DNA from: Anaerolinea sp.
GTDB taxonomy: Bacteria > Chloroflexota > Anaerolineae > Anaerolineales > Villigracilaceae
Assembly: GCA_020723805.1 (NCBI GenBank)
Contig: DYID01000031.1
Span: forward strand, 1 to 42,426
Direction of reading: 5' to 3'
Length of the DNA stretch: 42,426 nt
In this document: in pieces, positions 1 through 42,426 of the stretch
How the letters are laid out: every line of letters begins with the position of its first letter
Numbering within the stretch: the first letter of the stretch is position 1
Notes under the pieces: model-generated
The model's database searches: none
What the model was told of the DNA's origin: nothing
What the model saw: only the letters and a program-made list of their open reading frames with translations
Position numbers and translations under genes: made by a program

Positions 1-221
1 CCTTTTTACTCCATCTTTCTCCTGCCCAACTTTGCTCAAAGAGCCAAAGTCGAGGTTCACTCTTTTTGACTTTTATTCTCCATGTGGCGGGCATAAACCG
101 AGCGGGGCGAAACTTATATCCGTATGCACGATATATGCCTCACTGGGCAGATCCGATTGTGGTTGTGAAAATCTGATACTGGCAGGTCACGTATTCGTTT
201 GCTTGAACGCCTCTGACGCGG
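1..221. other. Left edge, no gene recognised
   Basis: This stretch lies downstream of the leftward regulator gene. I see no convincing coding region, RNA gene or strong hairpin. A short open frame entering from position 32 runs antisense into the regulator gene and has no recognisable protein features, so it is not called. Confidence 0.5.
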
Positions 222-2789
222 TTACTTTCCCGTCAACGCTTCGACTGCCCCTTCCAGCGTCCATGCGGGTTGCGGCGGTGACAGGGTGTGGGTGGCGTGC
301 AGTTCGTCCAGCAAGCGTGCGGCGCGGTCTTTCGTGTCCGAGGTGGCGGCAGGGTGGGAAAGGATAAGGGTCAGCCAGCCAGCCGCGAGGTCGGGGTTGA
401 AGCGGGATTCGAGTTGGGCGAGTCCCGCGAGGGTCATCAGCATGAGCGGGGCGGAGTTGATTCGCCGCGCATGCCGCAGGGAGTCCAGATAGAGCGTTCG
501 GGCTTCGGCGTCTTCGCCCGCGTGCAGGGTCGCGTCGGCGAGGTAGGCGAGGGTGATGGCAATATCCCAGCCCTCGAAGTATTCGCCGAAGATTTCGAGA
601 CTCTTTTGGAAGCAACCCCGCGCTTCGTCGTAATGACCGTCCGTCATCGTTGCCAGACCGAGGTAACGATACGCCGTTCCCATGCCCCAGCGGTTTTGAG
701 TCTGCTCGCACAGGGCAATGCTCTCGCGCATGGCAGCTTTGGCTTCTTCGTATCGTTTGAGCGCAATCTGCGTATCCACGAGGAAGTTCAAGCCCAGCGA
801 AATGGAATGCGGGTCGCCGACTTTGCGAAAGAGCGCGAGACCCTCCTGCATTTGATCGTAGCCTTTTTGGTATTCGCCCATCAGGCTGTCCACGTGACCG
901 AGGTTGTAAATTCCGTAGGCGATGAACCAATCATTGTGAGATGCGCGGGCATACGCGAGACCTTCTTCGATAAGCGACTTTGCCTCAAGATAATCGCCGT
1001 TCAGATGTTTGAGCGTGCCGCTGAAGATGAGCGCGTCGGCGAGGAGGAATTGTGCGTCCGCCGAGCGAAGGAGGGCAATGCTTTTATCGTACAGTTTCTG
1101 CGCGCGGGCAAACTGACCGCTGCGGAAGTACAGCAAGCCCTGCTGCACGAGGGTCGCGCCGAGGGCTTTGTTTGTTTGCGCGTCGCGAGTTTCGCCGTTC
1201 AGTGCACGCACGAGCAACTCCAACTGGTCAATGCCTTCGCGGATCATGCTCGATACTTCGTAATACCAGCCAAAGGAGCGGACAGACTTGCCGAGCGAAT
1301 CGAATTTTTTGTTTTGGATGCCCCAATCCCACGCGGTGCGGAGGTTATCCAGTTCGGCGGTCATCTCGCGCATGGCGGATTGTTGAAGTCCGCTCTTCAA
1401 TTTCGATTCGTGGTCGGCGGCAAAGGCGAGATAATGTTCGCTGTGACGGTCGCAGGTCTGGCGACAGCACGGCTCGTCCTCTTCGAGATGAGAAAAGGCA
1501 AATTGACGGATCGCCTCATGCAGGCTGTAGTGTCCCGCCTCGGTGCGCTTCACGAGGGACTTGGAGACGAGCGATGCCAAAAGCGGCAGACTCGCCCCCG
1601 CGACCTTTTCCGCGGCGCGGCGGTCGAAGCCGCCGTGAAAAATCGAGAGGCGGCTGAGTGTGCCGCGCTCGGTGTCGGATAACAATTTCCATGAATGGTC
1701 GAAGGAGGCGCGCAGGGAACGATGCCGTTCGGGCAGGTCGCGCATGGAGGCGGCGAGAAAATCCACGTTGGCTTCGATCTCGCGCGCGATCTCACCGCAG
1801 GTGAGCATTCCAACCCACGCCGCGGCAAGTTCGATTGCCAGCGGAACCCCCTCCACGAGGCGGCAAATCCGCGCCACTTCGAGCCGCTCCGCTTCGCCGA
1901 CCTCAAAATCGGGCTGGATGTGCCGCGCCCTTTGCAGGAACAACACCGCCGCGCTGTACTCATCCAGTTTGTCGGCAAACTCGACGGGCGGCACGGGCAG
2001 ACCGTGCAGTTCGTAGGTCCATTCGCCGTGCAGGTTCAGTCGTTCACGTGAGGTCGCCAGGATTTTCAGGGACGGAATCCGCTCGAGGAGTTCGGATACC
2101 AACTCCACTGCCTCCGCAGACTGCGCGATGAGATGTTCGAGATTGTCCAATACAAGAAGCGCGGATTGCTTCATCGCGCTGGACATGTGCCCGATCAACT
2201 GCTCCTTCAAATCGGCGGGACCCGAAAACGAAAACTCCAGCGCCTCGGCAACCGCAGGGACGATTGATTCTGCCGCATTGACCGAAACCAACGGGACGAA
2301 GTGGACTCCGTCGGGAAACCTGCCGCGCTGGCGGGAGGCGAACTCGATGGCGAGCCGCGTCTTGCCGATGCCGCCGATGCCCGTCAACGTGAGCAGGCGG
2401 CATTGCGGGTCATTGAAGATTCTTTCCATTGCCGCAAGTTCGGGGTCGCGTCCCAGAAGCGGGGAGGGAGGCAAAGGCAGATGGTGAGGAGCAGGCTTGA
2501 ATGGGGAAGAAGCGGGGTGTGAGTCGGGTTGGGAGGCGCGCAAGCGTCCGAGAGTCAAATCCCCGCGCGCGACGCGGATGAAGGTCGGTTTGTCGTCATT
2601 TGAAATTTGGAGCGCGTCGGCGAGCAGCGCGGCGAGTTGTTTGGAGGGACGGCGTTCCCCCGATTCGATCTTGCGCAGGGCAAAGACGGAACAGCCCGCG
2701 CGCGCCGACAATTCCTCCTGCGTCAGGTCGAGCGCTTTGCGGCGTGATTTGATCCATTCTCCGAACGAAGCGGGCGTTTCGGTTTCCAT
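222..2789 (-). CDS. XRE-type HTH / NB-ARC ATPase / TPR regulator (STAND family)
   Basis: An 855-residue protein with three parts. Residues 8-60 form an XRE helix-turn-helix (the TQEELSARAG segment is typical). Residues about 110-400 are an NB-ARC-type ATPase with Walker A GIGGIGKT at 137-144 and Walker B LLVLDN near 211-216. From about 540 to the end there are alpha-helical TPR-like repeats. Such STAND proteins act as ATP-switched, signal-dependent regulators: the TPR part senses, the NTPase oligomerises, and here the N-terminus probably binds DNA. The start METETP at 2789 is preferred (nine bases inside an alternative ATG at 2798), because longer frames would run into the divergent gene starting at 2918. 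The roughly 130-bp divergent spacer could hold promoters for both directions, so this protein may control the rightward cassette; that is inference. The family is certain, the signal unknown. Confidence 0.85.
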   Translation of the reverse strand: METETPASFGEWIKSRRKALDLTQEELSARAGCSVFALRKIESGERRPSKQLAALLADALQISNDDKPTFIRVARGDLTLGRLRASQPDSHPASSPFKPAPHHLPLPPSPLLGRDPELAAMERIFNDPQCRLLTLTGIGGIGKTRLAIEFASRQRGRFPDGVHFVPLVSVNAAESIVPAVAEALEFSFSGPADLKEQLIGHMSSAMKQSALLVLDNLEHLIAQSAEAVELVSELLERIPSLKILATSRERLNLHGEWTYELHGLPVPPVEFADKLDEYSAAVLFLQRARHIQPDFEVGEAERLEVARICRLVEGVPLAIELAAAWVGMLTCGEIAREIEANVDFLAASMRDLPERHRSLRASFDHSWKLLSDTERGTLSRLSIFHGGFDRRAAEKVAGASLPLLASLVSKSLVKRTEAGHYSLHEAIRQFAFSHLEEDEPCCRQTCDRHSEHYLAFAADHESKLKSGLQQSAMREMTAELDNLRTAWDWGIQNKKFDSLGKSVRSFGWYYEVSSMIREGIDQLELLVRALNGETRDAQTNKALGATLVQQGLLYFRSGQFARAQKLYDKSIALLRSADAQFLLADALIFSGTLKHLNGDYLEAKSLIEEGLAYARASHNDWFIAYGIYNLGHVDSLMGEYQKGYDQMQEGLALFRKVGDPHSISLGLNFLVDTQIALKRYEEAKAAMRESIALCEQTQNRWGMGTAYRYLGLATMTDGHYDEARGCFQKSLEIFGEYFEGWDIAITLAYLADATLHAGEDAEARTLYLDSLRHARRINSAPLMLMTLAGLAQLESRFNPDLAAGWLTLILSHPAATSDTKDRAARLLDELHATHTLSPPQPAWTLEGAVEALTGK

Positions 2790-2917
2790 GCTCCTCATTT
2801 CATGGCGATAAAAAATTGTAGCACAGTTTGGGTGAGTTTCTGGGTGAGCGGGTCGCCCCGCAAGGCGCGGGTGTGGATGTTTAATGGCGTCAATCAAACA
2901 ATCGCAAAGGAGTTGAA

Positions 2918-3442
2918 ATGAACATCTATCTCTTGAACCTGCTTCGCTTTGTCCACGTAGTGGCTGGCATTTTGTGGGCGGGCGCGGCAATCTCCTATCT
3001 TTTCTTCGTCAAGCCTTCGGTCACAGCCATCGGCGCGGCGGGACCGCAATTCATGAAGAATCTGATGGAGCGGCGCAAATATCCGATCTTCATGATGGTC
3101 ACCAGCCTGCTGACGGTGTTGGCGGGCGGCGCATTGTACTGGGTCTTTTCGGGCGGCTTCCGTCTGGCTTATATGACGACAGGCGCGGGTTTGGGCTTCA
3201 CCATCGGTGCGATTGCCGCGTTGATCGCCTTCCTGTTCGGCACATTTGGCATCGGTCCCACCGCCGCGCAGATGGGCGCGTTGGGCGGGCAGATCGCCGC
3301 CTCAGGGCAGGGTCCCACCCCCGAACAAGCCGCGAAAATGCAGGCGTTGGAAAAGAGACTCAACTTCGCAGAACAGGTTGACTTCATCATGCTGGTCATT
3401 GCCATGCTGACCATGGCAACGGCTCGCTATTGGAACTTTTAG
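2918..3442 (+). CDS. Small integral membrane protein, CopD/DUF2269-like
   Basis: A 174-residue hydrophobic protein with about four membrane segments (roughly residues 5-28, 53-76, 84-110 and 150-170). The first helix carries the LRFVHVVAGILWAGAA pattern seen in CopD/DUF2269-like proteins, where a helix-borne His and Trp recur. A polar, Gln/Ala-rich loop lies at 115-148. A strong ribosome site (AAAGGAG) sits seven bases before the ATG. It is the first gene of the rightward cassette that diverges from the NB-ARC regulator. Its function is not known; family membership is a tentative recollection from the helix pattern only. Confidence 0.7.
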   Translation: MNIYLLNLLRFVHVVAGILWAGAAISYLFFVKPSVTAIGAAGPQFMKNLMERRKYPIFMMVTSLLTVLAGGALYWVFSGGFRLAYMTTGAGLGFTIGAIAALIAFLFGTFGIGPTAAQMGALGGQIAASGQGPTPEQAAKMQALEKRLNFAEQVDFIMLVIAMLTMATARYWNF

Positions 3443-3499
3443 TTGCCAGCCGCCCTGCAATGGCGGCAGGATATTTATTGCGGTCGGAACTCATTCGAG

Positions 3500-3522
3500 G
3501 GGATGGGCGTTAAGCGCATCCC
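3500..3522. repeat. Hairpin upstream of CPBP gene 1
   Basis: An imperfect palindrome with arms GGGATGGGC and GCGCATCCC (one mismatch) around a five-base centre, 21 bases before the downstream ATG. The same GGATGCGC-type stem recurs at 4440-4467 and 7817-7838, so this is one of a local set of palindromes rather than a dedicated terminator. Confidence 0.6.
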
Positions 3523-3543
3523 AAAAAATCAATGGAGAAAATC

Positions 3544-4386
3544 ATGAACAACGTACAACGTTTATTACGCCTTCCAGCCACTCAACTGATATTAGCCTTT
3601 ATGCTTTCTATTGCGCTGGTGGCAATTATTGCGGTCATGGATTATTCAATCGAGCCGCGCCCCTCGCTGCTCCTAAGCCGCGCTATCGGCGTACTGCTTG
3701 CCGCGGGCGTCATCCTCCTGCTCGGACGGGCGATCCAGCGCAAAACGCTGGAAGAGATCGGCATTTCCCTGCGCGGAGCGGCGCCGCTGATCTTGCAGGG
3801 CGCACTGATCGGCGTCATCATGACAGGGATTGTCATCGGCGCGATGATGCTGATGGGCTGGTATCAAATCGTGGATGTGAATATTGACGCACTTGCGATC
3901 GGACGCGCATTGACAGCGTTTTTCCTGGTGGCGCTCTTTGAAGAATTGCTCTTTCGCGGCGTCCTCTTCTGGCAGTTGGATAACATGTTCGGTTCATGGC
4001 TGGCTCTACTCATCACCAGCGCGTTTTTCGGGGCAACGCATCTCGGCAATGCAAACGCCACTTTGTGGACAGGGCTGGCTGTGGCAATCGGCGGGCTAAG
4101 TCTCGGCGCGGCGTACCTGATGACGCGCAACGTCTGGGCGGCGGTGGGACTCCACTGGATGTGGAATTTTCTGCAAGGACCGATCTTTGGTTTTTCCGTC
4201 TCTGGGAACGCGACCTACAAAATGTTGACAGCAAACGTCAACGGTCCTGCGCTTTGGACGGGCGGTGCTTTCGGAGTGGAGGCTGGTTTGCCAGCGCTGA
4301 TCGTAGCGACGCTTGCCAGCGCCGCGATGTTGTGGATTGCTGCGCGTCGCAAGCATTTTTCGTCTCCTTCCTGGGCGCGCCGCTGA
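3544..4386 (+). CDS. CPBP-family intramembrane metalloprotease (first copy)
   Basis: A 280-residue multi-pass membrane protein with the three CPBP (CAAX protease / bacteriocin-processing, PF02517) motifs: EELLFR with E133, E134 and R138; FFGATH with H166; and HWMWN with H204 and N208. These residues line the intramembrane metal site in the family. Members cleave prenylated or other membrane proteins, or give immunity to self-made peptides, but the substrate cannot be read here. The start at 3544 is preferred over an in-frame ATG at 3532 because the GGAG at 3533-3536 is well spaced for 3544 and would otherwise lie inside the gene. A second, divergent copy follows at 5570. Confidence 0.88.
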   Translation: MNNVQRLLRLPATQLILAFMLSIALVAIIAVMDYSIEPRPSLLLSRAIGVLLAAGVILLLGRAIQRKTLEEIGISLRGAAPLILQGALIGVIMTGIVIGAMMLMGWYQIVDVNIDALAIGRALTAFFLVALFEELLFRGVLFWQLDNMFGSWLALLITSAFFGATHLGNANATLWTGLAVAIGGLSLGAAYLMTRNVWAAVGLHWMWNFLQGPIFGFSVSGNATYKMLTANVNGPALWTGGAFGVEAGLPALIVATLASAAMLWIAARRKHFSSPSWARR

Positions 4387-4439
4387 TTGTTGTGGAGCGT
4401 GTGACGGCAATGGCAAGGTATTTGTAACATCAGGTCAAT

Positions 4440-4467
4440 TGAGGGATGCGTGTGAGCGCATTCCTCA
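4440..4467. repeat. Hairpin upstream of SRPBCC gene
   Basis: An imperfect palindrome with arms TGAGGGATGCG and CGCATTCCTCA (one wobble position) around TGTGAG, ending 18 bases before the next ATG. It belongs to the same GGATGCGC-stem group as the hairpins at 3500 and 7817. Confidence 0.6.
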
Positions 4468-4485
4468 CAGCCAAAGGAGTAAATC

Positions 4486-4998
4486 ATGTACAAGAACATC
4501 ACCAAACCCGCCTTGAAAAACGCAGATGAAGCGGCAGCCGACTACCGATTTCAAACCGTGTGGTGGACGCCCGCCGCCATCGAGAAAGTCTGGGAGATTT
4601 TGGCTCACTACTCGGCATGGACAACCTGGTGGCGCGGCATTCGGAAGGTGGAAGTGCTGCGTCAGGGCGATGAAAGCGGCGTTGGCACGGTTTTGCGTCA
4701 GGGTTGGCGCAGTTGGATGCCGTACACGCTCGTCTTCGACCTTGAGATGATTCGGCTCGAAAGCAAACACTTGCTCGAGGGACGCGCAAGCGGCGATCTG
4801 GTGGGCGTCTGCAAATGGACGTTCAATCCAGTCAACGGCGGGACGGAGATCCGCTTCGATGTGAACGTTCGGACGGGTCGCTGGTGGATGAACCTGCCCA
4901 TCCCGTTCGCGCCGCGCATCGTCCGCGCCAACTTCGAGACCATCATGCGCTGGGGGCGCGAGGGACTAGAATGGAAACTCGGCGCGCCCGTCACCTGA
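4486..4998 (+). CDS. SRPBCC (START-like) domain protein
   Basis: A 170-residue soluble protein. The opening pattern (FQTVWWTPAAIEKVWEILAHYSAWTTW) followed by a strand-rich middle and a C-terminal long helix fits the polyketide cyclase/dehydrase group of the SRPBCC fold, which binds hydrophobic ligands in a deep pocket. No catalytic residue can be named. A good ribosome site (AAAGGAG) precedes the ATG. It lies between two membrane-protein genes in the same-strand cassette, suggesting co-expression. The ligand is unknown. Confidence 0.75.
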   Translation: MYKNITKPALKNADEAAADYRFQTVWWTPAAIEKVWEILAHYSAWTTWWRGIRKVEVLRQGDESGVGTVLRQGWRSWMPYTLVFDLEMIRLESKHLLEGRASGDLVGVCKWTFNPVNGGTEIRFDVNVRTGRWWMNLPIPFAPRIVRANFETIMRWGREGLEWKLGAPVT

Positions 4999-5013
4999 CA
5001 AAAAGGGGAAACG

Positions 5014-5556
5014 ATGAAACAACCCTCTTTCGCATCCATCACACTAAAAACTGCCGCTGTTCACACGGTCACATATTTCATCGTCGGAGTATTGTCGTTC
5101 GTTCTTCTGGACTACTCTGCAAAATACGCCGATCCCGCAGTCGCAAACTTTGTGCGTCAGACCGACCATCCGCTGGTGATGGCGGGACCATTCTTTCAAA
5201 TCCTACGTGGGCTTCTGTTTGGCATCGTTTTTTACGCCCTGCGCGAAAGCATCTTTCCGCACAGGCGCGGCTGGCTGACGTTGTGGCTGGCGCTGGCGGT
5301 CATCGGCATTCTCTCGCCTTTTGGCGCCGCGCCCAGTTCCATCGAAGGGATGATCTACACCGTCCTGCCTGCTTGGTTCCACATTATCAATTTCCCTGAA
5401 CTCTTCATCCAATCGGGTCTGCTCGCCTTCCTGACCCATTACTGGGTCAATCATCCCGAAAAGCGCTGGCTCAATGGGTCGTTGGGCGTTGTGACCGCCA
5501 TTGTTGTTTTGCTGTCGCTGTTGGGCGCGCTGTCCGCGTTTGGCATTCTCTCATAA
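5014..5556 (+). CDS. Hypothetical four-helix membrane protein
   Basis: A 180-residue protein with about four hydrophobic segments (near residues 11-32, 52-74, 88-112 and 150-178). No family recognised. It begins 15 bases after the SRPBCC stop with an AGGGGAA ribosome site and ends 13 bases before the second CPBP gene, so it is almost certainly co-transcribed with both. The conserved-looking polar patch HPLVMAGPFFQILRG precedes helix 2. Function unknown. Confidence 0.7.
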   Translation: MKQPSFASITLKTAAVHTVTYFIVGVLSFVLLDYSAKYADPAVANFVRQTDHPLVMAGPFFQILRGLLFGIVFYALRESIFPHRRGWLTLWLALAVIGILSPFGAAPSSIEGMIYTVLPAWFHIINFPELFIQSGLLAFLTHYWVNHPEKRWLNGSLGVVTAIVVLLSLLGALSAFGILS

Positions 5557-5569
5557 ACAGGGGCATGAA

Positions 5570-6403
5570 ATGAAACCCTTCCTCAAACGTCACTCGCTGG
5601 TCATCGGTCTCATCCTGATGTTCCTCTACACATGGACGATTGACCTGTCCAATTCGGGCGTCCTGCCGTTTCAATTTCCGTTCGCAATCTACATCACCCT
5701 CGGCTGGGGATTCATCTTCGCTTCGCTCTTGATGACGTGGTTGACCCTCGGCAGGGACGCGGTCATCGCACTGCTGAAACGTTTCTTGATCTGGCGCGTC
5801 GGCTGGACGTGGTGGATGATCGCCCTGCTTCTTTCGCCCGTCTTGCAACTCGCTTCGGTCTTCCTGACCTCCTGGCTGACCCGCGTCCCCGCGGATTTTT
5901 CCCACCCGATGATTCGCGACGTTGTCCCGCTCGACGCGCCGCTGCTCGCGCTCGTCGTCCCGTGGCTTGTGTTTGAAATCCTCACCAACGGCGAAGAGAT
6001 GGGTTGGCGCGGATATGTCCTGCCAAGATTGCAGGCGAAATACAACGCGTTGATCGCGAGTTTAATCGTCGGCGTGATTTGGAGCGTCTGGCATTTGCCG
6101 AAATTCTTCGGGACGGGCTTGAGCGGCGAACGTTCCTTCGTTTGGTTCACCATCGCTCATCTGGCTTTGGCGGTTTTATATACCTGGCTTTACAACAACA
6201 CGCGCGGCAGTCTTCTGCTTGTGACTCTTTTCCATGCGACAGCAAATACTGCAGGAATATTCCTGCCCGTTTCGTTTGCAGTTCCTGGCGGAATTGAGCA
6301 AAACATTTTGGTCGTGCTGTATGTCATTGCCGCTTTCGTTGTGACCATCATCGCGGGCGCGAAGAACCTCTCGCGGACGGAAGAAAAGCAGGTGCAGGAA
6401 TAA
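5570..6403 (+). CDS. CPBP-family intramembrane metalloprotease (second copy)
   Basis: A 277-residue multi-pass membrane protein with complete CPBP motifs: GEEMGWRGYVLPRLQ with E142, E143 and R147; VWHLPKFF with H175; and FHATANTAG with H222 and N226. The EExGWRGY version differs clearly from the EELLFRG version of the first copy, so these are two subfamilies rather than a recent duplication. The ATG at 5570 follows an AGGGGC ribosome site and leaves a 13-base gap to the previous gene; a longer frame would overlap that gene. The substrate is unknown. Confidence 0.88.
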   Translation: MKPFLKRHSLVIGLILMFLYTWTIDLSNSGVLPFQFPFAIYITLGWGFIFASLLMTWLTLGRDAVIALLKRFLIWRVGWTWWMIALLLSPVLQLASVFLTSWLTRVPADFSHPMIRDVVPLDAPLLALVVPWLVFEILTNGEEMGWRGYVLPRLQAKYNALIASLIVGVIWSVWHLPKFFGTGLSGERSFVWFTIAHLALAVLYTWLYNNTRGSLLLVTLFHATANTAGIFLPVSFAVPGGIEQNILVVLYVIAAFVVTIIAGAKNLSRTEEKQVQE

Positions 6404-6407
6404 ACCC

Positions 6408-6788
6408 ATGAACGCACTGACGCATGAACACTTTCAACAATGGATGGAAACCTACGGCAAAGCCAGCGCGGAGAACGACCCGCGCGCCTCGGCGAATCTC
6501 TTCGCGGAGCATGCCGCGTATTACGAAACGCCCTTCGCCGAACCGATGATCGGACGCGAAGCCATCTACGATTATTGGAACAAAGGCGCGCATTCTTTGA
6601 AAGACAAAGAGGCAACGTTCGACATTCTTTCGGTGAAAGATAACCTTGGCATCGCGCGATGGCAATCTAAATTCACCGTCATTGAATCGGGCAAACATCT
6701 CGCGCTGGATTGCCTGTTTGTGGTCGAGTTCGACAACAATGGCTTGTGTCAAATCTTTCGCGAGTGGTGGCACATTCAGGAATATTAA
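6408..6788 (+). CDS. NTF2-like / SnoaL-like protein
   Basis: A 126-residue protein with the cone-shaped NTF2-like fold pattern: an N-terminal helix (HFQQWMETYGKASAENDPRA), a strand with aromatic residues (FAEHAAYYETPFAEPMIGREAIYDYW), and C-terminal strands ending FREWWHIQEY. Members are small-molecule isomerases, hydrolases or binding proteins; the substrate cannot be inferred. It starts four bases after the second CPBP gene stops, so translation is probably coupled. Confidence 0.78.
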   Translation: MNALTHEHFQQWMETYGKASAENDPRASANLFAEHAAYYETPFAEPMIGREAIYDYWNKGAHSLKDKEATFDILSVKDNLGIARWQSKFTVIESGKHLALDCLFVVEFDNNGLCQIFREWWHIQEY

Positions 6789-6796
6789 GTTGCGTA

Positions 6797-6818
6797 GCGG
6801 ACGTTCTCAAACGTCCGC
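6797..6818. repeat. Hairpin repeat, GTTCTCAAAC core
   Basis: A perfect nine-base stem, GCGGACGTT / AACGTCCGC, with loop CTCA, eight bases after the NTF2-like gene stop. It is preceded by TGCGTA and followed by CTG, features shared with other copies of this hairpin family (7792, 26149, 26219). A rightward T-run is missing, so it is not a typical terminator. Confidence 0.75.
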
Positions 6819-6830
6819 CTGAGAATCAAA

Positions 6831-7790
6831 ATGAAAATACTCGAATACAACGACATTGACCCCCTGCAGGTCTTGCACCTCACCCTGCTCGCACTGGACT
6901 TCCCGTTCACGCCCGAACTTGCCGCGCATATGCGCCGCACCGACCCGCGCCCGTTCCCGTGCTTCACAGTCAACACGGTGGAGGAAGATAGGGTTTTGGG
7001 ACAGGTGGGAGTCTTCCGCCTGCCGATGATCTCTACCGAGGGACGCGAGGACGTGGGCGGAGTCTGGGCGGTATCCACACATCCGCATCACGCGGGACGC
7101 GGAGTTGCTTCCGCTTTGCTGGAGGAGGCTCACAGCCGAATGCGCGCGGCGGGTCTGCGTTTCTCCACGCTTGGGGCAAGTCGTTCTAGGATTGCTTATC
7201 GCCTCTATCAAAAGCACGGATACCTGGACATGAACATTTGGGCAACCGCATTAACGCGCTGGGAAGTGGCGCACCAGCCCACCCGTCTGCGCGCTCAGCC
7301 TGTGGGCGCTGTCCTGAGCGAGTCGAAGGATCACGAAGGATACGATTTCGTCGAAAAGATATATCAAAACCTTGCCAGAGAGTATCTCGGTTTTGCGTGG
7401 AGACATCAGCCCTTCATCCGACTGCGCGATAAGGTCAAGTTGGAAGACATCTGGGTGATCTGGGAGAACCGCGAGCCCGTCGGGTACGTTTTTGCCCGCA
7501 ATGAAAACCTGTTGTTGAAACTCGATGTTCAGATTTTACGAACGGACATCCACGCGGTGGAAGCCGTCGCCGCGGTCGCGTCGAAGTTGAAAACGTCGTA
7601 TGTGCGGGTCACGCTGAGCCGCCCCTCGGACATTGCCGATTTCCAGCGCGCGGGCTGGCAGGTCGCGCACCCGAACTGGGACGCGTTCATGTTCAAGCCG
7701 CTTTTTCCAGATGTGACGGTTGAAGACGCGCGCCATCTCTTCGGCATCGGCACGGATCGGTTCCTCATCTCATGGCTGGATGTGACGTGA
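6831..7790 (+). CDS. GNAT-family N-acetyltransferase
   Basis: A 319-residue protein. Residues about 40-140 are a GNAT domain: VWAVSTHPHHAGRGVASALLEEA carries the acetyl-CoA-binding GRGVA turn, followed by the typical LYQKHGY motif B. The second half (about 170-319) has no motif I can name; it may be a degenerate second GNAT domain. Around residues 160-168 the reading frame passes through a GC-rich segment (DNA 7307-7332, GTCCTGAGCGAGTCGAAGG) that matches a common dispersed repeat type, giving an odd VLSESKDHEGYD linker between the two halves. It closes the rightward cassette; a double hairpin follows. The substrate is unknown. Confidence 0.82.
   Translation: MKILEYNDIDPLQVLHLTLLALDFPFTPELAAHMRRTDPRPFPCFTVNTVEEDRVLGQVGVFRLPMISTEGREDVGGVWAVSTHPHHAGRGVASALLEEAHSRMRAAGLRFSTLGASRSRIAYRLYQKHGYLDMNIWATALTRWEVAHQPTRLRAQPVGAVLSESKDHEGYDFVEKIYQNLAREYLGFAWRHQPFIRLRDKVKLEDIWVIWENREPVGYVFARNENLLLKLDVQILRTDIHAVEAVAAVASKLKTSYVRVTLSRPSDIADFQRAGWQVAHPNWDAFMFKPLFPDVTVEDARHLFGIGTDRFLISWLDVT
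7307..7332. repeat. Dispersed repeat inside GNAT gene
   Basis: The segment GTCCTGAGCGAGTCGAAGG is of the same kind as the CCTTCGGCAGGCTCAGGACA insert at 14355-14378 (opposite orientation, both pairing CCTTCG with TCAGGAC). I recall such sequences as common dispersed repeats in this kind of genome. It is read in frame by the acetyltransferase gene. Confidence 0.5.
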
Positions 7791-7791
7791 G

Positions 7792-7838
7792 TGCGACGTT
7801 CTCTAACGTCGCAGGCGGATGCGCTAGAGAGCGCATCC
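7792..7838. repeat. Double hairpin between GNAT and methyltransferase genes
   Basis: Two perfect nine-base stems in tandem: TGCGACGTT-CTCT-AACGTCGCA at 7792-7813 and GGATGCGCT-AGAG-AGCGCATCC at 7817-7838. The loops CTCT and AGAG are complementary, so the two units are like one motif in opposite orientations. On the minus strand the second unit begins TGCGTA, as at 6791. It lies between convergent genes and may act as a weak bidirectional barrier. Confidence 0.75.
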
Positions 7839-7880
7839 TACGCAGTGTGAGCAAATGGAAGGAACTTTTAAAACGTTCTC

Positions 7881-8351
7881 TTATGCCACGAGCAGACTGC
7901 CCTTCACCAGACAGGGAATCGCCATCTCATAAATCTCACCGTAAACTTCCTTCTCTGCGTCGAGAAAACAAAACGCGATGTCGTTGAATTTCTCGATATG
8001 CTTGCGCGCGTCATCGGCGATCAATTCAACAATACAGTCAACGCCCGCGAGGCGGAAGGTCTCGCGGGCAAACTCGACCTTTTCGGGTAGGACTTCAAAC
8101 GTGGTCACCCGCCGCCCTGCTCCTCGCGCGGCGAGCGACAGCCAGAGCGTGGAATATCCCGCGCTCGTCCCAATTTCGACGACCTGACCCTGCGGCGCGT
8201 TTGCCAGCAGTAGGGCGAGAAATTTCCCCGTTTCGGGCGGGATCTGCCTCAGTCTTTGCATGCGCGATGTGCCGTCAGTGCGGTCTTCCAGATCGCGCGC
8301 TTCGAGAAAGCGCATTCGTTCGAGCATGACAGGTGGGATGGAATGGAACAT
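7881..8351 (-). pseudogene. 3'-truncated class I O-methyltransferase
   Basis: A 156-residue frame whose sequence fits the COG4122/YrrM group of SAM-dependent O-methyltransferases: motif [19 protein letters not shown] at about 57-74, the acidic ribose-binding E in TFEVLPEK, and the metal-ligand style [14 protein letters not shown]. Intact family members usually run about 200-220 residues, continuing after LLVA with DN and a final long helix and strand. Here the frame stops exactly at LLVA with a TAA inside TAAGAGAACGTT, which resembles the GTTAGAGAAC core of the neighbouring hairpin repeats, and no homologous tail follows. The C-terminal third is therefore lost. The remaining product lacks part of the substrate and metal site and is probably inactive, though the rest of the frame is clean. 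Confidence 0.75.
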
Positions 8352-8370
8352 AATTTGATCCTCCCAGAAG

Positions 8371-8397
8371 CCTTTAGGGTCTGAGAGACCCTAAAGG
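8371..8397. repeat. Palindrome CCTTTAGGGTCT
   Basis: A perfect 12-base stem, CCTTTAGGGTCT / AGACCCTAAAGG, with loop GAG, upstream of the truncated methyltransferase and downstream of the damaged kinase on the minus strand. Its long stem would work as a transcription barrier, but a T-run follows only on the plus side (TCTTTTC). Its form resembles repeats that are common in such genomes. Confidence 0.65.
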
Positions 8398-8406
8398 TCT
8401 TTTCAA

Positions 8407-9317
8407 CTACATCGCGCTTCCCCCAATGGATTTCAACGAATCGGATTCTATTTCGTCTTCCGCGCCACAGCATTCGCCGCCTCCATTGCCGCAGCCGCAG
8501 CCCGATGACGACTGCACAGCGTTCGCGCCGCAGCATTCGCTGGAGCCGTCCGAACCGCAGCAGTCACTTGATTGTCCCGTAGGCGCGCCGCATCTCCCCA
8601 AACGGCGGGCAGGCTGGGGGGCGCGCGGAGCGTCCACGCCAGACTCTTTTCGGCGGCGAGTTGCTTCCCAATTTCAAAAACAGGCTGAAGCGCGGCGGTC
8701 AAATCCAGCGGTTCGCGGGTCAGTTTGAGTTGACCGATTTCCGCGCGGTTCAAATCCAGCACATCGCGGATGAGCGCGTCGAGATGGCGCGCGCTGCCGT
8801 AAATTCCTGATATGCCCGCAGCCGCTGACCGCTGTCGCCTTCCACATCGTCGGCATGACCGCCGATGAAGGCAATGCTCTCGTGACCATGCTCCAGCAGG
8901 TGCGTCATCGCCTGCCGAATGCCCGCCTCGTTGTCAATCTGCACGGATGAAACCGCATCCGCCCCGCTGATGGTGACGATGGGGAAGTTCGCCGCCCGCA
9001 GTTTTTGCACATAGTCCAGCACGGGTTTGCCAGTCAGCGGGTAGGCGAGAATCAAACCATCCGTGTTTCACTCGCCGATGGGCAGAAAATCCACATCGGC
9101 GGCGTGGACAGGAAAAGCGGGATGCGCCAGGGCGGGGAAGTCGGACGGGCTGGCGCCGCACGCCATAGCAGGTTGCAGCCGTGTTCCTGCGCGGCGCGGG
9201 TCACGCCCTGCGCCAGTTCACCGTAATAATCCGCCAAGATGGTGCGCTCATACAACTGCCAGCCCGAAAGAAAGCCCAGGGCGGCGCGGTGGTTTTTCTT
9301 GCGGCGGGGAGGGGCAT
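8407..9317 (-). pseudogene. Wrecked LacI-type sensor / histidine kinase gene with Cys-rich tail
   Basis: Three recognisable pieces in order on the minus strand. First (about 9317-8825) is a LacI/PBP1-like sensor (AALGFLSGWQLYE, then LAYPLTGKPVLDYVQKLRAA, then SIAFIGGHADD). Near 9160 one base is missing (restoring it gives LLWACGASPSDFPALAHPAF), and at about 9068 a TGA stands where W is expected before NTDG. After QRLRAYQ a deletion joins it out of frame to a histidine-kinase piece (GIYGSARHLDALIRDVLDL to WGDAARLR, about 8815-8590); the phosphoacceptor His region is gone. A second junction leads to an unrelated Cys-rich tail with four CCG/CGC clusters ending at 8407. The ancestral gene was probably a soluble sensor kinase of LacI-like plus kinase architecture. 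At least one frameshift, one nonsense change and two deletions make it non-functional. The true start is uncertain. Confidence 0.8.
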
Positions 9318-9355
9318 GGGGCGATTCTACTACTGTCGCTAGAAGACGTCTCCCA

Positions 9356-9388
9356 TAAAAAAACGCCAAGACGCAATTACGTCTTGGC
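9356..9388 (-). terminator. Terminator of the DUF35 gene
   Basis: The stem GCCAAGACG / CGTCTTGGC (loop CAATTA) is followed on the minus strand by a run of seven T, 31 bases after the zinc-ribbon gene stop. It is a textbook intrinsic terminator for leftward transcription and would insulate the pseudogene beyond it. Confidence 0.85.
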
Positions 9389-9418
9389 TTCGGTTTTCGC
9401 GCCCGTTTGCGGGCAGGC

Positions 9419-9829
9419 TTATCTCTGAGGCTCGTTCAGAACGGGGCGGAACTTATACCCGTACACAATCAAACCTCTTTCATCCCCGTCATTGCGCATC
9501 TTGCGCGTGACCATCTCGACGGGCATGCCGATTTGCACTTCACTGTTGTCCACATCCGTCAACTGCGCGGTGACCATGGGACCCTCTTCGAGTTTGATCA
9601 GGGCTACTGTATAGGGCGCGGTCGTGTCATAGCCGGCGGGCGCTTCATAAACAGTGGTGTAGGAGTACACTTCACCCTTGCCGCTAAACGTGTAGAGTTC
9701 CTTGGCTTCGTCGCCGCAGTTTGGGCAGACATCGCGCGGGGGGAAGATTTTGTAATCGCAGTGCGGGCAGACCTCGCCGACCAGTCCGTAGCGTTGTTTC
9801 TTGAGTCTCCAGTGTCGTGGAATTTCCAT
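9419..9829 (-). CDS. Zn-ribbon / OB-fold protein (DUF35), thiolase-HMGCS partner type
   Basis: A 136-residue protein. A zinc ribbon (CPHC then CPNC, residues about 21-39, with FPPRDV between) is followed by an OB-fold that opens GEVYSYTTVY and contains APYTVALIKLEEGPMVTAQLTDVD. This is the DUF35 family, whose members bind thiolases or HMG-CoA synthases. In archaea a DUF35 protein bridges acetoacetyl-CoA thiolase and HMG-CoA synthase in one complex. Both partner types occur here at 24.9 and 27.0 kb, so this could be the bridging subunit, though the gene is not next to them. The ATG at 9829 follows AAAGGA; a longer in-frame start exists at 9877 but lacks a ribosome site. It is monocistronic, with its own terminator. 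Confidence 0.85.
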   Translation of the reverse strand: MEIPRHWRLKKQRYGLVGEVCPHCDYKIFPPRDVCPNCGDEAKELYTFSGKGEVYSYTTVYEAPAGYDTTAPYTVALIKLEEGPMVTAQLTDVDNSEVQIGMPVEMVTRKMRNDGDERGLIVYGYKFRPVLNEPQR

Positions 9830-10088
9830 AAGTGTGTTCCTTTCTGCGAGCGTAATTCTATGTGCCTGGACTCTCAAAGACTATCAGAAACCCATCCTTG
9901 CGGAAGTGTCATGAAGCATGAGAGTATTTGAAGTTTATCCTGCGCGTAGCCAGATTAGGTTGTTGGCGCTTAAGGAGTGGCAATTAGCGGATGAATAACA
10001 GACGAAGGAGCGGCGTCGGCGTGAAAAAAGACTTTTTGACGAGAACCCGCCTCCCGCTTAAGCCCGAAGCGGATTCGCCTCCCGATGC

Positions 10089-10094
10089 TATAAT
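10089..10094 (+). promoter_or_regulatory. Consensus -10 box very close to GT4 start
   Basis: A perfect TATAAT ends ten bases before the ATG at 10104. Transcription would start at or within two or three bases of the start codon, and no ribosome site is present, so the mRNA may be leaderless. No clear -35 box is visible. Confidence 0.55.
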
Positions 10095-10103
10095 CCTCCC
10101 CCG

Positions 10104-11372
10104 ATGCGTATCCTGCTGATCAACCAAGCCTTTGTCTCTCCCGAAGAACCCGGGCATACCCGCCACTTCGAGATGGCGAAATTCCTCCAATCGCGCGGAC
10201 ATGAACTGGTCATCGTCGCCAGCGACTTGAACTATCAGACCGGTCAGCGCACGGTGGCGCGCAGGGGATTTTTCGCCGAGCAGAATTTCGACGGCGTACG
10301 GGTGCTGCGTTCGTATATTTACCCCGCCCTGCACCGCAGTTATTTTTGGCGGGTGATTTCGTTTTTCAGTTTCATGTTCAGTTCGGTGTGGACCGCCCTG
10401 CAAGTGCGCGAGGTGGACCTGGTGATGGGCACCACGCCGCCCATCTTTCAGGCGGTCTCGGCGTGGTTCGTTGCGCTGCTGCGGCGCAAGCCCTTTTTGC
10501 TCGAAGTGCGCGACCTGTGGCCCGAGTTCGGCGTGAGCATGGGCGTCTTGAAGAACCCGCTGGTAGTTGCGCTGGCGCGCTGGCTGGAGCGGTTTTTGTA
10601 CGCGCGCGCCACGCATATCCTGGTCAATTCGCCCGCCTATCGCGAGTATATGCTGGCAAAGGGCGTGCCGCCAGACAAGGTGACCTACATCCCCTATGGC
10701 ACAGACGTGGACATGTTCAACCCGCAAGTGGACGGTTCGTCCATTCGGGCGGAGTTGGGATTGCAGGACAAGTTCGTCGTGTTGTACGCCGGTGCGCTGG
10801 GACAGGCGAACGATATTGACACGCTCCTGCGCGCGGCTAAAAGGCTTAGCCACAGAGTACACAGAGAAAATGATAATCTCTCAGATAACTCTGTGGCTGA
10901 AGAAGATCGAATCCGTTTCGTCCTGTTTGGCGATGGGAAGGAACGCCCGCGCTTGGAAGCGGAGGCGCAGCGGATGGGGCTTTCGAATGTCATCTTTGCA
11001 GGCACGCGTCCCAAAAAGGAGATGCCGCGCGTCGTTGCCGCGGCGGATGTCTGCCTCGCCATCCTGCAGGACATTCCCATGTTCCGCACCACGTACCCCA
11101 ACAAGGTCTTCGACTACATGGCGGCGGGACGCGCCACCGTGCTGGTCATTGACGGCGTTTCGCGGCGGCTGATCGAAGAGTCGGGCGGGGGAGTGTTCGT
11201 CCAACCGGGCGATGACGCCATGCTGGCAGAGAAACTCCTCGAACTCGCGCAAGACCCGCAGCGCCTCCGTCAGATGGGGCGGGACGCCCGCGAATATTTG
11301 GTGAAGCACCTCGACCGCCGCGACAAGTTGAATGAAACGCTTGCCCTGCTGGTCAGGCTGGCGGAAGGATAA
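10104..11372 (+). CDS. Glycosyltransferase family 4 (WbuB-like)
   Basis: A 422-residue two-Rossmann-domain GT-B enzyme. The N-terminal domain begins MRILLINQAFVSPEEPGHTRHFEMAKFL; the nucleotide-sugar half has PYGTDVDMF, VVLYAGALGQANDID and FGDGKERPRLE, and the NKVFDYMAAGRATV segment replaces the usual EGFG loop, as in WbuB-like enzymes that add sugars (often N-acetyl-L-fucosamine-type) to lipid-linked glycans. Residues 249-265 (LSHRVHRENDNLSDNSV region) are encoded by a 51-bp palindromic insert between the first C-domain helix and the next strand. The product probably acts at the inner membrane in surface polysaccharide assembly. It ends five bases before the Sua5 gene, so the two are likely co-transcribed. 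Confidence 0.85.
   Translation: MRILLINQAFVSPEEPGHTRHFEMAKFLQSRGHELVIVASDLNYQTGQRTVARRGFFAEQNFDGVRVLRSYIYPALHRSYFWRVISFFSFMFSSVWTALQVREVDLVMGTTPPIFQAVSAWFVALLRRKPFLLEVRDLWPEFGVSMGVLKNPLVVALARWLERFLYARATHILVNSPAYREYMLAKGVPPDKVTYIPYGTDVDMFNPQVDGSSIRAELGLQDKFVVLYAGALGQANDIDTLLRAAKRLSHRVHRENDNLSDNSVAEEDRIRFVLFGDGKERPRLEAEAQRMGLSNVIFAGTRPKKEMPRVVAAADVCLAILQDIPMFRTTYPNKVFDYMAAGRATVLVIDGVSRRLIEESGGGVFVQPGDDAMLAEKLLELAQDPQRLRQMGRDAREYLVKHLDRRDKLNETLALLVRLAEG
10848..10898. repeat. 51-bp palindromic insert within GT4 coding sequence
   Basis: Eleven-base perfect arms AGCCACAGAGT and ACTCTGTGGCT bound a 51-bp segment (17 codons) that also contains ACACAGAGAAA. This is of the CACAGAGACACAGAG type of dispersed repeat. 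It is read in frame and adds a polar segment absent from the normal fold plan of GT4 enzymes. Confidence 0.75.
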
Positions 11373-11376
11373 TCCC

Positions 11377-12495
11377 GTGTATTCCGTCCAAACCCGCATC
11401 TTCACGCTCGACCCGCAAAACCCCGATCCCGCTGTCATTGTTCAGGCGGCGGAACGCCTCCATGCGGATGGGCTGGTTGCCTTCCCGACCGAAACCGTCT
11501 ATGGGCTGGGGGCGAATGCCTTCAGCGCAGTGGCTGTCGGGCGCATCTTCGAGGTCAAAAAGCGCCCGTTCTATGATCCGGTGATCGTTCATCTTTCCGA
11601 CATTTCCCAAATCGAACAGGTTGCCCGCGACATCCCCTCGCTGGCATACGAACTGGCGCAGGCATACTGGCCCGGTCCGTTGACGCTTGTGCTGAAAAAG
11701 GGACCTCAAGTGGCTCCGAATGTTTCGGCAGGCTTGGACACGGTCGCCGTGCGTATGCCAAATCACCGCATCCCGCTTGCGCTGGTCGAGACCTCGGGTT
11801 TGCCCGTAGCCGCGCCCAGCGCCAACCTGTTCACCCGTCCCAGCCCCACTTCCGCCCGTCACGTGCTGGAAGACCTCAATGGTCACGTGGACATCATCCT
11901 CGACGGCGGCGACTGTCCCATCGGGCTCGAATCCACCATCCTCGACCTGACCGCTTCTCCCCCGACCGTTTTACGGCACGGCGGATTAGACCTTGACCTC
12001 CTCCGTGAGCGAATCCCCCACCTGCAAATCGCGCGGCGCTACGTCCAAACCGACGAGGGGCTTCCCATGTCTGCGCCGGGGATGCTCGCCAAGCATTACT
12101 CGCCAAAGGCGCCCCTCCTGCTCTTCACCGCCCAGACGGATGCCGCCCTCACCCGCCTGCGCGACCTGGCGTCTGCGCTGGCAGGGAGGGGATTCAAGGT
12201 CGGCGTGATGACCACGATGGAAGACGCCCGTCACTTTTCAGACTTGAATCTTGAGATTGCAGACCTGGGCTCCGCCGCCGACCTGCCTCAAATCGGACGC
12301 CGCCTCTTCGCCCAAATGCGCCGCCTCGACAGCCTGCGCGTGGATGTGATCCTCGTCCGCGCTCCGGCGCAGGAGGGGCTGGGTCTCACCATTTGGGACC
12401 GTCTCTTCCGCGCCGCCGAGGGGAAGGTGTTCGACCTGGATAAGCCGCTGGAGGCGGAGGAGATTATTTCATTGCTTGTGAAGAAAGAAGAATGA
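11377..12495 (+). CDS. L-threonylcarbamoyladenylate synthase, Sua5 type
   Basis: A 372-residue protein that makes threonylcarbamoyl-AMP from threonine, bicarbonate and ATP, the first step of the universal t6A37 tRNA modification. The YrdC domain (about 10-200) has the entrance motif VAFPTETVYGLGANA, the KKRPFYDPVIVHL loop that holds substrate, and LPVAAPSANLFTRPSPTSARHV. After a linker (SAPGMLAKHYSPKAPLLLF, the hallmark of Sua5) comes the C-terminal Sua5 domain (about 235-370). The GTG at 11377 has GGAAGG upstream and follows the GT4 stop by four bases; an ATG at 11332 would overlap GT4. This housekeeping gene appears to be tied to a polysaccharide gene by operon position only. Confidence 0.93.
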   Translation: MYSVQTRIFTLDPQNPDPAVIVQAAERLHADGLVAFPTETVYGLGANAFSAVAVGRIFEVKKRPFYDPVIVHLSDISQIEQVARDIPSLAYELAQAYWPGPLTLVLKKGPQVAPNVSAGLDTVAVRMPNHRIPLALVETSGLPVAAPSANLFTRPSPTSARHVLEDLNGHVDIILDGGDCPIGLESTILDLTASPPTVLRHGGLDLDLLRERIPHLQIARRYVQTDEGLPMSAPGMLAKHYSPKAPLLLFTAQTDAALTRLRDLASALAGRGFKVGVMTTMEDARHFSDLNLEIADLGSAADLPQIGRRLFAQMRRLDSLRVDVILVRAPAQEGLGLTIWDRLFRAAEGKVFDLDKPLEAEEIISLLVKKEE

Positions 12496-12548
12496 GAGTG
12501 GAGATTTGCTGTTTGGGGATGGTTGAAAGCAGGAAGCATCACGCGGGG

Positions 12549-12554
12549 TATAAT
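12549..12554 (+). promoter_or_regulatory. -10 box of PIN toxin-antitoxin pair
   Basis: A perfect TATAAT lies 18 bases before the antitoxin ATG, with a GAGGTG ribosome site between, giving a short leader. A -35 element is not obvious. Confidence 0.55.
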
Positions 12555-12572
12555 CAAGTCATGAGGTGAAAT

Positions 12573-12803
12573 ATGGTTACACCCACAACAAATAACGTTT
12601 TGAAAATGCTGCGTAAACTGCCGCCGCGTGAGCAATTAAAGGTCATTTCGCTGGCGCTGCCGGAAATCGAGAAAAAACTTGGTCAAAAGGCTCGCCCGCG
12701 AAAGTCTTTACGCGGCTTATGGCAGGGTGTGAATGTGACGAACAGGGATATTGCTGAAATTCGTAAGAATATGAGCAAGAACTTTCCCCGGAGTGACATT
12801 TGA
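12573..12803 (+). CDS. Probable antitoxin of a PIN toxin pair
   Basis: A 76-residue basic protein. The first 45 residues are helical (NNVLKMLRKLPPREQLKVISLALPEIEKKL); the tail RKSLRGLWQGVNVTNRDIAEIRKNMSKNFPRSD resembles C-terminal toxin-wrapping segments of PIN-module antitoxins, where an SLRGLW-type motif is common. It overlaps the PIN gene by one base (TGATG), the arrangement typical of toxin-antitoxin pairs. I do not recognise a named DNA-binding fold in the N-terminus; the antitoxin role rests mostly on position and size. Confidence 0.7.
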   Translation: MVTPTTNNVLKMLRKLPPREQLKVISLALPEIEKKLGQKARPRKSLRGLWQGVNVTNRDIAEIRKNMSKNFPRSDI

Positions 12804-13204
12804 TGGCGTCTTATGTGACAGATACTCATGCGCTGATTTGGTATCTGGAAAACGATCCCCGCCTTGGACCGAATGCCCGTATCGCTTTTGATTCGTGCGA
12901 CCAGGGCGAGGCAGTCATTTATATACCCACAATTTGTTTGGTGGAAATTGTCTATTTGATGGAAAAAGGTCGCATTCCTTCGAAGATGGTGACGCTTCTT
13001 GAAGAGGAGTTGCGCGCGGGAACAACGGGGTTCATGCTTGCGGATTTGACGCTTGATGTAGCCAAAGCAGTTGGCGCGGTCATTCGAGGAGATATACCTG
13101 ACTTGCCAGATCGCATCATTGCTGCCACTGCCCTTTCATTGAAGGTGCCTCTTATTACTCGCGATAAGAAGATTCGATTGAGCGGGCTGAAAACCATTTG
13201 GTAA
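12803..13204 (+). CDS. PIN-domain ribonuclease toxin (VapC-like)
   Basis: A 133-residue PIN-domain protein. Acidic site residues are visible: D7 in VTDTHALIWYL, E in CLVEIVYLME, D in DLPDRIIAATAL, and the final TRD near ITRDKKIR. PIN toxins cut tRNA or rRNA when freed from the antitoxin. The ATG shares its A with the stop of the antitoxin gene, so translation is coupled. The DTHALIWYL start suggests the PIN subgroup related to YwqK/VapC-like DUF-type toxins rather than the DTN subgroup at 28.3 kb, so the window carries two unlike PIN modules. A hairpin follows at 13211. Confidence 0.85.
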   Translation: MASYVTDTHALIWYLENDPRLGPNARIAFDSCDQGEAVIYIPTICLVEIVYLMEKGRIPSKMVTLLEEELRAGTTGFMLADLTLDVAKAVGAVIRGDIPDLPDRIIAATALSLKVPLITRDKKIRLSGLKTIW

Positions 13205-13210
13205 ACAAAC

Positions 13211-13234
13211 GAACTCGGAGATTTCTCCGAGTTC
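13211..13234 (+). terminator. Hairpin after PIN toxin gene
   Basis: The stem GAACTCGGAG / CTCCGAGTTC (ten base pairs, loop ATTT), seven bases after the PIN stop. It is followed only by AGATTTAAAATC, so the T-run is weak; still a plausible terminator between the toxin pair and the next gene. Confidence 0.65.
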
Positions 13235-13253
13235 AGATTTAAAATCATCATCC

Positions 13254-14297
13254 ATGTCTCCCTTCCTCTTCTTTTGCATCCTTGCCATCATCTCCTACCT
13301 TGGCGTGTGGCTCATCCGCCGCTATGCGGAACGCCGCCAAATCCTCGACCATCCCAGCGAGCGCAGTTCCCACGCTCTGCCCACGCCGCGCGGCGGCGGG
13401 GTGGCGATCGTGCTCCTCGTAACGGGAGCAGGCTTATGGTCCATGAGCGAAGCGGATTGGAGGCGCAGCCTGGTGTACCTCCTCTGTGGTCTGGTCATCG
13501 CCTTTCTCGGCTGGCGTGATGACCTCCATTCCCTCTCGCCGCGCGTCCGTTTTGCGGTGCAGGGACTGGTTGCCGCCGCCTCCATTTGGGGGCTGGGATA
13601 TTTCGACTCCGTCACCATTCCACTGTTCGGTAAATTACAACTGGGCATCGTCGGTATCGTCATCACGTTTTTGTGGATCGTCGGTCTGACCAACGCCTAC
13701 AATTTCATGGACGGCATTGACGGTATGGCGGGCGGCGTGGCATTCGCGGCAGGACTGGGCTGGGCGCTGCTCACCGCAAACATCGCCTATCTGGCAAACT
13801 CGTTCGTCTTTTGGATTGCGCTGGCGATTGCCGCAAGCAGTCTTGGGTTTCTCGTTCACAACTGGCAGCCCGCCAAAATTTTCATGGGCGATGTTGCCAG
13901 CACTTTTCTCGGTTATAGTTTCGCGGTCATGCCCATGCTCGCCTCCGACCGGGAAGGCGATGCGCTCATGCTTGGCACGCTTCTGTTGTGGACGTTCATC
14001 ATGGATGCCGGGGTCACTTTCATCCGCCGCGCCGTCAGGCGGGAGAACGTCTTTGCCGCGCACCGCACGCATCTCTATCAGCGCCTCGTGATTGGCGGAT
14101 ATTCCCACGCGCAGGTCAGCGTTCTGTATATCGTGCTCACGCTGGTCGCCCTGCGCCTCGCCTCTGCCTGGAGCAGCGGAAGTCAACTCGCTTCTGCCCT
14201 CATTCTCTTTGGACTTCCATTCACTTACTATGTGCTGAATCGCCACGCAACTACGTTATTAAACACAAAGGATACCAAAGGCACCAAGGCTTCTTAA
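13254..14297 (+). CDS. MraY/WecA-family glycosyl-1-phosphate transferase
   Basis: A 347-residue polytopic membrane enzyme of the polyprenyl-phosphate N-acetylhexosamine-1-phosphate transferase family. Visible motifs are the DD pair at 89-90 (FLGWRDDLHSL), NAYNFMDGIDGMAGG at 147-161, and KIFMGDVASTFLG and HRTHLYQRL further on. It moves a sugar-1-phosphate from a UDP-sugar to undecaprenyl phosphate, starting an O-antigen- or teichoic-like glycan; WecA/WbpL-type rather than MraY because the peptide-site motifs are absent and the neighbours are polysaccharide genes. The last 13 residues (LLNTKDTKGTKAS) are encoded by the arm of a dispersed repeat (14259-14289), so the original C-terminus has probably been replaced. 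Confidence 0.87.
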   Translation: MSPFLFFCILAIISYLGVWLIRRYAERRQILDHPSERSSHALPTPRGGGVAIVLLVTGAGLWSMSEADWRRSLVYLLCGLVIAFLGWRDDLHSLSPRVRFAVQGLVAAASIWGLGYFDSVTIPLFGKLQLGIVGIVITFLWIVGLTNAYNFMDGIDGMAGGVAFAAGLGWALLTANIAYLANSFVFWIALAIAASSLGFLVHNWQPAKIFMGDVASTFLGYSFAVMPMLASDREGDALMLGTLLLWTFIMDAGVTFIRRAVRRENVFAAHRTHLYQRLVIGGYSHAQVSVLYIVLTLVALRLASAWSSGSQLASALILFGLPFTYYVLNRHATTLLNTKDTKGTKAS

Positions 14298-14404
14298 CTC
14301 ACCTTACGCAGTTCCTTCGTAGCGCGACATTTATGTCGCCTGAAAACGCGAGATGCCCTTCGGCAGGCTCAGGACAAGAATCTCACGCTACCGCGTAACA
14401 TCAC
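14298..14404. repeat. 84-bp-family element, copy with 23-bp insert
   Basis: Left end CTCACCTTACGCAGT; right end ACCGCGTAACATCAC (degenerate). It is flanked by 7-bp direct repeats TTCTTAA at 14291-14297 and 14405-14411. The inner parts match the intact copy at 36721, except that the CGAGAT-AAATCTCG hairpin is interrupted by a GCCCTTCGGCAGGCTCAGGA-type sequence (about 14355-14378). Confidence 0.8.
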
Positions 14405-14433
14405 TTCTTAATTTGTAACTGTTCAGCCATATC

Positions 14434-14570
14434 GCTGTCCTGCGGACTAAAGTCCTGCCTCAGTATCTAAAAGTCGGTTGAAACCGGCTTGGTGTGCCAG
14501 TCCGAAGGACTTCCATAAACTGAGCAGGCGGCTTTCGCGAAGCACCCTTTAGGGCAGCCCTGCTCGCCCA
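14434..14570. repeat. GCGGACTAAAGTCC-type composite palindromic repeat
   Basis: Successive small hairpins (GGACTAAAGTCC, AGTCGGTTGAAACCGGCT, AGTCCGAAGGACT) bounded by CCTGCCTCAGT and ACTGAGCAGGC, which are near inverted repeats. The leading 22 bases recur at 28163-28184. Together with the flanking elements this fills the gene-free stretch 14298-14651; nothing else was seen there. Confidence 0.6.
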
Positions 14571-14651
14571 ATTGGTCTGAGTAGTTGCCTTAATTTTGGG
14601 ATTTCTTCCTTCGTGAACTTTGTGCCCTTTGTGTTTGAACTGCCCTTCAAA

Positions 14652-16664
14652 ATGTTATCCAAACTTCGTGCATTCGCCTCTCTCTACCGAGAACTTGGTC
14701 CGCGTTGGATGCTTTTTCGCTTCGCCTATGCCTTCCGCCTTCGCACGGGATTGCTCCGCCTGCAAATGCCGATGGGGGAGTGGGAGGATTATAAAGACCA
14801 TGTCTCAGAGGAGTCCGCTGGTCGAGCAGATGCGGCGTTCTTCCGTTCCGTATCGAGACCAGTTCCGGGCAATGTTCCCTGGAATCCCCAAGCCGCCATC
14901 GCCGAGGCGGATCGAGTTTTGAACGGCGAAATCAAATTCTTCGCCCATCAATTCGTCAAAACAGGCTTTCCTCCCAACTGGCATAAAGACGCCGTCAGCG
15001 GCTTTGCGTTGGAGCCAGCCAGGCACTGGACGGAGTATTCCGACGACACCGACGCCGATATCAAATTCATCTGGGAGCCCAACCGCTTCTCCTTTGCTTA
15101 TACCCTCGTGCGCGCTTATGCCGCCAGCGGCGACGAAAAATATCCCGAAGCATTTTGGACCCTCGTCGAAGACTGGGCGCGGCACAACCCTCCCAACACG
15201 GGACCCAACTGGATGGACGGGCAGGAGATTGCCCTGCGCCTCATGGCATGGACGTTCGGTTATCATGCCTTCCGCACCTCTCCCGCTTCCACGCCTGAAC
15301 GTCTCGCCCGCTTCAAACGCTATGTCGCCGCTCAAGCCGAGCGCATCTACCGCAACCGCGCCTTTGCCGTTTCCTCGCACAATAATCATTGCATCACTGA
15401 AGCCTTTGCCCTGTGGATGGTTGGACTGCTGTTCCCCGAACTGAAACATGCGGCGAAATATCTTGCCTTCGGGAAAGATTCCCTCGAACGCGAAGCCCGC
15501 GAACAAATCCTTCCCGATGGTGCGTACTCGATGTACTCGCTCAACTATCATCGCTTTGTCCTTCATCTTTATCTGTGCGCCATCCGGTTGAGCCAAATCC
15601 ACCAATTACCATTTACCAATCACCTAATAACCTCTATTACCAAATCCATCGAATTCCTCGCCCACCTCGTCGAACCCCAAACGGGCGAAATGCCCGCCTA
15701 CGGCTCGAACGACGGCGCCCTCGTCCTGCCGCTTAACAACTGCGACTTTACCGATTACCGCCCGCTGTTGCAGTTGGGCTGGTATCTCCTCAAAGGGGAA
15801 CGTCTTTTCGAGCCGGGTCCCTGGGATGAGGATGTGTTCTGGATTTGTGGGGAGGATTTCCACGCGAAGAAAGAAAAAAGAGGTAAGGGACTTGAAGGAC
15901 TTGGTGAGGTTTCATTCCCTGATGGAGGCATCTACCTCCTCCGCTCCGCCAACTCCCGCGCCGTCATCCGCTGTACCCGCTTTGCCGCCCGCCCCTCCCA
16001 CGCCGACCAACTCCACGTGGACTTGTGGATGCACGGTCACAACCTCGCCATTGACGCGGGCACCTACCTCTACTCAGGCGAAGGTCACTGGCGCAACGGA
16101 CTGGCACGCACTTCCGTTCACAACACCGTCACTGTGGACGGCAAAGACCAGATGACTCTGCTCAGCCGCTTCACATGGACGGACTGGTCAAAGGGGAAAG
16201 TCCTCAGGCACGAGGAGGATATTTGGCAGGGTGAGCATGACGGTTACAGACCTGTATCACACAAGCGAACCGTCATGGCGCTGGAAGGCGACCGCTGGCT
16301 GGTCATTGATGTTCTCGACGCCGATGAGCCCCATCGTTACGCGCTCCATTGGCTGCTGGCAGATTTGCCCTTCGAGCAGGGGGAGGATGCCGTTGTGCTG
16401 CGTTTGAGCGAAAGGTCATACAAGGTGCAGGTCGGAACGACCGACGGCAGCGGCAAGTTCTCCCTCGTCCGCGCGGACCCGAACTCCACGCGCGGGTGGC
16501 GCTCACGATACTACGGTCACAAAGAACCCGCCCTCTCCGTGATGCTCGAGACAACTCAGCCGCAGGTCACGTTTTGGACGTTCTTTGGCTTCGAAGACGA
16601 CGTGCTGGACGCGGCGGGGAGTGAATTGAAAATCAACTCAAAGCCGTTGTTCCTGTCCGAATAA
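14652..16664 (+). CDS. Heparinase II/III-family protein
   Basis: A 670-residue protein with the two halves of the family: an alpha/alpha toroid (about 60-390; WMDGQEIALRLMAWTFGYHAF and NNHCITEAFALWMVGLLFPE are typical) and a beta-sandwich (about 420-660; DQLHVDLWMHGHNLAIDAGTY and ARTSVHNTVTVDGKDQM). Such proteins are polysaccharide lyases; in glycan gene clusters they often edit or trim exported polymer. No signal peptide is visible, so its site is unclear. The ATG at 14652 is preferred over 14613, because the codons between come from a dispersed repeat arm. DNA 14819-14861, bounded by TGGTCGAG and ATCGAGACCA, resembles a repeat insertion read in frame near the N-terminus. Confidence 0.85.
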   Translation: MLSKLRAFASLYRELGPRWMLFRFAYAFRLRTGLLRLQMPMGEWEDYKDHVSEESAGRADAAFFRSVSRPVPGNVPWNPQAAIAEADRVLNGEIKFFAHQFVKTGFPPNWHKDAVSGFALEPARHWTEYSDDTDADIKFIWEPNRFSFAYTLVRAYAASGDEKYPEAFWTLVEDWARHNPPNTGPNWMDGQEIALRLMAWTFGYHAFRTSPASTPERLARFKRYVAAQAERIYRNRAFAVSSHNNHCITEAFALWMVGLLFPELKHAAKYLAFGKDSLEREAREQILPDGAYSMYSLNYHRFVLHLYLCAIRLSQIHQLPFTNHLITSITKSIEFLAHLVEPQTGEMPAYGSNDGALVLPLNNCDFTDYRPLLQLGWYLLKGERLFEPGPWDEDVFWICGEDFHAKKEKRGKGLEGLGEVSFPDGGIYLLRSANSRAVIRCTRFAARPSHADQLHVDLWMHGHNLAIDAGTYLYSGEGHWRNGLARTSVHNTVTVDGKDQMTLLSRFTWTDWSKGKVLRHEEDIWQGEHDGYRPVSHKRTVMALEGDRWLVIDVLDADEPHRYALHWLLADLPFEQGEDAVVLRLSERSYKVQVGTTDGSGKFSLVRADPNSTRGWRSRYYGHKEPALSVMLETTQPQVTFWTFFGFEDDVLDAAGSELKINSKPLFLSE

Positions 16665-16756
16665 TGCCCGTCGAGTTCCGCTCTGTGTTTTTTCAGACTT
16701 TTCTCTGTGTCTCCGTGACTCAGTGATTCGATTTTGGCTCACCTGGCAAAGTTGCA

Positions 16757-18538
16757 TCATTTATGGAAACGCTCCCGATAGGCAGGGATGGAAATCATCG
16801 GCGGGCGTTCGCGTTCGGCAATTTCCTCCACTTCGAGATAATAGCCGCCTTTTGCATATTTGATTAACTTCATCGTCTTGTTGACCTCCTCGATGATGGA
16901 GCGTTCGAAGCGCGGTTCGAGTTTGCGGAGCACGGTTTGGATGATGGCAAAGGACATTTTGCCGAGCGCCTCCAGTTCCTGGTTGTGATGGATGCGTTCC
17001 AGCAAATCCACCTGTGCGATGGCGCGCAGACCGAACCGCTCGAAGATGTCAATCAGCAGACCGGTCTCGACGCCGTACCCCGAAGCGAACGGCACGGCTT
17101 CGAGCGCTTCGCGGCGACCGGCATATTCGCCCGATAACGGCTGGACGACGCCCGAAAGTTCGGGATAGAACAGATTCAACAGCGGACGCGCCGTGAGTTC
17201 GGTCACACGCCCGCCTCCGCCTGCCTGCACCTTATCGCCCACCCTCAACGGACGCCGGTAAAAACCCTTCACGAACTGAATATTACGATTCAACAGAAGC
17301 GGACCGATGATTCCGTACACGAAGCGCGGATGGATGTTGATAATGTCCGTGTCAATCCACGCAATGATGTCGCCTTTGGTGACGAGCAGGCTCTTCCACA
17401 GCGCTTCGCCTTTACCTGCTCTGGAGCCCAATTCGGGCAGCAAGTGCTGATGGATATAGACCGGAACGCCAAGCCCTTTGGCAATCTCGCGCGTGCGGTC
17501 GGTGGAGTTGGAGTCGAGCAGGACAATTTCATCCAGCAGGGGGTATTTTTCCATCAGTTCTTTCTTGACCGTGCGGATGACTTTGCCGACCGTCGCCTCT
17601 TCGTTCAGGGCGGGCAGCGCCAGGCTGATGGTGGAGCCTTGTTTCTCCTTGAGCGCCAGCAAATTCTTGAGGTTGGAAAACTCCTCGGCGTGGAAGGTGT
17701 TCTCCGCAAACCATTTATCCACCAGGATGGAAATGGCTTTCGCCCCCACACTTTCATCCAACCCTGATTCGGGCATCGGGCGGCGCGTCTTGACGAGGAT
17801 CAGGTTGGCGGGCGATTCGGCGAGAAGTTTCTCTGCCACCGGTCCGATCATTGCGCCTCCCGTTGATTTGCCCGCCGTTGCGCCAAGCACCACAACATCG
17901 TATTGACGCGATTCTTCGAGGATGGTTGTCACGGCGTCATCGGTGGTGATCGAGCGCAAATTGGCTTCAGGGATTTGCGAGAGGATGTATTTCATGCCCT
18001 TGAAGGGCGCATCTGTCTCCGCGCCGGTGAGCGTGATATGTAGAACATCCAGCTGCCGCGAGCGCAAACGCATTCCAATCTGGAAAGCCAGTTCCGCATA
18101 TGGTCCGCCGCGCACCGGCACCAGAGTCCGTTCGGGTCTGCTGCGCAGACTTCCGCGCACGATGGCGACGTTGCAGACGGGGTTGACGAGAATGCTCGCA
18201 ATCGGGTCGCCCCATGGCGTCTTGCCGTCCTTCCATTCCACCACGAGCAGGTCGGGTTCCTCGCTGGCGATGACGCCCTGCAGGTCCTCCCACGCTGTGG
18301 GCGAGACGATGACCGTGGCTTTGAACCGCACATTCGTAGCGCTCATGGACATCAATCGTTTACGCATTGCCCTCGCCTGTTCCGCGCCTGCGCTCACCGA
18401 TTGCCCACGCTGGATTGGCACAACCCCAACCAGCAAAACTTCCTCGGCGATGAGGCGCGCGGCATGGAACGCATCCTGTCCGTCATTTCCCAGCCCGATG
18501 GGAACAAGCGCCAGTTTGATTTTGTGTGTCTTTGTCAT
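16757..18538 (-). CDS. gpgS: Glucosyl-3-phosphoglycerate synthase with N-terminal Usp domains
   Basis: A 593-residue fusion. Residues 1-260 look like two universal-stress-protein domains (LALVPIGLGNDGQDAFHAARLI; then RTLVPVRGGPYAELAFQIG to DVVVLGATAGKSTGGAMIGP, the latter with a loop like the Usp ATP-binding turn). Residues about 295-570 are a GT81 GT-A domain: LALPALNEEATVGKVI, DSNSTDRTREIA, the metal motif IDTDIINIHPRF, GGGRVTELTARPLLNL, QPLSGEYAGRREAL and FASGYGVETGLLID. These match the GpgS family, which joins glucose from UDP- or ADP-glucose to 3-phosphoglycerate, the first step to the compatible solute glucosylglycerate. Stand-alone GpgS enzymes are about 320 residues. The start at 18538 overlaps the upstream GT4 stop by four bases (ATGA), so translation is coupled. 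No GpgP phosphatase is seen in the window. Confidence 0.88.
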   Translation of the reverse strand: MTKTHKIKLALVPIGLGNDGQDAFHAARLIAEEVLLVGVVPIQRGQSVSAGAEQARAMRKRLMSMSATNVRFKATVIVSPTAWEDLQGVIASEEPDLLVVEWKDGKTPWGDPIASILVNPVCNVAIVRGSLRSRPERTLVPVRGGPYAELAFQIGMRLRSRQLDVLHITLTGAETDAPFKGMKYILSQIPEANLRSITTDDAVTTILEESRQYDVVVLGATAGKSTGGAMIGPVAEKLLAESPANLILVKTRRPMPESGLDESVGAKAISILVDKWFAENTFHAEEFSNLKNLLALKEKQGSTISLALPALNEEATVGKVIRTVKKELMEKYPLLDEIVLLDSNSTDRTREIAKGLGVPVYIHQHLLPELGSRAGKGEALWKSLLVTKGDIIAWIDTDIINIHPRFVYGIIGPLLLNRNIQFVKGFYRRPLRVGDKVQAGGGGRVTELTARPLLNLFYPELSGVVQPLSGEYAGRREALEAVPFASGYGVETGLLIDIFERFGLRAIAQVDLLERIHHNQELEALGKMSFAIIQTVLRKLEPRFERSIIEEVNKTMKLIKYAKGGYYLEVEEIAERERPPMISIPAYRERFHK

Positions 18539-19761
18539 TGGTGTACCTCTTCGATCAACGGTGCGATGTGATGGGAATAGATTTGCTCCCACGCATAACC
18601 GCGTTTCGCGCGGCGCGCCCAGCGGGACGTGGACTCCGCTTTCAACCGGACCTCAACCTGCTTTGCCGCCTCGAGCGGATTCGCATCTGGAGCAAAATAC
18701 GTCACGTCCTCGCCGCCCAGTTCGCGCAGGACGGGAATGTCCGCGCAGAAGACGGGCATCCTGCTGAACGCGGCTTCGATGATGGGAATCCCGAAGCCCT
18801 CTTCCTGACTTGGAAAGAGCAGCGCATCGGCAATGCGATAGAAATCCGCGATGACCGCATCGGGCATGAACGCCGGCGTCACCTCCGCGAGGAAATGCGC
18901 CGCGCCCTGCAATTGCAATTCATCGCGCAAAGCGAACAACTTCTTCTTGTAGGCTTCGTTCGCGGGGTTGTGCGGACCCTCCGGTCCCGTGACGAGCAGC
19001 ATGGCTTTGGGAAAGTCCCTTCGCAGTTCGGCAAGGACGCGCAAGGCGAGTTCGATGTTCTTGCGCGGGGTCAGGCGCACAGGCAGGAGGAAGAGCGGGT
19101 CTGCCTCCAGCAGTTTCAGGCGTTCGATGAATGCGATGGTCTGCGGTTCGAGTTTGTAGAAGGCTTGGATGTCCACGCCGTTGGGGATGACGCGGATCGA
19201 GCCGTCGGAAACGCCAAGCAACTCGGCAAGTTCCCGCTTTCGCAACTCCGAGACGACGACTTGCGTCACGCCATCCCAGTGCGTGCGCAGCAAATCCCAC
19301 GGATAGCCCTCGTGCAGTTCGCGGCGGTAGCGCGGCGTCGTCCATGCCGGGTCGTGATGCCAGAGAATCAGGCGGGGAAAGCCGGGCGTCTTGTACGCCT
19401 CGTGCAGGGCGGCGGTGAGCGCCAAATTCTTGTGCAGGGATGCGACGTTGTGCGCGATAAGCACATCACAGCCCTCCAACTCTGCCAGCAATTCCCTCTT
19501 GATCTCCTCCCGCAATTTCTCGAAGGCGGGCGTGCGTTTGCCCGCATCGAGGAATCCCTTGACCTCCATCACCTCCGGGTGGCGCGAGTCGAGCCGCGGC
19601 AGCACGCGCACTTTGATGCGTGCATCGAAGACCTCGCCGCGCCCCGCAAGGATGGTCACCTCGTGCCCCGCGTTCGCCATCAGCCGCGCGTGGTGCGCGA
19701 GGACGCTTTCCACGCCTCCCACAATGGGCGGCGAGGAATAATGCAGTAAGGCAATCTTCAT
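18535..19761 (-). CDS. Glycosyltransferase family 4
   Basis: A 408-residue GT-B enzyme. The N-terminal domain has the glycine-rich acceptor loop SSPPIVGGVESVLAHHARLM; the C-terminal domain has VIPNGVDIQAFY, LPVRLTPRKNIELALR and the nucleotide-sugar loop FPSQEEGFGIPIIEAA, with the EX7E-type glutamates. The acceptor is unknown. Its overlap with gpgS and the preceding GT4 gene in the same direction suggest an operon for a glycosylated solute or glycolipid. The start at 19761 is chosen because of the AGAAAGG ribosome site and the canonical MKIALLHY opening; a longer frame starts at 19833 in repeat DNA. Confidence 0.87.
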   Translation of the reverse strand: MKIALLHYSSPPIVGGVESVLAHHARLMANAGHEVTILAGRGEVFDARIKVRVLPRLDSRHPEVMEVKGFLDAGKRTPAFEKLREEIKRELLAELEGCDVLIAHNVASLHKNLALTAALHEAYKTPGFPRLILWHHDPAWTTPRYRRELHEGYPWDLLRTHWDGVTQVVVSELRKRELAELLGVSDGSIRVIPNGVDIQAFYKLEPQTIAFIERLKLLEADPLFLLPVRLTPRKNIELALRVLAELRRDFPKAMLLVTGPEGPHNPANEAYKKKLFALRDELQLQGAAHFLAEVTPAFMPDAVIADFYRIADALLFPSQEEGFGIPIIEAAFSRMPVFCADIPVLRELGGEDVTYFAPDANPLEAAKQVEVRLKAESTSRWARRAKRGYAWEQIYSHHIAPLIEEVHQ

Positions 19762-19806
19762 ACCTTTCTCCATAACACGGCAAATCACAGCCAAGATAGA
19801 ACACGC

Positions 19807-19858
19807 GCATAGGGGGCGTTCTCTAACGCTCACAGGCGCGTAAGAGAACGCGTCCTGT
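19807..19858. repeat. Two degenerate GTTCTCTAAC-type hairpins
   Basis: GGGCGTT-CTCT-AACGCTC and GGCGCGTAAGAGAACGCGTCC lie side by side between two GT4 genes. Stems have mismatches but keep the TTCTCTAAC / AAGAGAAC cores of the family seen at 6797, 7792 and 26149. Confidence 0.6.
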
Positions 19859-19864
19859 GCTTTC

Positions 19865-21205
19865 CTACGCCGCCTCTCCGAAGCAATCCGCCAACAGCAG
19901 CCCCAGATGGTTTTGGAGCATGGTGTATGAATAATATCGTTTCGCCAGTTCGTAATTGTGTTCGGCGTGTTCTGCGGATTCCTCGGGATGCTTCAGAACG
20001 TAACGCGTCTCCTCCAGCGTTGCGCTGCTGATGAAGCCGTCGAACTCGATGACCTTGAAGCCCTTCGGCTTGATGTCGGCTTCGTAGATGGAGTAATTGT
20101 TGACCACCAGCGGACGCTTGTAGTAAATCGCCTCGAGGAAGGCGTTGCCGAAACCTTCGAGCGTGGAGGGATACGTGACAAGGTCGGCCTTTTGATACAC
20201 GTCTCCCAGCGAGTAGATTTTCCTTCCATCGGGTGTGACGCCGCGCCTCTCGCCGATGATGTCTGCCTCGAAGCGGACCACCACATCCAGCAGTCTGGCA
20301 AACTCACGCACGCGCTTTTCGTAATCCGTGCCTTCGTCTCCTGCCGCGTGCGAGATGACCAGTTCCGCAGGCAGGTCGAGGCGGCGAGTCAACTCGATGG
20401 CGTGTTCGATGCCCTTGCGCTGGATGATGCGCGTCGGCTGGAGTAAGAGATATTGGTCGGGAGCCACTCCGAGGTCCGCGCGAACCGTGTCTGCGTAGCC
20501 GTCCAGCGGCGGAGGGGGAGAGTCGAAGTCCATCACGTTGGGGATGATCATCGAGTTGACGCCCTTCCGCCAGGCGAGTTGATGCGCCTGTAACGAGTTG
20601 ATGACCACGTGCCGAATCGAAGGCAGGTCGGGCGGGAAGGCGGCGGCGATGTAATCATGCACCGAGTTGTTCATGAAGCGCTGACGCTCCCACTGAAAGT
20701 CGTGATGATGCGCGATGACGGGGTAACCCGTCTCGGCGACGAACTCGGTGATGGCAAGCCCCAGCGGCAGGTTGAGCGGAATGGCAAGCGCGTTCTCGAC
20801 GATGAGCAGTTCGAGTTTGAACTTGTGCGCGAATTTGTAGAGTTCCTCCTTGATGAAAAACCTGAGTTCGTGGATGCGCTGGGTGACCTGCGCGGGGCGG
20901 ATGTACACCGAGAAAAAGTCCCGATGCAGTTCTTCGATTTCGGGGTGTCTTCTTCGTCCTTCGTGCAGTTTGCCCCATGTACCCTGATATGCCACGCGGT
21001 TGATGGCGTCAATTTCGGGGTGACGATAAAAGGCTTCGGGTACGACGTAACTTTTTTCAGGAGGCCGGTCGCATTCGCCGCAGAAGTAAAAACACTCGTG
21101 ACCCATCCGTTCCAGTACGGTCGCCCATTTGCTGGTTTCGAGCGAAACGCCGTCTGTGCCTGCGAAGCGGGTGGAGATGAAACCGATCCTTCGTGTGGGT
21201 GTCAT
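19865..21205 (-). CDS. Glycosyltransferase family 4, possible mannosylglucosylglycerate-type enzyme
   Basis: A 446-residue GT-B enzyme beginning RIGFISTRFAGTDGVSLETSKWA, with HHHDFQWERQRF in the N-domain and, in the C-domain, LLLQPTRIIQRKGIEHAIEL and TYPSTLEGFGNAFLEAIYYKRPLVV. It has the family's catalytic glutamate loop. The GTDGVSLE opening and the gpgS neighbourhood recall the GT4 enzymes that add mannose to glucosylglycerate or its phosphate (MggA-like), but this rests on memory of the N-terminal pattern and on context. An alternative is a general GT4 acting on a glycolipid. First gene of the leftward group of three; about 410 bases of repeat-rich DNA separate it from the divergent GH13 gene. 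Confidence 0.75.
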   Translation of the reverse strand: MTPTRRIGFISTRFAGTDGVSLETSKWATVLERMGHECFYFCGECDRPPEKSYVVPEAFYRHPEIDAINRVAYQGTWGKLHEGRRRHPEIEELHRDFFSVYIRPAQVTQRIHELRFFIKEELYKFAHKFKLELLIVENALAIPLNLPLGLAITEFVAETGYPVIAHHHDFQWERQRFMNNSVHDYIAAAFPPDLPSIRHVVINSLQAHQLAWRKGVNSMIIPNVMDFDSPPPPLDGYADTVRADLGVAPDQYLLLQPTRIIQRKGIEHAIELTRRLDLPAELVISHAAGDEGTDYEKRVREFARLLDVVVRFEADIIGERRGVTPDGRKIYSLGDVYQKADLVTYPSTLEGFGNAFLEAIYYKRPLVVNNYSIYEADIKPKGFKVIEFDGFISSATLEETRYVLKHPEESAEHAEHNYELAKRYYSYTMLQNHLGLLLADCFGEAA

Positions 21206-21617
21206 GTTCTGGCTCCTTACTGACAGTACTTACGGAAAAAGGCTTTCTTATCCACTAATCTGCACCAATCTTCGCGAAGTTTGCACAGAGTAGCGGAGAT
21301 TAGCGAGGATTGGCGGATTAAAACCGGGCTCTGCGTAAGCCCTGTTACTGATAAGATGTTTGAAGTATGTCATTGCGAGCGCTGGTCGAGTAGTGCGAAG
21401 CACATATCGAGACCAAGCAAGCGAAACAATCTCCTGCTTTTAGTGAGGAGAGCGCTTTGCCATTCGCAGCAACATCCTCTGGCGCAATGTTCCCCTGAAA
21501 ACGAAAAAACGATTGTCGTTCTGATGCTCCATCCGCGAATTCACGAATTTACGCCGCCCGTTCGAGCATTCGCTTTTTTCACGGATGGTTCCTTCATACA
21601 GTAGAATTAACCGCACC
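21206..21617. repeat. Repeat-filled divergent spacer between GT4 and GH13 genes
   Basis: It holds at least three repeat units. About 21248-21324 is an imperfect palindrome built on CCACTAATCTGCACCAATCT and AGATTAGCGAGGATTGGCGG. At 21368-21436 a TGTCATTGCGAGCGC / AGCGAAACAATCTC repeat is interrupted by a 33-bp palindrome (21383-21415, TGGTCGAG to CGAGACCA). At 21535-21585 ATCCGCGAATTCACGAATTT is paired loosely with ATTCGC and CACGGAT. A TAGAAT -10 box at 21602-21607 is ten bases before the GH13 start. No gene is evident. Confidence 0.6.
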
Positions 21618-23321
21618 ATGCAAACTTTTTATACCACAACTCTGCGGGAACTATACGGCGATGAACTTGCTCCTGCTGTAAGTGAACGACTGCGCGAACT
21701 GATCAACCGCTATCGCGGACGAATCCCCAAACCCGAAAAATCATCGTTGACGGAACGCGATGCGCTCCTCATCACCTACGGCGATCAGATTTGGGAACGC
21801 GGCAAAGCGCCTCTGCAAACGCTGGCTGAATTTTGCGAAATGCATCTGCGCGGCGTGGTCAGCGGGATTCATATCCTGCCGTTCTATCCATCGTCTTCGG
21901 ATGACGGCTTCTCGGTCAAGGACTACCGCGCCGTTGATCCCGCGCTCGGCGATTGGAACGACATCGCGCGGTTGGGCAAATCCTTTCGGCTGATGTTCGA
22001 CGGCGTCATCAATCACGCCTCCGCGCAAGGTGAGTGGTTTCAAAAATTTTTGCGCGGCGAGGAACCGTACCGCGATTATTTCATCACGGTGAAGGGGGAG
22101 CCTGACCTCTCGCAAGTCGTCCGTCCGCGTGCGCTGCCGCTGCTGACCGAATTCGATACCGCCTCGGGCAAACGCAAAGTGTGGACGACCTTCAGCGCCG
22201 ACCAGGTGGACCTCAACTTCCAAAACCCCGCTGTCCTGCTCGAAATCTTCGACATCCTGCTCATGTATGCCGAGCGCGGCGCGCAATTCCTCCGCCTCGA
22301 CGCCATCGCCTACCTCTGGAAACAAATCGGCACGTCCTGCATCCACCTGCCGCAAACGCACAAGGTCATTCAACTCCTGCGCGCGGTCCTCGATGAAGTT
22401 GCGCCGCACGTGTACCTCATCACCGAGACCAACGTCCCGCACGCCGACAACATCTCCTATTTCGGCGACGGCACGAACGAGGCGCAGCTTGTCTATAACT
22501 TCGCGCTTCCGCCGCTCACGCTTCACACCTTCCGCACGGGGGACGCGAGCGTTTTATCGGGATGGACTTCGACTCTGACGCTTCCCTCTGCCCGAACGAC
22601 CTTTTTCAACTTCCTCGCTTCACACGACGGGGTGGGGCTGAATCCTGTCCGAGGCATCTTATCCTCCGCTGACATTGATTCGCTCGTCGCGCAGACTCTC
22701 GCACACGGCGGCTTGATCTCTCACAAGCGCAACGCGGACGGCTCGACCAGTCCCTACGAGATGAACATCAATTACTTCGACGCGCTTTCCAATCCTCAAA
22801 GTGATGAACCGCTTGAAATTCAAGTTGACCGCTTCATGGCGGCGCAGGCGGTCATGCTTTCCCTCGTCGGCGTTCCGGGAATTTACTTCCACAGCCTCTT
22901 CGGCTCGCGTAACTGGCGCGAGGGCGTGGAAATTACCAAACACAACCGCACCATCAACCGCCAGAAGTTGAGCCGCGACGAACTGGAAAAACAACTTGCC
23001 GACCCCAACTCCCTGCGCTCGAAGGTATTTGGGCGTTATCGTCAACTGCTTTCCGCGCGTTCCTCTTCCTCCGCCTTCGACCCTCACGGCGGACAGCAAG
23101 TCCTCGAGTTGGGCAAAAGCGTTTTCGCCCTCCTGCGCGTATCCCCCGATAAGTCGAAGCAAGTCCTCTGCCTGCAAAACGTCACAGACAGGGAAGTTCA
23201 AATCCGCACCCCGCTAAAGAAAGCGGCTCGTGACCTGCTCACGAACCGCATCCATGATGTTTCGTTTTCGCTTGGACCTTATCAAACGGCATGGCTGGAA
23301 GTAGGGTTGTCAGGTCATTGA
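21618..23321 (+). CDS. GH13_18-type sugar phosphorylase, candidate glucosylglycerate phosphorylase
   Basis: A 567-residue GH13 enzyme with the phosphorylase layout: GIHILPFYPSSSDDGFSVKDY at 83-103, nucleophile D228 in FLRLDAIAYLW, acid/base E270 in LITETNVPHADN, and transition-state Asp D337 in FLASHDGVGLNP. The GTSC segment after the nucleophile and lack of extra domains fit subfamily 18 (sucrose, sucrose-6-phosphate and glucosylglycerate phosphorylases). LPQTHKV and NVPHADNISYFGDG look closer to the glucosylglycerate branch than to classical sucrose phosphorylase, and the nearby gpgS supports that: the enzyme would release glucose-1-phosphate and glycerate. The assignment to substrate is inference. 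The ATG at 21618 has no ribosome site; the -10 box is so close that the mRNA may be leaderless. Its end overlaps the convergent gene by seven bases. Confidence 0.82.
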   Translation: MQTFYTTTLRELYGDELAPAVSERLRELINRYRGRIPKPEKSSLTERDALLITYGDQIWERGKAPLQTLAEFCEMHLRGVVSGIHILPFYPSSSDDGFSVKDYRAVDPALGDWNDIARLGKSFRLMFDGVINHASAQGEWFQKFLRGEEPYRDYFITVKGEPDLSQVVRPRALPLLTEFDTASGKRKVWTTFSADQVDLNFQNPAVLLEIFDILLMYAERGAQFLRLDAIAYLWKQIGTSCIHLPQTHKVIQLLRAVLDEVAPHVYLITETNVPHADNISYFGDGTNEAQLVYNFALPPLTLHTFRTGDASVLSGWTSTLTLPSARTTFFNFLASHDGVGLNPVRGILSSADIDSLVAQTLAHGGLISHKRNADGSTSPYEMNINYFDALSNPQSDEPLEIQVDRFMAAQAVMLSLVGVPGIYFHSLFGSRNWREGVEITKHNRTINRQKLSRDELEKQLADPNSLRSKVFGRYRQLLSARSSSSAFDPHGGQQVLELGKSVFALLRVSPDKSKQVLCLQNVTDREVQIRTPLKKAARDLLTNRIHDVSFSLGPYQTAWLEVGLSGH

Positions 23322-24760
23322 GACGACGCCAGCCCCGCCTCCGTCACAATCCTCGGAATGACCTCGTCCCACCCGACGGGCATGAGATGGATGCCGTGAA
23401 TGCCCTGCTTTTCGTACTTTCGGATTTTGGCAATGGTTTCCAGCGCAATTTGAATCCCCTCCTCCTGCGCCTTGCCTGCGCGGTCTGCGGCTTCCATGCG
23501 GCGGTACACCTCCTGGGGCAGGTACACGCCCGGAATCTCCAGCAGTCTCTGCGCCATTCTCAAACTCTTGACGACGGTCACTCCCGCCAGAATGTACACC
23601 TTGTTCAGCACATCCCTTTTGGCGAGTTCGTTCAGCCACGTCTCCATGCCGTTTACGTCGAAGATGAGATTGGTCTGGAAGAACTGCGCCCCCGCGTTGA
23701 CCTTCTTCTGCTCGCGCAGCGCCTGAAACTTCGGGTTGGATGAAAACGGCGAAGCCGCCGCGCCGAGGAAAAACATCGGCGGATGCTTGATTTCACGCCC
23801 GTCGAGATATTTCCCCTCGTCGCGCATCCGCCGCAGAACCCACAGCATCTGAATCGAATCCAAATCGTTGATGTCCATCTGGTCGCGCGGATGCGGCGAG
23901 AGTTTGGCGCTGTCGCCTGTGACACACAGCACGTTCCTCACGCCGAGAGCCGACGCGCCGATGATTTCGCTTTGCAGGCTTCCGCGCGAACGGTTGCGCG
24001 CCGACATTTGCAGCACAGGCTCTGCCCCCTGCTTCAGCGCCACCTCACAGCACGCCCACGACGACATGCGCGGGTTTGCGCCCTGGTTATCGGTAAAGTT
24101 GACGGCGGCGACCAGCGGCTTGACCAGTTCGATGTTGTGAATCAACTTGTCGGTGGAGGCGGAGAGGGGAGGCGTGATCTCGCAAGTAACGACAAATTGA
24201 CCGGCGGCCAGCCTCCGTTCCAGGTCCGAAGCGGGCGCGGTGTAGGCGGGCGGGTGATATGCCGAGTCGCCTTTCCACCAGTCGGGCTGTCGCACCGGAC
24301 GGAAAATCCCATCCCAGGTCTGCGCGCGGGTTTCCTTCGAGAGCAGTCCCTTGACGACGTTTCGCACGCCGAGTTTGCCGATATTCCGAAAGATGGCGCC
24401 CCACGAGTCTTTGCCCACTTGTTCCCAGTCGAGCGGCGACAGCACTTCGAGCAGTAAATCTTCACGCCCCCAGGTGAACGCCCGCTCGTAAATCTTGTAC
24501 CACACGCACGGACGGCTTTTGTCCACGTAGCAGTATTCGGGCGTCGAGCCGCCGCACGGACCGTTGCGCAAACCCTTTGGGCATTCCATCGGGCAGATGA
24601 GCGCGGTCTCCTGCAACAGGCAGTTTCCGCACATGCGGCACCCGAACAGCGGACCCTTCACACTGTATTCGAGCACTCTCAGCGCGCGCTCACCGAACGT
24701 TTCTTTTTGAAAGGGGAGGTAGGGGGGCTGCCAGCGGCGTCCGGGGGTAAAACCAGGCAT
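23315..24760 (-). CDS. MetV-MetF fusion, methylenetetrahydrofolate reductase
   Basis: A 481-residue protein with two parts. Residues about 35-100 hold eight cysteines (41, 44, 47, 56, 60, 69, 77, 85; CRMCGNC then CPMECPKGLRNGPCGG), the pattern of the MetV / MTHFR_C domain (PF12225), probably an iron-sulfur or zinc site. Residues about 195-475 are a MetF-type TIM barrel (FVVTCEITPPLSASTDKL, NFTDNQGANPRM, LCVTGDSAKL, GAQFFQTNLIFD, LAGVTVVKS). In acetogens MetV and MetF are separate subunits reducing methylene-THF to methyl-THF. Here they are joined with MetV first. This gene may serve methionine synthesis or a C1 route. The start has a GAGGAG site. Confidence 0.85.
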   Translation of the reverse strand: MPGFTPGRRWQPPYLPFQKETFGERALRVLEYSVKGPLFGCRMCGNCLLQETALICPMECPKGLRNGPCGGSTPEYCYVDKSRPCVWYKIYERAFTWGREDLLLEVLSPLDWEQVGKDSWGAIFRNIGKLGVRNVVKGLLSKETRAQTWDGIFRPVRQPDWWKGDSAYHPPAYTAPASDLERRLAAGQFVVTCEITPPLSASTDKLIHNIELVKPLVAAVNFTDNQGANPRMSSWACCEVALKQGAEPVLQMSARNRSRGSLQSEIIGASALGVRNVLCVTGDSAKLSPHPRDQMDINDLDSIQMLWVLRRMRDEGKYLDGREIKHPPMFFLGAAASPFSSNPKFQALREQKKVNAGAQFFQTNLIFDVNGMETWLNELAKRDVLNKVYILAGVTVVKSLRMAQRLLEIPGVYLPQEVYRRMEAADRAGKAQEEGIQIALETIAKIRKYEKQGIHGIHLMPVGWDEVIPRIVTEAGLASSQ

Positions 24761-24779
24761 TCGGTCTCCTCACGCTAAA

Positions 24780-24785
24780 ATTATA
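24780..24785 (-). promoter_or_regulatory. -10 box of metVF-like gene
   Basis: On the minus strand TATAAT lies within an ATTATATATAAT tract 19 bases before the ATG, with the GAGGAG ribosome site between. A GGTCGA is at a plausible distance but is not a strong -35. Confidence 0.5.
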
Positions 24786-24830
24786 TATAATTTCGACCTG
24801 CCTGATTGTACCCGATTTTTGTGTTACTCA

Positions 24831-24914
24831 CTAACGTTAGGCACCGTCCCGAAGGTTTGGGCAAAATCCAAGCCCGATTTATGAAAACCTTCGGGACGAT
24901 TTGCGAAAGGTGCG
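24831..24914. repeat. 84-bp element, subfamily with CGTCCCGAAGG arms
   Basis: Exactly 84 bp, bounded by TTACTCA (24824-24830) and TTATTCA (24915-24921), a 7-bp near-perfect direct repeat. Inner arms CGTCCCGAAGGTTT and AAACCTTCGGGACG make a long hairpin with a smaller GGGC / GCCC hairpin inside. The right flanking repeat overlaps the stop codon of the thiolase-like gene. Arms match the copy at 40140. Confidence 0.75.
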
Positions 24915-26075
24915 TTATTCAACCTTTTGCAAAACGTGACTGACCGCCGTGGAGGCGGGACCGCCCAGACTTTGAATCAACGCCGTCTTCGCGTTCGGGA
25001 TTTGATTCGCTTCACCCCGACCTCGCAACTGGGTCACTGCATCCACAGCCTGATACACGCCCGCAGCCCCTCCGGCAAACCCTCGCGCCTTCATCCCGCC
25101 CATTGTCGCGCAGGGGATTTTTCCTTTCAAGCCAATCTCGCCGTCGGCGGCAAGTTTCCAGCCTTTGCCTTTGACCGCAAACCCGACCGCTTCGAGTTGC
25201 AGCGCGGCGTAGATGCTGAAGACATCGTGATACTCGAACAGGTCAATGTCATCCAGAATCACGCCTGCCTGTTTCATGGCTTTGCCTGCCGAAAGTTGGG
25301 CAGTGTTGAAGAAGAGCATGTCCTTGCGGTCGTGCAGGGCAAGCGTGTCGGACGCGGCGGCGGAGCCGGCAATCTTCACGAGCGGATGCGGAAAATTATC
25401 CGGCAACAACTCACGCCTTGTCAAAATCACCGCCGCCGCGCCGTCCGCATTCGGAGCCATGTCGAACATGTTGAGCGGGTCGCTGACCATCTCCGCTTTG
25501 GCGTAGGTCTCAGGCTTGATGGCTTTGCGGAACATGGCGTTCGGGTTGGCAACTGCGTTGGCATGAGCAGTGAGAGCAAAGCCTGCAAAGCCATCTTTGG
25601 GGACTTCGTATTCGTGCATGTAACGCTGCATGAGGAGCGCGGCTTGCGCGGCGGGCGTCATGCCCTGCACAGACTCGAAATCGGCGTCGCCGGTGGTGGC
25701 GAGGGCGGCGTCCACGCCCGCGCCGACCTTGTCGGTGAATTTCTCCACGCCGACGACGAGCGCCACGTCAACGAGTCCGCTTTTGACGGCGAGATAGCCT
25801 TGCCGCAGCGCCGCGCCGCCGGATGCGCCCGCGGCTTCGACGGTCACGGCTTCGATGCCGAGCAAGCCCGCAAAATCCGCGATCAGCACGCCGAGATGCG
25901 CCTGATTGGAGAGATTCGGCGCGAGCATGTTGCCGGCAAACAGCGCCTGCGGCTTCAGCCCGCCCGAGTCTTTGATTGCGTCCTGAATGGCGGCAAAGGC
26001 AAGGTCGCGCAGACCGATGTCCCAATGCTCGCCGACTTCCGTTTGTCCGATACCTGCGATGATGATGTCTGTCAT
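24915..26075 (-). CDS. Archaeal-type thiolase-fold protein lacking catalytic Cys
   Basis: A 386-residue thiolase (SCP-x / archaeal acetoacetyl-CoA thiolase type): MTDIIIAGIGQTEVGEH, LVVGVEKFTD, MFDMAPNADGAAAVIL, LFEYHDVFSIYAALQLEAVGF, and a C-terminal LGGPASTAVSHVL. In active relatives the nucleophile lies in EAACASGG; here it reads EAAGASGG with Gly83 (GGC codon). The usual GHPVGATG near the C-terminus reads GFAGGAAG, so that catalytic His is missing too; only the EYHDVF His remains. The rest is intact and the frame is clean. It may be a structural partner in a thiolase / HMG-CoA synthase / DUF35 assembly, an enzyme of altered chemistry, or recently inactivated. The start at 26075 begins the conserved domain; a longer frame from 26147 reads repeat DNA. 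Confidence 0.85.
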   Translation of the reverse strand: MTDIIIAGIGQTEVGEHWDIGLRDLAFAAIQDAIKDSGGLKPQALFAGNMLAPNLSNQAHLGVLIADFAGLLGIEAVTVEAAGASGGAALRQGYLAVKSGLVDVALVVGVEKFTDKVGAGVDAALATTGDADFESVQGMTPAAQAALLMQRYMHEYEVPKDGFAGFALTAHANAVANPNAMFRKAIKPETYAKAEMVSDPLNMFDMAPNADGAAAVILTRRELLPDNFPHPLVKIAGSAAASDTLALHDRKDMLFFNTAQLSAGKAMKQAGVILDDIDLFEYHDVFSIYAALQLEAVGFAVKGKGWKLAADGEIGLKGKIPCATMGGMKARGFAGGAAGVYQAVDAVTQLRGRGEANQIPNAKTALIQSLGGPASTAVSHVLQKVE

Positions 26076-26093
26076 GAGTTTATCCTTCAATGC

Positions 26094-26243
26094 GCGTTGG
26101 GGAACGCACAGTGTGCGTTGTTTGTGATTTGCTGTTCTCTTCGCCAACGGACACGTTAGAGAACGTGTCCTACTGTTCGTGAACGCGTTAGAGAATGCAC
26201 GCTACGCGTTTTTTGTGTAGCAGATGTTCTCTAACGTCTGCTG
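26094..26243. repeat. Cluster of GTTCTCTAAC-type hairpins
   Basis: Four or five units in 150 bp: an imperfect TGCGCGTT-GGGG-AACGCACA; a perfect GGACACGTT-AGAG-AACGTGTCC at 26149-26170; a degenerate GAACGCGTTAGAGAATGCAC unit; and AGCAGATGTT-CTCT-AACGTCTGCT at 26219-26242 (one wobble). The last is preceded by GTGT and followed by G, as in copies at 6797 and 7792. It lies between the lipoprotein and thiolase-like genes. Confidence 0.72.
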
Positions 26244-26244
26244 T

Positions 26245-26643
26245 TCATTGTTTTCCGAAAAGAAACTGAATGGTCTCACCCTTCGGTTCTTTCAGGGTGA
26301 TGGTTGACGGCTCGATGATGTTCAACGCGCTGTCCTTCGGCGCTTCCATGCGAGCGGTGACGGGGTACTCCACGCTGGCGGGGATGGTAACGAAGGCTTT
26401 GCCGCTTTCATCGGTCTGTGCGCCGAACTCCGCGCCGCTGGGCAGTGCGACGATAAAGGTCGCGCCGGCGATGGGGGTGTCTTCCTCGTCAATCTGTCCG
26501 TTGCCGTTGACATCCAGCAGCGCCTGCGCGGAGAAGAAGGTGTCCGTTATGGCGGCGGGAGTGGCTGCGCTCACCGCCGTCCCGCAGGCGGTGAGCGCAG
26601 CCAGCGCAACGAACCAAATCATGAGGACGATGCTTTTTTTCAT
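26245..26643 (-). CDS. Small lipoprotein with EF-hand/dockerin-like loop
   Basis: A 132-residue protein. The signal peptide MKKSIVLMIWFVALAALTAC ends in a lipobox with C20, so it is lipid-anchored outside the membrane. DVNGNGQIDEED at 44-55 has the D-x-N-x-N-x-Q-x-x-x-x-D spacing of a calcium-binding loop, followed by a beta-rich domain (PIAGATFIVALPSGAEFGAQTDESGKAFVTIPA) like SdrD-B or prealbumin-like repeats of surface proteins. It overlaps the upstream membrane-protein gene by four bases (ATGA). Role unknown. Confidence 0.78.
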   Translation of the reverse strand: MKKSIVLMIWFVALAALTACGTAVSAATPAAITDTFFSAQALLDVNGNGQIDEEDTPIAGATFIVALPSGAEFGAQTDESGKAFVTIPASVEYPVTARMEAPKDSALNIIEPSTITLKEPKGETIQFLFGKQ

Positions 26644-26993
26644 TTCACTCCAAGCAGATAACCGAAAAACTCGAACAGATTGTAGTCTTTCGGGCTGGGG
26701 TAATCCAGATGGTTGATAACGGTGTAGAGAAAGGCTGTGACGAACAGCCCAATCATTGCCAGCGTGCCGACGCCCGTTGATTTGAGTTTATCCATGCCGC
26801 GCCGCTTGGCAATCCACTGCGCGGCAAAGCCCACAACGTTGAACCAGAGGAACATCCATGGCATGACGACATACGTCAGCCAGCCGTAGTTGGCATAGAT
26901 GTTGACGCCGATGTCATAATAGTAATAGTAGAGAAACACCAGCCAGGCGTAAGAATATGCCAGTGGAAAAGAGAGAAGAAAAAGCACAAACAC
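26640..26993 (-). CDS. Hypothetical three-helix membrane protein
   Basis: A 117-residue protein with three hydrophobic segments (about 1-25, 38-60, 77-97). The loop YYYYYDIGVNIYANYGW is unusually tyrosine-rich. No family recognised. Translationally coupled to the lipoprotein gene by a four-base overlap, so both may act together at the membrane, but no function can be suggested. It lies between HMG-CoA synthase and the thiolase-like gene. Confidence 0.65.
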   Translation of the reverse strand: MFVLFLLSFPLAYSYAWLVFLYYYYYDIGVNIYANYGWLTYVVMPWMFLWFNVVGFAAQWIAKRRGMDKLKSTGVGTLAMIGLFVTAFLYTVINHLDYPSPKDYNLFEFFGYLLGVK

Positions 26994-27006
26994 CTCGCGC
27001 CCTTCT

Positions 27007-27046
27007 TACCTGTGTACCTGTTCACTTGTGTACCTGTGTACTTCTC
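27007..27046. repeat. 8-bp tandem repeat, TACCTGTG type
   Basis: Five consecutive octamers (TACCTGTG, TACCTGTT, CACTTGTG, TACCTGTG, TACTTCTC) run up to the stop codon of HMG-CoA synthase. Only this one tract is seen in the window. Confidence 0.65.
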
Positions 27047-28124
27047 ACTTCATCTGCAACTTGCCGCGATAGCGCACATAGGTGGCGTAATCAATCTCTG
27101 TGCGGCGGGCGATGTAGTCCCGCGTCTTGGGCGCGAGACCTGCGCGGGCGGTGATGGCGTCGGTGACGGTAAGGTCGAAGGCGTCGGACCCGGCTCCGGA
27201 TCCGAAAGAAACGACGAGAATCCGATCGCCGGGCTGGGCGATGTCGAGGGTGGCGGTCAGTCCAATCAGCGCCGCGCCGGCGTACGTGTTCCCAATCACA
27301 GGGACGAGCAGACCGGGTTCGATCTGCTCCATCGAAAATCCGAGTTGCGCCGCGACGCGCTGCGGGAACTTGGTGTTGGGCTGGTGGAAGATCGCCCACT
27401 TGTAGTCTTTGGCGGTTGTGCCGCTCGCTTCCATCAGATGCGTGGCGGCTTCGGTGATGTGTTTGAAGTAGGCGGGCTCGCCCGTGAAGCGCATGCCATG
27501 TTCGGGATATTTCGCGTCGGAGCGCCGCCAGAAATCGGGCGTGTCGGTGACGTAGGAGTACGAGGCATTGATCACCGCCAGCGATTCTTCGGCGGGACCG
27601 AGAATGAACGCGCCGCCGCCGGCGCCCGCGGTGTATTCGAGCGCGTCGCCTGGCTTGCCCTGCGCGGTGTCCATGCCGATTGCCATCGCGTACTTGCCCA
27701 TGCCCGAGCCGACCAGTCCCATCGCGGCGACTAATGCTTCGGTGCCAGCCTTGCAGGCGAACTCCCAGTCGGCGGCTTGCGTATTGGGGACGGCGCCAAT
27801 CGCTTCGGCGACTAAGGTGGAGGTTGGTTTCACCGCATAAGGGTGGGACTCAGACCCGACCCAGACCGCCCGCAGTTCGGTCGGGTCAATCTGCGCGCGA
27901 AGCATGGCGTTGCGCGCCGCTTCGATGGACATGGTGATGACGTCTTCGTCCAGCCCGGGGACGGCTTTCTCTTTGATGGGCAATCCGCCTTTGCCGCCTG
28001 TCCATACGCGCGCAACTTCCTTGGCGGGCAGGCGGTAACGCGGCACGTACGCGCCGTAACCGATGATGCCAACGGGTTTGGCGGGTTTGAGGAGGGTGGG
28101 GGAGTGATGGTGAGGGGTTGTCAT
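27045..28124 (-). CDS. Hydroxymethylglutaryl-CoA synthase, archaeal type
   Basis: A 359-residue thiolase-fold enzyme condensing acetyl-CoA with acetoacetyl-CoA in the mevalonate pathway. Catalytic residues are in place: Glu92 (VGSESHPY), Cys124 ([12 protein letters not shown]) and His247 ([14 protein letters not shown]); their spacing (32 and 123) is close to that of the S. aureus enzyme. [14 protein letters not shown] and [11 protein letters not shown] are typical of the short archaeal/bacterial group that works with a DUF35 protein. Length is normal. The active site here is complete, in contrast with the thiolase-like protein downstream. A TATACT box lies upstream near 28148. Confidence 0.93.
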
Positions 28125-28162
28125 TTGAATACCTAGACTTTCGTAGTATATACTCAGACTAA

Positions 28163-28240
28163 AGCGGACTAAAGTCCTGCCTCAGTGCATGGAAGCCCTG
28201 CGGGCTGACAGGCGAGTCGGCTTTTTGCAGACTCCCATGA
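28163..28240. repeat. GCGGACTAAAGTCC-type repeat, second copy
   Basis: GCGGACTAAAGTCCTGCCTC matches the start of the repeat at 14452. It is followed by other hairpin units (AGCCCTGCGGGCT and GAGTCGGCTTTTTGCAGACTC). It lies in the spacer between HMG-CoA synthase and the vapC gene, with nothing else recognised up to 28323. Confidence 0.6.
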
Positions 28241-28323
28241 ATTGGGGGATGGATTTATTCTGCTCCGTCCCAAAACGAAGAAGTCAAACCTGCTTACTTG
28301 AAAAACCTGACAAGTTTGGGATT

Positions 28324-28725
28324 TTACGCCATCCAATCTTCAGCTTTTAACTTTGGAATCCGTTGAAATTCATCTACATTATTTGTAACGAGCGTCGCTC
28401 CGAGACTCAACGCGTGCGCGCCGATCAACATATCCATCGAACCGATTACTTTGCCTTCGCGTTCAAGGTAAGCGCGTATTGCTCCATAAACGGCTGATGC
28501 TTGTTGATCGAAGTCGGCTATTTCTAGGGGGAGCAGGAACTGCTCAAGTGCAGTTAAGTTTTGCTCAACTTGACTGCTTTTATTTGCTCCATACGCCAAT
28601 TCAGCGATCGTGATGCTGGAAATCCCGACCTCGCCAGGCTCGCAACGCGTTAATCGCCTGATTAGTTTTGGCGGCTTTTGGCGAATCAAGCCAATGCAAA
28701 TGTTGGTGTCCAGCATGTATTTCAT
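28324..28725 (-). CDS. vapC: VapC PIN-domain toxin
   Basis: A 133-residue PIN ribonuclease of the classical DTN subgroup: MKYMLDTNICIGLIR with D6, the ITIAELAYG Glu, SMDMLIGAHALSLGATLVTNNVDEF with the third and fourth acidic positions. VapC toxins cut initiator tRNA or rRNA. It overlaps the upstream antitoxin by four bases (ATGA). It is unlike the PIN protein at 12.8 kb in motif and partner, so two independent modules are present. Confidence 0.92.
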   Translation of the reverse strand: MKYMLDTNICIGLIRQKPPKLIRRLTRCEPGEVGISSITIAELAYGANKSSQVEQNLTALEQFLLPLEIADFDQQASAVYGAIRAYLEREGKVIGSMDMLIGAHALSLGATLVTNNVDEFQRIPKLKAEDWMA

Positions 28726-28955
28726 GAAAATGCCGCCTCACGATTTTGCACAGGAGGTTGATTTCGTTCATTCATAAAGTCTGCCGAGAAAAGCGAGAGG
28801 CTATTTAGTAAGGTATCCCACGGCGTTTGATAGGGAAGAAGCACAACTGCGTTTCCAACCCGCTTGATATACACACGGTCGCTTCCGAAACGAAATTCTT
28901 TGGGGAGCCGCACCGCTTGACTTTTACCATTTTGGAAGAGTTTGGCAGTTTCCAT
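28722..28955 (-). CDS. vapB: VapB antitoxin, AbrB/MazE-type
   Basis: A 77-residue protein. METAKLFQNGKSQAVRLPKEFRF is the swapped-hairpin AbrB DNA-binding domain typical of VapB, and the tail (DFMNERNQPPVQNREAAFS) would wrap the toxin. The start at 28955 follows AAAGGAG; a longer frame (28979) reads the operator. Autoregulation with VapC through the palindrome at 28969-28989 is the family rule. Confidence 0.9.
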   Translation of the reverse strand: METAKLFQNGKSQAVRLPKEFRFGSDRVYIKRVGNAVVLLPYQTPWDTLLNSLSLFSADFMNERNQPPVQNREAAFS

Positions 28956-28968
28956 TTTATCTCCTTTA

Positions 28969-28989
28969 GTATATATCAATAGTATATAC
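28969..28989. promoter_or_regulatory. Probable vapBC operator
   Basis: Perfect inverted arms GTATATA (28969-28975) and TATATAC (28983-28989) with a seven-base centre, directly upstream of the vapB ribosome site. It overlaps TATACT-type -10 sequences, so bound VapBC would block the promoter. The octamer GTATATAC recurs at 28146-28153 upstream of HMG-CoA synthase. Confidence 0.7.
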
Positions 28990-29004
28990 CTTTTTGGAAG
29001 TTCG

Positions 29005-30306
29005 TCAAGCCTGCAATTCCTTCAAAATTTCCTCCGCCCGGTCAATCCTCACCACCTTCTCTGCTACCATCTGACTTGCCACTTTCTCGATCAACTCTCC
29101 GCTCGCCCCTGCCGCAATGGCGACCTGCCGCGCGTGCAGGGACATGTGCCCGCGCTGGATGCCTTCGGTGGCGAGGGCGCGCAGTGCAGCCAAGTTTTGA
29201 GCGAGACCGACCGAGACGATGATTTCGGCAAGTTCGCTGGCAGTCTTCACGCCCATCAGTTTGACCGCGGCTTGCGCAGCCGGGTGGACCTTGGTCGCGC
29301 CGCCGACGATTCCAACCGCCATCGGCATTTCGAGCGTGCCGACGAGGTTCCCGTCCGCGTCTTTGCCCCAGGTGGAGAGGGAAGTGTATCTGCCGGAGCG
29401 GGCGGCGTAGGCATGGGCGCCCGCTTCGATGGCGCGCCAGTCGTTACCGGTGGCAATGACCACCGCGTCCACGCCGTTCATGATGCCCTTGTTGTGCGTC
29501 GCGGCGCGGTAAGGGTCGGCGGCGGCGAAGGCATAGGCGGCGATGATGCCGTCGCGCACCTCTTCGCCGCTGTAACGCAAGATACCATCTTGCGTGGTGG
29601 TTTCAAACGCTAATTCCTTGACCGGAATGGTGCAGCGCGCGCGGGCGAGTCGCCGGTCTGCCAGGTTGGAGAGGATGCGCAAGTGGACTTTTCCGCCCGT
29701 AATCGCTTCCACCTTTGGGGCGAGCCGTTCGCAGGCGGTGTTGACCGCGTTGGCGCCCATCGCGTCGCGCACATCATAGATGAGGTGAACCACCAGAAAG
29801 CCGCCGATGGGCGAATCTTCGATGACGCGCACTTCCAAATCCCGTGCGCCGCCGCCGAATTTTTTCAGGACGGGGTCAATTGAATCCGCTTCGGCGAGGA
29901 GTTCGGCTTTATGCTCATAGAGTTTCAACTTCGCTTCATATAAGTTGACCACGTTGATGACCTGCATCTGCCCGATCATGTGCGGTTCTGTGGTTGTAGC
30001 AGTAAAGCCGCCGCCGGCGCGGGCGAGTTTCGCCATGAACGACGCGCCCGCCACCACCGAAGGCTCTTCGATTGCCATCGGAACGAGCACGTCGCGCCCG
30101 TTGACCATGAAGTTCAGCGCAATGCCCAGCGGCAGGCTGTGCAAGCCGACCACGTTCTCGATCATGTGGTCGGCGGCTTCGGCGGAGAGTCCGCCTGAGG
30201 TCCACGCGGCAAGTTCGGGCGGGGTGAGAGGCGAGGCGTCTGCCAGTTTGGCGCGGCGCTCCTCGAGAGTCATGTTGTAAAATCCAGAGATGCGGGAAGT
30301 GGTCAT
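29005..30306 (-). CDS. Hydroxymethylglutaryl-CoA reductase, class II
   Basis: A 433-residue enzyme of the class II type (Pseudomonas mevalonii-like). Catalytic residues sit in the expected motifs: Glu81 (EEPSVVAGASF), Lys273 (HNKGIMNG), Asp289 (ATGNDWRA) and His387 (GHMSL); the spacing K-D 16 and D-H 98 equals that of the P. mevalonii enzyme. DAMGANAVNT at 181-190 is the dinucleotide-binding segment. Class II enzymes are used both to degrade and to make mevalonate; with HMG-CoA synthase nearby and no dxr after cdsA, a biosynthetic role is likely here. Cofactor preference cannot be told. The TAGAAT and AAAGGTGA elements upstream give a plausible promoter and ribosome site. Confidence 0.95.
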   Translation of the reverse strand: MTTSRISGFYNMTLEERRAKLADASPLTPPELAAWTSGGLSAEAADHMIENVVGLHSLPLGIALNFMVNGRDVLVPMAIEEPSVVAGASFMAKLARAGGGFTATTTEPHMIGQMQVINVVNLYEAKLKLYEHKAELLAEADSIDPVLKKFGGGARDLEVRVIEDSPIGGFLVVHLIYDVRDAMGANAVNTACERLAPKVEAITGGKVHLRILSNLADRRLARARCTIPVKELAFETTTQDGILRYSGEEVRDGIIAAYAFAAADPYRAATHNKGIMNGVDAVVIATGNDWRAIEAGAHAYAARSGRYTSLSTWGKDADGNLVGTLEMPMAVGIVGGATKVHPAAQAAVKLMGVKTASELAEIIVSVGLAQNLAALRALATEGIQRGHMSLHARQVAIAAGASGELIEKVASQMVAEKVVRIDRAEEILKELQA

Positions 30307-30379
30307 GGGTTCACCTTTGCGGGTTTATTCTATTGTACTCCCCTGCCAAAATCTATCAGATTTGTAGCCATTACAGGCA

Positions 30380-30385
30380 TATAAT
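30380..30385 (+). promoter_or_regulatory. -10 box for sensor kinase gene
   Basis: TATAAT 31 bases before the ATG, in the 110-bp spacer shared with the divergent HMG-CoA reductase gene. No good -35 at the right distance. Confidence 0.45.
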
Positions 30386-30416
30386 ATGAGATAATGAAAT
30401 ACGAGGTGTCTTTGAG

Positions 30417-32093
30417 ATGCTGCTGACGAGAGAACAATTACAGGAGCGGTTGATTGCCCTGCATCAGGCAAGCCTTGAACTGGTAAAGGATGTTTCGCTC
30501 GAAACGCTGCTCGAGCGCATTGCAACCGTTGCGTGTGAACAGGCAGAGGCGCAATATGCCGCGCTGGGGGTTTTGGATACACACGGCAAACTGGAAAAAT
30601 TCATTGCGGTCGGGATGACCGAGAAAGAAATCAAACGCATTGGACATCCGCCGCGCGGACTGGGGCTGATTGGCGCGTTGATGAACGCCAAAGAACCGCT
30701 GCGTGTGCCGGTCATTAAGGAGCATCCGCTTTCGGTGGGATTTCCCCCTAATCATCCTCCCATGCAGTCATTTTTGGGCGTACCCATCCGCACGGGAGAC
30801 CGCCAGTTGGGGCAGATTTATCTCACAAATAAGAAAGACGCGCCCGAATTTACCGCCGACGACGAGAAAATCATCCAGATGCTCGCGGCGTATGCCGCCA
30901 CTGCCATCACCAACGCGCGTTTGTACGAACAACTGAAGGAACGGGACATCGCCCTGACGCGCCGCAACGTGGACATGGCACTGCTCAACGGCATCGCTTC
31001 TGCCCTGACCTCGAGCCTGGAACTCGACGAGATTCTGAACAAAACCCTCGGGCTGGTGATGAACTACATGCGCGTGGAGGCGGGCGAAATCTTCCTGCTG
31101 GAGGAGGACGGCAAGTCCCTGCGCATGGTGTTGCACCGCGGGCAAGCCGCCGAAGCCTTTTGGACGCGCAATGTCTTCAAAATGGGGGAAGGCTACGTTG
31201 GCGTCGTGGCAGAGACCCGCAAGCCGGTGGTCAGCACCGACCTGGCAAACGATGTCCGCTTCCTGCGTGAGGCGGTGGTCAAGGCGGGATTCCGTCAGAT
31301 TGCGTGTATTCCCTTGCTTTCCGGCGATAACCTGATGGGCGTGATGAGCGTCGCCACGCTTGGCAGGGAACCAATAGATGACCGCAACGTCGAAATGATG
31401 GCGGCGGTGGGCAACTGGGCGGGACTTGCCATCGAAAACGCCCGCCTGCACGCCAATGCCAGGCGCTTGGCTGTGCTGGAGGAACGTCAGCGCATCGGCA
31501 TGGACTTGCACGACGGCATCATCCAGTCCATTTATGGGGTGGGGTTGTCGCTGGAGGGGGCTCTTCACTCCATCGAAACCGATCCGCAGGACGCCAAGCG
31601 GCGCGTCCAACATGCCATTGACGACTTGAATCAAACCATCCGCGATCTGCGTTCCTACATCTTGGACTTACGTCCGCGTCAACTGGGGAACGACGGCTTG
31701 ATGAGCGGCATTAAACGCCTGATTGCTGAATATCGCGCCAACACCTTTGCAGAGGTGTACCTCACCGAACCCGATTCGGGACTGGAGGACCTGCCGCAAA
31801 GCCAAGTTTTGGCGTTGTTCCATATCTGCCAGGAGGCGTTAGCCAATTCTGCGAAGCATGCTCGGGCGAAAAAAGTCCAAATCGCCCTGTGGACGACCGA
31901 CGAGCGCGTTCTCATGGAGATCAACGATGACGGCAAAGGCTTTGATGTGGAAGCCATGCAAGCCAATATCGGTCATGGATTGTCGAACATGCGCACGCGG
32001 GCGCGTTCTGTGGGCGGCGATGTGGAAATTTCCTCCGCTCCCAACGAGGGAACGACGGTATTGGCATGGGTCCCGCGCGAAACACACCCATAA
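30417..32093 (+). CDS. GAF-domain sensor histidine kinase (NarX/LiaS-like)
   Basis: A 558-residue soluble kinase. Two GAF domains (about 18-165, with GLIGALMNAKEPLRVPVIKEHP and FLGVPIRTGDRQLGQIYL; and about 185-340), a HisKA_3 dimer with the phosphoacceptor H365 in EERQRIGMDLHDGIIQSIYG, and an HATPase domain (about 455-555; EALANSAKHARAKKVQI, NDDGKGFD, GLSNMRTRARSVGG). No membrane segment, so it senses a cytoplasmic signal, redox state or a ligand. Its NarL-type response regulator partner is not next to it; dnaA follows after 470 bases. Start at 30417 has only a weak site (CTTTGAG), so it could lie a few codons away. Confidence 0.9.
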   Translation: MLLTREQLQERLIALHQASLELVKDVSLETLLERIATVACEQAEAQYAALGVLDTHGKLEKFIAVGMTEKEIKRIGHPPRGLGLIGALMNAKEPLRVPVIKEHPLSVGFPPNHPPMQSFLGVPIRTGDRQLGQIYLTNKKDAPEFTADDEKIIQMLAAYAATAITNARLYEQLKERDIALTRRNVDMALLNGIASALTSSLELDEILNKTLGLVMNYMRVEAGEIFLLEEDGKSLRMVLHRGQAAEAFWTRNVFKMGEGYVGVVAETRKPVVSTDLANDVRFLREAVVKAGFRQIACIPLLSGDNLMGVMSVATLGREPIDDRNVEMMAAVGNWAGLAIENARLHANARRLAVLEERQRIGMDLHDGIIQSIYGVGLSLEGALHSIETDPQDAKRRVQHAIDDLNQTIRDLRSYILDLRPRQLGNDGLMSGIKRLIAEYRANTFAEVYLTEPDSGLEDLPQSQVLALFHICQEALANSAKHARAKKVQIALWTTDERVLMEINDDGKGFDVEAMQANIGHGLSNMRTRARSVGGDVEISSAPNEGTTVLAWVPRETHP

Positions 32094-32564
32094 AACGAAC
32101 CCTTCCGGGTTTTTCTCATCTTGAATCACAAAAACCGGAGGTTCGTTAACCTGTTGTTCATGATTCATTCACAGTACGTTTTTTAACAACCTGCTTTTAT
32201 ATCTGCATTCATGAGGCTCAATTTGCCGGTCATCCCCATATATGGGGGTGTGGATAACTTCCCGAAGGATACTTGGCTGAAACGAGTGTTCTATATCCAA
32301 CTGCGTATAAAAATTTTCGCATCCAAATTTTTAACGTTGAGCGACCTTAAAAAAGCCGATGTTTTAAAACAATCGTAGGCTTTGCGTGTTGTTATTTTCC
32401 CCGACTCTCTGCTAGAATGGTGGCACGCTGATGTAAAGGATGTGGAGCCTCACTCACATCTTTCGCTCCCTGTAAGACACGTATTCAATCCAATCCCCGT
32501 AAAACAAGCCGCTGACGAAGCGGATTAATTCGACATGTTTCATCAATATGGCAATGGAGCAATC
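32094..32564. other. dnaA upstream region, possible origin
   Basis: A 470-bp gene-free stretch. One perfect DnaA box TGTGGATAA at 32249-32257, one near-box TCATTCACA at 32165-32173, a perfect palindrome CCCCATATATGGGG at 32234-32247, and an AT-rich stretch at about 32295-32375 with GTTTTAAAAC. A small hairpin (AACCC / GGGTT) with T-run follows the kinase gene at about 32098-32116. This could be dnaA autoregulation or part of oriC; a single perfect box is too few to be sure. Confidence 0.5.
32389..32418 (+). promoter_or_regulatory. Probable dnaA promoter
   Basis: TTGTTA at 32389-32394 and TAGAAT at 32413-32418 with an 18-base spacer, about 140 bases before the dnaA start. Confidence 0.5.
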
Positions 32565-33935
32565 ATGAACGCTGAACAGGCATGGCAATCGGTACTCGGA
32601 CAACTGCAAATGGAAATGCCGCGCGCATCCTTCGATACCTGGGTGCGGGATACTCAGCCGGTTTCCTACAAGGACAGCACGCTCACCATCAGTGTTCGCA
32701 ACGCTTATGCCCGTGACTGGCTCGAAACCCGCCTCGCCGGCACCATCAACCGCCTGCTGGCTGGCATCTTCAACTCAAATGTGGACGTTCACTTCGTCGT
32801 CCGCGGCAGTGAAACGGATGGGATGATCGAGGAAACTGCTTCTACCGCACCCGAACTCCCGCTTCATCCCTCCGCCGAGGCTGGGGAGGCTTACGAAGGA
32901 CCTGTACGCGCCTCTAACCTGAATCCCCGTTACCTCTTCGACACGTTTGTTGTCGGCTCTGGCAACCGCCTGGCGCACGCCGCCTGTCTTGCCGTTGCGG
33001 AAAAGCCGGCGCGCGCTTACAACCCGCTGTTCCTGTATGGAGGGGTAGGGCTCGGGAAGACCCACCTCCTGCACGCCATCGGCAACGCCTGTCAGGCGCG
33101 CGGGCTGAGGGTACTTTACGTCTCCTCCGAAGAATTCACCAACGACCTCATCACCGCCATCCGCACCCACACCACCCAGGCGTTCCGCGAAAAATACCGC
33201 TCGATTGACGTCCTGCTGGTGGACGACATCCAGTTCATCGCCGGCAAAGAATCCACCCAGGAGGAGTTCTTCCACACCTTCAACACCCTTCACGGGCAGG
33301 ACAAGCAGATTATCGTCTCCTCCGACCGCCCGCCCAAGGCGCTCGTCACGCTGGAGGAACGCCTGCGCTCCCGCTTCGAGTGGGGGCTGACCGCCGACAT
33401 CCAGCCGCCGGACCTGGAAACCCGCCTTGCCATCCTGCGCGCCAAAGCCGAGCGCATGGGACGCCGCGTCCCCAACGAAATTTTGGAATTGATTGCCGAA
33501 CGCGTCCAGTCGAACATCCGCGAACTGGAAGGGGCGCTCAACCGCATCCTCGCCTTTGCCGACCTGAGCGGCGCTTCCCTGACCCCGGACCTGGTCGAGG
33601 TGGCGCTGGCAGACCTGCTTCCTCAGCGCAGCGACGTCGCTCCGGAAAAAATCATCGAACTGGTGGCGCGCGAATGGCAGATTTCGGTGGATGCCCTGCT
33701 GGGGCGCGACCGTTCGCAGAAAGTCGCCCAGCCGCGTCAGGTGGCGATGTACCTGCTGCGCAAGGAGACCAATGCCTCCCTGCCGCAAATCGGCGAAGCG
33801 CTGGGCGGGCGCGACCATACGACAGTCATGTACGCCATTGACAAGATCGCCAGTGAAATCGAAACCAAGACCGATTTGCGAAAGCGCGTGGTGAACATCA
33901 AACAACAGTTGTACGGTCAAAACGCAGTAGTGTAA
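32565..33935 (+). CDS. dnaA: Chromosomal replication initiator DnaA
   Basis: A 456-residue protein with all four domains: helical domain I (AWQSVLGQLQMEMPRASFDTWVRD), a short variable linker, the AAA+ domain with Walker A GGVGLGKTHLLHAIGN, Walker B LLVDDIQFIAG and sensor SRFEWG, and the DNA-binding domain with GGRDHTTVMYAIDKI. ATP-DnaA binds TTATCCACA boxes and opens oriC. The start at 32565 has GGAG seven bases upstream; the frame from 32535 adds ten unconserved residues. It is followed by a strong terminator. dnaN, recF and rpmH, its usual neighbours, are absent; rpsB follows instead. Confidence 0.97.
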   Translation: MNAEQAWQSVLGQLQMEMPRASFDTWVRDTQPVSYKDSTLTISVRNAYARDWLETRLAGTINRLLAGIFNSNVDVHFVVRGSETDGMIEETASTAPELPLHPSAEAGEAYEGPVRASNLNPRYLFDTFVVGSGNRLAHAACLAVAEKPARAYNPLFLYGGVGLGKTHLLHAIGNACQARGLRVLYVSSEEFTNDLITAIRTHTTQAFREKYRSIDVLLVDDIQFIAGKESTQEEFFHTFNTLHGQDKQIIVSSDRPPKALVTLEERLRSRFEWGLTADIQPPDLETRLAILRAKAERMGRRVPNEILELIAERVQSNIRELEGALNRILAFADLSGASLTPDLVEVALADLLPQRSDVAPEKIIELVAREWQISVDALLGRDRSQKVAQPRQVAMYLLRKETNASLPQIGEALGGRDHTTVMYAIDKIASEIETKTDLRKRVVNIKQQLYGQNAVV

Positions 33936-33942
33936 CAACTCC

Positions 33943-33970
33943 AGCCCCGACGTAGTTCGGGGCTTTTTTG
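33943..33970 (+). terminator. dnaA terminator
   Basis: The stem AGCCCCGA / TCGGGGCT (loop CGTAGT) then TTTTTTG, eight bases after the dnaA stop. Confidence 0.92.
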
Positions 33971-34138
33971 TGCAATGACCACGTCAGCGTAGTTTGCGCT
34001 CTCTTGCGCAAACCTGCAGAGGAGGGGAGGTGCATGCTTGCGAGGGTCTTGCAGCCGAGCCTTCAGAGGTGGATAAGGCATTTCAGACGGCAACAGATCT
34101 CCCGTCGGCGTGAAGCGGGAGCCGGTCAAATCCTGTGT

Positions 34139-34286
34139 TATAATGCGCGCCGCGGCGCGTAAGGCGTCGCACATCTTGCCTGGGACGGGCAACAAGCGTC
34201 CCTGAGCGGGTTACCCATTCCCGCTAAACTCATCTGCCAAACGCAGACAGAACGTCTCGCGTGGCTGGCAGGCAATAAGGAGAAAC
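34139..34286 (+). promoter_or_regulatory. rpsB promoter and structured leader
   Basis: TATAAT at 34139-34144 is followed by about 135 bases of GC-rich leader with nested hairpins (GCGCGCCGCGGCGCG; GGGACGGGCAACAAGCGTCCC; GCGGGTTACCCATTCCCGC) and an AAGGAG ribosome site before rpsB. S2 represses its own mRNA in several bacteria through leader structures; a like role here is inference. The upstream part of the spacer, 33971-34138, shows only a small TTTGCGC / GCGCAAA hairpin near 33993. Confidence 0.55.
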
Positions 34287-35177
34287 ATGGCTGTTATTTC
34301 CATGAAAGCCCTCTTGGAGAGCGGCGTCCACTTTGGGCATCGCACGAACAAGTGGGACCCCCGCATGAAGCCGTACATCTTCACGGAGCGCAACGGCATT
34401 CACATCATTGACCTTCAGCAGACCTCCAAACTGTTGAATCAGGCATACAATGTGGTGCGCGACACCGTGGCGAACGGCGGCATTGTGTTGTTCGTCGGCA
34501 CCAAGCGCCAGGCGCAGGAAACGATTGCCGAAGAGGCAATCCGCTGCGGCATGCCCTATGTAACCGAGCGCTGGATGGGCGGCACGCTCACCAACTGGCC
34601 CACCATCTACGCCCGCATTCAGGAGATGGAACGCCTCGAAAAGATGCGCGACAACAACGAATTGAGCCACCTGACCAAGAAGGAAGCGTTGTTGATCAGC
34701 CGCGAAATCGTGCGCTTGCAGACCCGTCTGGAAGGTTTGCGCACGATGAAGCGCCGCCCGGACCTGCTGTTCGTCATTGACGTGGGCAGGGAGGAAGCCG
34801 CTGTGCATGAAGCCAACCTGCTCAACATTCCGGTGGTGGCGCTGGTGGATACCAACTGCAACCCGCAGAACGTGGATTACGTCATCCCCTCCAACGACGA
34901 CGCCATTCGCGCCATCAAACTGCTGGTGGGGAAGATTGCCGACGCTGTGCTGGAAGGCAAGGCGATGCGCAAGGAGGAAGATTTGGATGTGCGCGAAGCC
35001 GCCGCGGAAGCCGGCGAGGAAAAAGCCGTCCGCAAGCCCGCCCGCCGCGTCGAACTCGACGACGAACTGGATGAAAGCGACCTGTTGGGCGAATCCACAC
35101 TGGCGAAGTTGAACGTTTCGCGCGTTGAAGATGACCTGGAAGAAGAGATCGAAGACGAAGAAAGCACTGAAGAGTAA
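34287..35177 (+). CDS. rpsB: 30S ribosomal protein S2
   Basis: A 296-residue S2 with the canonical opening [28 protein letters not shown], the [12 protein letters not shown] motif and the [32 protein letters not shown]-terminal core. Usual bacterial S2 is about 240-260 residues; here an acidic tail (about 235-296; [28 protein letters not shown]) is added. Such tails occur in several phyla. The gene starts the classic translation-to-envelope cluster and lies 25 bases before tsf. Confidence 0.97.
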
Positions 35178-35202
35178 TTTGTCAGCAAAGAAGGAATGAC
35201 CG

Positions 35203-35808
35203 ATGGAAATTACGACTGAAATGATCAAAGAATTGCGCGCCGCCACCAACGCCGGCGTGATGGACTGCCGTCAGGCGCTCACCGAAGCGAACGGCGACTT
35301 TCAAAAGGCTGTGGACTGGCTGCGCGAAAAAGGCATGGCAACTGCCGCCAAACGCGCCGACCGTGAAGCCTCTCAAGGGGTGGTGGAACTGTACTCCCAC
35401 GGCGGCGGACGCGTGGGCGTGATGGTGGAAGTCAACTGCGAAACCGATTTCGTTGCCCGCTCCGAAAAATTCCGCGAACTGGCGCACGAAATCGCCCTGC
35501 AGATTGCCGCCGCCGCCCCGCGCTACATCAAAGAGGACGAAATTCCCGCCGAGGTGCTGGAGCATGAGGCGGAAATCGCCCGCGCCCGCGCCAAAGAGGA
35601 AGGCAAACCCGATGCCGTCGCTGAAAAGATCGTGCAGGGGCGCATCGAGAAATTCAAGGACGAGGTGGTGCTGTTGCGTCAGCCCTACATCCGCGATGAA
35701 TCTCTCACCATCGAAAAGTTGATTTTGCAGGCGGTGGGCGCCATCGGCGAAAATATCCTGGTCCGCCGCTTCCAGCGATGGGAGTTGGGCGAGCGTTTGG
35801 AAAGTTGA
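35203..35808 (+). CDS. tsf: Elongation factor Ts
   Basis: A 201-residue short-form EF-Ts, the GDP/GTP exchange factor for EF-Tu. The N-terminal UBA-like domain (ELRAATNAGVMDCRQALTEANGDFQKAVDWLREKG) and the core with EVNCETDFVARSEKF and LRQPYIRDESLTI are typical. The length matches the reduced form known from Thermus-like and related bacteria, with one core subdomain instead of two. Co-transcribed with rpsB. Confidence 0.97.
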   Translation: MEITTEMIKELRAATNAGVMDCRQALTEANGDFQKAVDWLREKGMATAAKRADREASQGVVELYSHGGGRVGVMVEVNCETDFVARSEKFRELAHEIALQIAAAAPRYIKEDEIPAEVLEHEAEIARARAKEEGKPDAVAEKIVQGRIEKFKDEVVLLRQPYIRDESLTIEKLILQAVGAIGENILVRRFQRWELGERLES

Positions 35809-35811
35809 GTG

Positions 35812-36585
<774 letters not shown>

Positions 36586-36601
36586 AACAGACTGTCCCCC
36601 C

Positions 36602-36637
36602 AACGCAGGAGAGAAGCGCTTCTCTCCTGCGTTTCTT
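36602..36637 (+). terminator. pyrH terminator
   Basis: A perfect 16-base self-complementary stem (AACGCAGGAGAGAAGC and its complement) followed by TCTTTT. It works on both strands in principle. Confidence 0.88.
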
Positions 36638-36720
36638 TTGAGAGACTCTCACATTTCCTCGTTTGCTCTCGAAACGGTTATGGCTGTATAGCAAATTTCA
36701 ACGTTTTGGGGTATCCTTAA

Positions 36721-36804
36721 CTCACCTTACACAGTTTTCTCGTAGCGCGACATTCATGTCGCCTGAAAACACGAGATAAATCTCGCGCTACCGCGTAAGG
36801 TGAG
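36721..36804. repeat. 84-bp element, intact reference copy
   Basis: Exactly 84 bp with terminal inverted repeats CTCACCTTAC-C and G-GTAAGGTGAG, flanked by perfect 7-bp direct repeats TCCTTAA at 36714-36720 and 36805-36811. Inside are two hairpins: CGACATTCATGTCG and CGAGATAAATCTCG, set in longer complementary arms (TAGCGCGA / TCGCGCTA). No coding capacity. It lies between pyrH and frr. Confidence 0.85.
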
Positions 36805-36842
36805 TCCTTAACTCAACTTCACATCAAATTCAGGAGATTGTG

Positions 36843-37400
36843 GTGATAAAAGATATCCTCAACGACGCCGAAACCCGTATGCGAGGCGCCATTTCTGTTC
36901 TGCACGACGACCTGGCAGGCATCCGCACCGGACGCGCCAGCCCCGCCCTCGTCGAACGCCTGCAGGTGGAATATTACGGGACGCCCACGCCTCTCCAGCA
37001 GCTTGCCTCCATCAGCGTTCCCGAGCCGCGTTCCCTGATGATCAAGCCTTTCGACGCCTCCACCCTGAAAGCCATCGAAAAAGCGATTCTCGCCTCGGAC
37101 CTGGGGCTGACCCCCAACAGCGACGGCAAAGCCCTCCACCTCAACCTGCCTCCGCTCACCGAAGAACGCCGCCGCGAACTGGTCAAACACATGCATCACC
37201 GCCTCGAGGAGGCGCGCATCGCCATCCGCAACATCCGCCGCGATGCCCTCAACGACATGCGCGAATTCGAAAAGGAAAAACTCATTTCCGAGGATGAACT
37301 CGAACGCGGCGAGGCAGACCTTCAAAAACTGACCGATAAATTCATCGAGGAAATCGCCGAGCAGGGCAGGAAAAAAGAAGCGGAAATCATGGAAGTGTAG
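36843..37400 (+). CDS. frr: Ribosome recycling factor
   Basis: A 185-residue RRF that splits post-termination ribosomes with EF-G. The three-helix bundle is evident: [49 protein letters not shown], then [32 protein letters not shown] and the C-terminal helix. Two adjacent GTG codons begin the frame; the one at 36843 is better spaced from AGGAG (36832-36836) than that at 36840. The 84-bp element upstream separates frr from pyrH, so it may have its own promoter. Confidence 0.96.
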
Positions 37401-37429
37401 GCGGACAACGCCCCGCACACTCGTACTTA

Positions 37430-38176
37430 ATGCCGACATCCTCCCTCAACATTCCTCCCGAAAAACTCCCCCGCCACGTTGCCATGATCATGGACGGCAA
37501 CGGACGCTGGGCGCTTTCACGCGGCTTGCCGCGCCTTGCCGGTCACAAAGCAGGCACCGAAAACCTGCGCCGTGTCATCCGCTCCACTGTGGAATTCGGG
37601 GTCAAATACCTCACCATTTACGCCTTCTCCACCGAAAACTGGGGACGCCCCCTCGAAGAAGTGCGCGGATTGATGTCCATCCTTGAAGATGTACTCGACA
37701 AGGAACTTGCCGAACTTCATGCCGAAGGCGTCCAATTGCGCCATATTGGGCGGCTTGAACGCCTTTCTCCCAAACTGCAAAAAAAAGTGCTTGAAGCCAT
37801 CGAACTTACCAAAAACAACGACCGCCTGGTACTCAACGTTGCCTTCAACTATGGCGGGCGTGACGAAATCGTCCACGCCATCCAAAAAATCATCCGCGAC
37901 GGAATCCCCGCCGAACAGGTGACCGACGAACTTGTCAGTCAGTATCTTTACACCGCCGGCGTCCCCGACCCCGACCTCATCATCCGCACCTCCGGCGAAC
38001 TGCGCGTCAGCAACTTCCTCATCTGGCAGGCGGCATATTCCGAATGGTATGTCACGCCCACCTATTGGCCCGATTTCGACCAGGAGGAATATCGCCGTGC
38101 TCTCGAAGCATTTGCCCAGCGCGACCGCCGTTTTGGCAAGGTTTCATCCAAGGAGTTCGAGGCATCCAATGCTTAG
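37430..38176 (+). CDS. uppS: Isoprenyl transferase (undecaprenyl diphosphate synthase)
   Basis: A 248-residue cis-prenyltransferase. [32 protein letters not shown] holds the catalytic Asp and phosphate-binding residues; [13 protein letters not shown] and [26 protein letters not shown] are family signatures. It extends farnesyl diphosphate with isopentenyl diphosphate to the lipid carrier of cell-wall precursors, consuming isoprenoid units likely made by the mevalonate genes nearby. Overlaps cdsA by eight bases. Confidence 0.96.
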
Positions 38177-38996
38177 GCGGACATTGACAGCACTAGGAAT
38201 GGCGGCGGTGGGATTGCCCGCCATCATTTACGGCGGCTGGTTTTATTTTCTGGTCATGGGAATCTTTCTCGTCGGCGGGGCGTGGGAATACGTCCGCTTG
38301 TATCGGGCTGTGAATCACGAACCAAATGAAACGGTTACGATTGGAGGCGTGCTGGTGCTGGTCACTGCACGCTTCTTTTTTCCGGAAGCCTCCGTCCCTG
38401 TGTTCGTTGCCGTCATCCTGATTGCCATGACCGCTCACCTCGTCGCGTTTGAGCGCGGGCGCGATCACGCCGCCGTGGACTTTGGCGTGACGGTGGCGGG
38501 CATCGTCTATCTGGGATGGATTGGCGCCTACCTGCTCGACCTGCGCAGTCTCGTCAGCAATGAAATGGGGGTGTGGTGGTTCATGCTCATTCTGCCGCTG
38601 GTGTGGGCGGCGGATACCGGCGGTTACTCTATTGGCGCGGCGTATGGCAGACACAAAATGACGCGCCGCCTCAGCCCCAAGAAAAGTTGGGAGGGTTACT
38701 TTGCCGGCATCTTTACCGCCGTTCTCGTCGGCGCGTTCTTTGCGTATGCCTTTTCTTCCCTCGGACCTCAACCGCTGGGCGGCTTCATTACCCCTCTGCA
38801 GGGCGCCCTGCTGGGGCTGGTCATCGGCGCGCTCTCTCCGCTTGGCGACCTCGGTGAGAGCATGTTCAAACGTCAGAGCGGCATGAAAGATTCGAGCAAC
38901 ATCTTCCCCGGTCATGGCGGCTTCCTCGACCGCATCGACTCGTGGATTTGGGGCGCCGCCCTCGGCTATTTCCTCATCCAATATTTCATCCTGTAG
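38169..38996 (+). CDS. cdsA: Phosphatidate cytidylyltransferase
   Basis: A 275-residue polytopic membrane enzyme making CDP-diacylglycerol. The signature [36 protein letters not shown] near the C-terminus is complete, and SPKKSWEG occurs upstream. The ATG at 38169 lies within the end of uppS (eight-base overlap), which suggests coupled translation. In many bacteria dxr and rseP follow; here glpX does, after eight bases. Confidence 0.96.
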
Positions 38997-39004
38997 GGAG
39001 GCGT

Positions 39005-39994
39005 ATGGACATCACCAAAGACCCCACCAGAAACCTCGCGCTCGAACTGGTGCGTGTGACCGAAGCGGCGGCGCTCGCGGCGGGTCGTTTTATGGGGCGG
39101 GGCGATAAAGAGGCGGCAGACCAGGCTGCCGTCAATGCGATGCGGACCGTCCTCCAGACCATTGATATGAACGGCGTCATCGTCATCGGCGAAGGTGAAA
39201 AGGATAACGCCCCCATGCTCTACAACGGCGAAATCGTGGGCAACGGCTCCGGCATGGACCTGGATGTGGCTGTGGACCCCATTGACGGCACCCGCCCCCT
39301 CGCCTTTGGACGCTCGAATTCACTTTCCACGGTGGCTGTCGCGCCGCGCGGCACTATGTTCGACCCGGGACCCTTCGTTTACATGAACAAACTGGCTGTC
39401 GGTCCTGAGGCAAAGGGCGTCATCAACATCGAAAAATCCATCACCGAAAATTTGCGGGCAATCGCCAAAGCCAAGAAAAAGGACGTGGAAGACCTGACCG
39501 TCATCATCCTCGACCGCGACCGCCACAAAGAGATGATTGCCGAAATCCGCAAAGCCGGCGCGCGCATCCGCCTCATCCCCGACGGCGACGTTGCCGCCGC
39601 CCTGATGACCGCCTGGCCCAACTCCGGCGTGGATGTGCTGATGGGCATCGGCGGCACGCCCGAAGGCGTGATTGCGGCATGTGCCTTGCGCGCCATGGGC
39701 GGCGAAATTCAGGGAAAGTTATACGCGCGCGATGAAGACGAACTGCGCCGCGGACGCGAAGCCGGCTACGACTTCGACAAAATCCTCACCATGGACGACC
39801 TGGTCTCCTCTGAAGATGTCTTCTTCACCGCCACCGGCATCACCGACGGCGAACTGCTCAAAGGCGTGCGCTACTTCGGCACCAGCGCCAGCACCGACTC
39901 CCTCGTCGTGCGCGGAATGACCGGCACTGTGCGCCAGATCATCGCCACTCACAAAATGGACAAATTGCGGCAGTTGAGCGCAGTGAAATATTAG
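39005..39994 (+). CDS. glpX: Fructose-1,6-bisphosphatase class II
   Basis: A 329-residue GlpX-type phosphatase that hydrolyses fructose-1,6-bisphosphate in gluconeogenesis (some also act on sedoheptulose bisphosphate). Metal and substrate motifs: VIVIGEGEKDNAPMLYNGEIVGNG and DVAVDPIDGTRPLAFGRSNSLS; then VLMGIGGTPEGVIAACALRAMGGEIQGKL. A GGGAGG site precedes the ATG at 39005. Its place at the end of the cdsA cluster is unusual. Confidence 0.95.
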   Translation: MDITKDPTRNLALELVRVTEAAALAAGRFMGRGDKEAADQAAVNAMRTVLQTIDMNGVIVIGEGEKDNAPMLYNGEIVGNGSGMDLDVAVDPIDGTRPLAFGRSNSLSTVAVAPRGTMFDPGPFVYMNKLAVGPEAKGVINIEKSITENLRAIAKAKKKDVEDLTVIILDRDRHKEMIAEIRKAGARIRLIPDGDVAAALMTAWPNSGVDVLMGIGGTPEGVIAACALRAMGGEIQGKLYARDEDELRRGREAGYDFDKILTMDDLVSSEDVFFTATGITDGELLKGVRYFGTSASTDSLVVRGMTGTVRQIIATHKMDKLRQLSAVKY

Positions 39995-40045
39995 GCTGTA
40001 TCCGACCTAACTCGCTGCTCCACAAAGTTCGCGAAGAAACACGAT

Positions 40046-40080
40046 CTCATCTTACGCAGTGGCGCGAGATTTATCTCGCG
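40046..40080. repeat. Truncated 84-bp-family copy
   Basis: CTCATCTTACGCAGTGGCGC followed by the GAGATTTATCTC hairpin matches one end of the element family (reverse orientation relative to 36721) and then breaks off. The rest of 39995-40045 and 40081-40132 shows nothing clear. Confidence 0.6.
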
Positions 40081-40139
40081 CTCATCTGCTTCCTGCTGTG
40101 ATTAAATTGCATCATCCAAGCCGCTGATTGCTTGATTAA

Positions 40140-40223
40140 CTCACCTTACGCGAAACGTCCCGAAGTTTCTCGCAAATTGTGCCTGTTTTCCAGCCAAACC
40201 TTCGGGACGGTACGTAACCTCAG
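40140..40223. repeat. 84-bp element, CGTCCCGAAGG subfamily
   Basis: Exactly 84 bp between perfect 7-bp direct repeats TGATTAA at 40133-40139 and 40224-40230. Left end CTCACCTTACGC is as in the 36721 copy, but the interior has the CGTCCCGAAG / CCTTCGGGACG arms of the 24831 copy. It thus links the two subfamilies. Confidence 0.8.
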
Positions 40224-40259
40224 TGATTAATTCTCCACGGATTACCTTCTCTAACGACC

Positions 40260-41534
40260 ATGCTTATTCATTCCTCCTCCCAACTCCTCACCCTTGCCGG
40301 CGGACCCCAGCGTGGACGCGCCCTCGGCACGCTTGGCATCATCGAAGACGGCGCTGTTGTGGTTCGCGATGAAAAAATCGTTGCGGTAGGCACAACCGCT
40401 GAACTCCGCGCCTCCTACCCCAACGAACCTACCCTCGACGCCAACCGTTGCGTCCTCATGCCCGGCTTCGTGGACCCTCACACCCACGTCATCTGGGGCG
40501 GCGACCGCGCGGACGAGTTCGAGAAGAAGATGGCAGGCAAGCCCTATCTGGAGATTCTGGCTGAGGGCGGCGGCATCCTCTCCACGGTCCGTGCGACGCG
40601 CACCGCCTCCATCGAGTCGCTCATCGCCCAAACCCGTCCGCGTCTTCTGCGTATGTTCGCACACGGCACGACGACCGTCGAAGCCAAGACCGGCTACGGA
40701 CTGCAAACCGCCACCGAACTGCGCCTGCTCAAAGCCCTGCTCACCCTCGACGACGAAACGCCCCTCGACCTTGCCTTCACCTTCCTCGGCGCACACGCCA
40801 TCGCGCCCGAATACCGCGACGACCCGCAAGGTTACACCGACCTCGTCTGCGAGACGATGCTGCCTCTCCTCAAAGAATGGTGGGAGACTCACGCCCCGCG
40901 CCTGCCCCTGCCCTTTGTGGATGTCTTCTGCGAGAACAAAGCCTTCACCCTCGAACAATCGCGTCAAATCCTGACCCGAGCCCGCTCGCTGGGATTCCCG
41001 CTCAAAATCCACGCTGACGAGTTCGACAACCTCGGCGGCGCTTCGCTGGCGGTGGAGTTGGGCGCCGCCTCCGCCGACCATCTGGTGAAGACCTCCGATG
41101 CCGACATCGCCGCGCTGGGCAAATCGGATACGGTGGCTGTCGCCCTGCCTTGCACGCCCTTTGGACTCGCCGAGTGCGATTACACCCCCGCACACAAACT
41201 CATCGAAGCCGGCGCCATCCTTGCCCTCGCCACTGACTGCAACCCCGGCACCTCGTGGAATGAATCCATGCAGATGGCGATTGCGCTGGCATGCCGCTAC
41301 ATGAAACTGACTCCTGCCCAAGCGATTGCCGCCGCCACCATCAACGCCGCACACGCCATCCGCCGCGCCGATACCATCGGCTCCATCGAAGCCGGCAAAC
41401 AGGCGGACATGCTCATCCTGTCCGTGCCGGATTACCGTCACCTCGGCTACCGCTATGGGACGAACCTCGTCCGCCAGGTCATCAAGCGCGGGCAGGTCTA
41501 TTCGGTGGATGTAGGCTATTACCGCACGGCATAA
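40260..41534 (+). CDS. hutI: Imidazolonepropionase
   Basis: A 424-residue amidohydrolase that opens imidazolone propionate to formiminoglutamate in histidine breakdown. Metal and substrate motifs are present: PGFVDPHTHVIWGGDRADEFEKK, AKTGYGLQTATELRLLKAL, KIHADEFDNLGGASLAVELGAASADHL, and ATDCNPGTSWNESM. Length is normal. No other hut gene is visible within the window. The start has no clear ribosome site (TAACGACC ATG), so it could be translated from a leaderless or weakly initiated mRNA. A putative arginase gene follows after a repeat-filled spacer. Confidence 0.94.
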   Translation: MLIHSSSQLLTLAGGPQRGRALGTLGIIEDGAVVVRDEKIVAVGTTAELRASYPNEPTLDANRCVLMPGFVDPHTHVIWGGDRADEFEKKMAGKPYLEILAEGGGILSTVRATRTASIESLIAQTRPRLLRMFAHGTTTVEAKTGYGLQTATELRLLKALLTLDDETPLDLAFTFLGAHAIAPEYRDDPQGYTDLVCETMLPLLKEWWETHAPRLPLPFVDVFCENKAFTLEQSRQILTRARSLGFPLKIHADEFDNLGGASLAVELGAASADHLVKTSDADIAALGKSDTVAVALPCTPFGLAECDYTPAHKLIEAGAILALATDCNPGTSWNESMQMAIALACRYMKLTPAQAIAAATINAAHAIRRADTIGSIEAGKQADMLILSVPDYRHLGYRYGTNLVRQVIKRGQVYSVDVGYYRTA

Positions 41535-41537
41535 GAA

Positions 41538-41602
41538 ATTAAACACAAAGGACACAAAGATCACAAAGGTTTGCACTTCGTGGACTTTGTGTCCTTTGTG
41601 TT
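41538..41602. repeat. AAACACAAAGG inverted repeat, compact copy
   Basis: Arms TTAAACACAAAGGACACAAAG and its near complement CTTTGTGTCCTTTGTGTTAA bound a short centre with CACTTCGTG, four bases after the hutI stop. The same arms occur split at 14259 and 14608. The right arm runs directly into the flanking TTAAAAA of the next element. As an RNA it would form a long hairpin able to affect the hutI 3' end. Confidence 0.75.
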
Positions 41603-41607
41603 AAAAA

Positions 41608-41710
41608 CTCATGTTACGCGGTGGCGCGAGATTTATCTCGCGTTTTCGGGCGACATGAACCCCCTTGCAGGGACAATGTGTCGCGCTACGAGAAAACTGC
41701 GTAAAGTGAG
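41608..41710. repeat. 84-bp-family element, inverted, with 19-bp insert
   Basis: Ends CTCATGTTACGCGG and CTGCGTAAAGTGAG; flanked by perfect 7-bp direct repeats TTAAAAA at 41601-41607 and 41711-41717. Opposite in orientation to the 36721 copy. The CGACAT-ATGTCG hairpin loop carries an extra 19 bases containing CCCTTGCAGGG, itself a small palindrome. Confidence 0.82.
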
Positions 41711-41731
41711 TTAAAAACTTTGGAGACAATC

Positions 41732-42426
41732 ATGCAAATTGACATCATCGGTGTGCCCATTGACCTGGGCGCAGACCGCCGCGGCGTGGACATGGGTCCC
41801 AGCGCCATTCGTTATGCCCACCTTCACCAGAAACTGGAAGACCTCGGCTACGTCATCGAGGACAAGGGCAACATCGAAGTGCCCCTCCAAGAAATGTGCC
41901 GCATCACCGACCCCAAACTCAAATACATTGACTGCATCATCCCCATGGGGCGGCGCGTCGCGGGCGCAGTGGCAACCTCCATCCAGGCGGGACATTTCCC
42001 GCTGGTGCTGGGCGGCGACCACAGCCTCTCGGTCGGTTCCATTCGCGGCGCGGCGAAACACCGCAAACTCGGCGTCATCTGGGTGGATGCCCACGCCGAC
42101 TTCAACACCGCCGAAACCACTCCCTCCGGCAACATTCACGGCATGCCCCTCGCCGCCCTGTGCGGAATGGGCGACCCGCGCCTTGTCTCACTTTGGGACG
42201 AAACGCCTCCCGTCCTCGACCCGAAGCGGGTTGCCATCATTGGGGCGCGCGACCTCGACCCGGGTGAAAAGCGCAACCTGCGCGAAGCCGGCGTGATGGT
42301 GCAAAGCATGGAGCAGATTGACCGCATCGGCATGGTTGCCGCGCTCGAGAAAGCCATCCAGCGCGTCAGCCGCGACGTGGACGGCATCTACCTCTCCTTC
42401 GACATGGACTCCCTCGATCCGCGCCA
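41732..42426 (+). CDS. rocF: Arginase, 5' part (runs off the window)
   Basis: The first 231 codons of a ureohydrolase, open to the window end. Mn-ligand motifs in order: LGGDHSLSVGSI, WVDAHADFNTAET, SGNIHGMPLA and YLSFDMDSLDP. IDIIGVPIDLGADRRGVDMGPSAIRYA and the SGNIHGMP version mark arginase rather than agmatinase. It would split arginine into ornithine and urea. A GGAG site precedes the ATG. The gene follows hutI, so the two could form an amino-acid catabolic pair, though they are separated by two repeats. Confidence 0.93.
   Translation, partial: MQIDIIGVPIDLGADRRGVDMGPSAIRYAHLHQKLEDLGYVIEDKGNIEVPLQEMCRITDPKLKYIDCIIPMGRRVAGAVATSIQAGHFPLVLGGDHSLSVGSIRGAAKHRKLGVIWVDAHADFNTAETTPSGNIHGMPLAALCGMGDPRLVSLWDETPPVLDPKRVAIIGARDLDPGEKRNLREAGVMVQSMEQIDRIGMVAALEKAIQRVSRDVDGIYLSFDMDSLDPR

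Follow-up and report, generated by a model that had tools for sequence, protein, structure and literature searches.

A family of hairpin-carrying MITEs in an Anaerolinea genome, probably moved in trans by an IS701-family transposase

In many bacteria, the stretches between genes often hold short palindromic repeats, and the way in which these spread is mostly obscure. One palindrome-bearing segment lies at 36721-36804 of the window, the whole stretch of 42,426 nucleotides analysed here. It is preceded by a gene with a Pfam AA_kinase match at 35830-36585, on the basis of this match probably pyrH, and followed by one matching RRF at 36840-37400. What kind of repeat is this, and what could have moved it there? 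In the following, G000 is the host genome and other G numbers are other genomes; C numbers denote contigs and L numbers loci.

The element at 36721-36804 and its relatives in the window

The original prediction described an 84-bp non-coding mobile element, a MITE or REP-type element, flanked by target duplications. The 84-bp length, the inverted ends CTCACCTTAC/GTAAGGTGAG and the perfect 7-bp flanks TCCTTAA at 36714-36720 and 36805-36811 can all be read directly from the window sequence. In brief, the left TIR, CTCACCTTACAC (consensus CTSAYSTTACGC), occupies 36721-36732 on the plus strand, and the right TIR occupies 36793-36804 and reads CTCACCTTACGC on the minus strand; both ends recur in the genome-wide count given below. 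The element is short and non-coding with TIRs of 10-12 bp, as is typical of MITEs. By inspection, its interior, here called type A, holds two palindromes: GTAGCGCGACATTCATGTCGC at 36742-36762 on the plus strand, bearing the GTAG tag that text of PMC3733652 describes in REPs, and GTAGCGCGAGATTTATCTCGT at 36771-36791, with the GTAG tag on the minus strand. The segment folds strongly as a single strand (with the ends included, z is -6.9 for one strand and -7.9 for the other), and the two terminator-like sites nearby fall outside it.

The window contains four further full copies. Two of these had been noted before, and both hold up: the copy at 14298 ends at 14404 (107 bp, with TTCTTAA at 14291-14297 and 14405-14411), and the copy at 41608 ends at 41710 (103 bp, with TTAAAAA at 41601-41607 and 41711-41717). 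Both are of type A, the first with an extra CCCTTCGGCAGGCTCAGGAC inside its second palindrome and the second reversed, with 19 extra bases in one palindrome. The other two full copies had been overlooked, as had half a type A element at 40046-40080 on the plus strand, consisting of a single end and a single palindrome. These two copies are of a second type, B, which has the ends and the 84-bp length of type A and an unrelated interior. One, at 40140-40223, carries the hairpin CGTCCCGAAG..CTTCGGGACG between copies of TGATTAA (40133-40139 and 40224-40230); the other, at 24831-24914, is worn, and its flanks TTACTCA (24824-24830) and TTATTCA (24915-24921) differ by one mismatch.

Other repeats lie close to these copies. 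A second repeat directly adjoins two of the MITEs, at 41538-41607 and 14258-14292. At 41538 it forms the palindrome TTAAACACAAAGGACACAAAG..CTTTGTGTCCTTTGTGTTAA; in G302 (L302), a CTTTGTG palindrome like it is carried as cargo by a MITE. An identical 23-bp repeat, GCGGACTAAAGTCCTGCCTCAGT, is found at 14442-14464 and 28164-28186 and contains the palindrome GGACTAAAGTCC; hairpins like it are MITE cargo elsewhere (L234; G416:C17:56959-57078).

Copies, target duplications and empty sites

Further copies, on which the original prediction had made itself depend, exist genome-wide. A BLAST search of the host genome with the 84-bp element gave at least 46 matches (40 of 173 candidates scored, self-matches and opposite-strand matches of the window included). 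The end pattern YTSAYSTTACGC occurs 113 times forward and 108 times reverse, against 7 and 0 times for the reversed-pattern control. TIR pairs were also sought without regard to their interior in C5, C11, C13, 40 kb of C20 and the window. With at most one flank mismatch we found 37 pairs (18, 7, 5, 2 and 5, respectively) against 2 for the reversed pattern, and with perfect 7-bp flanks 28 pairs (13, 6, 5, 0 and 4) against 1; a few hits with poor ends are due to chance.

Different duplications at each site had been taken as the mark of transposition. Of 79 TIR pairs gathered blind to their flanks, from the scanned contigs and from loci fetched by similarity, 45 have an exact 7-bp duplication and five an exact 8-bp one, whereas 1000 permutations of the right flanks gave on average 1.3 matches of 7 bp and never more than 5. 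The mark of transposition is thereby upheld, and most copies are duplicated, but 29 of the 79 pairs have neither duplication; some of these fall one mismatch short, and some are overlapping, nested or false pairs. The length is exactly 84 bp in 48 of the 79. A preference for AT-rich targets, often containing TTAA, had also been suggested. The AT-richness stands, but in place of a simple TTAA the pooled duplications (both strands, 53 entries, some drawn from one array) give the consensus TTANTAA, with frequencies of T 0.88, T 0.66, A 0.79, any base, T 0.79, A 0.66 and A 0.88.

Among the perfectly duplicated elements of C5, C11, C13 and the window, 4 of 26 lie inside ORF proxies (crude ones, of at least 120 aa), compared with 89% of random windows. 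The genes flanking 25 elements are convergent in 8 cases, divergent in 4 and co-directional in 13, with no clear bias. It should be noted that the end of G000:C13 (from 222073, L096) and the start of G000:C14 (L099 1-75) both break inside a type A MITE, in the same hairpin loop, and both carry TTGCACCTTTACAAATTATTCTAACAATGG; probably another repeated element was inserted in the MITE loop.

The interval holding the element at 36721-36804 is matched in 17 of the 18 genomes of the genus, host included. Sites lacking the element and keeping one 7-bp copy had been proposed as a check, and three congeners provide them: in the three genomes aligned, G014, G001 and G007, the sequence is uninterrupted, with TCCTTAA present once and the element absent. 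The number of ends varies widely within the genus, from 0+2 in G003 to 77+76 in G014 and 113+108 in the host, and copy number is volatile within the genus. Judged from sequence comparison, we regard the identity of 36721-36804 as a MITE as secure, because it has TIRs, locus-specific duplications and empty sites, and because other bacteria have an autonomous IS whose ends and duplication length match its own (see below).

The other half of the original prediction, a REP-type element, applies to the interior and not to the element as a whole. By eye, the two main interiors of the host both recall REPs: that of type A consists of two palindromes in inverted arrangement, each ending in GTAG, and type B has CGTC at its ends. 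Could the elements then be REPs or REPINs spread by a RAYT (Y1 tyrosine) transposase, with the outer inverted ends incidental? The REP-like interiors, both the inverted GTAG pairs and the CGTC hairpins, would fit, and bare type A palindromes cluster too, e.g. at C11 43200-43400. Y1/RAYT transposition is not known to make target duplications, and the exact 7-bp duplications counted above bound the TIRs, not the palindromes. Interiors unlike REPs also occur between the same ends. We therefore consider spread by RAYT extremely unlikely.

In the text of Di Nocera et al. (2013, PMC3733652), GTAG and CGTC are the tags of two REP super-families, and the interior palindromes described here, by inspection, have these tags in common with them. 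The same text describes CGTC REPs as being without a dedicated transposase, and some REP dimers of Anabaena variabilis as sitting within longer palindromes. The words 'target site' and 'duplication' are absent from its main text, whereas the elements described here have duplications.

In C11 at 43200-43400 (L075), GTAG-type palindromes (GCGACAT..ATGTCGC) form a tight cluster that resembles a REP array and is free of MITE ends.

Interchangeable interiors and chained copies

A scan for elements of 84-114 bp in a collection of genomes from 84,980 species gave at least 104 stretches. Of the 104 loci listed, 98 were analysed first, six being outside the range set. Among the matches listed, these 98 loci hold 102 elements, with a maximal exact duplication of 7 bp in 59, 8 bp in six, 6 bp in four, 9 bp in one, and at most 3 bp or none in 32; lengths of 84 bp (35 of 102) and 105-106 bp (22 of 102) are over-represented. 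In 396 genomes of the class, elements of 81-111 bp were found in 22 and elements of 112-142 bp in 21, with 0 for the reversed-pattern controls; the pattern used here misses elements that do not have a CTCA end. Together with a few host copies, these sources provided 149 elements, which fall by blastn into at least 40 interior clusters, all with one end set.

Most of these interiors are hairpins. With the ends excluded, the folding z-score is below -3 in 24 and below -2 in 29 of 40 cluster representatives (among the matches listed). Nearby control segments, 450 bp to either side, gave 0 of 74 and 4 of 74, respectively. Since these are largely coding, intergenic segments are the fairer control; they gave 9 of 94 and 15 of 94 (Fisher p 3e-9 for z below -3).

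The over-represented lengths were also examined for helical phasing, using one modal length per cluster (38 values, the transposase-deletion element and the 95/132 pair left out). A period of 10.5 bp gave R 0.267 and p 0.067, and the p of 0.017 at 21 bp is uncorrected and the best of eight periods tried; phasing is not supported as it stands.

Many interiors resemble repeats that we take to be common in metagenome-assembled genomes. In the host, interiors also occur on their own, some shaped like terminators (at C11 41558, a hairpin followed by seven T); the host counts of interiors free of TIRs, made with the core motif and one mismatch allowed, are partly due to chance matches in coding sequence, and only some are clear hairpins. 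At the foreign loci, 117 interior hits have both ends, six have one and nine, in four of the 40 clusters, have none; these figures refer to the matches listed and are biased toward ends by the way the loci were found. Elements of G350 and G021, both from the host's family, are identical in sequence to elements of two MAGs, one labelled Anaerolineae and one Chloroflexi (L169, L209). We place no trust in the titles Klebsiella pneumoniae (L170, L211, L212) and Borreliella garinii (L195), which are labels given to MAGs.

Two origins may be considered for the interiors. We suggest that hairpins were captured from palindromes of the host, and that they are favoured perhaps because, placed between genes, they are tolerated or serve usefully as transcript ends. 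Alternatively, separate mobile palindromes may have been inserted later into one ancestral MITE. Extra stretches do lie within palindromes, 19 bp in the 103-bp class, 23 bp in the 107-bp class and both or longer ones in elements of 130 and 150 bp, and some interiors exist as copies free of TIRs. Types A and B, on the other hand, have only their ends in common and show no trace of a shared interior, and in both the usual length is exactly 84 bp, where a nested series should have left remnants. We find later insertion doubtful and continue with capture.

More tentatively, we speculate that the IS701-type end set (see below) might be a general hairpin shuttle in several phyla, one that captures local palindromes, spreads them between genes and chains them via 7-mers into composites that move together. 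The palindromes so carried might be terminators, REPs and repeats such as CGAGAAATCTC, GCGGGAATCC, GGGAGAGGG, CAATCTCC and AACAGGATT. If true, although we hold the opposite to be the better bet, palindromic repeats widespread among bacteria, CGTC REPs among them, would have one of their origins here.

The chaining itself is visible in the sequence. In the stretches examined we found nine distinct junctions in which a 7-mer stands between two element ends. Five arrays contain one 7-mer three times: L025 (TGAGTAA), L039 (TTAAGAT), L040 (TGATTAA), L046 (TTATTTT) and L058 (TAATTAA). In the arrays of L025, L039 and L040 a type B element is joined to a type A element, which excludes simple duplication of a unit. 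The pair of L025, B-TGAGTAA-A on contig C1, recurs in L021 on C20, where 175 of 175 bases are identical. On C1 the pair shows TGAGTAA three times, and on C20 it has TTATATC on both outer sides and TGAGTAA inside. The simplest reading is that the 175-bp pair formed at C1 and moved as a unit to C20, where a new duplication would have been made. This suggests that neighbouring MITEs can move together.

Tandem arrays might instead come from unequal recombination or replication slippage and not from repeated insertion at one 7-mer, since a 7-bp repeat can multiply units by slippage. Adjacent units that differ in type, as in the three mixed arrays, are impossible by slippage, and the 175-bp pair has a new duplication of its own around it at the second site. 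For mixed arrays this explanation is refuted, and as a general account we consider it improbable; arrays of one type, e.g. L058, could be slippage products. We thus keep to repeated insertion at one 7-mer for the mixed arrays.

A candidate transposase and known systems

The original prediction saw no transposase in the window, and this agrees with a whole-genome search for the partner family proposed here, which found none. A transposase with matching ends was found in other bacteria. The likely mobiliser, as far as ends and duplication length can tell, is an IS701-family transposase of NCBIfam NF049921. A complete ORF of 352 aa in G052, on a contig that ends immediately upstream of it, encodes the protein P0001. 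The scores of this protein are 350.7 bits for NF049921 (cut-off 250) and 56.4 bits for Pfam DDE_5 (PF13546; cut-off 27).

Among 60 relatives, the closest transposase copies are those of G019, G033, G039 and G052, and transposase fragments are present in two genomes of the host's family. The contig ends of G039 that bear the end motif are the two halves of an IS. In one half the ORF starts with MKNEKLLDLYSDYLISAFGQTTATGLS about 35 bp inside its TIR, and the other half holds the protein terminus, with its TAA stop codon lying within the other TIR. Pairing the N- and C-terminal contig ends of G039 by their flanks gave the duplications TGATGTAA and TTACCTTA, of 8 bp and not 7. In G019, from the host's family, the N- and C-terminal contig ends have the 7-bp TTCTTAA in common; in G033, compared by eye, we found no matching pair of N- and C-terminal contig ends. 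Several contigs of G033 (C10, C34, C43, C53, C59 and C61; L122, L125 and L127-L130) break inside copies of one IS, which means that this member of the host's family has multiple copies of the autonomous element.

Relatives of the transposase are found in 404 plasmid records. Five were read (H1-H5), and all five have these ends. A Polaromonas plasmid IS of 1102 bp has TATTTAA twice and a second, of 1099 bp, has TTACTAA twice, with the ends CTGATGTTACGC and CTGACCTTACGC; a clear duplication is missing at three of the five copies. The plasmid IS and the contig ends of G019 thus provide an autonomous element with the ends and duplication length of the MITE. A 110-bp element in G249 still encodes the transposase start MKNSKLLDLYSD, approximately the first 12 codons, and on this evidence is plainly an internal-deletion product of the IS. 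It has no matching 7-mer flank, and its folding z-score is +1.4.

The host genome, despite having the richest copy number, gave 0 matches to NF049921 at E ≤ 0.001. A search of C5, C11, C13, part of C20 and the window for an autonomous element gave no TIR pairs 320-4000 bp apart with 7-bp duplications (reversed control, 2). A partner in the same genome is not required for MITE status, and in G000 it may have been lost or may be unassembled.

Co-occurrence was examined in 110 genomes of the family, 40 of which have any NF049921 match and 13 a match above the cut-off; in 14 control genomes the same search gave matches in five, one above the cut-off. With relatedness uncorrected, any match is found in 17 of 28 end-rich genomes (at least 10 ends) and in 23 of 82 others (p 0.003), strong matches by a threshold that we set ourselves in 9 of 28 and 11 of 82 (p 0.044), and matches above the curated cut-off in 5 of 28 and 8 of 82 (p 0.31). 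The association fades with stricter matching. Besides the host, 10 further end-rich genomes of the 28 lack any match to NF049921 at this E-value limit of 0.001. Shared ends and duplication length support the proposed partner family, and the co-occurrence evidence is weak.

G017 is the sole member of the genus above the NF049921 cut-off, and its transposase is 30% identical to P0001. Its IS701-type element (L134) has different, sister ends, TTAGGACTTACGCAGT/ACTGCGTAACTTCTAA, approximately 1.04 kb apart. The host has a 121-bp element with sister ends, CAGGACTTACGCA/TGCGTAAGTACTG, and the 7-bp duplication TCACTGA at G000:C11 99292-99412 (L077). As their ends are similar, the two are possibly a sister MITE-IS pair.

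Based on these observations, we suggest that the element at 36721-36804 is very probably a non-autonomous MITE, moved in trans by an IS701-family (NF049921) DDE transposase with the target TTANTAA, carrying hairpin cargo and able to form arrays. The transposase would recognise the ends of about 12 bp, CTSAYSTTACGC, and would insert the element at the target TTANTAA, a 7-bp palindrome rich in A and T that is duplicated in the process. If recognition is independent of the interior, nearly any short DNA between two ends could be moved, and the interiors that survive would mostly be hairpins, in the host REP-like palindromes with GTAG or CGTC tags. Reuse of the 7-mer beside an element would give arrays whose junctions keep the 7-mer, and the outer ends of an array pair could then move the pair as a single unit. 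About 40 unrelated interiors, mostly hairpins, are hereby linked to a particular transposase family, a specified 12-bp end and a specified target, which makes the idea of palindromes as MITE cargo directly testable.

A published description of these elements was not found among the papers listed by the searches, as judged by titles and abstract openings, with most subscription journals outside their scope. Of the known systems, one is the IS701 family: the partner transposase matches transpos_IS701_2 (NF049921) above the curated cut-off, and 'IS701 family transposase' is the annotation given to the copy in Polaromonas naphthalenivorans. As a passage of PMC2266710 defines them, IS701 elements measure 1400-1550 bp and, with few exceptions, make duplications of exactly 4 bp, whereas the plasmid copies seen here are approximately 1.1 kb with duplications of 7 (or 8) bp. 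The relative in Cyanobacterium HL-69 is annotated 'group ISAba11 transposase'. An ISAba11 insertion reported in a passage of PMC7885321 is of similar size, approximately 1.1 kb (nt 98631-99731), but has 5-bp duplications in place of 7 or 8 bp. MITEAba12, as outlined in part of PMC6382973, is 111-114 bp long with a 9-bp duplication and is tied to ISAba12 by its ends and duplication length. The elements described here are likewise bacterial MITEs linked to an IS by common ends and duplication length, but the IS and the duplication differ, and MITEAba12, as outlined there, has one conserved interior where these have many. The kind of element is a known one, the bacterial MITE; what is unusual is one end set flanking many interiors, mostly strong hairpins.
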